This document shows positions 1-64,000 of a DNA stretch of 64,000 nt, one piece after another; the stretch's first letter is position 1; each line of letters starts with the position of its first letter. The notes under the pieces were generated by a model. It saw nothing but the letters and a program-made list of their open reading frames with translations. It was not told the origin of the DNA and did no database searches. Source of the DNA: Tupaia tana (Eukaryota > Chordata > Mammalia > Scandentia > Tupaiidae); the NCBI GenBank assembly GCA_026018925.1, contig JAKSZU010000003.1, forward strand, positions 186,093,505-186,157,504, in the 5' to 3' direction. Both the position numbers and the translations under genes were made by a program.

Positions 1-1145
1 GTCCATTCTACAGAATGTATATCATTCTGCACCACCTAAAGTCAAAATATAGATAAGCCATACCACCTAACCCCAGTCAGAATGGTGAAGATTTAAAAAA
101 AAGGTAAGTGCTGAAGGGGATGCAGTGAAAGGGGAAAACTCCTACACTGTTGGTGGGATTATAAATTGGTCCAGCCACTATGGAGAATAACATGGAGGTT
201 CCTCAAAGACCTTCAAATAGAACTACCATATGATCCAGCAATTCCACTCCTGGGTATCTACCCAAAGGACAGGAGAACGCTCAATTGGAAAAGCGCTTGC
301 ACATCTATATTCATTGCAGCTTTATTCACGATTGTTAAGATATGGAACCAACCCAAATGTCTACAAACGGATGAATGGATTGAAAAAGTGTGGCACATAC
401 ACTCCATGTAATACTATTCAGCCATAAAAAACAACAAGGTCCTGGAATTTGATAGAAAGTGGATGACTATGGAAGATCTGGTGCTGAGTGAAGCAAGTCA
501 GGCTATGAAAGACAGATATTGCATGTCTCTCCTTAACATACACAGACTGTCAGCACTATGACAGAGACTCAAAGACTGGAGAACATACAAGCATTAAAAA
601 TTGTTATGGACACTAAAGCCAAAGTGGAAAGAGTAGGGGAGGGGAAGAAAGGAAATTTGGGGAAAAAATGGAGAGGCAAGGCATTTGTGGTACGCAGATA
701 TGGTTTATTATTTGTTGATGAGGATGTGCGTATGTTCTCAACTGGGCTGGACTGAGGTGTGTGTCACACTGGGTAAAGTTTCTTTAAAATATAAATGATG
801 TTGGGACCAGCAGTTAGCGTAATGGCTATGTCGCTGGACTCCCACGTAGTCAACCGTGGTTTGAGTCCCGGACCCGGTGGCTTAAACTCACGCCGGGCGC
901 GTGTGCGTGCGTGCCCAAGATCCCGAGAGGAGAATGGAGGAGAAGGTATTGCGGCGTGGCCATCCCCTCTGGGGGGTGATTTCTCACTTTCTGTCTCTCT
1001 GTCTCTCTCTGTCTGTCTGGCGAGTGCACGCACCCTATAGCAAAAATCTCTCAAAAAAATATATATAAATGATGTATAGCAATAAAATGTATAAATAATA
1101 ATTAAAATTAATAAATAAAAAATTATAAAATAAAAATAATTAAAA
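1..1145 (+). mobile_element. L1 LINE 3' end, 5'-truncated by the window edge, split by a SINE
   Basis: The frame starting near 166 encodes a degenerate copy of the C-terminal end of L1 ORF2 (reverse transcriptase/endonuclease protein). Recognisable blocks are WRFLKDL, IELPYDPAIPLLGIYPK, FIAALFTI, WNQPKC and WHIHSM. Stop codons follow, then a purine-rich 3' UTR (about 600-690, GGGGAGGGGAAG) and an AT-rich tail to about 1145. A family A SINE splits the 3' UTR at 802-1062. The copy is a dead fragment. Identity as L1 is secure; the subfamily is not assigned. Confidence 0.9.
802..1062 (+). mobile_element. Family A tRNA-derived SINE
   Basis: Complete copy: GGGACCAGCAG start, box A-like head, box B-like GTTTGAGTCCCGG, CpG-rich body and CTATAGCAAAAATCTCTC end. 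It is flanked by ATATAAATGATGT at 789-801 and 1063-1075, a perfect 13-bp TSD. It lies inside the L1 3' UTR and so is younger than it. Confidence 0.93.
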
Positions 1146-2043
1146 ACACACCAGAAAAAAGAAACACTTATTCCAGTTTATAAGTTGTTATTCTTGATAC
1201 TGCTAATAAAAAGAAAGAATTTAAACTAAAAAAAAAATGTAGATAAGCCACTATAAACTGGGAATCATTAGTAAACTTACATACAATATAATCTGAATTC
1301 TAAATAGTGCCATCAATTGACACTATATAAGTAAAGTAATATAGTGGTCACTACCAGTAGACAGGATTAGCACTGAGTGGATGTTAGTACGATAATTTAA
1401 GAAATATTGGTGAGAAAATAGCTGTTGTTTTTTTGTTTTGTTCTTTTTGTGTGACACAAGAGCTAGGTCTATGTTTGTGGTGGATTTCTGGTGTTTTATT
1501 TTTTGACCTGTTGAGTTTGAGATGCCTGTGACATATCTAAACAAAATGGATATCTGAGATACATAAAGTTCAGGAAAGAGGTCTGATCTGGTTAGATAGA
1601 AAAGTGAAATCTGAATTATCTGTAAAATCTATCCATATCTCTTTACTTCACAATAATCCACATCAATATCATCTTTCATCTAGAACATTCCAAAGGGAGT
1701 ATACACGAATGGAAATCTCTACAGCTGCATTCTGTACAACCATATGGAGTAGCTCTGACAATATCCTCCTAAATTAAGTCTTCTTACATTTATGCCTAAC
1801 CCTCTCTTAATCTGTTCTCTATAAAATAGCTAAACCAATCTTATAGATTATAAATCTGGCCATGTCCCCTTCCTACTAAATTTATCAAGGGGACCCTAAG
1901 GTAAAAATCCATAACACTGTATACAAGAATGTATGTATGATTTAGCCACTGTCTACCTCTCTGGACATCTTTTGCCTCTTGTTCTTTTCACTTCAGATGT
2001 CTGAACAGGCCATGCTTTCTCCTTCTAAGCCTTTACAAATACT
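1146..2043. other. No recognisable feature
   Basis: AT-rich sequence with no supportable gene or recognisable repeat. Confidence 0.5.
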
Positions 2044-2057
2044 ATTCTCTCTGTTCT

Positions 2058-2324
2058 TTTTTTTTTTTTTCTTTTTTTGGAGAGGTTTTTGCTATACAGC
2101 ACGTGCACTCGCCAGACAGAGAGAGACAGAGAGACAGAAAGCGAGAAATCGCCCCCCGGGGAGATGGCCATGCCACAATCCCTTCTTCTCCATTCTCCTC
2201 TCGGGATCTTGGGCACGCACACACACGCGCCTGGCGTGAGTTTAAGCCACCAGGTCCAGGACTCGAACCGCGGCCGACTACGTGGGAATCCAGCGACATA
2301 GCCACTATGCTAACTGCTGGTCCC
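2058..2324 (-). mobile_element. Family A SINE
   Basis: Full copy read from right to left (GGGACCAGCAG at about 2324 to a poly-T run at 2058). An imperfect TSD containing CTCTCTGTTCT flanks it. Confidence 0.9.
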
Positions 2325-2375
2325 ACTAGTCTCTCTGTTCTGTTATTCATCATTCACAAGTAAAACTTAAAAACC

Positions 2376-2527
2376 ATTTTTTTTCTTTTTAAGAGTTTTT
2401 CATATAGGGCATGTGTGCTCACTGGAGAGACAGAAAGTGAGAAATCACCTCCCCCCGCCGCCCCCTGAAAGGTCATGCCGCAATCCCTTCTCTTCTGGGG
2501 ATTTTGGGCACATGTGCACATGCACAC

Positions 2528-2563
<36 letters not shown>

Positions 2564-2657
2564 CTGATGTGTGTTTAAGTCACTGGGTCCAGGACTCAAA
2601 CCTTGGTCAAGTACATGGGAGTCCAGGACGTAGCCATTATGTCATCTGCTGGTCTCT
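2376..2657 (-). mobile_element. Family A SINE with an internal (CA)n expansion
   Basis: Diverged copy with the usual head and body. The GTGTGCGTGCG segment has expanded into a CA/TG microsatellite at about 2520-2562. Short AACTTAAAA repeats flank the insert. Confidence 0.85.
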
Positions 2658-2659
2658 CA

Positions 2660-2965
2660 ACTTAAAATTCTAAGGGAAAAATTCTCCAACATCCCAGGTC
2701 ATGAAGGGCATCCAGTTCTATTCCATTGTATTGTGCACTTTTACCATACCTGAAATGGCTTAATATATATCTCTCCTGACTCACTGAGAGCTCATTTAGA
2801 GGACAACTATTTGTTTTGTTTACTGCTCAAATATCTGTTATCTGACAATCTTGTTTCTATAATAGTTCTCCAACAACGTAACTTTTACATCTGTAAAATG
2901 TGATGGCTGTTCTTTATTAACAATTATTTAAACGCTAATCAATACTGAAATTAAAATATTACTAC
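2660..2965. other. Intervening sequence with an L2-like remnant
   Basis: The stretch around 2755-2835 (ACTCACTGAGAGCTCATTTAG) loosely resembles the L2 3' end. Nothing else is recognised. Confidence 0.3.
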
Positions 2966-2967
2966 AA

Positions 2968-3232
2968 TAGCTTGGGGTCAGTAGGTGGCATGGGGTTAAG
3001 GTGCTCAATTCTCCCACGGCTGACTGCGGTTCAAGTCCTGCACCTGGTGGCTCGAAAATCACGCTGGACACGTGTGTGCATGCCCAAAATTCTGAGAGGA
3101 GAATGGAGGAGAAGGGACTGAGGCAAGGCCATCCCCCTTGGGTGGTGATTTCTCACTTTCCCTCTCAATGTCTGTCTGTCACTCTCTGGAAAGCACATGT
3201 GCCCTATGGATAAAACCTTTAAAAAAAAAATT
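2968..3232 (+). mobile_element. Family C SINE
   Basis: Head GGGGTCAGTAGGTGGCATGG, box B GGTTCAAGTCCTG, then CTCGAAAATCACGC and the long body, ending CCCTATGGATAAAACC plus A tail. It is diverged, so older than the family A copies. Confidence 0.85.
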
Positions 3233-3429
3233 ACTTGCTGTCCAGTAGTGCATACATGTAAGACCTACACTTTCTACGTGTACAATTCCAATGTGTGTGT
3301 ACGTATTCTGTACACTCACACATATACATACATATATATTCTACACACTCACACACATATAGAATGAAAAAGCTAGCATTTTCTTATATAAAAAAACATT
3401 CACTGAATGCTCATTGATGTCAGTTACCT

Positions 3430-3620
3430 TTTTAAATAATTTACTAATATTAGTTATTTTAATCATATCAACCCTATCAGGTAGTTGCTATTATTAGTAT
3501 CCATTCTATATATGGCAAACAATACAAAATGGAATGCCCACAACTGCAAGAATGGCCACAGAGCTCACACTCATCCCTATCGCAGCTGCTACCATACTGC
3601 CTAGACTGTTTCATAAGTAT
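3430..3620 (+). repeat. MIR-like ancient SINE remnant
   Basis: Resembles the 3' half of MIR: an ATCAACCCTATCAGGTAGTTG-like block, then ATTATTAGTATCCATT, and ACAGAGCTCACAC in the later part. Heavily decayed. Confidence 0.55.
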
Positions 3621-4370
3621 AAAAAACTGAAAAAAGGCACAGATGGCACTAGTCAACATATCTTACTCAACTTATACACTGTCAAGCTAATGCTCCTCTA
3701 CTTGAAGTTAGTCTAAACTATACTAATTTTGTTTAAACACTTCTTATGCATTTCTCTCTGGATATGGTTGCTCCTGCAAGTCTACACCTGAAGCGTCATC
3801 TTCCCTACCATTATTCTTTCAAAACCCTAATATTTAAGGACTAACTTAATACAACTCTTTCATATATTTCTCTGGCCAATTTCTTCTATTAGGAAGTTTA
3901 GCCTCTCCTACATTTGTATGTCCCTTTTTACTGTACTTGTATAAACAACTCACAAGAAACAATAGTTTTTTAGAGATACTAAAGTTCTACATTTTACAAG
4001 GTACTTAATCCAGACCAAATCAAAACTATTGTTAACCAAAGAAAAATAAGGAAAGAAAGAAAGAAGGATTGATTCAGCATCCCTAAGCAGAAAATTTGAG
4101 GAAGTACAACATGGCTCTATCTTACAGCCAACTAGATCAGAATGCAAAGGGAAAATTATATCCAAATTACACCATATCATTTACTTTCAACTAAACAAAG
4201 GAGACATTTCAATCAAAGTATATGAAACAAAAAGTTGAAGGATAAAATAAGATATTCATTAAAATATTTACTGAGCAATTTACCATTCAAGTATAGAATT
4301 CTATGCTTGATTTTGTTTTCCATCCCGCTCTGTGATCTTTTCATATCCTAAGTTTCAGTTCTCCATTTAA
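3620..4370. other. No recognisable feature
   Basis: AT-rich sequence, with nothing supported beyond a GAAA run near 4055. Confidence 0.45.
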
Positions 4371-4382
4371 GAATTACTTTCA

Positions 4383-4656
4383 GGACCAGCAGCTGGCGTA
4401 ATGGCTATGTCGCTGGACTCCCACGTAGCTGACTACGGTTCAAATCCTGGACCCAATGGCTTAAACTTATGCCGGGCGCTTGTGCGTGCGTGCCGAAGAT
4501 ACCAAGAGGAGAATGAAGGAGAAGGGACTGTGGCATGGCCATCCCTTCTGGGGGGTGATTTCTCGCTTTCTGTCTCTCTGTTTCTCTCTGTCTTTCCGGA
4601 GAGCACACGTGCTCTATAGCAAAAAAACCTCTCCAAAAAAAAAAAAAAAAAAAAAA
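4383..4656 (+). mobile_element. Family A SINE
   Basis: Complete copy ending in a long A tail (about 4637-4657). ATTACTTTCA recurs on both sides as the TSD. Confidence 0.9.
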
Positions 4657-5048
4657 TTACTTTCAAAACAGTATTACCACTAAAGAAAACTTTTAAGATA
4701 TTTTAATTCCAGAGCTGGCCTCCCCACCAACCCCAAATAAAAGGATCGAAACAAACCACCAACATCCACAGACTTATCTTCTACCAATGTCTAAGTGAGA
4801 GAAGGGAGAGGGAAGCTGTAAGAAATCTGAAAGATGAAAACAGAAGCAGAAAACAGCAAGCAGGTACTCTCTGAAAAGCACGAGACAATTCATGAACAGA
4901 AGCTGAAACTACCCCAACAGTGGGGTAAGTGCAAGGGGTCCATAGTAAGGCTTTATAGGCTTTGAGCAGTCTGGTCCCTTCGAACTCTTGAAACAGACCC
5001 TAGGGGCTCCCTTCCAAGACAGAGTCCCACGCAAAACAGCTTAATAAA
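4657..5048. other. Unassigned sequence
   Basis: Moderately GC-balanced and possibly part of a decayed LINE, but no diagnostic block is seen. No open coding region. Confidence 0.35.
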
Positions 5049-5062
5049 ATTCATAGCAAACC

Positions 5063-5332
5063 GTAATCAGCAGATGCCATAATGATTGCATTGCTGGACT
5101 CCCAGTGGTCAACTGCAGTTTCTAGTTCCAGATCCTGCTGCTAGAGACTCACACCAGGTGCGCGTATGAGTGGATGTGTGTATGAGCATGCCCAGAATCC
5201 CAAGAGGAGAATGGAGAAGGGATTGCAGTGTGGCCATCCCTCCAGGGGGTGATGTCTTGCTTTCTGTCTCTGTCTCTCCCACCAGCATTCATACCCCAAA
5301 GCAAAAATCTCTCAAAAAAAAAAAAAAAAAAA
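5063..5332 (+). mobile_element. Long-body SINE (older A/C type)
   Basis: Diverged copy (AATCAGCAGATGCCATAATG start, CCCAAAGCAAAAATCTCTC end). A perfect 14-bp TSD, ATTCATAGCAAACC, lies at 5049-5062 and 5333-5346. Confidence 0.88.
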
Positions 5333-5587
5333 ATTCATAGCAAACCAAGAAACCAATTTTCCCTCACTGTTTCATACTGATGGTTGACAAATAGGACAAT
5401 GAATTAAAAGCCTACTGTCATATTAGATAGGCTCTACCTGTTTTTTCCTCACATGTAGCACGTGCATAAAATATATTTTAATATTTACTCTTTCTAGAAT
5501 AAATTACAGGTAACAATGTGCAAAAGAATTTTTATTAGTTAAGAAATACTTTGTCGACCCATATGATCAACAAAGACATAGTGTAGG

Positions 5588-5756
5588 CCAACAGGTGGTG
5601 TGGTAATTAAGGCACTGGATTCCCACATGGCCAATCGCGATTCAAGTCCTGGATCCGGCAGCTTGCTTTCTCACTTTCCCTTTCTCTCTCTCTTTCTCTG
5701 TGTCTCTCTATGGCAAAATTAAAAAATAATAACAAAATTAAATAAAAAATCATTCC
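5588..5756 (+). mobile_element. Family B SINE
   Basis: GGCCAACAGGTGGTGTGG head, box B-like GATTCAAGTCCTGG, then GCTTGCTTTCTCAC, a CT tract and an AT-rich tail. Part of the cluster bounded by 31-bp repeats. Confidence 0.85.
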
Positions 5757-5800
5757 TTTTTTAAAAAAGGAAACAAACAAAGAAACAAAAAAGAACTGTA

Positions 5801-6066
5801 GGACTGACTCCATAACCTAGTTGTTAAGAGATCTAGTCCCACATGACCAACATGGTTTGAATCCCAGCCCTGATGGCTTGAAAACCACACCAGGCACACT
5901 TGTACATGTATGCTTAAAATCCCAATGGGATGCACAAACGAAAGAGAAGGAATTGGACATAACCATACCTGGTTGGGGGGATGCTTTCTCCTTCTCTCTT
6001 TCTCTGTCTCTCCATCTTTCTCTGACAAGCACACTTGCCCTCTGGCAATTAAAAAAAGAGAACCAG
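5801..6066 (+). mobile_element. Family C SINE
   Basis: Old long-body copy: GACTGACTCCATAACCTAG head, GGTTTGAATCCCAG box B, CTTGAAAACCACACC junction, and CCCTCTGGCAATT end. Confidence 0.75.
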
Positions 6067-6145
6067 AAAAAGAAATACTCTACAACTACCAAGAAATCTC
6101 ATCTTTCTGACAAGTAAACATGGCCGTCTCAAAAATAAATATAAG

Positions 6146-6483
6146 GCCAGCCTCGTAGCACAGTCGTTAAAGCTATGGGGAAACCATAATCCATACAGCC
6201 AACCAGACCTTGAGTCCCAGGTCCAGTGACTTTCACCAGGGCACTCAGGATCCAGATGGGTTGGAGAGTCAGGGGAAAATGGTGGCCAGTGGGTTTCATA
6301 AGGTTATGGTTATATGGTTCAAGTCCTGGACCTGGCACCTGAGCATGTGTGCCCAAAATCCTAAGAGGAGACTAAAGAAAGGACTGCAGCATGGCCATCT
6401 CCCCCAGGAGGATGATTTCCCACTCTCTCCCACCCTCTCTCTCATGAGCACAGTTACCATATAGCAAACAAAATTTTTTAAAA
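6146..6483 (+). mobile_element. Composite family C SINE
   Basis: Starts with a SINE-like head (GGCCAGCCTCGTAGCACAG). An internal stretch of about 90 bp appears duplicated or rearranged before a second box B-like TGGTTCAAGTCCTGG at about 6316. The normal body then runs to ATATAGCAAACAAA. Confidence 0.65.
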
Positions 6484-6606
6484 AGAAAGAATTGTTGTGT
6501 GGCCATCCCCTCTGAGGGGTGATTTCTCACCTTCTCTTTTTCTCTGTCTCTCTGGCAAGTGCATGAGCCCTATAGCAAACAACAACAGAGAGAGAGAGAG
6601 AGAGAG
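6484..6606 (+). mobile_element. 5'-truncated long-body SINE
   Basis: Only the 3' half is present: TTGTGTGGCCATCCCCTC, the pyrimidine tract, GCCCTATAGCAAACAACA and a GA-rich tail. Confidence 0.75.
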
Positions 6607-6641
6607 GAAAGAGGAAGAATTGGAGGAAAAAAGATTGTAGC

Positions 6642-6690
6642 AAGGGCCAGCAGGTGGCATGGAGGTTAAGGCAGCTGGATCCCATATGGT
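6642..6690 (+). mobile_element. SINE head fragment
   Basis: AGGGCCAGCAGGTGGCATGG to GGATCCCATATGG, then it breaks at the right-hand 31-bp repeat. Confidence 0.7.
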
Positions 6691-6711
6691 CGACAAAGAC
6701 ATAGTGTAGGC

Positions 6712-7475
6712 GAAGAGAAGAGCAAAATCTTACTTTACAAGAAATTACTATCCTGGTAATTTAACAGTAATACATCTACTTGAAAAGAAAGTAATTTTCC
6801 ATTTTCTGTATTGGTAGGAAAAAAAAATGGCTATTTTTAGGGTACCTATATTTAAACATCATGGTAACAGCTTATCTTCTAAATGGCTAAATAAGAGATT
6901 TATTTAGGCTTTTAGGGCTTCAATAATTTCATGTTTGTAACTGTTAATGAAATCAAGACCTATGTAGGTAAATAGACAAATTTTATGGTTAAATCAGGCA
7001 GACTCCAGAGAAGTAGAAATGTCTCTCTTGTTCATCATTGTATTCTTAGATCTCAATGTAATAGATGCTCAATTGATATCTGTCCAAGTTCAATGTCTAC
7101 TTACGGAAAAGAAAAAAAATCAGGTCAAGAGGAATAAAAAAATACATGAATCAAAATTAAGTTTAGGTGTCTGACATGGGCTGCACTTAGGTGCCTTGCT
7201 TCCAAAGAGTAATGTAAAAACAGAGGAAGAAAGAGGAGTGAAATCTGGCAAAGACTTCTACCATGTGATCAAGGTCAACATCATCAGTTTTATCAAGTTG
7301 TTACTATATACTCTTGATATGATGTTATGAAAATGGCACTTTACCTTTGTTGTCCTTCTCCCTAAATCCTGTAACTCCAGTCTAATCATGAAAAAAAAAA
7401 AAATCATACAAATCTCAATTAAGAGACATTCTATAAGAACTGTGACTACTTCTTAAAACTGCCATAGTCATCAAA
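6712..7475. other. No gene; weak L2-like trace
   Basis: AT-rich. The segment 7025-7085 (TTCTTAGATCTCAATG...ATGCTCAATTGATATC) loosely resembles an L2 3' end. Confidence 0.35.
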
Positions 7476-7479
7476 AATA

Positions 7480-7695
7480 AGAAAAGTCTCAAATTGGAAT
7501 TATGGAACAGAAAATAGACATCTGAATAAGATATACAGTTAATTGCAACAATTTTGTTTCCTTAGTGATAATGTACCACAGTAATGTAAGAAGTTAACAA
7601 TAGGGGAAACTGGGCAAGATATACTGTGTACTATTTTGCAACTTTTCTGTAAAACTATTCTAAGAGTTTATTTCAATGAAAAAAAAGTTACAGTA
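7480..7695 (+). mobile_element. Ancient L1M-type LINE 3' end
   Basis: The block GATAATGTACCACAGTAATG, then GTTAACAATAGGGGAAACTG, then GCAACTTTTCTGTAAA resembles the 3' terminus of old L1M elements as I remember it. Heavily diverged. Confidence 0.6.
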
Positions 7696-7939
7696 AGGGA
7701 AACAAGTAATATAGTAATCAAAATTCCTTAGAAGGGAATGATGAGATTCTTTTCCTGCCCTTATATCTGGTGGCTTCTCACAGAGTAGTTATCAAGACCA
7801 TATTACAGGCATTGCACAAGTCTGTAGTATCAACTAGAAGTCACATGGAATCAAAGCAAATGCCACTTAAGTTATAGTTTCCCAAAGTATCATTTTTAGC
7901 TCTCAACTTTTCAACTATTAACTCTATAATAAACATTTG

Positions 7940-8188
7940 CAACACTCAGCAGCTGGTGTGAAGGTTGAGGCACTGGATCCCACATGGCCTCCTGCGTAGT
8001 TCAAGTTCTAGACCAGGCAGCTTGAAAAACACACCAGGCACGTGTGTGTACAACCCCAAAATCCCGAGAGGAGACTGCAGGAAAAGGAACTGCAGTGTGG
8101 TTATTCTCCCTAGAGGGTGATTTCTCTCTCCCTCTGTCTCTCTATGTCAAGTACACACGTCCTATAACAAAAACTTAAAAAAAGAAAA
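7940..8188 (+). mobile_element. Family C SINE
   Basis: Old copy: CTCAGCAGCTGGTGTGAAGG head, GCTTGAAAAACACACC junction, TCCTATAACAAAAACTT end. CAACACT-type flanks suggest a TSD. Confidence 0.8.
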
Positions 8189-8514
8189 TTTTACAACACT
8201 AATTGTCACCACTATATTATTCCAAACTTCCATCTCTAGTCACTGAGGGTCATGTTCACTTTGAAATATCCCACCCACCTTGCACTCAGTTAACTAAACC
8301 CACACCATCTTCTTGATAATAAACACCCTCCCAAACCTATCTCTGTTATTAATTTTTCCCCTCAATAGATCTCTCTCCTTCTAATTCCTATCCATTCCTA
8401 CAGTTAGTCCTCACACTACAGTCAGATAAACTTTCCTCAAATAAGGATTTTACCAATCTTACCACACAGCTCAAATGCCATCTTAGTTTTTGGCACTTAT
8501 CCATATTTAAATTC
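8189..8514. other. No recognisable feature
   Basis: Pyrimidine-biased unique sequence. No reading frame or repeat is supported. Confidence 0.45.
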
Positions 8515-8523
8515 AGAAGTGAT

Positions 8524-8826
8524 TTTTTGTTTGTTGTTTGTTTGTTTTTTAAGAGGTTTTTAGTTGTTTTTTTTGTTTCTTTTTTTTTTGTTTTTTTTTT
8601 TTTTTTTTGCTATAAGGCGCATGCTCTCGCCAGACTGACAGAAAACAAAGACAGAAAGCGAAAAATCACTGCCAGGGATGATTTCTCTTTCATTCTCCTC
8701 TCAGGATCCTGGGCACGCACGCATACACGCCCGGCGTGAGTTTTTAGCCACCAGGTCCGGGATGTGAACCGCAGTTGACTACGTGGGAGTCCAGCAACAT
8801 AACCACTCCGCTAACTGCTGGTCCCC
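8524..8826 (-). mobile_element. Family A SINE with an expanded T-rich tail
   Basis: Head at the right (CTGCTGGTCCC). The AAAACCTCTT end motif (seen as AAGAGGTTTTT near 8551) is separated from CTATAGC by an expanded A-rich tract. AGAAGTGAT/AGGAGTGAT flanks are a likely TSD. Confidence 0.85.
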
Positions 8827-8835
8827 AGGAGTGAT

Positions 8836-9265
8836 GTTTTTAAGGCCATTCATCATTGGTTATTCTTTTGTACCTACAAGAAGAGAACCCTTTCAATCCA
8901 ACTTGCCACCTCCTACCGTAAGTCCTGCCTTTCTTTTATTCAGAAAATAACCAAATAGTCATCTAAATGTGTAATATATATCTGAGGAAATAAGATACCT
9001 CTAAATAGTAGAAGACCTTATAATCTATTTGGAGTAATAAAATCTAAAAGGTAACCAACAAAGAATACAGAATTGTCCTGTTCAATATCCTCAAGATAAC
9101 AGTACTTAACACATTATAAGTGCTCAAAAATATTAAATAAAAATAAGGCAGTACAGAATGCTACAGTCCAAAAGAATTATACGCTGTTGGAGAAAGGAAA
9201 GAATTTTCAGTTAGAGGAATAAATGTGGGTCTAAAATTCTATGATTCTAAGGCTCTCAGGGTAAT
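8836..9265. other. No recognisable feature
   Basis: AT-rich sequence without supported elements. Confidence 0.45.
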
Positions 9266-9274
9266 CAAGATTTT

Positions 9275-9440
9275 AGTCAGCCAGGGGTCATATAGTGACA
9301 TAGTGATAAAATGTGACATTCTGTGAGGCAACCCCACATGAGGAGGTTCCCAGTTCAAGACTGGAGACCTCCCTGGGTAAGCAGGGCACACTTGCCAATG
9401 ATCAAGGACTGGCTAAGGCTAGGGGTGAATTGCAATGTCA
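9275..9440 (+). mobile_element. Possible distinct tRNA-like SINE remnant
   Basis: GCCAGGGGTCATATAGTGAC could be a head and CCCAGTTCAAGACTGG a box B-like motif. After the SINE at 9457-9737 the sequence continues with CATTGTCTCTCCCTG and TTTTTCTCACTC. It differs from families A-C. Weak evidence. Confidence 0.3.
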
Positions 9441-9456
9441 GAACATGTTGGAGATG

Positions 9457-9737
9457 GGGGGACCAGCAGTTACCGTAATGGCTATGTCGCTGGACTCCCC
9501 CGTAGTCGACAGTGGTTCGAGTCCGGGACCCGGTGGCTTAAACTCACGCCGGGCCCGTGTGTGTGTGTGTGCGCGCGCGCGCGCCCAAGACCCCGAGAGG
9601 AAAATGAAGGAGAAGGGATTGCGGCATGGCCATCCCCCCTGGGGGGTGATTTCTTGCTTTCTATCTTTCTGTCTCTGTCCAGCGAGCGCATGCACCCTAT
9701 AGCAAAAACCTCTCAAAAAAAAAAAAAAAAAAAAAAA
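9457..9737 (+). mobile_element. Family A SINE, young and CpG-rich
   Basis: Near-consensus copy including GCGCGCGCGCGCCC in the body and a 20-nt A tail. TSD GAACATGTTGGAGATG (about 9441-9456) and GAACATGTTGGGGATG (about 9739-9754). Confidence 0.93.
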
Positions 9738-9965
9738 GAACATGTTGGGGATGTTATCTCATTGTCTCTCCCTGTGTTTTTCTCACTCATGAAAGATATA
9801 AATACATAAACTTTAGGCTTCAACCTTGAATAAATTTTTCTTCAGTAGAGAGGATGAGTACAGAGTATAACAGAAAAATGTTAGCTCAATAAAGATATGA
9901 AGAAGTAAAATTGTACAGATAAAAGTAGTGAATAATGAACAGTTCTTAAAAGTTAGTGAGAAATG

Positions 9966-10034
9966 GGCTGAGGAGCCCTCCTTGTCATGAACCATCAATA
10001 AAGTACACTGCATCAGCCAAAAAAAAAAAAAAAA
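9966..10034 (+). pseudogene. Very short processed-mRNA 3'-end insertion
   Basis: A 53-nt segment contains AATAAA at 9997-10002 and is followed 16 nt later by a poly(A) run (10019-10034). Near-identical repeats AAAAGTTAGTGAGAAATG (9948-9965) and AAAAGTTAGTAGGAAATG (10031-10048) flank it. This is the signature of L1-mediated insertion of an extremely 5'-truncated mRNA. The target reads TT/AAAA. The source gene is not recognised. Confidence 0.8.
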
Positions 10035-10048
10035 GTTAGTAGGAAATG

Positions 10049-10383
10049 AAGTGGGAGAAGACTGGAACCAAAGTTTAAAAGGTCTTGAAAAGAATTTAGA
10101 ATGAAAAAAAATAAAGAAAAAATAAAAGAATTTAATATAATTAGGAGTGTTAGTCATTAGAGTGATTTAATCTTCAGGAAGATTAATCAGAGTAGTATTC
10201 TTACACTTTTGAAAGCAATAGTTTTACTTGCCCTAAGGAGCATCCTCTATTTAAGCCCACCAAGGTCTATCTCTTAAGTCTTATAGTACCTGCCTGCATC
10301 AGCCTAGTTTAACTTCTAATTATATCCTCTCACGTTGTAAACTCTTTTGCATGTGTATCAACCTCTTCAACTTAAAAATAAAG
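10049..10383. other. No recognisable feature
   Basis: Unique AT-rich sequence. Confidence 0.45.
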
Positions 10384-10387
10384 ATCA

Positions 10388-10656
10388 TGGGAACAGCAGT
10401 TAGTGTAATGGCTATGTCGCTGGACTCCCACGTAGTCGACCGTGGTTCGCATCCCAGACCCGGTGGCTTAAACTCACACCGGGTGCGTTTGCATGCGTGC
10501 CCAAGATTCCGAGAGGAGAATAGAGGAGAAGGGATTGCGGTGTGGCCATCCCCCTGGGGGGGGGTGATTTCTCGCTTTCTTTGTCTGTCTCTGTCTGTCT
10601 GGTGAGCGCGCGCACCCTATAGCAAAAACCTCTCCAAAAAAAAAAAAAAAAAAACC
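10388..10656 (+). mobile_element. Family A SINE
   Basis: Near full length (GGGAACAGCAGTTAGTGTAATG to CTATAGCAAAAACCTCTCC plus A tail). The TSD is unclear. Confidence 0.9.
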
Positions 10657-10710
10657 CAGCTGCTAAAATAACGATAATCTAAAAACAACAAAATAAATAT
10701 TAAAAATATA

Positions 10711-10880
10711 TGGGGCCAGCAGGTGACAAGGTGGTTGAGGGCATTGGAGTCACACATGGCCAACTGCAGTTCGAATCCCAGACCTGGCGGCTTGCTTTCT
10801 CACTTTGTCTCTTTCTCTCTCTGTCCCTCTCTGGTCAAATTAAAATGAATAAATAAAGTTAAATAATTCTTTTAAAAAAT
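10711..10880 (+). mobile_element. Family B SINE
   Basis: GGGGCCAGCAGGTGACAAGG head, GTTCGAATCCCAGACC box B, GCTTGCTTTCTCAC, CTGGTCAAATTAAAATG and an AATAAAGTTAAATAATTC tail. Confidence 0.9.
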
Positions 10881-11944
10881 ACATAAAAAGTAGCTTAGCA
10901 ATAAGCTGCCATAAGAACAAGATATAGTCCTGTTTAGTAAGTACTTATTAAGGTTTCATTTTGACAGATTCCATAGTAAACAATGTAAGTTGGTTATTTT
11001 CACAAATATGTTCCCAGTGCTTCTTGCCTTATACAAGTATTTCATCACTTCAATTACCTTTCATAACTAAGCATTGCTTAGTGGTCAGCACATACTCTTT
11101 TCTTAATTGTATTATCTTTTCTGCCCTGAAGCCCAGAGTATCTCTTCAATATAACTTCACCTTTTGAGCTCCACTATTAAAAATTAATTATAATTGATTA
11201 ATTAATTAAAATAAGTTGTGTTACAGTAACTTTTCTATACACTTCTTTTACAAAATTTAAATATTTCCTGTGGTTAAGCATTCTTCAAGTAAAACTGATT
11301 GAAATAAAAACATAAGCTACAAAAGCAACTCTAATCTACCAAAGCATTCAAAAAATGAAACATAATGTATTAGCAAACAAGTGTTGTATTAAAAAATCTT
11401 CCAAACTCTCCAAATAGTTTGCTGTATCTTCAACTCATTGATTTTTTATAGTCTAAAAATTACTTCCAGTCCCTTAAAATACGTTCATGTTTAACATTTA
11501 CATCACTCTTAATCTCTCAATATTGTTCCAAAAAAACACACCAATACAACTAGCATTTATTTCACTCCTAAAAAAATTATTTATGAATGTTAGGTAATGA
11601 TCTTTATGCAAAATGAAAAAATGAGTTTTCCTAAAAGTATCACAAATAAATCTGGAATATAATTTCTGATGATTACATGAGAATCTCCTATTAATGATTT
11701 TTAAATCCAAATGATTTATTTTTCCTAGAGTTGGGCATCTCCATAATGCACTATTGTATCCTTCCCCATCAGTCTTGATTACCTATTTATGGCTGAGATT
11801 TTAAAGATGAATCATCAAAACGGCAGAGAAAGGTAAAAATGTCAATATATACCTTATGAGGACTGCAAGGATACAGAGATAAGTCTTAAGATTCATATGG
11901 TACAGTTACAGACATGAACGGTTCTGCTTTTTCCACTTCCCCTC
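10881..11944. other. No recognisable feature
   Basis: AT-rich, with no gene or repeat I can name. It would be intronic if the minus-strand promoter at 13.5 kb is used. Confidence 0.45.
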
Positions 11945-12052
11945 TCAGATAGTACCAAGATAAATGTACATGCGAAGCCACAGCAGGGTTACAAAGCCGT
12001 TGGCTACCAGAGAAACCCCAGCTCCTAGCGCCACTACAGCTCTCTTTGGCAC
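11945..12052 (-). other. Short hydrophobic reading frame without ATG start
   Basis: The minus frame from GTG at 12052 to TGA at 11945 gives 35 codons with a hydrophobic stretch (AVVALGAGVSLVANGFVTLL). A polypyrimidine tract and GTGACAG just upstream could be a splice acceptor. An in-frame TGA follows almost at once, so the frame cannot continue from an upstream exon. Probably chance; noted because it lies beside the CpG island. Confidence 0.12.
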
Positions 12053-12061
12053 TCAGCCGGC

Positions 12062-12067
12062 CACGTG
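12062..12067. promoter_or_regulatory. Canonical E-box CACGTG
   Basis: GGCCACGTGGC at the edge of the GC-rich domain is the palindromic E-box core bound by USF/MYC-type factors. Motif only; no evidence of use. Confidence 0.35.
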
Positions 12068-13292
12068 GCTGTCACAATCAGAAGGAAGATAAGGAGAAAC
12101 AGTATCAACTAACCTGGAAAAGAATAACCACCCTCCTCCCCTCACCTCGGAGTAGGGGTAGAACAAAGTCTGTATCATTTCTTTGAGTGTTAAGACTTTT
12201 TTTCCGCGTAAGAAGAAAACAAAGTAGAGGAACTGCGTTAGAGACTTTAAAGCAGAAATCAAGTGCAAGAAGGTCCTGTATGTAGCTCCCCAACGAACTC
12301 GACACCCCAACTGCAGTGAGCTTTGATAGAACAGAGGCATTTTGCAAAAGGAAGAAGGGGGTGGAGTTAAGAGTGGAGGTTGAAGCACTGTACACTCGGG
12401 CTGTTTCCCCCTGACTCCCACCGTCCTCCTGGGCTCCAGACAGGCGGCTGCAGAGCGGGGCAAACTCCGAAGACTGAAGGGCCTCTGCCACGGCAGGCCC
12501 CTCACCCCACCAGGAAAGAGATGACTCGAGGGCAGAGGTAACCAGGGCCCTAAAGGAGGTGGTGAACAGGAAGTGTCCACATTGCAGTACGGAAACACCA
12601 ACAACCCACCAAGACAGCCTCACTCGGAGGCCCCCACGATGCCTGCTGGAAGGAAGGCAAGAGGGTACCGTAGTCACCCCCACCCGGGACTCGCCCCTGT
12701 GCCCGCGTCCCCCCAACGCCCGGCCGCCCTGCAGCCCGAAGTTCACGCAGGGCCGCGCCCGGCGCCTTCCCGGGCACTACTTTGCCGGGCCCAGCCAGTC
12801 CCGCCTGCGGCCGGACGAGGACTCCACGCCCCGCACGTCTCGCTCCACTCGGAGCGGGAGGAGGGGACGTTGCAAAGGCTCCCGAGAGGCTGGGGTACTT
12901 CCTCTAACGGCGGACACCCCCAAGTCGAGCCCTATTCGTCCCCCGGGCCACTTCCGAGCCTGCCCCGACAGCCGACACCCATCGCCGTGGTTTCGGCCGC
13001 GCAACACCCCCTCCCAGGCGGTCCTCACCTTTCGGGAGAAACTCCTAACTCCTCACGAGACCACACGCCCCTCATTCGACACCCCGGGGCCCACGCACGA
13101 CTCGGGCCGCCCGCGGGGGAACACTCCCGCGCCAGCGCCAATTCTTCACAGGACAAAAATGTCCGGACGAGTCACGGGACAGCCACCTCCGCGCCCCACG
13201 CCCGGCTCCCGCCGCCCGCGCTGCCTCCGCGCCCGCGAGCCGCTCCTTCCCGGGGGCCGGGACCGGGAGCGCGCCGCTCACCCGGGACTCAC

Positions 13293-13505
13293 CGTCAGCT
13301 CGGCCGCCGCGGAGGGGAGGCGAGGGACCGGCAGGCAAAGACACAATATGGCAGAGCACCGCAGCTGCTGCCTGCGGCTTCCAGCAGCCGCCTCCGGGAA
13401 GACGCGGCAACGAGCAGGCAGCGGCAGCTGCGGTGGCGGCCCCGGCAGCACCACATCCCCCTCCCGCTCGCTTCCTCCCCCTCCCACCTCCTTCCCGGCT
13501 GCCAT
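13293..13505 (-). other. Candidate first exon of an unidentified leftward gene
   Basis: On the minus strand an ATG in good context (GCCATGGCAGCC) at 13505 opens 71 codons ending exactly at GCTGACG/GTGAGT, a consensus 5' splice site at 13293/13292 in phase 0. The peptide begins MAAGKEVGGGG and is low-complexity. The frame may equally be chance within a 5' UTR exon. A YY1-like CTGCCATATTG word occurs downstream, a type often seen near +1 of CpG-island promoters. No downstream exon was recognised, so the gene is unnamed. The exon is plausible; its coding status is uncertain. Confidence 0.4.
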
Positions 13506-13511
13506 GGCAAC
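13498..13511. promoter_or_regulatory. RFX-type X-box
   Basis: GCTGCCATGGCAAC matches the palindromic X-box (GTTGCCATGGCAAC) at all but the first bases. It overlaps the candidate minus-strand ATG. RFX factors bind such sites at ciliary and MHC-II promoters. Function here is inferred only. Confidence 0.55.
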
Positions 13512-13697
13512 GCGGCGCCAAGGAGATTAGCCCCACCCCTCCCTTCCGTGCCCGCCTCCCGCGACCCCTGGGAAGGCGTTCGGTCTACCCCTCCCCGATC
13601 TCCCCCCCGACCCCTCCCAACTCCTACCGAAGGGTGGCCGGGGCCCCGGGCAGCCCGGAGCGGCTGGGGGGTGGGGGACGAGATGTGGGGTCCGGAA

Positions 13698-13706
13698 GGG
13701 CGGGGC
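13698..13706 (+). promoter_or_regulatory. GC box (Sp1-type)
   Basis: GGGCGGGGC, upstream of the presumed leftward start site. Confidence 0.5.
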
Positions 13707-13867
13707 TCGCACGGAAGGCTGGGCGGAGACGTTGTGGGCCAGTGCGGGTTTCGGGCTGAGCTGGGGCAGGAGAAGGCGGGAAAATGGAAAGGCCTCGCCT
13801 GTCGGGGGAAGGACCTATAGGAGTGCGGCGGAGGCGCGGCTCCGCCTCTGAGTGGCCGAGATGGCAC

Positions 13868-13877
13868 GGGGCGGGGC
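13868..13877 (+). promoter_or_regulatory. GC box (Sp1-type)
   Basis: GGGGCGGGGC, second consensus GC box of the island. Confidence 0.5.
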
Positions 13878-14129
13878 GAGGGTGGCTGTCCGCGGAGGCC
13901 GGCCGGCTGTGCCTGTGCCCGGGCCGCAGCAGTGGCTGTCAACAGCCGGTTTCTGTGCATGCTCCCCTGAGCTTTCCACCATTGACCAGGCTCTGAAAGC
14001 ACTTTCAAGACAATAACTCGTTGCTATATACTTAAAGTAATATTACCCTCGCTTAGCTGAAATTTTGTGTGGAAACTGAACTAAGCGTGTTTGTGGTGAG
14101 TGGAAAAAAAGGAATCACATCCAAAATTT

Positions 14130-14460
14130 AATAAGCATAGCATTCACTGAGAGCTTACCAGGTGTTAAGGACAATACTAAAAAAAATTTTATATGCATCG
14201 TCATAACTGTAATACTAACATAGCGTTACCAGATAAAATATAGGAGTGCCTAGTGAAATCTGAATTTCAGATAACTGTAATTTTATAAATGTAAGGCTAT
14301 TCCATTTGGAGTATAGTGCCTGGTGGTTTCGTTTTGTTCTTTGCTAATCCTGCCAATACTATCTTAACTCTTAGGAAGTCCCACTTTCCGGATAAGAACA
14401 CACTGAAGCTTTGAAAACTAACCTATTGAATACATGGTAAGTGGCAGAATTGAGGTACAG
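14130..14460 (+). repeat. MIR-like remnant
   Basis: CATTCACTGAGAGCTTACCA, then TTTATATGCATCGTCATAAC, and later GATAAGAACACACTGAAGC and GTAAGTGGCAGAATTGAGG fit successive parts of MIR. About 130 bp of extra sequence lies in the middle. Confidence 0.55.
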
Positions 14461-14920
14461 TTGACTATCATTTTGATCCTGATAATTAAATCTCTAAATG
14501 TATATCTACATCTCTAAAAACTAGACTCGTGATACTTGTTTCACAGAGGTGTGAGTGGGCTGAAAAGAAAAGTATGTGAAGCTCGGACACTGAGTAGATG
14601 TTCAATAGAAGTTAATTTCCTCTTGAACAATGCATAATAACCAGATAGACACTACTTGCCAAGCTCTGAGTATAAAGTGAGCTGAATATGAAATAAGCTG
14701 CCTGCTGACAACAAAACAAGTCAAGCTGTGGGGATAACAGAGAGACAAAAATTATGGGCATCGGAATATGTAAAAACAAAAAGGAAAGCATTTTATCTCA
14801 CTCCACAGATGAAAACACTACATCTTCATGATTTGTCCAAAGTCATCTACCTACTAATTCCATTATATTGTCCTGGAGGAATTCACAGCAACATTCACAG
14901 TAAGAGACCACAAGGCAATT
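14461..14920. other. No recognisable feature
   Basis: Unique sequence between the MIR remnant and the mariner MITE. No supported gene. Confidence 0.4.
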
Positions 14921-14926
14921 GTATGA

Positions 14927-15052
14927 GGGGACTTTAAAAGTTCATGGAAAAACATATTATGAAAAACCCATGTATGAATTTCAATATTTTTTGCACCACA
15001 ATAAAGTTGTACTTTAATTCCATTTTCTACAAACTTTTGAAGTCCCCGTATA
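14927..15052. mobile_element. Mariner-type MITE (resembles MARNA)
   Basis: Imperfect terminal inverted repeats: GGGGACTTTAAAAGTTCATGG at the left and AACTTTTGAAGTCCCC at the right, with TA next to the right end. The interior (TATTATGAAAAACC, ACAATAAAGTTGTAC) is shared with the copy at 48236-48350. Non-coding and too short to encode transposase. The family name is from memory. Confidence 0.7.
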
Positions 15053-15840
15053 ATGTGCTTCAACTGAAGCAAGACCCGCTGCAGTTTTTCCCTTAAAAGC
15101 TATCACTGTCACCTCCTCATATCGACAAATTGAAGGGTGTTCCTGGAAGAAGAGTGGTAGAGAAGAAGCAGAGGAAAGAAGAAAAGGAAGTCTCAGAGAT
15201 GGTGGCCTCTGAGGAGACTTTTGCCTCCTCAGACCTCAGTCCTGTTGTATTTCTGCTCTTCTTTTTTTATGGTAGCCACGACTTTATGCGAGGAGATCTT
15301 CATCTCATTATCGATGATTGTATTAATATCTTACCTGATATATTGAACTTTAATTCTCTTCTTCCTTAATTACTCTTTATTTTCTATTTAAATGACTAAA
15401 CAATCTTCCTTAGAATGTCTGAAGCAAAAATGGTTGCTCAATTTAGAGGGTATCTGATTGAATGAAAGTCATGTCAGCTGGCTAAAGTAAAGGAGAAATG
15501 AATATAAAAATAGGCAGAGATTATGTGAGGAAGCACAGCCAACATGGCAAGAACTCTCCTCTCCCCTTTATCTCTCATTGTCTCTCTAGTTTTGATTTTT
15601 CTCTGTGTATATTTTATTCTCTGCAGATTGGCTAACGCTGCTCACTTATCTGCTTACATTTGGCCTATTGTAACTGTCCCAAATAGTGATCTTGGCTCTT
15701 TACCTCTGTCTACTACCTAGTTTGCCCAACCTTCCTGTTTAGCAACTCACAGTTATTGCTTAACTTAATCTCAGGGGTCTCAATTCCAAATTCCCTTGAA
15801 TTGCAGTTGAACTGATGTAGCTTCTACATGCTTGTATATC
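15053..15840. other. No recognisable feature
   Basis: Mixed unique sequence. The 79-codon frame at 15130-15369 shows no recognisable domain. Confidence 0.4.
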
Positions 15841-15841
15841 A

Positions 15842-16271
15842 GGGGTTAGGAAATTATGGCCTATGGGGCCAAATCCAGCTTGTCTGCCTTTTTTTTTTTA
15901 AGAATTATTTTATTTAACTTTATTTACCCATTTATTTATTTATTTATTTATTTTAATTTGACCAGAGAGGGGTGGAATGAGAGAGAAAAAGTGAGAAAGC
16001 AAGCCACCAGATCTGGGACTCAAACCACCGTCGTCCATGTGGGAGTTCAGCACCCTTAACCACCACCCCACCTGCTGGCCCCAACAGTTTGTCCACTTTT
16101 GTAAATAAAGTTTTAATGAAACAGCCACACATCCATTTATGTATTGTCTATGGTGCTTTGGTTTTATAAGAACAGAATTAAGTAATTGTGACAAAGAACA
16201 TATGGACCCAAAATAAAAAATATTTTTCTGTAAAGATCCAGATCTTTACAGAAAAAGCTGCTGATCCCTGA
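15842..16271 (-). mobile_element. MER5-like hAT DNA transposon relic, split by a SINE
   Basis: Left terminus CAGGGGTTAGGAAATTATGG and right terminus GCTGCTGATCCCTG are inverted repeats of the hAT CAGxG type. The interior ATAAAGTTTTAATGAAACAG, then CCATTTATGTATTGTCTATG, then TTTCTGTAAAGATCCAGATC matches the MER5A pattern as I remember it. Non-autonomous and decayed; a family B SINE sits inside. Confidence 0.75.
15888..16082 (-). mobile_element. Family B SINE
   Basis: Reverse copy: AAGAATTATTTTATTTAAC tail, TTTGACCAGAGAGG, CCACCAGATCTGGGACTC and CACCTGCTGGCCCC head end. Inserted in the hAT relic. Confidence 0.9.
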
Positions 16272-16431
16272 ATTAGATAGATGTGGCGTTATATAGACTT
16301 AGGGGAAGTCAGCTCTGGTCATCAAAATTCTGAGAGTCCGAACCAGCAGGTGGTGTAATGGTTATGTCACTGGACTCCCACGTAGTTGATCGCAGTTTGA
16401 CACTGCGCATGTACACGTGTTCTCAAAACCC

Positions 16432-16691
16432 TGGGACCAGCAGTTAGCGTAATGGCTATGTCGCTGGACTCCCACGTAGTCGACCGCGGTTCGAGTCCCG
16501 GACCCGGTGGCTTAAACTCACGCCGGGCGCATGTGCGTGCGTGCCCAAGATCCCGAGAGGAGAATGGAGGAGAAGGGATTGCGGCGTGGCCATCCCCCCT
16601 GGGGGGGTGATTTCCTGCTTTCTATCTCTCTGTCTCTCTCTGTCTGTCTGGCGAGCGCACGCGCCCTATAGCAAAAACCTCTCCAAAAAAA
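16432..16691 (+). mobile_element. Family A SINE, near consensus
   Basis: CpG-rich copy with GTCGACCGCGGTTCGAGTCC and GGCGAGCGCACGCGCCC intact. Inserted in the older SINE; young. Confidence 0.93.
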
Positions 16692-16814
16692 AAAAAACCC
16701 TGAGAGGGGAATGGAAGAGAAGGGATTGTGGTGTAACCATCCTCCCTGGGGGGGAGTACTTTATCACTTTCTATCTCTCTGGTGAATGCATGTGACCTAT
16801 AGCAAAAATCTCTC

Positions 16815-17080
16815 TTGGGACCAGCAGTTAGCGTAATGGCTATGTTGCTGGGCTCCCATGTAGTGGACTGCGGTTCGCGTCCCGGACCTGGTGGCTTAAA
16901 ACTCACGCCATGTGCGTGTGTGTGTGTGCCCAAGATCCCAAGAGGAGAATGGAGGAAAACGGATTGCGGAGTGGCCATCTCCCCTGGCGGGTGATTTCTT
17001 GCTTTCTACCTCTCTGTCTCTCTCTGTCTGTCTGGCGTGCGCACGCGCCCTATAGCAAAAACCTCTCAAAAAAAAAAAAA
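16815..17080 (+). mobile_element. Family A SINE
   Basis: Second insertion in the same host SINE, in its CAAAAATCTCTC tail. It carries the GGTTCGCGTCC box B variant. Confidence 0.92.
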
Positions 17081-17103
17081 ATCTCTCTTAAAAAATTCTG
17101 AGT

Positions 17104-17352
17104 GGAGCCAGCAGGTGGCATAGTGGTAAAGGTGCTGGATCCCACATGGCCAACTGTATGATTCAAGTTCTGGACTCGGAGGCTTGCAAAACATGCCAGA
17201 TACATGTGCATGTGTGCCCCAAAGCTCAAGAGCAGAATGAAGGAGACAGGATCATGGAATAGCCATCCCCCCTCAGGGGTAATTTCTCACTTTCTCTCTG
17301 TCTCTGTTTCTCTCTGGTAAGTGCACACACCCTCTGGCAAAAATCTAAAAAT
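17104..17352 (+). mobile_element. Family C SINE
   Basis: GGAGCCAGCAGGTGGCATAG head, GATTCAAGTTCTGG box B, GCTTGCAAAACATGCC junction, CCCTCTGGCAAAAATC end. Confidence 0.85.
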
Positions 17353-17354
17353 AG

Positions 17355-17905
17355 GGGCCAGCAGGTGGCATAGTGGTTAAGGCACTAGACTCCCACGTGG
17401 CTGACAGCAGTTCAAGTTCTGGACCTGGCAGCTTGAAAATCACGTTGGGCAGGGAACCAGCAGTTAGCGTAATGACTATGTAGCTGGACTCCCACGTAGT
17501 CGACCTCGGTTCGCGTCCTGGACCTGGTGGCTTAAAACTCACGCTGGGCGCGTGTGTTTGCGTGCCCAAGATCCCGAGAGGAGAATGGAGGAGAAGGGAT
17601 TGCGGCGTGGCCATCCCTTCTGGGGGGTGATTTCTCGCTTTCTGTCTCTATGTCTCTCCCTGTCTGTCTGGCGAGCACACACACCTTATAGCGAAAACCT
17701 CTCAAAAAAAAAGAAAAAGAAAATCACGTTGGGCATGTGTGCATACATGTCCAAAATTCCAGGTGGAGAACAGAGAAGAAGAGATTGCAGTGTGACTCTC
17801 CCCCTCTGGGAATGAATTGTTTCTCTCTCTCTCTCTCTGTCTCTCTCTCTCTCTCTCTTTCTCTCCAGTTAGCACACCTGCCTATGGCAGAGACAAAAAA
17901 AAAAA
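17355..17905 (+). mobile_element. Family C SINE interrupted by a family A SINE
   Basis: Head half 17355-17453 and body half 17718-17905. AAAATCACGTTGGGCA occurs at both junctions as the inner TSD. Confidence 0.9.
17454..17717 (+). mobile_element. Family A SINE, GGGAACC/GCGAAAACC subfamily
   Basis: Carries GGGAACCAGCAG, GGTTCGCGTCC, TTAAAACTCACGC, GTCTCTATGTCTC and TATAGCGAAAACC. It is inserted just after the head of the host SINE. Confidence 0.92.
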
Positions 17906-18414
17906 AAAAATCCAAAACCAAAAAACTCTCAGAGTATATGACTCCTCACTGTCTCTGTAGAAAAAGGGTAGTGTGGAATAAAGACAGCCAAGGAAATACT
18001 TCGAGAAAGAGATTGTTTGAAAGTTTTAACACAGAAAAAAAAATAATCCATCTCAAGAATGGGCTAAATTTTTTACATGAAGGATAGAAGGTTGCAAAAT
18101 GATAACTCCTTAATCTGGAAAAGTTCATTAAGATGCTAAATTTAGGAGAGTATGTCACCAAAACCACCTTTAAATAACTTGCAAATTTCCCAGATTCTCC
18201 ATAGTTAGCTCTTTCTGAGATGAACTGGCTAAGGCACCCAGTTCACTGTATGTGCAAAGATTTTTAAATGTACATCTGAGAGAGAAGGAGACACTGAGAG
18301 CGAGACAGATAAACAAAAAGACAAACAGATGAACTGAGACTTGGTGGAGGAGGAGACAATTAAATGTGGAATTTTCCATTTTGGTAAACTTAAAATTATT
18401 ATGGAGATGGGGGA

Positions 18415-18560
18415 GGCTGGCAGGTGGCGTGGTGGTTAAAGGCACTGGGCTCCCACATGGCTGACCACAGTTAGAGTCTGGCAACTTGCTTTCTCACTTC
18501 TCTCTCTCTCTGGTCAGATTAATAATATAATAATAATAATAATAAAGTTACATAAAAGAA
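18415..18560 (+). mobile_element. Family B SINE
   Basis: GGCTGGCAGGTGGCGTGGTG head and CTCTCTGGTCAGATTAATAA tail. It faces an inverted family B copy only about 15 bp away. Confidence 0.85.
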
Positions 18561-18574
18561 TTATTTGGTTTTTT

Positions 18575-18743
18575 TAAGGAATTATTTTATTAACTTTATT
18601 TATTTATTTTAACTTGATAAGAGAGGAACAGAATGAGAGAGAGAGGGAAAATAAGAAAGCAAGCTGCTAGGTCCAGGACTCGAACCACAGTCAGCCATAT
18701 GGGAGTCCTGTGCCCTTAACCACCATGCCATCTGCTAGCCCAA
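18575..18743 (-). mobile_element. Family B SINE
   Basis: Reverse copy ending CATCTGCTAGCCC. Tail-to-tail inverted pair with 18415-18560. Confidence 0.88.
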
Positions 18744-18777
18744 TAAAAGAATTGTTTTGAAAAAAGATTATTTATGG

Positions 18778-18945
18778 AGGCCAGCAGGTGACATGGTGAT
18801 TAAGGCAGCTGGACTTCCACATGGCTAACTACAGTTCAAGTACCGGGCCTGGCAGCTGGCTTTCTCATTTTCTTCTCTCTGTTTCTCTCCAACTTTTTAA
18901 AAATAAAATAAAATGACAATAAATAAAATGAAAGTAAAAAAAGAT
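18778..18945 (+). mobile_element. Family B SINE
   Basis: GGCCAGCAGGTGACATGGTG head, CAGCTGGCTTTCTC junction, A/T-rich tail. Confidence 0.85.
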
Positions 18946-18974
18946 TATTATGGGGGAAATCTTTCATAAGTAGT

Positions 18975-19052
18975 CTTTTATTTATTTATTTATTTATCTA
19001 AAATTTGCTCTAGGGCTCATGCACTCACTGAAAAGAGAGAGAGAGAAAAAAA
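18975..19052 (-). mobile_element. SINE 3' fragment
   Basis: TTTATTTATTTATTTATC tail plus GGGCTCATGCACTCACTG and a GA tract. The head is missing. Confidence 0.55.
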
Positions 19053-19187
19053 AGTTTAGCTGGTATGTGCATATCAGTGAATACATGTCTGACTTTGGGT
19101 GTGAAGCTCTGAGTAGAATGAATATATATAAGGTAATACCTAGGTGATGCTATAAGGCTTACTATGGTCATTAAAAAGGTATTTTTA

Positions 19188-19469
19188 GGGACCAGCAGTT
19201 AGCATAATGGCTATGTCGCTGGACTCCCATGTAGTCGACCACGGTTCAAGTCCTGGACCCGGTGGCTTAAACTCATACTGGATACGTGTGCACGCGTGCC
19301 CAGGATCCCAAGAGGAGAATGGAGGAGAAGGGGTTGCGGCGTGACCATCCCCCCTGGGGGGTGACTTCTCGCTTTCTGTCTCTATGTCTCTCTCTCTCTG
19401 CCTGGCGAGCGCACGCGCCCTATAGTGAAAACCTCTCAAAATAAATAAATAAATAAAAATAAAAAAATT
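19188..19469 (+). mobile_element. Family A SINE
   Basis: Complete copy with an AAATAAATAAATA-type tail. A perfect 17-bp TSD, TTAAAAAGGTATTTTTA, lies at 19171-19187 and 19470-19486. Confidence 0.94.
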
Positions 19470-19486
19470 TTAAAAAGGTATTTTTA

Positions 19487-19850
19487 AATATATTTTTAAT
19501 TTCAAGCTTTTAGTTTTAATAAATCAAAGAAATAAATACTAAGGAACTTTACTTAAAACTTAAAGCCAGGAAATAGGTTAGGATTCTGTTCAAATAGTAG
19601 GTACATGAACCTACCGGCAACTCAATAATCCTTAAAACTGAAAACCAAAGCCTAGAAGAAAATCAGCAATGTTTTAGTCAAAAGTCATAAAATGCTATTT
19701 CACCAGTTCAGTCTCATGTACTTAATCTATCTTTCGTTGTGGTTTGATCTTCCCAATTAAATTCTGGAATATAATATTCAATTCCAGACATGTTTCTATT
19801 ATTAAGTTGGCCATTTTCTTAGTTTTTGAACTCTTATTTCCGTGTGTCTG
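19487..19850. other. Unassigned flank of the L1 fragment
   Basis: AT-rich. It could be L1 sequence downstream of ORF1, but no ORF2 motif is visible. Confidence 0.35.
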
Positions 19851-21430
19851 TATTTAATTTTTCTGGTATAGCATTCCCTTGAGAACGTGGTGATCTGGTC
19901 TGGTGTTGGTAAATTCTTTCAGGTTTTGTTTATCTGAGAATATTCTTGTCTTTTCTTCCCATATGAAGGATAATCTCACTGGGTACAGTATTCTTGGTTG
20001 AAATTGCTTTCCCCTTAACACTTTGAATATATTTTCCAATTCTTCCCTCGCTCGAATTGTTTCTGATGAGAAGTTTGTTGTTAGCCTGATGAGATATCCT
20101 TTGTTGATAACTTGACATTTCTCTCTTGCCAATCTTAGTATCTTGTCTTTGTGACTTTGGTCGACCTGGCTATAATGTGTCTTGGAGAAGATCTTCTAGG
20201 GTTGATTCTATTTGGGGTCCTTTGTATTTCTTGGGCCTGGATCTTTGAGTGCCTCTCTAGGTTTGGAAAGTTTTCTTGCAGGATTTCATGGAATAGGTTA
20301 TCAATGCCCTTATGAGTCTCTTCACCATCTGAGATACCAATTATCCAGATGTTTGGACGTTTGATGAAATCTAGTATTTCTCATATATTATTCTCATTCT
20401 GGGGGGCCATATTCTCAGTCTTCATAGTGGATTTTTCTAGGCCAGTGATTCTATCTTCTACATCTGAGATTTGATTTTCTGTATGATCTAGTCTGCTTTT
20501 AAGGGAGATTTTTACTTTCTGTATTATAGCCTTCATCTCTAACAGGTCCATCTGATTCTTTTTTTCGAGTGTATATTTCCTCCTTTAGATCTTGCAAGAA
20601 TTTCCTCATCTCCTGGAACTTGTCAGTTCCTTTCTCCTGCCTCTTTTTCAGTTCATTGTTTCTCTTCTCTTCCATCTCTGTTAGCTTTGTCATTATGAAT
20701 ATTCTAAAATCTTTATCAGACATTTCCATGAGTTTCATTATACTGTCTGAGGATGAAGAGGTGTTATTCTTTTCCCTTGGAGGAGAGGTATTCTCTTGCT
20801 TTCCCGTATTTCTTGTGATCTTGCGGTGATTTCTAGTCATCTGATGAATGGTATATTTCTTCTTAATTCTTGAAGTTCAATCTGAGTGTTCAGAGGTGAA
20901 CAGAAGAAGGTGATCTTCAATCTTTCTTCAGTTCCATTTTCACTCTTTGTGCATCAAATTCAAAGTGAAGAGAGGAATATTCTGATCCTACTCACATTCA
21001 GATGATTGGAAACTGTTCACTTGGACCTGTCTAGACACTTAGTGCATAGAGGCCACTAGAAATGAGTCTGGAGGGGGAAGTCTCAGCAGAAAAATCTTCA
21101 TTTTTGGTCAAGGAAACCAATATTTCAGAGCTGAAGTACGGTATCCATATCAGGATTTGTGGTTCCATCTATAGAGAAAGCCAGGCTCATAGAGGGCTAC
21201 ATCTTCTTCATATGTGATGGTGAGGTTTGAGGTTTGTCTTCCAAGAGGGTTCAAAGAACAAGACAGAACAGAACAGGACAGGATAGGACAGGAACACCCA
21301 AAGAAATGCCTCCAGAGCAGGAAAAGATGGAATTTGACTGGGCCTTGGAGAATGGAGTATGGGAGAGAAAAGAAATGACAGTCCAGATAATAGAAGAAAA
21401 CAGGTTCCTGTAAATGAAGGCCTGAAAGCC
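19850..21430 (-). mobile_element. L1 (or HAL1-type) fragment: 5' UTR plus broken ORF1
   Basis: Read right to left: putative 5' UTR (about 21430-20841), then an ATG at 20840 opening ORF1. A Lys/Glu-rich coiled-coil region follows (MSDKDFRIF, then TKLTEMEEKRNNELKKRQE). Next, with frame breaks, come the RNA-binding region (IIGISDGEE, NPRRSSPRHIIA) and the C-terminal domain (IRLTTNFSSETIRAREE, FQPRILYPVRLSFI, TRPDHHVLKGML). This is the normal ORF1p domain order. ORF2 is not seen to the left, so the element is either a 3'-truncated L1 or an ORF1-only HAL1-like element. Frameshifts make it inactive. Confidence 0.88.
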
Positions 21431-21515
21431 TCTCTAAATTAGGTATATATTATAATCATCTATATTTTATATGGTAGTTAAAAATCCTTACTATGTTAAA
21501 AAGTGTTTTATACAT

Positions 21516-21782
21516 GGGACCAGCAGTTGGCATAATGGCTATGTCGCTGGACTCCCATGTAGTCGACTGCAGTTCAAGTCCCAGACCTGGTGGCTTAAAC
21601 TCATGCTGGGCACGTGTGCGTGCATGCCTCCCGAAAGGAAAATAGAGGAGAAGGGATTACAGTGTGGCCATCGCCCCTGGGGAGTGGTTTTTTGCTTTCT
21701 GTCTTTCTGGGAGTGCATGTACCCTATAGCAAAAAACAAACAAGCAAAAACAAACAAACAAAAAAACACCTCTCAAAAAAAA
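21516..21782 (+). mobile_element. Family A SINE
   Basis: Slightly shortened body and a CAAACAAACAAA-rich tail. A perfect TSD, AAAAAGTGTTTTATACA, lies at 21498-21514 and 21783-21799. Confidence 0.93.
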
Positions 21783-21967
21783 AAAAAGTGTTTTATACAC
21801 AATGTTTTCCCATTTTTTAAAATCAAACCTGTTTGGGGAGAATTACCTTTATTATTTTGACTGCTTAGCACCATAACTTAAATCCTGCCAGCAATAGGAT
21901 TTTCAACCAAAATGTCATTTCAACACAGATATAAACATGACCTACAAATGCACACATTCATTCATTT

Positions 21968-22212
21968 TTTTTCTTTATTGCCAGAAGGCTCATGCATTCT
22001 CCAGAGAGAGACAGAGGGAGAGAAACCACCCCTCAATGGGGCATGGTCATACCATAGTTCTTCTGCTTCCTTTCCCCATCCTTTCAGGATTTGGGGGACC
22101 CACATGTACCCCACTCAACCTGCTTTTCAAGCTATTGGTGGGGATTCCAACCTGATCCACCATGTGGGTTCCAACTCTCAATGCACAGCACTTAACTACT
22201 ACAGGTCAGGTA
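21968..22212 (-). mobile_element. Family C SINE, old
   Basis: Reverse copy with a GCCAGAAGGCTCATGCATTC end, AATGGGGCATGGTCATACC body and CACCATGTGGGTTCC head. Strongly diverged. Confidence 0.7.
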
Positions 22213-22812
22213 GGTTATATGGTTTCCTTTTTTGCCTGGTCTAGAAGTAACTGCAGTTCCACAGACTGGGCCAGTTTACATGGATGTGACCAGTATAGCC
22301 AACATTAAGTAGCAAATGAAAACCACCAGGACAAGCTGAGAAAAAGAAGAACATAAGACTAACAACGTAGGCACGTTTTTTGAAGCAAGCCCCTGCAATT
22401 TCACTTTTTAACTGACTCTCAAGCCAGTCCTGTCTATAGTTATTCTCCTTCTTCCTAAGTAAAAGACTGTTACATCAGAACTGGTAATAAATATAAGCCA
22501 ATTTTTACAACACATAGTATTATTAATCTTCCACTACATTTGATGGGTTTAACAAAGAAGAAGCAATATCCCCATACCCATAAGACTCACTGTTTCATTA
22601 AATTCACTTTATGATATGATTTAAAATTAATACACAGGGAAGAAAATTTAGTAGTTGTCAGTAAAATTTCATTTTAAATTGCAGTAATTTTTTCAGAATG
22701 TTCGTGATATCCAGTAATCATGATATATTATAAAATGTTAATGTATAGATGTTATAGAATTTTTTCAGTATTAAGACAGTCAAATCCTCTTAGAATAAGC
22801 ATTAAAAATAAT
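22213..22812. other. No recognisable feature
   Basis: AT-rich unique sequence. Confidence 0.45.
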
Positions 22813-22814
22813 TG

Positions 22815-23075
22815 AATTGGGGGAAAAATTGATGGCATAATGGTTATGTTATTGGACTTCCACGTAGTCGTTAGAGTCCTGGACCCAGCGGCTTAAAACT
22901 CATGCTGGGCATGTGTGCGTGTGTGCCCAAAATCCTGAAAGAAAACTGGAGAAGGGATTGCAGCATGGCCATCCCCACTAGTGGGTGATTTCTCCCTTTC
23001 TGTCTCCCTCTCTCTCTCATTCTGTCCTGTGAACACACATGCCCTCTAGCAAAAATCTCTCTTAAAATAAAATAA
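22815..23075 (+). mobile_element. Long-body SINE (family A, diverged)
   Basis: ATTGATGGCATAATGGTTATG head with a small deletion before GTTAGAGTCCTGG. First of a chain of insertions at one AATTGAAT site. Confidence 0.85.
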
Positions 23076-23087
23076 TAAAAATTGAAT

Positions 23088-23342
23088 TGAGCCAGCAGAT
23101 GGGGTAGTGGTTATATGGCTGGACTCCCACATGGCCAAAAGCAGTTTGAGTCCCAGATCTGGTGGCTTCAAAATCACACCAGGCACACGTGCATGCATGC
23201 CCAAGATCCTGGGAGGAGATAGTGAAGAAGGGATTGCTATATAGCTATCCCCCCAGGGGGGATAATTTTTCCCTTTCCCTCTCACTCTTTCTCTCTCTCT
23301 CTCTGATGAGCACACGTGCCCTAAGGAAAAATCTCTTAGAAA
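23088..23342 (+). mobile_element. Family C SINE
   Basis: GAGCCAGCAGATGGGGTAG head, GGCTTCAAAATCACACC junction, GCCCTAAGGAAAAATCTC end. Confidence 0.87.
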
Positions 23343-23354
23343 TAAATAAAAATA

Positions 23355-23565
23355 TGGGTATCAGCAGGTGGCATGGTGGTTAAGGCGCTGGATGCTCCCA
23401 CGTGGCTGACCATGGTTCGAGTCCCGGACCTGGTGGCTTGCTTTCTCACTTCAACTCTCTCTCTCTCTCTGTGTGTGTGTCTCTCTCTGGTCAAATTAAA
23501 ATAAATGAATGAATAAAATTAAATAAATAATTTAAAAATAAATAAATAAATAATAAATAAATAAA
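23355..23565 (+). mobile_element. Family B SINE
   Basis: TATCAGCAGGTGGCATGG head, GGTTCGAGTCCCGGACC box B, CT/GT tract, CTGGTCAAATTAAAATAAA and a long AAATAAATAAAT tail. Confidence 0.9.
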
Positions 23566-23569
23566 AATA

Positions 23570-23838
23570 TGGGACCAGCAGATGGCATAATGGTTATGTC
23601 GCTAGAGTCCCACATAGTCAAACACGGTTTGAGTCCCGCACTGGTGGCTTAAAACTCATGCTGTGCACATGTACATATGTGTCCAAAATCCCAAGAGGAG
23701 AATGGAGGATTGTGGTGTGGCCATCCCCACTGCAGGAGGAGTGATTTCGCGCTTTCTGTCTGTCTCTGGCGAGTGCATGAGCCCTATAGCAAAAATATCT
23801 CTCAAAAAAAATTAATTAATTAATTAATATAAATTTTA
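23570..23838 (+). mobile_element. Family A SINE
   Basis: GGGACCAGCAGATGGCATAATG start, GGTTTGAGTCCCG box B and an ATTAATTAATTAAT-rich tail. Confidence 0.88.
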
Positions 23839-23850
23839 AAAATTGAATCT

Positions 23851-23946
23851 TTTTTTTATTTATTTTATTTTAGTTTATTTTTTTTATTTTTACATTTTTT
23901 CCACAAACATTTACTTTACATAGCAAAAAATTTTAGCCCATACTCC
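23851..23946 (-). mobile_element. Short poly(A)-tailed insert, possibly an L1 3' end
   Basis: About 96 nt with a T-rich start, flanked by AAAATTGAATCTT on both sides (about 23838-23851 and 23948-23961). On the minus strand it is an A-rich 3' end (GCTATGTAAAGTAAATG, then A/T tail). The origin is uncertain. Confidence 0.55.
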
Positions 23947-23963
23947 AAAAAATTGAATCTTGA

Positions 23964-24115
23964 GGCCAGCAGGTGGCATGGTGTTTAAGGCACTGGACTC
24001 CCACATGGTCAAATGTAATTTGAGTCATGGACTTGGCGGCTTACTTTCTCACTTTCCCTCTCTCTCTTTCTCTCTCTGGTCAAATTGAAAATGATAATAA
24101 ATAAAGTTAAAAAAA
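23964..24115 (+). mobile_element. Family B SINE
   Basis: GAGGCCAGCAGGTGGCATGG head, GGCGGCTTACTTTCTCAC junction, CTCTCTGGTCAAATTG and tail. Confidence 0.87.
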
Positions 24116-25270
24116 GTAATTAAATCTTTGAAATATGCATTTTTTTGCTTATGTGTTAAGGAAGTGGTACAGCTTAGGAGAACGAACCTAGGATCCTGAG
24201 CTAATTCTCAATTTTGTTTTTGTAAAATGAAGACCTACAGCTACCTAGAAATTTTCTATAGTTTCTTCTAATCCTGAAGTCCATTGATAGTTGAGTAGCA
24301 GACACACACATACACTATTAATTTGAATGAATACTACTACTACCAAACTAACAACTGTGTCTTGGAATACATCTGCACAAAAGGAATAGAAACGTACTAA
24401 ATTATCTCAAGTTAAAAATCTTTTTTCCTCTTGAGAAATACTGTTGTATAGAACAAGAATGTATGAAACACACATGCACCAATATTAAAAATGACTATAA
24501 AGCAACCACCACCCACGCTAAGAATACAACACTGCCATACTTTAGAATCTCCTTATTTGCTCCCCTCTGAAAGCATCTCTCTCCTGCTCCTGCAGAGATA
24601 AACATTACATTGCATTTTGAGATAATCATCTTGCTATTTTTTATAGATTTTGCCATTTGAGTGTGTGTCCTTCAACAATGTTGTTTTCTAAGAAGTTACA
24701 TTATAAAAATAACATCTCATGGACTATACGGAGGTGAACAACCTCAGGAAGAACAGGAATCAATACAGTCCAATACTGTTCAGGAAGCCTCAGGAGGGAC
24801 AGGAATCAATACAGTCCAGGACCATCAGTATCAGGAATTCAGCAACTCACTGTTAGTGTGGCTCAGATACCAAAGTGTTGAGACAGAGACATCTGATTGG
24901 CTGAAATGATTTATTTCTCCTCGGTTTGGTGTCCACCTTTGGTCCAATCAACTGGGACTGGTGAAAATGCAGTGTAGTAGAAACAAGGCAGCCAGGACAG
25001 TAAGGCCCAGGTAGGATTTATTCAAAAATTATAGACTCTTACGGAAATAGCTAGCTACAGTATAAAATTCAGCCAATGATGATATCACCTTAAACCAGTC
25101 TGATCTACCATTGACTTTTGTTTTCTCATCAGCAAATACTACATTTCACATTCTTTTAAATATATCTTCTGATTTCTAAAAGAAAAAATGCTGATCTTAA
25201 TTCAATTACTCTAGCAAATACAATATATTCCTTTATTTACTGGACCTTTCTTGGGTGTCTGTGTTGCTAT
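24116..25270. other. Intervening sequence with a small tandem duplication
   Basis: No gene is supported. Near 24737-24835 a unit of about 48 bp containing ACAGGAATCAATACAGTCCA occurs twice in tandem with few changes. The rest is unassigned. Confidence 0.5.
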
Positions 25271-25288
25271 TTAAAAGAGAAGTGTATT

Positions 25289-25390
25289 GGGGGACCAGGA
25301 GATGGGGTAACGGTTACATTGCTAGACTCCCACATAGTTGACTGTGGTTTAATTCTGGGACCTAGCGGCTTAAAACTCATGCTAGGCATG

Positions 25391-25423
<33 letters not shown>

Positions 25424-25618
25424 ACAAAATTCTGAGAGCAGAACAGAGAAGGGCTTGTAGCATGGCCACGCCCCCCCGGGGAGCAGTGTGTCTGTGTGTG
25501 TGTGTGTGTGTGTGTGATTTCTCACTTTCCATCTCTCTGTCTCTCTTCATCTCTCTGGTGAGCACATGTGCCCTATGGCAAAAATCTCTCCAAAAACAAA
25601 AAGAAAAGAAAAGAAAAA
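25289..25618 (+). mobile_element. Family A SINE with two TG-microsatellite expansions
   Basis: (TG)n replaces the GTGTGCGTGCG body word at about 25390-25420, and a second (TG)n lies at about 25487-25516. The TSD is an AAAAGAGAAGTGTATTG-like word on both sides. Confidence 0.88.
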
Positions 25619-25899
25619 AGAAAAGAGAAATGTATTGAAATCTTCACTATTTACTGTTCCATACTGAACTTCTGCTCTCTGGCCGGGCCTATGTCTTCCT
25701 TCTTTCTCAAACCAATTTAGAAACTATTGCTACATGTTAAATAATAAATATGTGATGGGATTAAGTACATTCTTATCTATTTATTATTATATAATTTTAA
25801 ACAAAAATTGTGCATTAGAGATGCATTAATTTCACCTATACTGTATGCTAAAGATTCTGACTCCTTTTTATATTGCAACAGAGTCTTTGCCGGTTTCTT

Positions 25900-26160
25900 C
25901 TTCTTTTTTTTTAGACAGGTTTTTGCTATAAGGTGCATGCGCTCGCTAGAAAGACAGAGAGAGACAGAGAGACAGAAAGCGAGAAATCACCCCCTGGGGA
26001 GATGGCCACACCGCAATCCCTTCTCCTCCATTCTCCTCTCGGGATCTTGGGCACGCACGCACACGTGCCCAGCGTGAGTTTAAGCCACCGGGTCCGGGCA
26101 AGAACCACGGTTGACTACATGGATGTCCAACGACATAGCCATTAAGCTAACTGCTGGTCC
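25900..26160 (-). mobile_element. Family A SINE
   Basis: Reverse copy (GGTTTTTGCTATAAGG to CTAACTGCTGGTCCC). CTTTGC(C/T)GGTTTCTT flanks form the TSD. Confidence 0.91.
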
Positions 26161-26443
26161 CTTTGCTGGTTTCTTTGTATCATCTGACCTCACCCTCCCC
26201 TCCACTCAGGTTAAGTCAGTCATGGAAGGACAGTTGGCCCAATGAGATGCACCACCGTATATTTAAACTAATTCTTTTTTCTTTTTGAATACTTGAGAGA
26301 GGAAACGTAGAAACCCAGGGAGTGGGTAGTTCAATCATTTTCATAGGGAAGCCCCAAAGACTGTCCTGTTACAACCCTTAGCTTTTACTGGAATTCTTAG
26401 ATTTTTTTATTTTTTTTAATGGTATAGATCAAGAGTATAATAG

Positions 26444-26714
26444 GGGGACCAGCAGTTGGCATAAAGGCTATGTCGCTGGACTCCCATGTAGTCCACCATG
26501 GTTTTACTATATACAGACCTAGTGGCTTAAACTCACGCCAGGCACGTGTGCATGCGTGCCCGAGATCCTGAGAAGAGAATGGAGGAGAAGGGATTGCGGT
26601 GTGGCGATCTCCTCTTGGGGGTGATTTCTCATTTCCTGTCTCTCTGTCTCTTCCTGTCTTTCTGGCAAGTGCACGTGCCATATAGCAAAAACCTCTCAAA
26701 AAAAAAAAAAAAAG
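26444..26714 (+). mobile_element. Family A SINE
   Basis: Full copy with a mutated box B region (ATGGTTTTACTATATAC). GTATAATAG-like TSD. Confidence 0.89.
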
Positions 26715-26723
26715 CATATAATA

Positions 26724-26983
26724 GGGACCAGCAGTTGGCTTAGGGGCTGTGTCACTGGACTCCCATGTAGTCAGCCGCGGTTCAAGTCCTGGACCTGGTG
26801 GTTTAAACTCACGCCGGGCGCGTGTGCGTGCGTGCTCAAGATCCCTAGAAGAAGATGGAGAAGGGATTGTGGCGTGGCCATCTCCTCTGGAGGGTGATTT
26901 CTCCTTTGTTTTCTGTCTCTCTGTCTCTCTGTCTTTCTGGCGAGCGCAGGCACCCCATAGCAAAAAACCTCTCAAAAAAAACC
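26724..26983 (+). mobile_element. Family A SINE
   Basis: Immediately follows the previous copy in the same orientation. GTCAGCCGCGGTTCAAGTCC intact. Confidence 0.9.
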
Positions 26984-26984
26984 A

Positions 26985-27190
26985 GGTCAGCAGGTGGTGT
27001 GGTGAAGGCATTCAACTCCCACTAGGTGCACATGCACATGTGCCCAAACTCCTAAGAGGAGAATGAAGGATAAGGGATTACAGCATGGCCATCCCCTGGT
27101 GGTGATTTCTTATTTTTCCCTCTTACTATCTCTGTCCTCTCAGGTGAGTGTATGTGCCCTATGGCAAAAACATTAAAAACAAAAACAAAA
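26985..27190 (+). mobile_element. Family C SINE lacking the promoter core
   Basis: GGTCAGCAGGTGGTGTGG runs through CAACTCCCA directly into CTAGGTGCACATGC. About 50 bp including box B are deleted. Confidence 0.8.
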
Positions 27191-27328
27191 CCTAAATTAT
27201 TCTCTAAGACAATGGTCTTAAGCGTTTAGCATGTGTCAGAACCAGCCAGAGGGCTTGTAAAACAGATTACTGGATCTTATCTTCAGAGTTTCACATTTAG
27301 TACATTTGAGCTGGGGCTAGGTTATGAT

Positions 27329-27606
27329 CTTTTTATTTATTTATTTATTTTTTTGGAGAGGTTTTTGCTATAGGGCAAGTGCGCTCACCAGACAGAAAGA
27401 GAGACAGACAGAGAGACAGAAAGCGAGAAATCACCCCCCAGGGGGGATGGTCACGCCGCAGTCCCTTCTCCTCCATTCTCCTTTTGGGATCATGGGCATG
27501 CACGCACACGCGCCTGGCATGAGTTTAAGCCACCGGGTCCGGGACTCAAACCGCGGTCGACTACATGGGAGTCCAGCGACATAGCCATTACGCTAACTGC
27601 TGGTCC
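27329..27606 (-). mobile_element. Family A SINE
   Basis: Complete reverse copy with GTCGACTACATGGGAGTCC. TSD GGCTAGGTTATGAT / CCTAGGGTATGAT. Confidence 0.92.
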
Positions 27607-27629
27607 CTAGGGTATGATAATTTGAATTT

Positions 27630-27853
27630 TTTTTTTTTCTAAATCTGAGAGCAGGCATGCTCACCTGAGAGAGTTGGGGGTGGGGGTCAGTGAGAAAGCA
27701 CTTCTCACTGGGCATGGCCACGCTGCAATCTCTTCTCCATTTCACATACACACATGTGCCTAGCATGTTTTTCAAGTTGTGTGACCAGGACTTGAACCAC
27801 ACAGTCGGCTATGTAGGATCCAGCCACCTTAGCTACCATGCCACTAGCTGGTC
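27630..27853 (-). mobile_element. Family C SINE
   Basis: Reverse old copy (GAGCAGGCATGCTCACC, GGCATGGCCACGCTGC, CCACTAGCTGGTC). TAATTTGAATTT on both sides. Confidence 0.83.
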
Positions 27854-27999
27854 TTAATTTGAATTTCTAACAATTTCCCAGAGACAATGATCTTCCTGTT
27901 TCAGGGACCTGTCCTTTGGAAACAATGTCCTAGGGATAATCATCTAAGATTTATATTTAAAGTGACTTTTTTAAAACCAAAAATTAAGATTTTTCAGAA

Positions 28000-28250
28000 A
28001 GATGCAGTGATTGAGAGCTCATGCCCTGGAATAAACCAGATATCCTATATGCAAATCTTGACTCTGCCACTTATAAGCTAGGTAAACTTGGGCAAAATAC
28101 TCATCCTTTCTGTGCCTCTTCATCTCTAAGGCAGAGAGGTAATAGACAATACCAATGGGCAGTCGTGTTACATCTTTCCAGGGATCTCATTCACAAAGAT
28201 TGCCTTGTGAATGGTGCCTGGCACATGGTAAGGGCTTATTAGATGCTAAG
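28000..28250 (+). repeat. Nearly full-length MIR
   Basis: GCAGTGATTGAGAGCTCATG, TCTTGACTCTGCCACTTA, TTGGGCAAAATACTCATCC, GTGCCTCTTCATCTCTAAG and GTGCCTGGCACATGGTAAGG are the successive MIR landmarks. Confidence 0.9.
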
Positions 28251-28302
28251 TATTCTAAAATGGTCCACTTTTTTATCATGCAAAGAAAATCCTTAATGCA
28301 TA

Positions 28303-28622
28303 TTACTACAATTTGAATGTGTTTCCTCTAAAATTCAATGGGATGGTCTTCACAAAGTGGTCTTTTAGAGACCACTAGGCTACAAAACCCCCTCCCGCAT
28401 TAATGAGATTAAGGCACTTATAACATAGGCTTCATTATAGTATCTTGACCTTCTCCTATGTGAAAATGCAACAAGAAGGCCCTTGCCTGACCAGATGCCA
28501 GTACTTTAATCTTGGAGTTTCAAGGCTCTAGAATGGTGAGAAATAAGGAAGGTTCTGATCTTTACAAATTACTGAGTCTATGGTATTCTATAAAAGCAGC
28601 CCCAAATGGACGAAAACCCATA
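28303..28622 (+). mobile_element. MaLR-type (ERVL-MaLR, MST/MLT1-like) solo LTR
   Basis: TTTGAATGTGTTTCCTC start, GCAACAAGAAGGCCC, CTGACCAGATGCCAG, GAATGGTGAGAAATAAGG and GTCTATGGTATTCTATAA near the 3' end, in LTR order. No internal viral genes adjoin it. Confidence 0.75.
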
Positions 28623-28838
28623 TTATAGCAACTGTATTCTAGTTAAAAGAATGCAGATACCACTGAGCGCATGTAATGCATTGAAAATGCTTTTTTAAAA
28701 ATAGATTTGTGTTTTAGAGAGCAGAGAAGTGGGTGAAGAAAATATGATCCTAATTCTTCTAGGGCATAAAACTACCCTTTACACTATACACATACACACA
28801 TATAGTATAAAATTAAGCAAGTGATAACTATACTTCTT

Positions 28839-29094
28839 TTTTTTGGGAGAGGTTTTTGCTATAGGGCACATACGCTAGCCAGACAGACAGAGACAGGGAG
28901 ACAGAAAGCGAGAAATCACCCCCCGGGGGGATGGCTACGCCGCAATCCCTTCTCCTCCATTCTCCTCTCGGGATCTTGGGCACGCACGCACATGCGTCCA
29001 GCGTGAGTTTTAAGCCACCGGGTCCGGGACTCGAACCGCGGTCGACTCCATGGGAGTCCAGCAACATAGTCATTACGCTAACTGCTGGTCCCGA
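28839..29094 (-). mobile_element. Family A SINE, near consensus
   Basis: CpG-rich reverse copy with CGCGGTCGACTCC. A perfect 18-bp TSD, GTGATAACTATACTTCTT, lies at 28821-28838 and 29095-29112, so a recent insertion. Confidence 0.96.
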
Positions 29095-29124
29095 GTGATA
29101 ACTATACTTCTTAAATTGTATTTT

Positions 29125-29600
29125 ATTTTTTGAGAGAGATATTTTTGCTATAGGGGACATGCGCTCACTAGAGAGACAGGAAGCAAGAAATCACTCCCCA
29201 GGACAAATGACAACACTGCAATCCCTTCTCCTCCATTCTCCTCTCGGGATTTTGGGCACACATGCACACGTGCCCAGTATGAGTTTTTTGGGTTTTCTTC
29301 TTTTAAGAATTATTTTATTTATCTTTATTTATTTATTTATTTTTAATTTGACCAGAGAGGTCCAGAGTGACAGAGAGAGAGAGAGAGAGAGAGAGGGAAA
29401 GAGAGAAAGCAAGCCGCCAGGTCTAGGACTTGAACTGTGGTCAGCCATATGGGAGCCCAGCGCCCTTAACCAACACGCCACCTGTTGGCCCTGTGTCTAG
29501 TATGAGTTTTAGGTTGCCAGGTCTGGGATTCAAACCACAATCGACGATGTGGTAGTCCAGTGACATAACCATTACACCATCTATTAGTCCCCCCAAATCA
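29125..29600 (-). mobile_element. Old family A SINE split by a family B SINE
   Basis: 3' half 29125-29294 and head 29492-29600. AGTATGAGTTTT recurs at the two junctions. Confidence 0.88.
29295..29491 (-). mobile_element. Family B SINE
   Basis: AGAATTATTTTATTTATC tail, TTGACCAGAGAGG, a GA tract, and a CACCTGTTGGCCC head end. Confidence 0.9.
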
Positions 29601-29633
29601 TATTTGAATGTCATGAAACATTAATAATATTAT

Positions 29634-30205
29634 TGCCTGGGAGACTCAACATGTGGGGGTCTCTACCTGGGGTATGAATGTCCTTATCTTTTTGCATAGG
29701 AAAGAATTCAAGAATGAGCCATTGAGGGAGAGTAAAAGCAAGTTTATTAAGGAAAGTGTACAGAGGGGAGTACTCCGTAGGTGGAGCAGCCCTGTGAGAG
29801 GAGATGAGTCAACAGTTTTGTTCCTTTTCTCCAAGAGGAAGGGGAGAACTGTTACCCAAAAGGAAAGATAAAAGGGCCCCCATAGGCAGCGCAGCCACAA
29901 ACTTCGAGTGGTGGCCTGCATATATGGCTTAGCTTAATGCCAAGCTAGTTAAAGAGTGGTTTATTCATAACTTTTCCATTAAATGAACAGTAGTTTTCCT
30001 TGAACTACTTCTGGTTTTATGAGGGTAGGTCTGGTTGTTGTCATGGCTATTCCAAACCATTATGATGCAGGTGGGAGTGTCATCTAGCATGCTGATACCA
30101 TACAGTGAGGATATAATGAGTCTGAAGGTTAGGCAGCTGATATTTCAGGTACCATCTTGGTTTCAAACGGTTGGGACCTAGTATCTCAGCCACTTCTCTG
30201 TTGGG
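29634..30205 (-). mobile_element. Probable solo ERV LTR
   Basis: The plus strand shows GGAAAGAATTCAAGAATGAG and AGCAAGTTTATTAAGG, typical of antisense class I ERV LTRs. The minus strand therefore has CCTTAATAAACTTGC with an AATAAA signal. Edges are approximate and no viral gene is present. The family is not assigned. Confidence 0.5.
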
Positions 30206-30221
30206 ATATTTTTGTGTTTTA

Positions 30222-30411
30222 TTTTTTTTTTAAAGAATTATTTTTTTAAAAATTTATCATTATTATCTTTTTTTTTTTTTTAAGTTTCCTGTAGGGCATG
30301 TGCACTCACCAGAGAGAAAGTGAGAAAGCAAGCCACCAGGTTTGGAATTTGAACCATGGTCAGCCATGTGGGAGTACAGTGCTTTAACCATCATGCCACC
30401 TGCTGGCCCCT
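30222..30411 (-). mobile_element. Family B/C SINE
   Basis: AAGAATTATTTTTTTAAAA tail, TGTAGGGCATGTGCACTCAC, CAAGCCACCAGG, and a CACCTGCTGGCCCC end. It mixes a B-type tail with an A/C-type word. Confidence 0.78.
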
Positions 30412-30544
30412 GTCAGGGTTTAGGTGTTTGGAATGTTCCTCACCTCAGTTCCCTCCTGTCTCAGTGTGACTCTCAAGAAGTAAGTGAAGGGGTGGGGGCA
30501 GCAGGCAGCATGGGTAGGTAAAGTGCTGGAGTCCTACATAGCCT

Positions 30545-31032
30545 AGCAGGGGAGATGACCTGGCCATAATCTCTTCTCCATTCTCCTCTCAGGATTTCGC
30601 ATGGCATATTTTTCAAGACACAAGATCCAGGGACCAGTTAGTTATTACCAGTTAGTGTAATAGCTATGTCGCTGGACTCCCATGTAGTCGACCGCAGTTT
30701 GAGTCTCGGACCTGGTGGTTTAAACTCACGCCGGGCGCATGTGCATGTGTGCCCAAGATCCCAAGAGGAGAATGGAGGAGAGGGGATTGAGGCGTTACCA
30801 TGCCCCCTGGGGGGTGATTTCTCGCTTTCTGTCTCTCTGTCTCTCTCTGTCTTTCTAGCGAGTGCACGCGCCCTATAGCCAAAAAAAAAAAAAAAACCCA
30901 AAAACAAAAAAAAAACTCTCAAAAAAAAAAAAAAAAAAAAAAGACACAAGATACAGGTCTAGGACTCAAACCACTCAGTTGGCCATATGAGAATCCCAAC
31001 TGCCTTAACCTCCATGCCACCTAGTTGGCTAT
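30545..31032 (-). mobile_element. Family C SINE split by a plus-strand family A SINE
   Basis: GGGGAGATGACCTGGCCATA to CATATTTTTCAAGACACAAG, resuming at AAGACACAAGATACAGG and ending TGCCACCTAGTTGGC. A SINE-head-like word at 30495-30545 precedes it. Confidence 0.78.
30630..30941 (+). mobile_element. Family A SINE
   Basis: Complete copy with a compound A-rich tail. AAGACACAAGATCCA / AAGACACAAGATACA is the TSD. Confidence 0.9.
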
Positions 31033-31059
31033 ATCATCTGTTTTTTATTGTCTTTTAAT

Positions 31060-31255
31060 TCTTCTAATACTTTGTAGAACATCATTTTTAGCCTTAGCTG
31101 CACTTACAATCACCTGAGAAGCTCTAAAACTCCCTTTACCTTGGCAACAACCACAATGATGAATTGTAGAAGCTCTGGGATGGACCCAGTCATCAGTAGT
31201 TTTAAAGTTCTGCAGGTGATTTTTCTGTGCAATGAAGGTTGAGATCATTGCAGTG
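31060..31255. mobile_element. hAT MITE-like palindromic relic
   Basis: CTTAGCTGCACTTACAATCACCTG at the left is the decayed inverted complement of CAGGTGATTTTTCTGTGCAATG plus AAGGTTGAGATC at the right. This fits a short hAT repeat. Confidence 0.55.
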
Positions 31256-31540
31256 GACCTAAAGATATATCATCTCCATTTTAGAAATGTCAAAGTTGAG
31301 GGCCAGGGAGATTTGCTATCTTGCCAGTGGTGATGTAAAATTGTGGGAAGTATCAGCAAAAATAGTGGTGGACATAGGTACTGTGTGACTCACCATACCC
31401 TCTGGCTGCCTTGTGTCTATAACTCTCAGAACCTGACCTGCCAACAAGGAGTTGAATTGAGTACAATACAATACCATCAGATCTGCTCCCCAATTTTAAG
31501 GAACTTTTAAAATGAATACAAGCTTGTAAAAGCTAGTGAA

Positions 31541-31794
31541 GGGCCAGCTGGTAGCACGGTGGTTAAGGCGGCTTGATTCCATGTGGCCAACTTCGCAGTT
31601 TGAGTCCTGGACCTGGACCTTGTGACTTGAAGAACACTCCAGGTATGAGGTGTGTATGCCCAAAGTCTCAAGAAGAGAAAGGAGAAGGGGTTGCAGTGTG
31701 GTCATTCCCCTTGGGAGTTCAGTTCTCACTTTCTCTGTCTCTTGCTGGCAAGTGCTCCCATCCTCTAGCAAAAACCAAAAATAAATAAATATTT
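31541..31794 (+). mobile_element. Family C SINE
   Basis: GGGCCAGCTGGTAGCACGG head, GCAGTTTGAGTCCTGGACC box B. TSD AAAAGCTAGTGAA at 31528-31540 and again from 31795. Confidence 0.89.
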
Positions 31795-32011
31795 AAAAGC
31801 TAGTGAATATAAAAAAAACTATATTAAAGCACATAGCTGCTTTATGAGAGAATGCAATTAGGAAAGGCTTCTTTGATAAGTGGTCAAGAAATAGAAATTC
31901 TCTAAATATGCCATTCACTTCAATCTCATGAATATGTATATTTTCAGCCTTTCTTTTACTATTTGCTCCTTGGTTCCTTTTTAACTTTCCTTTCTTTAGA
32001 CAAAACAGACT

Positions 32012-32085
32012 TAATTTTTTAAAAATAATTATTTTATTTAAGTTTTATTTTATATATATGTATATATATTATATATATGTATGTG

Positions 32086-32120
<35 letters not shown>

Positions 32121-32143
32121 TTAATTTGACCAGAGAGGGACAG

Positions 32144-32177
<34 letters not shown>

Positions 32178-32256
32178 TCATCAGGTCTGGGATTCTAACT
32201 GCAGTCAGCCAAGTGTGAGTCCAGTGCCCCTAACCACCACATCACATGCTGACCCC
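32012..32256 (-). mobile_element. Family B SINE with a (TA)n-expanded tail
   Basis: AATTATTTTATTTAAG, then about 65 bp of TA-rich microsatellite, TTTGACCAGAGAGG, a GA tract and CACATGCTGACCCC. ACAGACTTAATTTTT / CAGACTTAAATTTTT flanks. Confidence 0.88.
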
Positions 32257-32329
32257 AGACTTAAATTTTTAACACAGCAATATAAGAAATTTTAAATACT
32301 TTACTACAAATTTATAATAATTATTATTA

Positions 32330-32582
32330 TTATTTTGGAGAGGTTTTTGCTATAGGGTGCATGCGCTCGCCAGACAGAGAGAGACAGAGAGACAGAAAGC
32401 AGGAAATCACTTCCTGGGGGGATGGCCACGCCGCAATCCCTTCTCCTCCATTTTCCTCCCGGGATCTTGGGCACGCACGCACACGCGCCCAGCGTGAGTT
32501 TAAACCACCAGGTCTGGGACGTGAACCGCGGTCAACTACGTGGGAGTCCAGCGACATAGCCATTACGCTAACTGCTGGTCCC
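32330..32582 (-). mobile_element. Family A SINE
   Basis: Near-consensus reverse copy. Flanking CAAATTTATAAT words form the TSD. Confidence 0.92.
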
Positions 32583-33250
32583 CAAATTTATAATTATTAA
32601 ATGTTTCCTTTAAGCCATATTTCTCAATAACTTCTAAATCATTTGGAAGAATTACGTTTAGTTTTAGTTCAGACCCATTTATTAATTTTCTACATTGCTG
32701 AACAGATAATATTCACGTACTAAGCCTTATTTGCTGCAGTTCCTAGGTTTTCCAAACATCTAGAAAAGAAGCCCTTTTCAAGTGCTCTTTAAGCTGAAGA
32801 AGGAGAAATTCAACCCACAGTTTATCACTTAGCTTATTAACATACTAATATGACTATAATTTGCATTTGACTAGGGGATTGTTCTTTCACCCTAGTAATC
32901 TTGTTGGCAGAACATCACAGTTTTGGGTTGATTTTTAAAACAAATTGTCTATCTACACTAGGGAAATAAGGTGATGTTAATACAAGAAGCTTGGAAGTGA
33001 ATTAATTGCTCTGAAACAATTCTGTGTTGGTTTAGCCCCTTAGGTGGTGTTATTTGCAGAGCTCTCACAAATGCTAATGATCAATTCACACTGGCATTTA
33101 AACAAAATCAACCCTAAGACATTTCTCACACTTCTCACACTTCCTAATGAAAGATTCCTTTTTTTCTAAGTCTCAAGTTACCTAAGGCCTGTGGTGATCT
33201 AGGACAGCTCCACTTTGATAATAAAAAGTTGTGGCCAAGTTCTTCCAATG
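32583..33250. other. No recognisable feature
   Basis: AT-rich unique sequence. Confidence 0.45.
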
Positions 33251-33255
33251 GTGTT

Positions 33256-33475
33256 TTGTTTTGTTTTGTAAGTTCATTTATTTCTTTAATGAGCAAGAGA
33301 GAAGAAGACAGCACCTGCAATAGGATCTTGATGCCAAGATCTAACCCCAGGCTTCAGCCAGCCCCAGTTCATAGGCATACCCCACCTGGCATAGTCAGGG
33401 AGGTTGCTGGACTTGAATTGGGAATCCTTCCCTGTAGGATTGCTTCTGTACCATCCTCTGGTCACTGCAGATGAC
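33256..33475 (-). repeat. Possible very old SINE copy
   Basis: AGCAAGAGAGAAGAAGACAG, ATAGTCAGGGAGGTTGCTGG and CCATCCTCTGGTCACTG faintly match a reversed SINE. Weak. Confidence 0.3.
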
Positions 33476-33914
33476 ATGTAGCCTGAACAATAAGTAAGTT
33501 GTTCAGAAAGAAATAAATTTTCTAGCTGCTTTCCTATTCATAATATTTACCTTTGTATAGCTATACATAAGAAGGAAATTAATACTGGATCTTATTGATG
33601 GCAATCTTACTGAGATTTTTATATAAAAATGTGATTAAATATTTTATGAAAAATGTACATTCACTCTATACAGAGACAGTTAAGAGAAACATTTGTCTTA
33701 GAGACACCAAATACTTAACAAATGGGGCTGAGCTATTAAGATCGGCTTGGGGCCAGCAGATGGCATGGTGGTTAAGGTGTTGCACTCCCAAATTGCTGAC
33801 TGCAGTTCAAGTCCTGGACCTGGTGGCTTGCTTTCTCACTTTCTTTCTCTCTCTTTGGTGAGTGTGTGCACTGTAGCAAATTTTAAAAAATAATAAAAAT
33901 GATAAATAAGATAA

Positions 33915-34080
33915 ATATTTATTTATTTATTTCATTTATTTACTTATTTTAATTTGACCAGAGAGGAACAGAAAGAGACAGAGAGAGATGAGAAAACAAG
34001 CTGCCAGGTCTGGGACTCGAACCACAGTCAACCATGTAGGAGTCCAGCGCCCTTAACCACCATACCACCTGCTGGCCCCA
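33915..34080 (-). mobile_element. Family B SINE (inner copy 1)
   Basis: TTTGACCAGAGAGGAACAG, CTGCCAGGTCTGGGACTCG, and CACCTGCTGGCCCC end. Confidence 0.88.
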
Positions 34081-34091
34081 ATAGTTTGGGT

Positions 34092-34128
34092 TTTTTTTTT
34101 AAGAATTATTTTATTTAACTTTATTTAC

Positions 34129-34167
<39 letters not shown>

Positions 34168-34287
34168 TATTTGACCAGAGAGAGCGGAAGGGAAGGTGAG
34201 AAAGCAAGTCGCTGGGTCTGGGAGTTGAAACTTGGTTGGCCATGTGGGAGTCCAGTGCCCTTAACCACCACAACACCTGGTGGCCCC
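34092..34287 (-). mobile_element. Family B SINE (inner copy 2)
   Basis: AAGAATTATTTTATTTAAC with a (TTTA)n tail and TTTGACCAGAGAGAGCGG. Ends CACCTGGTGGCCCC. Confidence 0.88.
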
Positions 34288-34340
34288 AAGATTAAATAAA
34301 TAATTCTTAAAAAAAAAAAAAAAAAAGATTGTCTTTGTTT

Positions 34341-34587
34341 GGGGCCAGCTGGTGGTGTAGTGGTTAAATGTTGGACTTCCACATGGCTGACTTCCGTTTG
34401 AATCCTCAACCTGGCAGATTGAAATTCATGCCCAGCATATGTGTGTGTATGCAGAAGATTCCAAGAGGAGAGTAAAGCAGAGGGTCTGTGGCATGACCAT
34501 CCCCCCAGGAGGTGATTTCTCACTCTCTGTCTCTCTAGTGAGCATATGTGCCCTATAGCAAGAAAAAAAAATCTCTAGGGGAAAAAA
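34341..34587 (+). mobile_element. Family C SINE
   Basis: GGGGCCAGCTGGTGGTGTAG head, GATTGAAATTCATGCC junction. AAAGATTGTCTT flanks it on both sides. Confidence 0.87.
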
Positions 34588-34837
34588 AAAGATTGTCTTA
34601 GATTAAAAAGTATTCCTTTGTGCCCCACTTTATACCTTGGCAATAGGTTCACATTGGATTTCCCTGTCCTGGGACAAAGTGCCTAATGAACTAACTCATC
34701 TAGAGTATAGAAGAGACTTATAATACCTGCCATTTAGAAGACCCAAATAATTCATTGATACTGGTCAAATTTCTGCAGTTCAAACAAGAGGAGAGATTAT
34801 TTTAATTAGGCTAGAATAGAGTCCTTTCTTGTTTTTC

Positions 34838-35060
34838 TCTTTTTGTAATGTGATGTGTGTACTTGACAGAGAGAGGAAGCATCTCCCCTCCCAGAGCAGA
34901 GGTGGGAAGGCTGGCCACATCACAGTCCTTTCTCTTTTGGGATTTTGGACACATGCACATGCGCCTGGCATGTTTTTCTAGCCACTTGGTTGGGACTCTT
35001 ACTGCACAGCCAGCCATGTGGGATCCTGCCACCTTAACCATCACACCACCGACTGGCCTT
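34838..35060 (-). mobile_element. Family C SINE
   Basis: Reverse old copy (TGTACTTGACAGAGAGAGG, CACATGCGCCTGGCATG, CACCACCGACTGGCC). Confidence 0.78.
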
Positions 35061-35159
35061 AGCCAGTCATGTCTAGTTACCCAAGTGACTTCCTACTCCA
35101 TCTCTACTGGAAGAAATACCAGACAATAACTCAGGGGAAGAGGAAGGAACAAAGGGGAA

Positions 35160-35390
35160 TGACGGTCATCATTAACGAGTGCCTATTATGTGCAAGGCAA
35201 TATGATAAACACACAGCCTATGTTACTCCATTGGATTCAGCAACCATAAAGCAGAGGCACTGATTTCTCTGCTCTACTAATGGTAGAGATTCAGTTGCCT
35301 AACATAGCACCGTGAAGTGACAGAGCAGAGATTCATACCTAACTCTAACCACTCTGAAGCCTGCTTTCTTTTCAATATACCCCGATGTTG
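35160..35390 (+). repeat. MIR
   Basis: CATTAACGAGTGCCTATTATG, then TATGATAAACACACAGCC, then AGAGCAGAGATTCATACC in MIR order. Confidence 0.7.
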
Positions 35391-35533
35391 TCAAAATGAA
35401 ATGAAGCTCAGAAAATCTGATAAGAAATCTGAATGTTTACTATCCCGTTTAAGGAAACATACCACTTGGGTTTAAATATGCCAAAAAGAGTATATTCCAC
35501 AGGTTATGGGAGACTAGAAAACAGCTAGAAATT

Positions 35534-35804
35534 GGGAACCAGCAGTTAGCGTAATGGCTATGTCGCTGGACTCCCACATAGTCAACCGCGGTTCGCGTCC
35601 TGGACCCGGTGGCTAAGAACTCACGCCGGGCGCGTGTGTGTGCGTGCCCAAGATCCCGAGAGGAGAATGGAGGAGAAGGGATTGCGGCGTGACCATTCCC
35701 CCTGGGGGGTGATTTCTCGCTTTCTGTCTCTATGTCTCTCTCTGTCTGGCGAGCGCACGCGCCCTATAGCAAAAACCTCTCAAAAAAAAAGAAAGAAAAG
35801 AAAA
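35534..35804 (+). mobile_element. Family A SINE, GGGAACC subfamily
   Basis: Contains GGTTCGCGTCC and GTCTCTATGTCTC. A perfect 16-bp TSD, GAAAACAGCTAGAAAT, lies at 35517-35532 and 35805-35820. Recent. Confidence 0.95.
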
Positions 35805-35877
35805 GAAAACAGCTAGAAATAGAAAACAAAAGGAGAACCGGGTTCTCAGGAACCCAGGATAAGAACAGAGTGTCCTG

Positions 35878-35994
35878 GGGGCCAGCAGATGGCATAATGA
35901 TGACGTCGTCACTGGACTCCCATGTAGTCTACCACTGTTCAAGTCCTGGACCCATTGCTTAAAACTCATGCCAGGCATGCGTGTATTTCTGGAC
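35878..35994 (+). mobile_element. 3'-truncated family A SINE
   Basis: Head and first body segment only, ending at GGCATGCGTGTATTTC. Confidence 0.82.
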
Positions 35995-36189
35995 GATACT
36001 CTCCCCCCCCCACACTTCTTTTTTACTCTACATGTCACTTTTCCCGTTCCATCCACATATATTCCCTGTAAACCACATGGCTAACTGTAGTCTCTCGGAA
36101 GCCATCTTCCAGTAGGCTGCCCTAAATCACCCACCCTTTGTTTAAATAAATTCTGTTAAATTTTGGTTTATCTAAATTTGTTTTTAACA

Positions 36190-37110
36190 CATGTAAAGAG
36201 TACATTGCAATAATATTACTGGCAGGAGTATAAGTAATACAACCACTTTGACAGGTAATAGCCAAGTACTTGCACCCTTTGTCTCAACAATTTTATTCAG
36301 GTAGGTAATACCCTAGATAAATCTTTCCTTACATGCTCAAATGAATAAAAATAAAATTAACATTCCCATGTTTTGTTTGTTATTTTAAAAATAATTGTTT
36401 ATTTTATTTTATTTATTCATTCATTTTTAAAAATTTGACCAGAGAGAGGCACACACAGAGAGAAAGAAAGAGAAAGTGACAAAGCAACTGTCAGGTCCAG
36501 GACTTGAACTGCAGTCTGCCATGTGGGAGTCCAGTGCCTCAACCACCATGCCACCTGCCCATTCTGCATTGCCATGTTTTTAAGAAAAAGATATTAGAAA
36601 TGATTTACATGCTAATACATAGGAAAATTAATAAATGAATTGTGGTATAGTCATGCGCTGAAATATCTATATGACAGTTGAAATTAATGAAGTGGAACTA
36701 TTATATATGCATTAAAGTGAATAAATCTCAAAAGCAATAATGAAAGATAAAAGCAAATTGGAGAATATATTCAAAATAACATATAGTTTCAAGAACACAT
36801 ACAACAGTCCTATATATCACATACATATAGTTAAAATATTCTACATATCATATATTTGATGATAAAAAATTAAAAATAAAATCCACAACAGTGGTAGCCG
36901 CTGACAGTGAGGCAGACAATTACAACTGGGAAGGGGCCTTCGTGAGTCTGTATAGTATTTTAAACTGTGTAATGGACGCGTGAGTGTTTGTTTTATTGAT
37001 CTCTAATATTTCGTATGCCTGAAATATTTCAACTTAGAAACATTACAAGAGGTAAAAAAGGACAAAAAGATACATAGTAAAGTGTTTAACAGAATTTGCT
37101 GCTATTACCA
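36190..37110 (+). mobile_element. Ancient L1M-type 3' region, split by a SINE
   Basis: Decayed blocks: ACAACCACTTTGACAGG, CCCTAGATAAATCTTTCC, ATTGTGGTATAGTCATGCG, GTGAATAAATCTCAAAAGC and ACTGGGAAGGGGCC in the order of an L1M 3' end. No open frame. Confidence 0.7.
36375..36562 (-). mobile_element. Family B SINE
   Basis: TAATTGTTTATTTTATTTT tail, TTTGACCAGAGAGAGGC, and CATGCCACCTGCCC end. Inside the L1M relic. Confidence 0.87.
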
Positions 37111-37220
37111 GTGGATATTCAAATTTCTTTTTAGTATTCTATATTTACAGAAGTGTTTTATTTCTATTTAAAATTTCATAGAGAAATTAAAGAAAGATAT
37201 AGTTTCAAAAAAGTTATAGA

Positions 37221-37497
37221 GGGACCAGCAGATGGTGTAATGGTTACGTTGTTGGACTCCCACATAGTTGACCACAGTTTGAGTCCTGGACCTAGTGGCC
37301 TAAAACTCATGCCAGGTGATGAGCGTGTGTGTGCCTAAAATCTTGAGAGGAGAATGGATTGCAGCATGGCCATTTCCCCTGGGGAGGTGATTTCTTGCTT
37401 TCTGTCTTCTGTCTCTGGTGGAATGCACATGCCCTATAGCAAAACAAAACAAAACAAAAACCAAACCAAAACCAAAACAAAAACAAAAATTTTTTTC
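37221..37497 (+). mobile_element. Family A SINE, diverged
   Basis: GGGACCAGCAGATGGTGTAATG start and a complex CAAAACAAAACC tail. AAAAAAGTTATAGAG / AAAAAATTATAGAAA flanks. Confidence 0.87.
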
Positions 37498-37666
37498 TTT
37501 AAAAAATTATAGAAACATGCTATATTGCAAGAGCCCAGAACACAAATTGGTATATATTAAAATTTCAGTAAGTATTTACCAATGAATGAATGGTTAGATG
37601 CATGAATAGATGAGACCTTAACCACACAGGCCAGTAGGGAGAAAAGGAAGGTTAAGAATGGTGGAG

Positions 37667-38505
37667 TGGCCGGGGTTCTGCCCCCGCGTGCCGTGGCCGG
37701 GGTCTGCCCCGCGTGCCGTGGCCGGGACTCTGCCCCGCGTGCTGTGGCCGGGACTCTGCCCCCGCGTGCCGTGGCCGGGGCTCTGCCCCGCGTGCCGTGG
37801 CCGGGGTTCTGCCCCGCGTGCCGTGGCCGGGGTCTGCCTCCGCGTGCCGTGGCCGGGGTTCTGCCCCGCGTGCCGTGGCCGGGGTCTGCCCCGCGTGCCG
37901 TGGCCGGGACTCTGCCCCGCGTGCCGTGGCCGGGGTCTGCCCCCGCGTGTCGTGGCCCGGGTCTGCCCCGCGTGCCGTGGCCGGGGTTCTGCCCCGCGTG
38001 CTGAGGCCGGGACTCTGCCCCGCGTGCCGTGGCCGGGGCCTGCCCCCGCGTGCCGTGGCCGTGGTCCTGTCCCCGCGTGCCGTGGCCGGGGTCTGCCCCC
38101 TTGTGCCGTGGCCGGGGCCCTGTCCCGCGTGCCGTGGCCGGGGTTCTGCCCCGCGTGCCGTGGCCGGGGTCTGTCCCCCGCGTGCCGTGGCCGGGGTCTG
38201 CCCCCGCGTGCCGTGGCCGGGACTCTGCCCCATGTGCCGTGGCCGGGGTCTGTCCCCGCGTGCCGTGGCCGGGGTCTGCCCCCGCGTGCCGTGGCCGGGG
38301 TCCTGCCCCGCGTGCCGTGGCCGGGGTCCTGCCCCGCGTGCCGTGGCCGGGGTCTGCCCCGCGTGCCGTGGCCGGGACTCTGCCCCGCGTGCCGTGGCCG
38401 GGTTCTGTCCCCCGCGTGCCGTGGCCGGGGCTCTGCCCCCGCGTGCCGTGGCCGGGGTCTGCCCCCGCGGGCCGTGGCCGGGATCTGCCCCGCGTGCCGC
38501 AACCG
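37667..38505 (+). repeat. GC-rich minisatellite (VNTR), about 33 units of 24-27 bp
   Basis: The unit core is GCGTGCCGTGGCCGGG followed by a variable GTCTGCC, ACTCTGCC, TTCTGCC or TCCTGCC spacer. Units differ mainly at that spacer and in the length of the C run. It is open in several frames on both strands (Pro/Arg/Gly/Ala repeats, up to 375 codons) only because it lacks stop words; none is a supportable gene. Confidence 0.95.
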
Positions 38506-38866
38506 CTGATGGCCGTCTCTGCTTTCCTGAGCCGCATTCCTGAAACTGTGTTCCATGGAGATTCACCTACATTTGCGGGGCTGCACGAGACCCACCCTTG
38601 GTCCAGCCCTGAGTGCAGTCTACGTTTCCTATTGTTGGGAACTTTATGATCTGATAATTGGAAAAAAAAAATCATGTTTATCATAAAAAATAATTAGAAT
38701 AATAATAATAATGATTGGGGGAAACATAGGAAAGATATTGAATGTTGAAGCGGGGAGATTAATGTCTCTGTACTGACTGACATGCATGGCATTCCCTTTT
38801 GAAAAAGCAATGTAATACACTGTAAAGTTGTATGTAATTCAATGTAATAAAAAAATAGATAATAAT
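38506..38866 (+). other. Unique 3' domain of the composite element
   Basis: About 360 bp beginning CCGCTGATGGCCGTCTCTG. GC-balanced for its first 130 bp, then AT-rich, ending with TGTAATAAAAAAATAG. It carries the polyadenylation signal and joins the tail. The source is not recognised: it could be a captured mRNA, an LTR or an L1 3' UTR. Confidence 0.75.
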
Positions 38867-38899
38867 AAAAAAAAAAAAAAAAAAAAAAGAATGGTGGAG

Positions 38900-40095
38900 G
38901 CAGGCTAGTACCTATAACATGTTGCCCTATAAGCACAATGTACTATGGCCATATCCTTGTTTCTAAGGAAAATTAATCTAAGTATAATAAATCCATTCTG
39001 GCAGGTAGAATTGGACAAAGGCAGAAATGGTGATATGATCACTTTTCTCCATCCTCATCCTACCTGTTCCTATGTTCCTTCTCTTTCTCTTCTGTTTGTA
39101 TTGCTGAGACTCTCATTCCTAGCCCCTGAGCTTGTCTGCCAGCATCTATAGGACAAGTGAGAATCTGCAGGACACAGCTACATGTAAATGGCATTCATGG
39201 TCTGAACAGCTAACCTAAGTAATGGGTTGTGTCTAAATGTGGGTTGGATAAAGCCTACTTCATTTGCCTGAGTAGCAAAACTTCATCCCAAACTAGCCAG
39301 CATCACAAAAACCTACGGCTGAGGCATCTTAATAGATTACATATAGATTCAATAATACATTCATTTGCCTTAAGTGAGTTCATGTTTGTATTTTTACCAA
39401 AGTTTTTATACTTCGGAACTGAATTATATGCCAATTGGTAAGATTCTGCTTTGTTAAATTGACTAACAAGGTAATTCTTTGGGCAGAGGCAATTTGAGGA
39501 AGATACAACAATCTGCACAGAAAATAGCAGTAATTTTCTAAATACAGCCAAGTCAATTGTATCTGTTGTGCACTAACAGAAAGACTCCTGGGTTTTAGTA
39601 GATAGCCCACTATGTAATCATCCTGGCTGAATAGCCTCAGATACTTTGTTTTGAAGGGAGTGCAGAAATCCTGCAGGTTTAATTGCCAATAAATCAGCAT
39701 GACCTCCACTCCCTGGCAGGCCTTTGCTACAATGATCTTTTCAACCAGAAAATGAAGAGATGGATTTTACAGTGTGTGCATACTACCTATGGTAAGATAA
39801 TAGAATTACACTTGCCGGTTTTCTCCATTACAGTCTATGCTAGATAATGAAGAACTCTATTAACGACAAGTTCTGTTTGCTTTTTGGTTATTTTCACCTT
39901 GCATTATAGTTCTTTCTGTCCATTATTATGGAGAGTTGTTTCCCCCCCAAAAAACCCATCCACCTATCAATTCAATATTTTAACATCATCACAGAATTTA
40001 TTCTCTTATTAATTCATAATAATTTTTATGAAAATATTGTTTCACTAAAAAAGCTATTTACATACTGGTCAAGTTGGATGTTGCCTTTAACTGAT
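38900..40095. other. No recognisable feature
   Basis: Unique AT-rich sequence. Overlapping minus-strand frames around 39303-39709 show no domain. Confidence 0.45.
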
Positions 40096-40110
40096 CTTCA
40101 GATTCATTTT

Positions 40111-40286
40111 TTTTAAAGAATTATTTTATTTAATTATTTTTATTTATTTTAATTTGACCAGGAAGAGAGAGTGAGTGAGAATGAAAGAGACAGAAAGTGA
40201 AAAAGCAAGCCACCAGTTCTAGGACTCGAACCATAGTTGGCCATGTGGGAGTCCAGCACCCTTAACCACCGTACCACCTGCTGGTC
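40111..40286 (-). mobile_element. Family B SINE
   Basis: AAGAATTATTTTATTTAAT tail, TTTGACCAGGAAGAGAG, CACCTGCTGGTCC end. CTTCAGATTCATTTT / CCTCAGATTCATTTT TSD. Confidence 0.91.
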
Positions 40287-40299
40287 CTCAGATTCATTT

Positions 40300-41000
40300 T
40301 AAAATGTAGCTCATTTAAATTAATATTTCCAGTTCATGACTGTAACCAATATAGAAATCTTAAAATTCATCCACACCCAAATGTAGCATAAGCCTGATAT
40401 TTGTACTTTTGAACTGTTTGTATATTTATTTGCATTTGATCAAGTGATATTCTGTGGCATGTATTTATCCATTTAGGTCTTTAATTACATAGCACAATTT
40501 TAAAAATCAAAATTTGAAATTACAAAACAATAGGTTCTACTATCTACTTAATTTCTGAGGCTCCTGCTCCCTATTGTGAATTTGTGATGGTGCTTTTCCT
40601 ACAGAGAGCTGGACCAGATGACCTCTTGAGACTCCAATCTCCAAGGGTTATAATGCAACTTGCTTTGTCAGGAGACCATCTTTTTTTGGGTCATATGCAG
40701 GACAATACTTTTGTGCTTTAAGTATACATTTTAGAAATATATTAGGACTGGCAAGATTCTGAAACCATGGTAGTAATGACATAATTTTTCAGTCTCTCAA
40801 ATTTTCCATATAGCAACAAAGAGAGCCACTAAATAACAAAACCAAAGACATTTACAATAAAATTAGATGATTAAAATATCCCCAAGAAAATGTCAAATAC
40901 AAACAAATGAGAACAAATCTATCAATATCCACAAGATCTGTCACTTGTGGGGGAGAAAGCAGAGGAAAGCAATAATGTCCCTGATGAGCCTAAGAATAAA
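40300..41000. other. No recognisable feature
   Basis: Unique sequence. AGCTGGACCAGATGACCTC near 40610 faintly recalls an ancient SINE. Confidence 0.4.
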
Positions 41001-41003
41001 GTA

Positions 41004-41268
41004 TGGGGCCAGCAGATGGCATAGCAGTTACATCATTGGACTCCCATATGTCTGACCATGGTTCAAGTCCAGGAGCCAGTGGCTTGAAACTGATGTTGGG
41101 TGCATGTGCATGTATGCCCAAGATCCTGAGAGGAAAATGAGAACCGATTGCAGCACAGCCATCCCCTCAGGGGGGTGATTTCTCACTTTCCTTCTCACTG
41201 TCTCTGTCTCTGTCTCTCTCTCTCTGGCAAGTGCATGCACTGTAAGGCAAACACCTCTATTTAAAAAA
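41004..41268 (+). mobile_element. Family C SINE
   Basis: GGGGCCAGCAGATGGCATAG head, GGTTCAAGTCCAGG box B, GCTTGAAACTGATG junction. Confidence 0.85.
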
Positions 41269-41276
41269 AAAGAAAG

Positions 41277-41528
41277 AGGGACCAGCAGTTAGCATAATGG
41301 CTATGTCACTGGACTCCCGTGTAGTCGACTGCGGTTCGCTTCCTGGACCCGGTGGCTTAAACTCACACCGGGCGTGTGTGCGTGCATGCCCAAGATCCCG
41401 AGAAAAGAATGGAGGAGAAGGGATTGCGGCATGGCCATTCCCCCTGGGGGGTGATTTCTCGCTTTCTGTCTCTCTGTCTCTTATCTGTCTGGCGAGCACA
41501 CGTGCCCTATGGCAAAAACCTCTCAAAA
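41277..41528 (+). mobile_element. Family A SINE
   Basis: GGGACCAGCAGTTAGCATAATG to GGCAAAAACCTCTC. Its A tail grades into the GAAA/GGAA array. Confidence 0.91.
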
Positions 41529-41614
41529 AGAAAGAAGAAAGAAAGAAAGAAAGGAAGGAAGAAAGAAGGAAGGAAGGAAGGAAGGAAGGAAGGAAGGAAG
41601 GAAGGAAGGAAGGA

Positions 41615-41654
<40 letters not shown>

Positions 41655-41682
41655 CAGACAGACGGACAGAAAGAAAAGAACA
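41529..41682 (+). repeat. (GAAA)n/(GGAA)n polypurine microsatellite
   Basis: About 150 nt of pure purine apart from three interruptions near 41655-41665 (GACAGACAGACGGACAG). It arises from the SINE A tail. Confidence 0.95.
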
Positions 41683-41697
41683 AAGTAGGAAGACTAG

Positions 41698-42018
41698 GGA
41701 TCAGCAGGTGATATAGTGGTTAAGGTGTTGTACTCTTCACATCAAGTCCTAGACCCCATGGCTTGAAAATCACACCAGGCACATGTGCTGTGTACCCAAA
41801 ATCTCAAGAGGAGACTGGAGAAAAAGGTGGCCATCACCCTAGGGGGTGATTTCTGTCTCTCTCTGTCTCTACAGCGAGTGCACGCACCCTATAGCAAAAA
41901 TCTGAGTATCAGATACCAAAACTTTCTCACTTCCCCAAAACTTTCTCACTTTCCTTCTCTCTGTCTCTCTATGGCAAGTACACATGCCCTATGGCAAAAA
42001 TCTTAAAAAAAAAAAAAA
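41698..42018 (+). mobile_element. Family C SINE with a duplicated 3' part
   Basis: GATCAGCAGGTGATATAGTG head; box B mostly lost. The end word GCACGCACCCTATAGCAAAA is followed by a second pyrimidine tract and CATGCCCTATGGCAAAA, so the 3' region is present twice. TSD AAAGTAGGAA. Confidence 0.78.
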
Positions 42019-42137
42019 AGTAGGAAAAATAGTCAACAAACATTTGGTAAGTGAAAGTAGAAGAGGGAGTTGTGTTTAGCTAGCAAAGTTACCCTAACTC
42101 TTGCATCCTTCTAAAAGGTCAGAAAAATTCTTTTCAG

Positions 42138-42335
42138 GGGCTGGCAGGTGGCGTGGTGGTAAAGGTGCTGGACTTCCACATGGCTGACTGCGGTTCACGT
42201 CTTGGACCTGGCAGCTTGGTTTCACCTTCCCTGTCTCTCCCTCACTCTGTCCCTTTCTGGTCAAATTAAAATAAATAAATTAAATTAAATTAAATTAAAT
42301 TAAGTTCAATAAAACAATTCTTTAAAAAATTATTT
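42138..42335 (+). mobile_element. Family B SINE
   Basis: GGGGCTGGCAGGTGGCGTGG head, CTGGTCAAATTAAAATAAA and a (TTAAA)n tail. Confidence 0.9.
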
Positions 42336-42690
42336 TCATATAAATATAAGCAAAAATCAGTTATTATACAAAAAAGGAACATTATGATATCACTTCAGAC
42401 AATGAAAGCACATGAGAAATGTGTACCTACTGAACATATTGAGACTGTAACAGTCAACTTCAAAATAAGCTTATGGGAAAAACCCTAAGACTTTTTTTAA
42501 GCTCCAAAAAGGGGTGATATAACTCAGATAATTATAAATAAAAGAAAGATGATTCCAGCAATGAAGACTTAGCTTTGAAAGAGCAAAGAATAATAAATAT
42601 ACATATAAAAGCTTAAGAGAAATAGGTGAAAAGAATGAGAATTTAAAAATCCAAAATGAACTTAAGAGGGATAGAATCAAAGAAAATGAT

Positions 42691-42952
42691 GGGGACCAGC
42701 AGATGGCATAATTGTTAAGTTACTGGACTCCCATGAAGTTGATTTTGGTCTGAATCTTGGACCTAGTGGCTTAAGACTCATGCCGGGTACATGTGCGTGT
42801 GTGCCTAAGATCCCAAGAGGAGAATGGAGGAGAAAGGATTGTAGTGTGTGGTGTGTGTGTGTGGGGGGGGGGGGTTGATTTCTATCTCTCTCTGTCTCTA
42901 CAGCAAGTACACACACCCTATAGCAAAGATCTCTCTTTAAAAATAAAAAGGA
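42691..42952 (+). mobile_element. Family A SINE, diverged
   Basis: GGGGACCAGCAGATGGCATAA start. The body holds a TG run and a 12-nt G run (42863-42874). AAAGAAAATGA flanks. Confidence 0.87.
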
Positions 42953-43213
42953 AAAAGAAAATGACAAGTTGTAGGCAAAGAAGATCTAACATATAGATAA
43001 TTTTAAAAGTCCCTCTCACAAAGTCCGAGAACAAAATAAATACTAAAAACTGTAATTCAAGAAAACTTTCCTGAAATAAAAAGTAAAAAACGTTCAAATT
43101 GCATATTGAATTTATGTTGGAAGAGCACACCATGTATCTGAGACTATCTACCCAGAACAACCAACGCCAAGACACAAACTAGTAAAATTATTGGACTTTA
43201 AAGAAAAAGAGGG

Positions 43214-43470
43214 GGACGCGAGCAGCAGATGGCATAATGGTTATGTCAGTGGACTCCCACGTGGTTGACTGTTCTTTGAGTCCCAGACCCAGATCCGTGA
43301 AACTCAAGCCAGGGACGTGTGTATGTGTGCCCGAAATCCTGAGGGGAGAACAGAGAAGAGGGGATTGCGGTGGGGCCAACCCCATGGAGAGTGATTTTTT
43401 ATTTTCTGTCTCTTTGTCTCTCTCTGGTGAGTGCAAAAAAAAATATCTCTTAAAAACAAAAAAAGAACAA
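43214..43470 (+). mobile_element. Family A SINE, diverged
   Basis: AGCAGCAGATGGCATAATGG start, GAGTGATTTTTTATTTTCTG body, then GGTGAGTGCAAAAA where CCCTATAG is lost. Confidence 0.85.
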
Positions 43471-43534
43471 AAGAAAAGGAGAAGTAAAATCCTTTAGGCA
43501 TTTAGACAAAAGGAACCTGTGATTATTATTTTTT

Positions 43535-43724
43535 TATTTTTTAAAAAGATTATTTCATTTAACTATTTACTTACTTATTTAATTATTTATTTTAATTTGA
43601 CCAGAGAGGAACAGAGAGAGAGAAAGAGAAAGTGAGAAAGCAAGCTGCCAGGTCCGGGACACAAATCACAGTCGACCATGTGGGAGTCCAGCGCCTTTAA
43701 CCACCACATCACCTACTGGCCCCA
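43535..43724 (-). mobile_element. Family B SINE
   Basis: TTTGACCAGAGAGGAACAG, CTGCCAGGTCCGGGAC, CACCTACTGGCCCC end. GGAACCTGTGATTATT / TGAACCTGTGTTTATT TSD. Confidence 0.9.
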
Positions 43725-44023
43725 TGAACCTGTGTTTATTATAATGCAAACAGTTTATCATCAGATTTGCCAATGGCACCATCCCAGACAAAACTAGGGT
43801 AACATACTTAAGACACTGGAAGAGAAAATGTGAGCCAAGGATTTTATATTTAGCAAACCTGACCTTCAAGTATAAAAAAGCACAAACATTTATCATCAAC
43901 ATGCAAAAACTGAAGGACTATTGCTCTCACTTGCTCTCCCTGAGGAATCTACCATGAATAAGTTTTAGACAGCCAAATGACTAGAGACATTGACAGACTG
44001 CTCATGGGCATTAACATTTACTG

Positions 44024-44180
44024 GGGTTGGCAGGTGACATGGCGGTTAAGGCGCCGCACTCCCACGTGACTGATAGCAGTTTGAATCCCAGAATTGGCTG
44101 CTCCTTTTCTCTTTCTTTCTCTCCCATTCCCCCTTCTCTCTCATGAATGCATGTGCCCTATAATAAATTTTTAAATAAAA
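44024..44180 (+). mobile_element. Family B-like SINE
   Basis: GGGGTTGGCAGGTGACATGG head and GTTTGAATCCCAG box B. The 3' end ATGCATGTGCCCTATAATAA is A/C-like, so it is a mosaic. Confidence 0.75.
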
Positions 44181-44199
44181 ACAATAATAAGTAATTTTT

Positions 44200-44334
44200 T
44201 TAGAGAGATTTTTGCTATAGCGTGTATGTGCTCACCAGAGAGAGAGAGCAAGAAATTACTCCCCAGGGACATGGCCATGCTGCAATCCCCTCTCCTCCAA
44301 CTCCTTCTGGGATCTTGGGCACACACGCCTACGG
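44200..44334 (-). mobile_element. Family A SINE 3' half
   Basis: AGAGAGATTTTTGCTATAGC to TCTTGGGCACACACGCC. The head is missing at the right edge. Confidence 0.8.
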
Positions 44335-44382
44335 TTTTTCAGTCTGAAACACTGAATACAGGAGGTTAAAAAAAAAAATCTA

Positions 44383-44640
44383 GGGCCAGTTTGTGACCTG
44401 GTGGTTTAGGTGGCTGGATCCCACAAGGCCAACTGCACTGTGGTAATCCTGGACCCTACAGCTTGAAAAATACACCATGTGCATCTGCAAAATCTGGAAA
44501 GGGAGAGATGGAGGAGAAAGGATTGTGATGTCACCATCCCCCACAGAGAATGGGGGTGCTTTCTCATTCTCTTCCCCATTTCTCTCTGGGGAGCTCATGT
44601 ACCTTTTGGCAAAAAACAAACAAACAAACAAACAAAAAAA
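44383..44640 (+). mobile_element. Family C SINE
   Basis: GGGCCAGTTTGTGACCTGG head, GCTTGAAAAATACACC junction, CTTTTGGCAAAAAACAAAC end. Confidence 0.78.
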
Positions 44641-44659
44641 CTACAGTCCTAAAAAATTT

Positions 44660-44912
44660 TTTTGGCTACAGGGTGCATGTACTCATGAGAGAGACAATCA
44701 GAAAGTGAGGGAGAGGAGAAAGCAACCCCCATGGGAAATGTGGGAAATGGTCATGCTGCAGTCTCTTCTCCCTCTCACCCTCCTTTTAGGATTTTGGGCA
44801 CATATGCACACATGCCCAGCAGTTTCTCAGCTTGCTGAGTCCAAGACTTGAAATGTGCAGTTGGCTATGTAGAATCCAGCTGCCCAGGTCATGGAGTTGG
44901 CCTGATAAAGGA
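44660..44912 (-). mobile_element. Family C SINE
   Basis: Reverse copy GGCTACAGGGTGCATGTAC to CATGGAGTTGGCC. Forms a tail-to-tail inverted pair with 44383-44640. Confidence 0.78.
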
Positions 44913-45456
44913 GGTTTTATTTTTTAACATTGAAACTTTTGTTTGCTGGAGAGGCCTAGAAACAGTGATCAACCTTTGAGTCATGAGCATCCCTAAAAGC
45001 TTAATTGTGGTCTTGAAATACCATAATTCTGTTTCTTATTGAAACAAATGAGGACTACTTGAAGAAATAACTGGTTTCAGGTCTTAGGGACCAAAAGACC
45101 TAGTCTGAGCCATTTTCTCCATTAAATTCAACATAGTATATTCTTGAGATAACAAACATTCATTTTATCTACAACCTGACTTAAGGACAATGTAGGAAAA
45201 GGCAAGCAAAAGCCAGTAAAGTACAAAAGAAAAATATTTTGCCATTAAAGCATATTTCTGCACAGAATAATATTAAGGGAAACTCCTGGAAGAATGTAGG
45301 TATAAGTATGGTAGCAATAGTATGGTGATATCACAGAACCTCTCTGAGAGGCTAGAGTCCCTCATTGTCTATTCAGGTCTACAAGCCTACTCCATTTCAG
45401 ATTAGATAAACAGCCTACTCCAGATTAGATAAGCATAACAGCTTTAATCCATTCAA
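44913..45456. other. Unassigned, with a small tandem duplication
   Basis: CCTACTCCATTTCAGATTAG and CCTACTCCAGATTAGATAAG repeat in tandem near 45387-45432. No gene. Confidence 0.45.
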
Positions 45457-45464
45457 TACATTGA

Positions 45465-45467
<3 letters not shown>

Positions 45468-45495
<28 letters not shown>

Positions 45496-45729
45496 GAGAG
45501 GTTTTGTGCTTGCCCAAAAGACATAGAGAGACAGAGAGACAGAAAGCGAGAAATCACCCCCTGGGGGGGGGTGGCCACACTGCAATTCCTTCTCCATTCT
45601 CCTCTTGGGATTTTGGGCATGCACACACACGCGCCCGGCGTAAATTTAACCCATGTGGTCCGGGACTTGAACCACGGTTGGCTACATGGAAGTCTAGCTG
45701 ACACAGTCATTACACTATCTGCTGGTCCC
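45468..45729 (-). mobile_element. Family A SINE
   Basis: T-run of about 28 nt, GAGAGGTTTTGTGCTTGCCC, normal body, CTATCTGCTGGTCCC. The CTATAGCA word is deleted. TTGATCTTTT flanks. Confidence 0.9.
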
Positions 45730-46002
45730 TGAATTCATTGATCTTTTGACATTAAGTTGATAAAAGGAATACCTGAAGATCATTTTACAACCCAATTAAG
45801 AGTTCAAGTCTTTAGCAAAGCACTCTCTGAAAGCCAACTTTCCTAAAGTATCATTAAAGCAAAGAATTGGAATCCACTGTATATCACAACTCATTACCTG
45901 TGAGAGTGAGAAGGTCATGGGCTCTGTATCAGTCAATTTGCAAGTATTTACTGAGCACAGATTTTTTTTATAGTCTCTTCAAATATAATGTCTTTTTTTT
46001 TT

Positions 46003-46171
46003 TTTAGAAAGAATTATTTGTTTCATTTTATTTGTTATTATTATTTTTTAATTTGCCCAGAGAGAGAGAGAGAAAAGGAAAGTGAGAAAGGAAACCACCA
46101 GGTCCAGGACTCGAACTATGGTCTGTATGTGGGAGTCTAGCACCCCAACCACCATGCCACCTGCCAGCCCC
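46003..46171 (-). mobile_element. Family B SINE
   Basis: AAAGAATTATTTGTTTC tail, TTTGCCCAGAGAGAG, CACCTGCCAGCCCC end. CAAATATAATGTCTT / CAAATATGATGTCTT TSD. Confidence 0.9.
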
Positions 46172-46447
46172 TCAAATATGATGTCTTACTGTAAGATTAA
46201 AGTTGGAACTTCAGGTATAATGGTTATCATAACTATATTATAAAATCTTTCTTAAACTTTCTTTTCCTATCCCTAATGAAAATAGTGTTCCTCTTATAGG
46301 TAGATCTGGCAGATGGATTTAACATGTTTATGAATTGTTAAATTATTAGAAGCAGTCCCAGAGGTTCTGAGGTTGTGCCCCAGAATTCCTGAGATTCAAA
46401 GTGGTGTTAGTAAGCAGACAAGGTTATTTACTTACATCTTAATCAAT

Positions 46448-46702
46448 TTTTTTTTTTTTTTTTTTTTTTGCGAGATTTTTGGTATAGGTTGTGTGGGCTT
46501 GCCAGAGAGACAGAAAGTGAGAAATCACCCTCCAGAGGGATGGCCATACCACAATCCCTTCTCCATTCTCCTCTCTGGATTTTAGGCACACATGTACACA
46601 TACATGCCCAGCCTGAGTTTTAAGCTGCAGGATTCGAAACTTGAACCGTGATTGACTACGTGGGAGTTCAGCAACATAACCATTACAGCATCTGCTGCCC
46701 CT
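46448..46702 (-). mobile_element. Family A SINE
   Basis: T tail, GAGATTTTTGGTATAGG, GATTGACTACGTGGGAG, GCATCTGCTGCCCC. Confidence 0.88.
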
Positions 46703-47324
46703 CCCCCCCCATCTTACCAATTCTTTAAGGCCCAGCTCAGATAATTTCTCTGCTCTCAAAAGACCATAACAATATTCTAATTGAACTAGTCATAACCCAG
46801 TTTTCACTATTGCTGTTCTTACTATTGCATATTGTTTCCTATTACTTTACAATTGCTAACTTTATGTAGCTGTCTGGTTACAAAGTGTCCTGTAGGCAGC
46901 AATCACATTTTATACTTCCTGTATTCTCCACTGCCTATAGAAAATATTCAATACCATTGATCTCAAGGATTGATTCTTCAATTCATTTATTTATCCGATT
47001 CACGAATATTTATTGAGGATCAGCTTATAGCACTGGGGTCAGAGCTGTAAGTTTGTTCCCACATGAAACTTCCACTTAGGGTTTGGAATAAGAAAAAACC
47101 CCTGCATACCTTTATTATCTTGTTAAAATTATGAAGCCTAAATTGATTAACTTTCCAGGGGTAGCAGGGGCTAAAGTGCCCTGTATCCAGAAAAGAGTTC
47201 CTGACCTGTTTTGGAGCTTAGTAATCCACAAACTGGAAAAAAAAGAGAGAAAAAAAGAAAAGAAAAACAGGCTTGTGAGGTTTGAACTTTCTGATTACTT
47301 TCCCTTTGGGGAGAAGCTGACTTC
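46703..47324. other. Unique sequence with ancient-repeat traces
   Basis: GGTTACAAAGTGTCCTGTAG and TTCTCCACTGCCTATAG (46865-46965) resemble an L2 3' end. ACGAATATTTATTGAGGATC (about 47002) resembles a common ancient repeat. Confidence 0.4.
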
Positions 47325-47340
47325 AAAAAGCCAAGTAGAT

Positions 47341-47522
47341 GGGACCAGCAAGTGGCATGGTGGTCAAGGTGTTGGACTCCTGCATGGCTGATTGGTTCAA
47401 GTCCTGGAACTGGTGGCTTGCATTCTCATTTTCTTTGTCTCTCTCTGGTGAGCACACATGCCCTATAGCAAACTTTAAAAAATAATGATAATAATAAATA
47501 AAATTAAAATAAATAATTCTTT
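47341..47522 (+). mobile_element. Family B SINE
   Basis: GGGACCAGCAAGTGGCATGG head, GGCTTGCATTCTCA junction, AAATAAATAATTCTT tail, interrupted at its end by the next element. AAAAAGCCAAGTAGA occurs before it and again after 48015. Confidence 0.88.
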
Positions 47523-47805
47523 TTTTTTTTAAAGAAACATCTCCATCTTTGAACTTTATTTTTTTTGGAGAGGTTTTTGCTATAGGGCACGTGCGCTCGC
47601 CAGACAGACAGAGAGAGACAGAGAGACAGAAAGTGAGAAATCACCCCTCAGGGGATGGCCACGCCACGATCCCTTCTCCTCCCGGGATCTTGGGCACGCA
47701 TACACATGCGCCTGGCATGAGTTTAAGCCACCGGGTCCAGGACGCGAACCGCGGTCGACTACGTGGGAGTCCAGCAACATAGCCATTACGCTAACTGCTG
47801 GTCCC
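47522..47805 (-). mobile_element. Family A SINE carrying a 28-nt 3' transduction
   Basis: Reverse copy with a normal 8-nt A tail (47559-47566), then 28 nt of non-SINE sequence (47531-47558), then a second A run (47521-47530). All of it lies inside one 16-bp TSD, AAAATAAATAATTCTT (47506-47521 and 47806-47821). The extra segment therefore moved with the SINE. Confidence 0.88.
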
Positions 47806-47842
47806 AAAATAAATAATTCTTAAAAAAAATAATAAAAAGCCG

Positions 47843-48015
47843 AGACCAGCAGGTGGCGTGGTGGTTGAGGAGCTAGACACTTCCACATGGTACACCACAG
47901 TTCGAGTCCTGGGCCTAGTGGCTTGCTTTCATGCTTTCTCTCTCTCTCTCTCATCAAATTAAAATAAATGATTGAACAAATAAAATTAAATAATCCTAAA
48001 AAATTATTAAAAAAA
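47843..48015 (+). mobile_element. Family B SINE
   Basis: GAGACCAGCAGGTGGCGTGG head, CAGTTCGAGTCCTGGGCC box B, CTCATCAAATTAAAATAAATG tail. Confidence 0.9.
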
Positions 48016-48130
48016 AAAGCCAAGTAGAACCTTTCAAAGTCCTGATATGAGAGGAGATTCAGTTTTCCTTTGGGTCCTTTATTTCTCCCCATTACTTTCT
48101 GTTAGGCATATACTATTTTATATAATATAG

Positions 48131-48132
<2 letters not shown>

Positions 48133-48179
<47 letters not shown>

Positions 48180-48183
48180 CGTG

Positions 48184-48214
<31 letters not shown>
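48133..48214. repeat. (TA)n then (TG)n microsatellite
   Basis: About 43 nt of TA repeats (48133-48175), a short GAACGTGAACG spacer, then about 28 nt of TG repeats. Confidence 0.95.
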
Positions 48215-48217
<3 letters not shown>

Positions 48218-48235
48218 CTTATACACACATACACA

Positions 48236-48350
48236 CAGTATCTTCAAAAAGTTAATGGGAATTGTGTATTATGAAAGAACTATGTATAGGTTTCAGTATT
48301 CTCCGTTCCAGAATAAACTTGTATTTTACCTCCATTTTTGTTGGTGTATA
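48236..48350. mobile_element. Mariner-type MITE fragment
   Basis: GTATCTTCAAAAAGTTAATGG, TATTATGAAAGAACTATG and GAATAAACTTGTATTTTACC align with the element at 14927-15052. The right inverted repeat is lost. Confidence 0.65.
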
Positions 48351-48359
48351 TGGATGTAG

Positions 48360-49805
48360 GTGTGGGTATTAAGGACGGTTATTCTTCCCTGCATTCATAG
48401 TGGTTCTTGGGAGACTTTTATTTTAAAGCAGTCCTCATCCTAGTGCCCTTTGCCCTCTAAAGAGATTACTCAAAGGCAGGGCAGCACCAAAGCTATAAAC
48501 CTTTCCCTTTGTGATTCTCTTTTTTGATGTTGGAACTTTCTCACCACCTGCTCTTTTTGTCTAAGCAATAATGGTATGTGAAAGCCTGGGAATCTGGCAT
48601 CTTCTCAACCATTGTTATGTATTTTATCAGAGGTGTTAAAGTGGCAAATTTTATATGGCTGTGACAACAGTAACATTGATTCTCAAAGTATGTGTTTCCT
48701 GGCTTTATTTGTTTTGACAAAATATTCGTTGACAGAAAAGACAGAAACGGTGAATATAATTGCCCAGGCTAACTGCCCAAACTTTATAATGCCCGTAGAA
48801 TAAGAATTACAAATTCAGGCCTGAAAAAAGTAATTGTGGTACAAATTGGTACAGAGCTGCACATAATGTAAGAAATCAATTAATCGATAGATACATCAAC
48901 GTGGGTATTTTCTGAATGAGGAAGAATGTAGAAAAGTCACAGGGATTCGCCTCAGTAAAATAAAATCACCTCTGCATCCCATTTCTGGTGTCTGGCCAAC
49001 ATATAGTAGGCACAATACAACTTGTTAAATGAACAAATTAAATTCACTTCTTTTATTCATCACTCCCAAATTCCTATGAAGATAAAGAAACATGTTATGA
49101 ATATAAATAATGGACTTATAATAAGTCACACATCGTTTTAAGCCAGTATCACCATGTTCAAAATTTAGCGATTTAAACTAGGGTGCATGTACATAATGGT
49201 TCACTCACTCTATGTGCATCATCTGAGTAATCTGATTACAGGCAGATGGGAAGATAAAAGTTTCTAAAACATGAATCAGGAGTATTTTTCATGTAAGAAA
49301 TGCACATTCTCGATACTTCCAAGGTTTTATCTAGGTGATTCATTCTTGATACCCAAAGAATTACTATCATAGGTGTTACTGCTCTGAGGCCGGGCTGAGT
49401 GTCTTTGATGGATTATGAATTAATGGGTTTTCCTGTGGGGCGATTGTTTTTATCTGTCCAAATAGAAAGGGCACATGGAAAGCAGATGGCTGTCATTCGG
49501 CACAGAATGGCTCCAGATGACAGGACTGTTCCCAAGTCGAGCTCTGAGGAAGCTCAAACCAAGCTGGCTGTGGACAGACAATCCCTGGGTAACCACAGTC
49601 TTTCCTGCATAGACTCTGACCTGAATTTCATGCTGTGGCATTTCCGTGTGTAGAGAGATTTGTTTATTGAGCAAGAGACTTTCGAAATGATTCAGAGTCC
49701 TAGAGGTAGAAACTACAGAATTCTAGTCAAACAAGTAGAGTTCACATTGCTGTTCCATGCCAGAAAAATCAGAGAGAAAATGTTGAAATTGCTTAGATTT
49801 CCTTT
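48360..49805. other. No recognisable feature
   Basis: Longest SINE-free tract of the right half. An 84-codon frame at 49399-49653 shows no domain or splice support. Confidence 0.4.
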
Positions 49806-49811
49806 TTTAAA

Positions 49812-50085
49812 AAATTTGCCAGAGGGCACATGCAGGGAAATGGAGTTCATGAAGAGAGAGAGAGAGAGAGAGAGAGAGGAGGAAAGTGGGAAAGCACACT
49901 CCTCTGCTGTGGGGAATGGACACACCACAATTCCTCCTCCATTTCTCCCTCCCTGGCTTTGGGTATGCCCAGGCAACCACTATGTTTCTCAAGCCATCTA
50001 CCAGGTCCAGGGAAGGACTGCAAGGTTGGCCACGTGGGATATAGCCCCTCAACCACTGCAGTGTGGGCTCGCCCAAATCTTCTCT
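49812..50085 (-). mobile_element. Family C SINE, old
   Basis: GCCAGAGGGCACATGCAG, (GA)n at 49853-49877, CATCTACCAGGTCCAGG, GGCCACGTGGGATATAGCC. Confidence 0.65.
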
Positions 50086-50115
50086 TTGTTGATACATATA
50101 GAACAACAGAAATGG

Positions 50116-50675
50116 GGGATCAGCAGATGGCATAATGGTTACATTGCTGGACTCCCATGTAGTCAACCACAGTTTGAGTCCCAGACCCAACAGCTTAAAA
50201 CTTATGCTGGGTGCATGTATGTGCATGTGTGCCCAAAATCCCAAGAGAAGAATGGAAGATAAGGGATTGTGGCATAGTTTTCCCCCCACAGGGTATGAGT
50301 TCTCACTTTCTTTTTTTTTTTGAAGAGGTTTTCGCTATAGGGTGCGTGCGCTCATCAGACAGACAGAGAGAGACATAGAGACAGAAATCGAGAAATCACC
50401 CCCCCAGAGGGGATGGTCACACCGCAATCCCTTCTCCTCCATTCTCCTCTCGGGATCTTGGGCACGCATGCACACGCGCCCGGCGTGAGTTTTAAGCCAC
50501 CGGTCCGGGATGCAAACCGCGGTCGACTACGTGGGAGTCCAGCGACATAGCCATTACGCTAACTCTGGTCCCGAGTTCTCACTTTCTGTTTCTCTTTCTG
50601 TCTCTCTCTGTCTCTCCCGTGAGCACACGCGCCCTAAGGCAAAACCACTAAAAAAAAAAAAAAAACCAAAAAACA
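50116..50675 (+). mobile_element. Family A SINE split by an inverted family A SINE
   Basis: 5' part 50116-50310 and 3' part 50574-50675. GAGTTCTCACTTTC at 50297-50310 and 50574-50587 is the TSD of the inner copy. Confidence 0.92.
50311..50573 (-). mobile_element. Family A SINE, near consensus
   Basis: Reverse copy with GCGGTCGACTACGTGGG and GGTGCGTGCGCTC. Young. Confidence 0.93.
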
Positions 50676-51059
50676 AAAAATGGTAGCTTTGTAATGTCCA
50701 TATTACAAGGAGGAGCCCTTGAAGGAGAATGAATTATATTGCTAATGACCTGCAAATTTAAACTGTAATTCTCTCATATAACATATTTATAATAGCCAAC
50801 TTACTTCTCTCGTCTATTTCCACTGCCCACAAAGCTAGGAGACACTTTTTAAATTTGTCCAACAAGGGAGTGGAGCTAAAAATTTTGAGACAGGAAGAAC
50901 TTGAAACCTGACCAAATCTGCAAGTGGAATACATAATGCACATTGAATACGGGATTATTTGGGAGATGGTTTCTAAAAAAAGTGTGAGTCATAACTGTAT
51001 AACTTAATGCAAGTCTATGTGTATACTTAAATAATAGCTCTTTCTGAATTTTCCCCTAC

Positions 51060-51175
51060 TTAAGCTATGTTGAATCACATATTCAACAAATATTTATCAA
51101 GCACCTACTATGTGCCAGTCTCTGCTCTAGGCACTGAGAACATAACAGTGATCAAAAAAGATAAAAATTTGTGAT
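51060..51175 (+). repeat. Ancient mammalian repeat (L2/MIR class)
   Basis: CAACAAATATTTATCAAGCACC, TACTATGTGCCAGTCTCTG, CTAGGCACTGAGAACATAAC. A very common old repeat; exact family not assigned. Confidence 0.7.
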
Positions 51176-51180
51176 ACCAG

Positions 51181-51420
51181 GGACCATCAGATGGCGTAGT
51201 AGTTATGTCTCTGGACTCCCACATAGTTGACCACAGTTTGAGTCCCAGAGTTGGTGGCTTAAAACTCATGCTGGGTACGTGTGCATGTGTGCCTAAGATC
51301 TTGAGAAGAGAATGAAAAGAAAAGGGATTGTGGCATGGCCATCCCCTGGGGGGGGGGGGGGGGATTTCTCACTTTCTGTCTCTCTGTCTCTGTCTCTCCA
51401 GTGAGTGTATGCGTTCTATG

Positions 51421-51453
<33 letters not shown>

Positions 51454-51480
51454 AAAAGAAACAAAAGAAAAGAAAGAAAA
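51181..51480 (+). mobile_element. Family A SINE with poly(G) and long poly(A)
   Basis: GGGACCATCAGATGGCGTAG start, a 16-nt G run (51348-51363) and an A tail of about 29 nt. GTGATACCA / GTGATACTA flanks. Confidence 0.88.
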
Positions 51481-51499
51481 GAAAAAATTGTGATACTAT

Positions 51500-52258
51500 C
51501 TACTATATTTAAGAATAACATTTTAGTGTATGTGTAGACCAAATTAGACCCCAAATGGCTCCAACTGACCCAGTTTACTTTAGTCTGTCTCTAAAATGTT
51601 CTGGCTCCTGATTCTTCAGTTTCTCTTCTGCCTAATGACTTTAGTTTGGCACAATTGACAAACTTTCAAATCAGATTCTTCATTTTGTTCTTTGTATTCC
51701 AAAAACTCTTTCCCCTCTGGCGTGGTTCCCCAGAGAATGAATGATCCAGTAATAAACCTCCTGGCTAGCAACCCCAGAACCTGCCACATTTCCATGAAGC
51801 TCACACCACAAGTGGTGTGGGTCCTAAACAGACTAGACAGTGGACGCAGGCTTCATTCTAAACTGCAGCGTGGATGGTTATGCACAGCAGGAGCACTGAG
51901 CACAGCTTCTGTTTGGCCCAGGGGAAGTGGAAAATAAACAAAGTTGTCCCAGGGAAAATTTAAGAAGCAGATGAAGATAAATTCTACCCCCTTAATTTCC
52001 TGTTTCTTTCCCTTCCTCACTTGCTAGATTTTTTTCTATTTTTTTAACTTACAGTTTTAGTCCATCTAGGGGCCAAGAAAAGGAGTTGCTCCTCTTCTGA
52101 CCTGCTTCTGCTCCCGTGTAAGGGAGCTCTGGCTGCAGCAGTAGCAGCTTGTTCCTTATGAGCTACTAAAAAAGAGGATGATGCCATAGGATTCCCTTCC
52201 CTCCCCCTTAACTGTAAGTCTCCCTTCATTGTGCTGTGCCTAAGCTCCCCGGACACCA
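51500..52258. other. No recognisable feature
   Basis: Moderate-GC sequence. Minus frames at 51616-51804 and 52044-52313 are short, with no recognised domain; possibly old LTR-derived. Confidence 0.35.
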
Positions 52259-52271
52259 AGATACAGAGCAG

Positions 52272-52541
52272 GGACCAGCAGTTGGCGTAATGGCTATGTT
52301 GCTGGACTCCCACGTAGTCGACCGCAGTTCGAGTCCCGGACCCGGTGGCTTAAACTCACACCGGGCGCGTGTGCGTGCGTGCCCCAAGATCCCAAGAGGA
52401 GATTGGAGGAGAAGGTATTGCGGCGTGGCCGTCCCCCCTGGGGGGTGATTTCCTGCTTTCTGTCTCTGTTTCTCTCTGTCTGTCTGGTGAGCGCACGCGC
52501 CCTATAGCAAAAACCTCTCAAAAGAAAAAAAAAAAAAAAAA
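52272..52541 (+). mobile_element. Family A SINE, near consensus
   Basis: GTCGACCGCAGTTCGAGTCC and GGTGAGCGCACGCGCCC. AGATACAGAGCAG / AGATGCAGAGCAA TSD. Confidence 0.93.
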
Positions 52542-52594
52542 AAGATGCAGAGCAACCACCCCAGGCCTATGTTTCTGCATAACGTTGGTCTATA

Positions 52595-52985
52595 GCATTG
52601 GTGAGTGCTTACGATGTACTGGGCTCACACTAAGCACTTCGCATGTGGTATCCTGCACAATTCTCCCAACTCGATGGGTTAGGTACTATTTTTTTTTTTT
52701 TTTTTTTTTTGAGATGTTTTTGCTATAGGGCGCATGCGCTCGCCGGACAGACAGAGAAAGACAGAGAGACAGAAAGTGCAAAATCACCCCCCCAGGGGGG
52801 ATGGCCATGCCGCAATCCCTTCTCCTCCAGTCTCCTCTCAGGATCTTGGGCACACACGCACAAGTGCCCTGTGTGAGTTTTAAGCCACCGGGTCTGGGAC
52901 ACGAACCTTGGTCTACTACATGGGAGTCCAGTGACATAGCCATTACGCTAATTGCTGGTCCCAGGTACTATTTTTTTTTACCACA
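52595..52985 (+). repeat. MIR split by a SINE
   Basis: TGGTGAGTGCTTACGATG, ACACTAAGCACTTCGCATG and GATGGGTTAGGTACTATT fit MIR before the SINE. It resumes at AGGTACTATTTTTTTTT. Confidence 0.75.
52689..52962 (-). mobile_element. Family A SINE
   Basis: Reverse copy with a perfect GCGCATGCGC at 52730-52739 (NRF1-type palindrome). AGGTACTATTTTTTTTT flanks on both sides. Confidence 0.93.
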
Positions 52986-53199
52986 GAGTGAACTTTGTGG
53001 ACAAATTCTTTTACTGTTGGTTAGGATTACAGCAAAATTTTGAGAGCTGAGGGTCAAGGAAGGAAAGTATATTGTGTTAATTGTGTATTGCTGTGTGCTC
53101 TCCCAAAGTTACCTCATTTAGCAACTTAAAACAACAAATATTTACTATTTCACAGTTTCAGAGAGCCAGAAATCTGAGATCAGGTGAGAAGCCTATAGT

Positions 53200-53425
53200 G
53201 TAGTGGTTAAGGGAGCCAGATCCCACATGACCAGCCATAGTCCAAACCTGGCCCAGGCGGCTTCAAAAATAAGCTGGATGTGTTTTCATGTGTGGCTGTT
53301 GGGATGGAGAATTTGGAAGAGAAGGGATTGTGGTATAACCCCACCCAAGTAAGGGAGGGGGCTTTCTTCCTCTCTGTTTGTCTCACTGGTGAGCACACTT
53401 GACTTCCAATAATAAAAAAACATCA
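53200..53425 (+). mobile_element. Family C SINE
   Basis: TATAGTGTAGTGGTTAAGGG box A, GGCTTCAAAAATAAGC junction, AAGAAGGGATTGTGG-like body word. Confidence 0.75.
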
Positions 53426-53716
53426 AAAAACTTTGAAAGCAGTTTAGCGACTTAGCTGGATGTTTCTTGCTCAGAATCTGCCAAGATGTTGGCCATGGCT
53501 GCAGGCATTTGAAGGCTTGATTGGAACTGGAGGATTGGCTTCCAAGATGGCTGACTTTCATCGCCCTTGGCAAAAGTTCTCAGTTCCTTGCTGGAAGTTA
53601 GACCCAACTCCTTTCCTTATGGGTCTCTTCCCAAGGCTTTAAGCCATGTTAGTTGGCATCCTCCAGAAAGAGTAGTCCAAGAGAGAGCAAGGCAGAAGCC
53701 ACAATGTTTCTGCTTT

Positions 53717-53765
53717 TTAATTTGCTTTGAGGGCTTGAGTGCTTGCCAAAGAGAGACAGAAAGAC

Positions 53766-53802
<37 letters not shown>

Positions 53803-53990
53803 AGGGAAACATGAGAAAACACTCCCGAGAGGGATAGCTATGCTGCAATCCCTTCTCCTTCATTCCTCCTTTCGGGATTTTGTGCATGCTTGCACACATG
53901 CCCAGCATGTTTTTTAAGCTACTGGGTCTGGGACTTGAACCACACAGTTGGCAATCTGGAATCCAGCTGCCTTAACTATCACTGCCAATG
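53717..53990 (-). mobile_element. Family C SINE
   Basis: GAGGGCTTGAGTGCTTGCC, (GA)n, CACACATGCCCAGCATG, CTGCCTTAACTATCACTGCC. Confidence 0.78.
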
Positions 53991-54135
53991 GCTTGCTTGC
54001 CACAGTGGTTTTTGTAACCTAGCCTTGGAAGTGTCGTTCTATCACTTCTGCCATTTTCGGTCACATAGGCCAACTCTGATACAATATGGAGAGAACTATC
54101 CAAAAGCATGACTACCTGGAGGTAGTTGTCGGGGG

Positions 54136-55020
54136 CTACTTTGGGGTTGACTAACACATCTTTTAAAGCTGAAAGCACAAACTAGCTCTATTCCATAAAG
54201 AAACAAAGTCTCAGTGTGCCTGCCTCTTCTTTGATGGCAACATCTAGCATTATCCATTAGGAGTTATGTAAGTGCTGGGCTAGCTGAAAGTAGTATCTTC
54301 CCACACGTGAAATGCTCACTCAGGGTTAGAGCTGTCAGTTGTCTTTGCTGTGTAAGTGAAATGCCCAAAGCTGGATTATTATACAGCTGTTATTTTAGCA
54401 GAAGTTAGGTCTATATTGCTGTTGGCCTGGCCATGTCCAAGGTTTATGGTCTTCATTTCACAGGTTTGGGGCATTTAGTTATTTGCTCAAAGTAAAATAG
54501 TACTATTAAGTGGAGAAGACAATATTTCTCATACAAGCAGTTAGACTGCAGAGACCACCCTTATAAAGGACTCCACCCTCAGAAAGGCCACAGCCTCATA
54601 ATTCCTCCTAGCTACCAGCCCCAAACCTGAGGAACATAGGGAAGGAAAACTAGAGCAAAGCATGGGGTCTAGCCAGAACTCTACTCAATAACCCCTTGAG
54701 GGGGAAAAGAAAAGAAAGTAAGAAAAAGAAAAAGAAAGAATCCCTTGAGGATGCAAACGGCAGGGTATCCTAGAAGCCTGGGAGATAATTGTACGGTTAG
54801 ATGGTTAGACCGCAAGAACAAAAGAAATACAAATTGTAATCATTAATGTAAAGTGTTTGCCATTTTGTCTGGTTAATATTACCACATTCAGGAATGAATG
54901 CAAGGAAATTGTGGGCTCTGAAGTAGATCTAGCAGATCCTAAAACATTCTTCCACTGGGTATTTCTCTTGGAACTGGCTCTGCCCTACCTTCTTCCAAAA
55001 TCTAAACAATAATTTTTAAA
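54136..55020. other. Unique sequence with a MIR trace
   Basis: ATTTCACAGGTTTGGGGC, then TTTGCTCAAAGTAAAATAG (54455-54505) resembles the MIR 3' half. A purine tract at about 54703-54741 is bordered by CCCTTGAGG on both sides. No gene. Confidence 0.45.
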
Positions 55021-55036
55021 AATTAACTATTCCTAA

Positions 55037-55250
55037 GGGTTGGCAGGTGTCATGGTGGTTAAGGGAGCTGGATTCCCACATGGCCGACCACAGTTCGAGT
55101 CCTAGACCTAGTGGCTTGCTTTCTCACTTTTTCTCTCTCTCTCCTGAATCTGTCACTTTATGATCAAATTTTTTAAAAATAAATAAAGTTAAATAAAATA
55201 ATTATTTTTGAAAAATCGACTCAGTTAAAGGAAAAATAATAATAATAAAA
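55037..55250 (+). mobile_element. Family B SINE
   Basis: GGGTTGGCAGGTGTCATGG head, CAGTTCGAGTCCTAGACC box B, and a long AT-rich tail with (AAT)n. Confidence 0.86.
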
Positions 55251-55267
55251 AAAAAAGAGCTATTCCT

Positions 55268-55350
55268 GGGCTAACCCCAAAGCTCAGAGGTTAAATGCCA
55301 TACACAGGGAGTCAGATTACACATGGCTGACGTTGGTCTGAATCCCATAG
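55268..55350 (+). mobile_element. SINE head fragment
   Basis: GGGCTAACCCCAAAGCTC to GGTCTGAATCCC: box A/B spacing is recognisable; the body is absent. Confidence 0.5.
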
Positions 55351-55359
55351 TAGTCTAGG

Positions 55360-57000
55360 TTTTCCTCTTCCTGTTTTGCCCAAATGGCAGTTTGGGTTAA
55401 GGGTTAGGAAGAAAAGGTAATTTTAAAACTTGAAGCATCTGAGGGTGAGGAGGGTGTAATGCCCTAGGAATTACTGAAGAACATTAAGACTCTCAATTAA
55501 ACTCTCAGGTTCTTGGTTCTCATTTTTCTCCAAGAGTGGATGTGTACCAAAATAAATTTACAGTTCCTTTCAACCATAAGGCTTCAAAAGATTTGTCCAG
55601 AGCTAATTATCATAGAGAAACCAAGTAGACCAACAAAATTAACAACATGGAACAGTTACAAAGTCTCCAAATATCTTACATATTGTCCAACTTTATCCTT
55701 CTTTGGTACCCAGAAATGCAAACAACTCCTTTTCTGTTCCTGAAGGTGGTGCTCTCATCAGAGCTACTCCTTTCTGAACCTCTTCTCTTCCTTATCTTGT
55801 TCACCTACACTCCGTTGTCCTTCCCAAGAACCTCTCCTAAGGCATGTAAGATCAGTTTGGGTGTGGAGGCATAGACATTTGTTTCCAGACAGAATATTTT
55901 ACTGTCAGAATCACTCTAGCACAGTTCTCTTCGCCTCTCTCAATGCCTCCCTCATGCCTCCCCACAAGTTTTTCACTAGAGCTAAGAGCATAAAAACTGC
56001 TGTTGAGGAGAAGGAAACTGGGGAGAGGCAAAGATAGGGGTTACGACATAGAAGGCCCCAAAGAAAGGCCAAACCTACTCGGCCATTTTGCAAAGGGCTC
56101 TTGGTAGTTGGTCTGAGTGCTCCTGGACATCATCTCTAGAAACACTTAATAGGCTGCTCTAGGTAGATATTCTCTTTAAATATGAGTCTGGACACTGCAG
56201 ATGTTAAAGCATGTGAATGGGAGAAATCCAGCCTGGTATAGCCAGGAAGCCTGTGCTTTGCTGGACAGACCAGTGACTCACCACAACTTGATAATATCAC
56301 ACACAAGGACAAATCTTGGCAGCCTCGGCTTGCTAAATGGGAATAAAAACACTAGTCATTATTTTTTATATATATATAGTGGAAGAGAGAGTACATCCAA
56401 AGTCAACTTCTAAAAATGTCTTCTACTGTTGCTATGCTTAATGAATTCAGCAAGAAGAGGTGAACTCTAAGTTGGAGATGGCTGATGACACTGAATTAAA
56501 GAATTAAAAGCAGAAAAACAAAAACAAAAAAACTCTGAAAGATTATGAGAAGCTCCACTGGACTCAAACATGTTAAGAGGCAGCAGGCAGTACTATGGCA
56601 GACTAGGTCTAACTGGTGTCTCCGTAATTTTCCAAAGTAAGTTTGAAATTCTCAGATAATCTAAACTTGCTGAAGAGAGCGAAAGACCTCTAGAATGCAT
56701 AATTTTCTATCCAGAAGAGGAGGAACTATTTACAAGTATAAGGTGACCCAAAGGTAAAATGGGGACAAAATGGACTTGTTGCCCTGTTCGAGGCAGCTGG
56801 ACCTTCCGCTGGCCATCCATGTGGAACTGTTATGATCTCATAGATGGTTCTATCTGGCCACTTGGAACTGTTTATAGTTGCCCAAATGTGCCACGTTGTG
56901 GCCCATCCCCCACATCTGTTACTACTCTGATTGCTTTTCTACCAGGTCAATCATCACAGTTTGTAATTACATATTAATTTGGTCAGTAAGTTGTCTGAGT
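55360..57000. other. No recognisable feature
   Basis: Unique sequence free of the window's SINEs. Frames of 60-76 codons show no domain, and no gene is supported. Confidence 0.4.
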
Positions 57001-57110
57001 TCATCATACTACAGACTTCAAGAACAGGAACTTCATTTTGTTTAGAATTGTATCCCAATGCTTACCTAGTGCAAGATACCTAGTAGTGCTCAATTAATGT
57101 TTTCCGAGCA
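57000..57110 (+). repeat. L2-like 3' end
   Basis: ACTTCAAGAACAGGAACTTC, TGTATCCCAATGCTTACC, TAGTAGTGCTCAATTAATG: the order of an L2 3' terminus. Confidence 0.6.
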
Positions 57111-57243
57111 AATGAGTAAATGAGTCTTTGCACCTGTTTTTTTTTTTTTTTTTTTTTTTCCCCTTTCTCCTCTGCTTGTAATGTCTTCCCTCTTCAAATT
57201 TAGCTAGTAAGCTTATATTTATGGTTTTTAAAGTGCAGCTTGT

Positions 57244-57508
57244 GGGACCAGCAGGTGGTGTGGAGGTCAACGCACTGGATCCCACATGGCCAGCTACATG
57301 ATTTGAGTCCTGAACCCAGCACTTTGAGAATCATGCCAGGCACGTGTGCATGTATGCCCAAAATCCTGACAGGAGACTAGCGGAAAAGGGATTGCAGCAT
57401 GGTCATCTCCCTGGGGGGGGTGAGTTCTCACTTTCTCTCTCTCTCTTGCTCGCTCTCTCTCTCTCTCTGGCAAATGCACACACCTCATTACAAAAACTAA
57501 AAACAAAA
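57244..57508 (+). mobile_element. Family C SINE
   Basis: GGGACCAGCAGGTGGTGTGG head, CACTTTGAGAATCATGCC junction, CACCTCATTACAAAAAC end. Confidence 0.85.
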
Positions 57509-57599
57509 AACAAAAACTCAACTTATGTCACTGTACCCAAAGACTACTCCTATAGAGGAAATTACACCCTATTTTCTATCTTCTAAACATCTGGATCGT

Positions 57600-57740
57600 T
57601 ACACTTGCAACACTGTACTGTAATTGTTTGTTTACATAGCTATCTTGGTAATTAGACTGGGAGCTTCTTGAGGTCAAGAACTAGGTCTTAATCATCCTTT
57701 TATTCCCACTATGCAGTGGCATACAGTAAATTCTTATCAA
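57600..57740 (+). repeat. L2-like 3' end
   Basis: TAGACTGGGAGCTTCTTGAGG, ACTAGGTCTTAATCATCC, ATTCCCACTATGCAGTGGC: the L2 end pattern. Confidence 0.65.
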
Positions 57741-58021
57741 ATTTTGGAAAGCAAAATAATAGATGAGTGTTATATTTTCTAGCCATGTCATCCAAGGAAT
57801 GGACCAAATCCATTTAGGAGCAGTGTTGAGCTGTTGGTCAAAAATACAGTGAAAGTGCCTGACCCCAGTGATGCCCCAGGTAACACTCGTGTTGCTTCCC
57901 CCCTTTTAGGGACCTGCCTCTTTTCTTCTTCCCTTCTGTGTTACAAATAAAGCTCCCCAAGTCACAACGGGGCAAGCCCATGATGCAACCTGGGACAGTG
58001 AAAAAATTTCCCTAGGTTTTT

Positions 58022-58262
58022 TTCTACTGTTTCTTTTCTATTTTTGCCATAGGGCACATGCATTGGCCAGAAAGGGGGGGTGGAGTGAAAAATCACTCCC
58101 CAGGGGAGATGGCCATACCACATTCCCCTCTCTTCCATTCTCTTCATAGGATTTTGGGTACTCACATACTCACATGCATCTGGCATGATTTTCAGGCCTC
58201 TGGGTCTGGAACTTGAACCATGCACATGGAATCCAGCACTTTAACCACCTGCTGGCCCCTCC
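58022..58262 (-). mobile_element. Family C SINE
   Basis: TTTGCCATAGGGCACATGC, CCCCAGGGGAGATGGCC, CACCTGCTGGCCCC end; head slightly deleted. Confidence 0.83.
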
Positions 58263-58267
58263 CTAGT

Positions 58268-58301
<34 letters not shown>

Positions 58302-58409
58302 TTGTTGTTGTTCCTAATAACTGGGTGACAACAGTTCTGCTTTCTGTGATGGTACTAATGTGAAGGTCTCTGCCAAAGTTATTTCCCACCACTTAGAGAA
58401 TGAAGCCAT

Positions 58410-58691
58410 TGGGACCAGCAGTTGGCGTACTGGCTATGTTGCTGGACTCCCATGTAACCAACCGCCGTTCGAGTCCCAGACCCAGTGGCTTAAACTCACG
58501 CTGGACGTGTGTGCGTGGGTGCCCAAGATCCCAAGAGGAGAGTGGAGGAGAAGGGATTGTGGCATGGCCATCTACCTTGGGGCGGGTGGGTGATTTCTCA
58601 CTTTCTGTCTCTGTCTCTCTCTGTGTATTTCTGGCAAGCACATGTGCCCAATAGCAAAAACCTCTCAAAAAAAAAAAAAAAAAAAAAAAAA
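58410..58691 (+). mobile_element. Family A SINE
   Basis: GGGACCAGCAGTTGGCGTAC start, CGCCGTTCGAGTCCCAGACC. AGAGAATGAAGCCAT / AGAGAATGAAGTCAT TSD. Confidence 0.93.
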
Positions 58692-58957
58692 GGAGAGAGA
58701 ATGAAGTCATCTCTACCATCTCTAGAGAGAGTCTGTAATATCAAGGGCCTAGTTCTAGCAATTTCCAACCCTTTCCTTTCTTTTAAGGGTTTGCTTATGT
58801 GAGCTAGTACACTCCCTTCTGGTTTAAACTAATTCAAGTTGTAAGTCTTACTAGGAAAGGCAGAGGCTAGTTTCTTTGCCACTGTTGGTACTTTGTTACA
58901 TTCCTTCCCCTACAGCACCCAGCCTCTCCTCTACATAGATTAAAGAATATCCATTTG

Positions 58958-59040
58958 AGGGGCCAGCAGGTGGCATGGTGGTTAAGAGTGCTGGACTCCC
59001 ACATGGCCAACTGCTGTTCGAGTCCTGGATCTGGTGGCTT

Positions 59041-59086
<46 letters not shown>

Positions 59087-59152
59087 TCTATCCCTCTCTG
59101 GTCAAATTAAAACACACAAATAAGGCTAAATAAAAGAATTCTTAAAAAAAAA
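58958..59152 (+). mobile_element. Family B SINE with a (TC)n expansion
   Basis: GGGGCCAGCAGGTGGCATGG head, about 40 nt of TC repeats, CTGGTCAAATTAAAAC. A perfect 16-bp TSD, AAAGAATATCCATTTG, lies at 58942-58957 and 59153-59168. Confidence 0.95.
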
Positions 59153-59410
59153 AAAGAATATCCATTTGGAAGAGTTTCAGCTTTAAGATGACAGAGTAAA
59201 GTAAATCTGACCTGCTTGTTATATTTCTCATAATAAAGTATTTTTTTAAATGACAGGATAAAGATGGTTCTGTTTCATTTTCCCCTCAAAACCAAGAATT
59301 AGAAACATAGAATTTATTTTTATTAAAACTAGGAGACAATTTTGACTCTGAACCAAAGTGGAGGAAGATCAAATACCTGCTCAGGACCATGACCTGATTC
59401 GTTCTACTGA

Positions 59411-59655
59411 CCTGGAACTAGCAGATGGCATAATGGTTACGTTGCTTGACTCCCACATAGTCAGCCTTGGACCCTGTGGCTTAAAACTCACATCAGGCAC
59501 GTGTGCATGCACACTCAAAATCCTGAGAAGAGAATGGAGAAGAAGGGATTGTGGCATGGCCATCCACCCCCAGGGGATGATTTCTCACTTTCTGTCTCTC
59601 TGTCTCTCCATCAAGTGTACGTGCCCTATAGACAAAATCCCTCTAAAATAAAACA
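59411..59655 (+). mobile_element. Family A SINE with the box B region deleted
   Basis: GGAACTAGCAGATGGCATAATG start. GTCAGCCTTGGACCC shows box B lost. TTCTACTGACCT / TTCTATTGACCT flanks. Confidence 0.88.
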
Positions 59656-59744
59656 TTCTATTGACCTACAGAAAGACTCAGGAATTGGTGGTATCAGGTA
59701 CCTGGAATGTTGAGGCCTTTCCAAAGGATTGGGAGAAAAATAAC

Positions 59745-61065
59745 ACTGAACTTCTCAACAACATTGAGAGATAAAAATGAATGGCATAATAATATTAAAA
59801 GTTGGAGTAAAGAGCCAGTAAGTGGCATGGAAGTTAAGATGCTGGATCCCACATGACAAGCTTCAAGGTTGGAATCCTAGTCTGGCAGCTTGACAGTCAT
59901 ACCAGGTACATGTGCATGTGTGTGCACCCAAAATCCCAAGGGGATTGTGACATGACCATCACCCCTAGGGGGTGATTTCTCACTCTTGCTCTCTTTCTCT
60001 CTGACAAATGAATGCACCCTATAGCAAAAACTAAAAAAAAAAAAAAATTTTTTTTTGAGTAAACAATATCTTCAACCTAGTATTCTATACCCATCCACTG
60101 AAATAAGCCATGGTTATGGTTGAGAAAAGGATATAAACATTTTCATACACACAAAGTCACAAAAAAGATGTTCTTTCACATAGCCTTTCTCAGGAAACTA
60201 CTGAGTGATGTGTTTGGCCAAATGAAGAAATAAACCAAGAAAGAGCATAGTAGATCCAGGGAACAGGGAATCCAACACAGGAGTGAGGCTAGGGTATCTC
60301 CAGGATGATGGCAAAAGGAAGTCCCAGAAGACCAACAGATAGACTAAGCTATATGACAGGCCTAGGAAGTAAACTGTGTGGATTCAGTGGGGTAGAGGGC
60401 TCTAGCAAGTAAAATGTCAAGGGGAGCAAAATGGAACTGCTATATTATCTAGAAGGTTTGGTCATGTGAAGATTTTTATTGAGAAACATTTTATGGAGTT
60501 AGTGGTGGATTTGGAAACGCGTGCAAATGGTTTAATGAAATTGAAGCAAGTGAAAAAGCAGAAGCAATTATTGGCTTCAAGAGAAAGTTAAATATATATA
60601 AGAAGGAAAACAAAATTAGAATACTTCTTGATCCATCAGCAGTATATATATTACTATATATAAATATTAATGTATTTCACAATTTATTAATAACACTGAA
60701 TATAAGTTTAACCAAAAACTATGATACAACTATGTTAGGAGAATGTGGAAAGGGACAGGAAGAAGAACACTAATAATCTTTCCTACAATAAGAGAAAATC
60801 AATAGATAATTCTAACTTGATGAATAGAGAATCACAAACCCTGAAACTTGGAAGCAAATAGAAACAAGTTAAAAAGCTGGAAGTGAATTGTCTCTAGATA
60901 ATAGGGTGGTGGGGGTAGGGCAGAGCAATGTGAAAATATTGCTGTTTGTTGTTATAAGTCTTTTGGCACTACTTGACCTTTTAAACTATGTACATATATG
61001 TTTGGTAAGTGAAAATTAGTTTTAAAAATACTATTATATTGAAAGAGCACCAAATTATTAGCTTG
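59745..61065 (+). mobile_element. Ancient L1M-type 3' UTR, split by a SINE
   Basis: CAACCTAGTATTCTATACCC, CTCAGGAAACTACTGAGTG, GAAATAAACCAAGAAAGAGC, CTCCAGGATGATGGC, GGAAGTCCCAGAAG and CAATTATTGGCTTCAAGAG match my recollection of an L1M 3' UTR. It ends in TTTTAAACTATGTACATATATG and nearby words. Confidence 0.7.
59809..60052 (+). mobile_element. Family C SINE
   Basis: GAGCCAGTAAGTGGCATGG head, GCTTGACAGTCATACC junction, CACCCTATAGCAAAAACT end. TTGGAGTAAA / TTGAGTAAAC flanks. Confidence 0.83.
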
Positions 61066-61089
61066 CTCAGTTGCCCATGTTTCTCTTTA

Positions 61090-61340
61090 CAGCTCTGCTC
61101 TTTTGCTTGGAGGATTAAAGATGTGGTCAGAGAGAGGGTCAGGGGTTAGGGTTATAAAGTGCTTTGTGCACCAAGCCAAAGAGCTTGGATTTATTGTAAA
61201 GGGAATGGGGAGCCTTCAGGGATCTTAAAGAGTGGAATAATAGGATCAGACACGCTCTCTGAGCATTAGTTTCCTCATCTGTGAAATGACCAGGCTGGCC
61301 TAGGAAGAACTCTGCCACATTCTCCCCACTCAACATTTTA
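61090..61340 (+). repeat. Ancient repeat traces (unassigned)
   Basis: AAAGTGCTTTGTGCACC, GAGCTTGGATTTATTG, GGGGAGCCTTCAGGG, then TTAGTTTCCTCATCTGTGAAATG (MIR-like). No gene. Confidence 0.45.
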
Positions 61341-61828
61341 TTATAAAAACATTTAAAATGATTTATTACTTGCTAGCTTTAAAATATATTCATTATTTAA
61401 CTAATATTTATTATTAAATTACTATAAGCTATTTAAATTTCTTGTAAGAATTTTCAGAAAAATGGAAAGAAATATACAGCGAGCATGCATATAAACCACC
61501 TAGATTCTGCAATGAACATTTTACCAGGTTGACTTTTCACATAATGATCCATCTGTCTTGCCAACAGTCCATTTATCAGTCCATCTGATATTTTTGATAC
61601 ATTCGAAGAATCAATAAACTTTATCTCTACTTCAGTATGTGTGTCATTTATTAGAGTTCAATATATTTTTATAGTTTTGGGGGATAAAATTTAAATACAA
61701 TGGAATTCATAAATCTTTGGCACACTATTACAGATTTTTGCCAAATATAGATGGTTATATAACCCACAACTGTATCAATTTATAAAATATTACCCTCACT
61801 CCAGGATGTTCCCTCATTATTCTACCAT

Positions 61829-61830
<2 letters not shown>
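61341..61830. other. No recognisable feature
   Basis: Very AT-rich sequence, possibly decayed LINE. Confidence 0.35.

Positions 61831-61835
<5 letters not shown>

Positions 61836-61883
<48 letters not shown>
61836..61883. repeat. 48-nt poly(T) homopolymer
   Basis: Uninterrupted T run preceded by TTTTTTAG. No attached element is recognised; its true length could be an assembly or polymerase artefact. Confidence 0.9.
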
Positions 61884-61885
<2 letters not shown>

Positions 61886-62159
61886 TGTAACTATAAAGTC
61901 CAGACGTGGGACTGGATGCTGACTTTGAAGCCATTATGTGAATGTGGAGAGGAGTAAGAAAGGTATGTGGGGAGAGATTAAGAGGCTATGAGAGGTTCAC
62001 CCTGGTTAAAAATACCAGCAAAGCTTTAAAATCTACTGTTTGGCAGTCTACACTAGATGACCTCTAAGATCCTTTCCAATGCTAGTGCTACATCTTTGTT
62101 TTGGGAGGTTGAAAAGCAAGCAGATTTTATTTTCTATGAATTTCACAAGCATTTATTAA

Positions 62160-62225
62160 AGCTGACAGTATATGAACTGTTTTTTGTTATAAGCCTTTTG
62201 GTACTACCTGGCTTTTATTATTTTT
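62160..62225 (+). repeat. L1M 3'-UTR-like fragment
   Basis: GTTATAAGCCTTTTGGTACTAC then CTGGCTTTTA matches the word near 60954 (GTTATAAGTCTTTTGGCACTAC). Confidence 0.55.
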
Positions 62226-62336
62226 TTTTCCAGTAGAAAAATAACAATATATTTAAAATAGTTTGGAAAAAAAAATAGTGTAAATAAATTGATAAAAATG
62301 CTTAGAGAAAATTTATATGTTAGGACTGATATTTTT

Positions 62337-62387
62337 TTTTGGGGGGGGGGATTGGTTTTTGGTATACGACATGTGCGCTTGCCAAAA

Positions 62388-62422
<35 letters not shown>

Positions 62423-62588
62423 AAGTGAGAAATCACCTCCCGGGGGGATGGCCACACCGCGATCCCTTCTCCTCCATTCTCCTCTCAGGATCTTGGGCAC
62501 ATACGCACATGCCACCGGGTCCAGGACTCAAACTGCAGTCAACTACATGGGAGTCCAGCAACATAGCCACTATGCCAACTGCTGATCC
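62337..62588 (-). mobile_element. Family A SINE, internally shortened
   Basis: GGTATACGACATGTGCGC, (GA)n, CGGGGGGATGGCCACACC. GGGCACATACGCACATGCC joins CACCGGGTCC directly with a small deletion. AGGACTGATATTT / AGGACTGGTATTT TSD. Confidence 0.9.
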
Positions 62589-62789
62589 CAGGACTGGTAT
62601 TTGAAGTTGAATATACATGCAAAGGTGCACTGGTGATTTGAGAAAACAAATAAGATCTCTGCTTCCTAGACATATCGCTTTAAATTCTCAGATTAGGTGG
62701 GAATATAAAAATAAAAATAGGATGGTAAAGTTTAGTTTACTGAGATGATTCCACAAAGAGAGAAATTTTTTTTTAAACAAACAGTACTA

Positions 62790-63186
62790 GTAGAGATAAT
62801 TTGAAAAATTATGGTATAGATCCTGTGCTTCATATCATGTAGAAAAATTAACTGAAAGCAGATCATAGACATAAATTCGGGAGCAAAAGCAATAAACCAT
62901 TTAGGTAGGCATACTTCTTATTGGGACCTTGTGTTAGTCAATGTTTTTCTGTGGACACTGAAAGCAGAAGCCATTATAAGAAAAAATAGATAAAGCAGAC
63001 AACATCAAAAGTAAAACATTTTGTTCTTCAAATGACAAAATCAAGAAAGTAAAAACATAACTATTAAAAATGGGAGAAAATATTTGTAGATAGTAAAATT
63101 GATAAATAAATTGACTCCCAAATAGAAAAAGAAATCTTACAACTTTAAAATAAAATACAGAAAATCCAATTAGAAATGAATTTGTG
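62790..63186 (+). mobile_element. Ancient L1M ORF2 3' fragment
   Basis: GATCATAGACATAAATTCGG, AAACCATTTAGGTAGGC, GAAAAAATAGATAAAGCAGAC, TTTGTTCTTCAAATGAC and ATGGGAGAAAATATTTG follow the L1 ORF2 C-terminal region in order. No open frame. Confidence 0.75.
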
Positions 63187-63757
63187 GGACCAGCAGTTAG
63201 CGTAATGACTATGTTGCTGGACTCCCACATAGTCGACCGCGGTTTGCGTCCTGGACCCGGTGGCTTAAAACTCACGCTGGGCTGGGAACCAGCAGTTAGT
63301 GTAATGGCTATGTTGCTGGACTCCCACGTAGTCGACCACGGTTCGCGTCCCGGACCCGGTGGCTTAAAACTCACGCCGGGCGCGTGTGCATACGTGCCCA
63401 AGATCCCGAGAGGAGAATGGAGGAGAAGGGATTGCGGCGTGACCATCCCCCTGGGGGGTGATTTCTCGCTTTCTGTCTCTATGTCTCTCTCTCTCTGTCT
63501 GTCTGGCGAGCGCACGTGCCCTATAGCGAAAACCTCTCCAAAAAAAAAAAAAAAAAAAAAAAAAAACCTCACGCTGGGCTCATGTGCGTGCGTGCCCATA
63601 TCCCGAGAGGAGAATGGAGGAGAAGGAATTGCAGTGTGGCCATCTGCCCTGGGGGGTGATTTCTCCCTTTCTGTCTCTCTGTCTCTGTCCTCTGTCTGTC
63701 TGGAGAGTGCACAGGCCCTATAGCAAAAACCTCTAAAAAAAAAAAAAAAGAAAAAAG
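63187..63757 (+). mobile_element. Family A SINE split by a second family A SINE
   Basis: Head 63187-63284 and body from 63569. The outer TSD is AAATGAATTTGTG at 63174-63186 and again from about 63759. Confidence 0.93.
63285..63568 (+). mobile_element. Family A SINE, GGGAACC/GCGAAAACC subfamily
   Basis: Near-consensus. Contains GGGAACCAGCAG, GGTTCGCGTCCCGG, GTCTCTATGTCTC and TATAGCGAAAACC. The inner TSD CTCACGCTGGGCT lies in the host SINE just after its head. Confidence 0.93.
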
Positions 63758-63859
63758 AAATGAATTTGTGAAGAGCCATCATCACCTGGGGATCATCTCA
63801 AGTAGTTCCTGGGAACTTGTTTTTCCCCAGAGCTAGCATGAGCAAGCTGAACCAGGTGT

Positions 63860-64000
63860 CCTACATGTGGCCTTCTGAGCCAGTGTCACTACCTGGCTTT
63901 TTAAAACTATATACATATATTACTTTGATAAGTAAAAATCAGTTTAAAAATACTGTTACATTGAAAGAGCACCAAATTGTTAGAAAGGTTCATAATACAT
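63860..64000 (+). repeat. L1M 3'-UTR-like end
   Basis: TTTTTAAAACTATATACATATA through GAAAGAGCACCAAATTG repeats the end of the L1M at 60965-61065. Confidence 0.6.

Follow-up and report, generated by a model that had tools for sequence, protein, structure and literature searches.

Composites built around a VNTR are presented as hominoid-specific in PMC4432496, which gives them a CT-rich and Alu-like 5' region and repeat units of 30-50 bp. The stretch of Tupaia tana DNA analysed here, 64,000 nucleotides long and hereafter called the window, comes from a non-primate host and contains an insertion of about 1.2 kb (37654-38899) that combines a 13-bp target-site duplication (TSD), a CpG-rich VNTR, a 3' domain, an AATAAA signal and poly(A). 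What is this element, and from what was it assembled? Very probably it is one of many copies, here truncated at the 5' end, of a young non-autonomous non-LTR retrotransposon, an L1-derived VNTR composite.

The insertion in the window

A perfect 13-bp repeat, AAGAATGGTGGAG, flanks the element on both sides without a gap. It abuts the element on the left (37654-37666), at a TT/AAGA target, and recurs on the right at 38887-38899, just as the initial annotation had read it. In a chance control, a word of at least 13 nucleotides was common to 4 of 60,000 random pairs of 20-nt stretches taken from this window at similar spacing. The VNTR occupies 37667-38499 on the plus strand, with about 32 units of 25-27 bp, mostly 26; TRF gives 32.0 copies over 37666-38499 with an 88% match, and the earlier estimate of some 33 units of about 25 bp was a fair one. 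The units are CpG-dense, as had been claimed: the array has 82% GC and a CpG observed/expected ratio of 0.88, against 0.38 for the window. The last two array units, together with the first bases of the 3' domain (38458-38505, plus strand), make up the commonest VNTR 3' end of the family, this 48-bp string being identical in 18 of the 40 copies that match the window copy best. The junction between array and 3' domain, initially set at 38505/38506, is better placed at 38499/38500. Beyond it, still on the plus strand, come a proximal 3' domain (38500-38661) that is nearly always joined to the VNTR, an internal run of ten A (38662-38671) and a distal 3' domain (38672-38864). The AATAAA polyadenylation signal (38846-38851) and a poly(A) tail of 20 A (38867-38886), directly before the right TSD, are where they had been reported. 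The window copy starts within the VNTR, its array being the remnant of a longer one, and it is therefore a 5'-truncated member of its family. Within the window, no further copy of the array appeared among the best 60 matches, and no further copy of the 3' domain was found.

Several properties of the array were considered in their own right. Long reading frames are present on both strands because unit lengths vary, and protein coding was rejected; the sole match in a protein database is weak (E 1.8e-4, 30% identity, to an unnamed protein). RNA folding of the VNTR is nothing special when set against shuffles (z 0.15; 13 of 20 shuffles equal or surpass it). One VNTR string and one 3'-domain string gave 0 matches each in viral contigs, and six sequence strings of the element gave 0 matches in the literature. 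A core motif that we take to be CTCF-like occurs on the minus strand, with at most 2 mismatches, at nine places in the 32-unit array (37667-38499), against a shuffle mean of 2.2 and maximum of 6, none of 300 shuffles reaching nine. Since a tandem array multiplies any motif that it contains, this enrichment is a lead only. Binding of BORIS to the SVA VNTR is reported in PMC5007689.

The neighbourhood has features of its own. A tRNA-like SINE family is very dense, covering 20% of the window (an example lies at 63185-63560); some of its copies have a doubled tRNA-like head, and a TSD-like repeat, counted with no control, accompanies 20 of 33 near-full-length copies. The region 12400-14100 is CpG-island-like, with GC up to 72% per kb, and is probably the start of a host gene. 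On the minus strand there is a remnant L1, in two pieces: 20354-20910, homologous to the front end of the composite described below, and 19854-20195, a dsRBD-like piece.

A dispersed family with an L1 front end

The assembly (2,948,224,869 bases, 2.95 Gb) was searched with the 3' domain as query. It returned 1,304 first-look candidates, of which the best 40, spread over 17 contigs, were scored: all 40 align at 99-100% identity over 359-361 bp. This sample consists of the window copy and 39 fetched copies with about 6 kb of upstream sequence, all of them best matches to the window copy, which overstates the youth and uniformity of the family. Their mean pairwise divergence of 0.33% is biased low because only the best 40 were scored; in the ORF1 and transition region, described below, the 13 copies that have it differ by 1.3% on average. 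Genome-wide, junctions between VNTR and 3' domain number 1,183 (at most 3 mismatches), and those between ORF1 and VNTR 599 (at most 2 mismatches), while the start of the 3' domain is found without the VNTR end at only 5 sites (at most 2 mismatches); reversed-pattern controls gave 0 in each case. Dispersed copies with a common junction were what the initial annotation had predicted. A 20-mer from the tail of the window copy (38825-38844) has 383 exact sites in the genome. On contig C111, all 14 of its listed sites are composites, and they represent 14 of the 37 exact sites of the stretch 38631-38661 among the matches listed for that contig. The window copy therefore belongs to a part of the family that is probably younger than the rest.

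Copies that reach further upstream reveal how the element begins. The 5' module expected of full-length copies was present in 13 of the 40, where a leader and the 5' segment of an L1 ORF1 (534 bp together, 536 in L030) precede the VNTR; in the other 27 the L1 front end is absent. In all 13, ORF1 joins the array at the same base. Tandem monomers stand ahead of the L1 segment in 12 of these 13, with two to nine monomer cores, and the thirteenth, L039, has 155 bp of inverted 5' region in their place. Tandem 5'UTR monomers are known in L1 families, as in mouse, and the position of the monomers before an L1 ORF1 suggests that they are L1 5'UTR. The full-length order is L1-type 5'UTR monomers, L1 leader and half of ORF1, VNTR, 3' domain, AATAAA and poly(A). 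The array of the 13 ORF1-bearing copies spans 640-3,311 bp and opens with a CpG-rich transition of degenerate units, 120-odd bp long; among these copies its opening part and final units are conserved, and its length and inner units are variable. Junctions found separately across the genome are also linked. On contigs C111 to C264, the matches listed include 52 exact ORF1/VNTR sites and 98 exact VNTR/3' sites. Of the 52, 29 have a VNTR/3' junction at most 9 kb downstream on the same strand, two of these distances (7,059 and 7,587) being long enough for separate insertions; 23 exact sites have no such partner and none has one on the opposite strand, again among the matches listed.

What the ORF1 segment encodes is the N-terminal and coiled-coil part of the L1 protein. 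It has a weak match (E 0.0041) to 6fia, the structure of an L1 ORF1 coiled coil, and no L1 family of Pfam matched this N-terminal and coiled-coil part. At the DNA level it is 79% identical to the window's own L1 (20910-20354, minus strand) and 94% and 93% identical to two further genomic L1s. The three alignments end at one and the same base, where the L1s read on and the composite enters its CpG-rich array; L1 sites that read through this breakpoint number 2,210 in the genome (at most 2 mismatches). Downstream in the window's L1, the piece 20195-19854 matches the L1 dsRBD-like family of Pfam at 63.6 bits (cut-off 22.2). A match to the RBD-like family reaches 17.4 bits, below its cut-off of 22.4, and when this below-cut-off match is projected back without gaps, the domain would start near 20366, four codons before the breakpoint. 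This projection suggests that the break in ORF1 falls roughly at the beginning of the RNA-binding domain. The frame is otherwise open in 12 of the 13 copies (L030 has a frameshift), and all 13 composites have in common an in-frame stop that is missing from the two compared genomic L1s. Such a common stop argues against retention of the ORF1 piece for its full protein.

The way in which copies enter the genome also bears the mark of L1. Of the 40 copies, 32 have a TSD of at least 9 bp, as the prediction of individual TSDs required; among 1,560 mismatched pairs of 5' and 3' flanks, 69 had one. The count of 32 includes L023, whose 10-bp match may reflect a 5' stretch common to L037, and leaves out L041, where a duplication of 17 bp lies past a second A-tract. 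Under the rule used, L020, L021, L026, L032, L037, L038, L041 and L044 have no TSD. The target is TT/AA at 15 of the 32 TSD-bearing sites. Two copies carry 5' inversions, a sign of L1 twin priming: L039, with 155 bp of the 5' region on the opposite strand at 92%, and L040. The family thus has TSDs, poly(A), TT/AAAA-like targets and 5' truncation or inversion, the hallmarks of L1 activity, and its copies, alike in anatomy and with fixed junctions, are dispersed with their own TSDs and poly(A) and without ORF2, as expected of a non-autonomous retrotransposon mobilised by L1. In three ORF1-bearing copies, L012, L017 and L033, the TSD is immediately followed by GGCCCTTCTTC, the monomer sequence plus one G, and this extra G would fit the start of a capped RNA. 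Some copies display further oddities at their ends. L023 (contig C275) and L037 (C331) are identical for about 30 bp before the monomers and have similar tail ends, while their wider flanks differ; a 5' transduction from one source is possible. In L016, L024, L031 and L041, a second A-tract lies behind the first tail after some 10-20 foreign bases, which resembles short 3' transductions.

An L1 front end, a VNTR and a 3' domain, with TSDs proper to each copy, therefore make this element a non-autonomous parasite of L1. RNA polymerase II would start inside the outermost L1-type monomer, and the transcript would be polyadenylated at AATAAA. The L1 ORF2 protein, made elsewhere, would then copy this RNA in trans by target-primed reverse transcription. 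What would keep the L1 front end in place is its working promoter, perhaps also an L1-like start of translation, and not a full ORF1 protein.

Two parts of the 3' domain

The initial annotation had described a unique 3' domain of 360 bp. The domain is there, but it is made of two parts, and its distal part is common to an abundant family. Two markers in the proximal part, 38584-38613 and 38631-38661, have 1,652 and 1,544 sites genome-wide, whereas the distal marker 38761-38790 has 8,421, about five times as many (at most 3 mismatches in each case). The exact proximal marker is missing within 400 bp of 62 of the 91 exact distal sites listed on C111 below 80.7 Mb. Taken together, this excess and these isolated distal sites indicate that the distal part also belongs to another, more abundant family. 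The proximal part is family-specific. The jump in copy number falls somewhere between 38661 and 38761, at or after the internal run of ten A, and this run (38662-38671) may mark the place where an older poly(A) end was joined.

Which family supplied the distal part? It is quite conceivable, if somewhat short of probable, that it is simply the 3' end of the partner L1, the composite being an L1 that has lost all sequence between the middle of ORF1 and the final few hundred bases and has acquired a VNTR. Such an origin is parsimonious for an element with an L1 front end, and the abundance of the distal marker (8,421 sites against some 1,600 for the proximal ones) is in keeping with it, L1 ends being expected to outnumber L1 fronts, here 2,210 sites. 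However, among the matches listed on C111, none of nine exact L1 ORF1 sites is followed by an exact distal site over the next 12 kb, although these L1s may be of another subfamily; a tenth ORF1 site lies past the range of the distal sites listed. No related 3' end of at least 60 bp turned up in the flanks of the copies or in the window. Nor did the analysis turn up a donor for the VNTR or for the proximal 3' domain.

Standing among known elements and rival origins

The composite, an L1-derived parasite as described above, works like an SVA. Both are non-autonomous, with a central GC-rich VNTR, a 3' module carrying AATAAA and poly(A), and TSDs; both insert in the manner of L1 and are frequently 5'-truncated. 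Yet, judged by descriptions of SVA, the element falls outside that group. The 3' module of SVA, SINE-R, derives from HERV-K. The 5' part of SVA is a CT-hexamer and Alu-like region, and here L1-type monomers and half of ORF1 stand in its place; units are 25-27 bp long rather than the 30-50 bp of the hominoid composites, even though the array is GC-rich (82%); and the host is not a primate. The gibbon elements LAVA, PVA and FVA are likewise VNTR composites, with variable 3' modules. According to PMC4432496, LAVA includes a piece of L1 and has conserved units at its VNTR ends; that piece belongs to its 3' part, whereas in the present family L1 provides the 5' end. LAVA arrays are further described as near-perfect EagI repeats, and such units are absent here. 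SVA2, which PMC4432496 presents as the ancestor of VNTR composites, with 39/40-bp units and an occurrence in macaque, is found in macaque and gibbon and consists of a VNTR and a unique 3' sequence, which is all that the truncated window copy displays. It differs from the family as a whole in unit length (39/40 against 25-27 bp) and in the L1 front end seen in 13 of 40 copies.

Two kinds of L1 come closer on the 5' side. HAL1 ('half-L1') elements, like this one, are L1 derivatives without ORF2; they keep a complete ORF1. Here, all 13 ORF1-bearing copies have an ORF1 with a stop, which breaks off near the beginning of the RNA-binding domain, at a single base past which the L1 relatives continue, and is fused to a VNTR. 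Monomer-bearing L1s, such as those of mouse, similarly have a monomer array before ORF1 and copies that start inside a monomer, but in the present case the monomers head a non-autonomous composite. In open-licence full text we found no earlier description of such a composite, and a description or library entry may still exist.

Could the element nevertheless be a true relative of SVA, LAVA or SVA2, inherited or contaminating from a primate? This is very improbable. To be sure, the order of GC-rich VNTR, 3' module, poly(A) and TSD is the same, and the ends of the VNTR are conserved (in 13 copies here) as PMC4432496 has it for LAVA and young SVA. Against this, units measure 25-27 bp and not 30-50 or 39/40 bp; what precedes the VNTR is L1 ORF1 and not an Alu-like region in all 13 ORF1-bearing copies; and CGGCCG occurs once in 14 arrays, far from the near-perfect EagI repeats of LAVA. 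Neither the window nor any of five full-length loci gave an Rfam match, hence none of 7SL type (a scan with no Alu control), and a single tRNA-like SINE family makes up 20% of the window; both observations speak against a simian primate genome. The separation from primate elements uses unit length, EagI sites, the sequence before the VNTR and Rfam in place of sequence alignment, and on that footing an origin independent of the primate composites is likely.

Even less probable is a late insertion of the VNTR into an L1 that remains autonomous downstream of it. The ORF1 frame, otherwise open in 12 of 13 copies, would agree with this, but in all 13 the 3' domain and an A-rich tail come after the VNTR and leave no room for ORF2, and all 13 share the ORF1 stop. 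The sample was collected through the 3' domain and would miss any L1 that has the VNTR and ORF2 and lacks this domain. Least probable of all is a one-off processed retrocopy of some host mRNA or lncRNA whose 3' end contains a minisatellite. The window copy, taken by itself, would fit this with its array, 3'UTR-like domain, AATAAA, poly(A) and TSD, but the idea is refuted by 1,183 junction sites, by the separate TSDs of 32 copies out of 40 and by the 13 that have an L1 front end. Copy number and separate TSDs likewise rule out a local gene's 3' UTR as source of the 3' domain, so that neither of these two outcomes, named in the initial annotation as fatal to its reading, came about.

Returning to the L1-derived composite, we consider it moderately probable that it is a second, independent origin of VNTR composites, outside primates: a parasite that keeps the front end of L1, its promoters in tandem and the stop in its ORF1 frozen, and in which a CpG-rich VNTR replaces the rest. 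If so, GC-rich VNTRs would have come to lie between a 5' module and a poly(A)-bearing 3' module in two unrelated lineages, and the array itself would probably be favoured, either for trans-mobilisation by L1 or as a means to evade or make use of host silencing, and would not merely be a historical accident of SVA in primates. For the question why VNTR composites need their VNTR, a family with more than 1,000 junction copies, assembled from different parts, allows a comparison: the GC-rich array, its fixed ends and the poly(A) 3' module recur, and the Alu-like 5' end does not. An L1 parasite with L1-type monomers and a stop-bearing piece of ORF1 could also serve to test whether the 5' end of L1 alone gives access to the L1 machinery.
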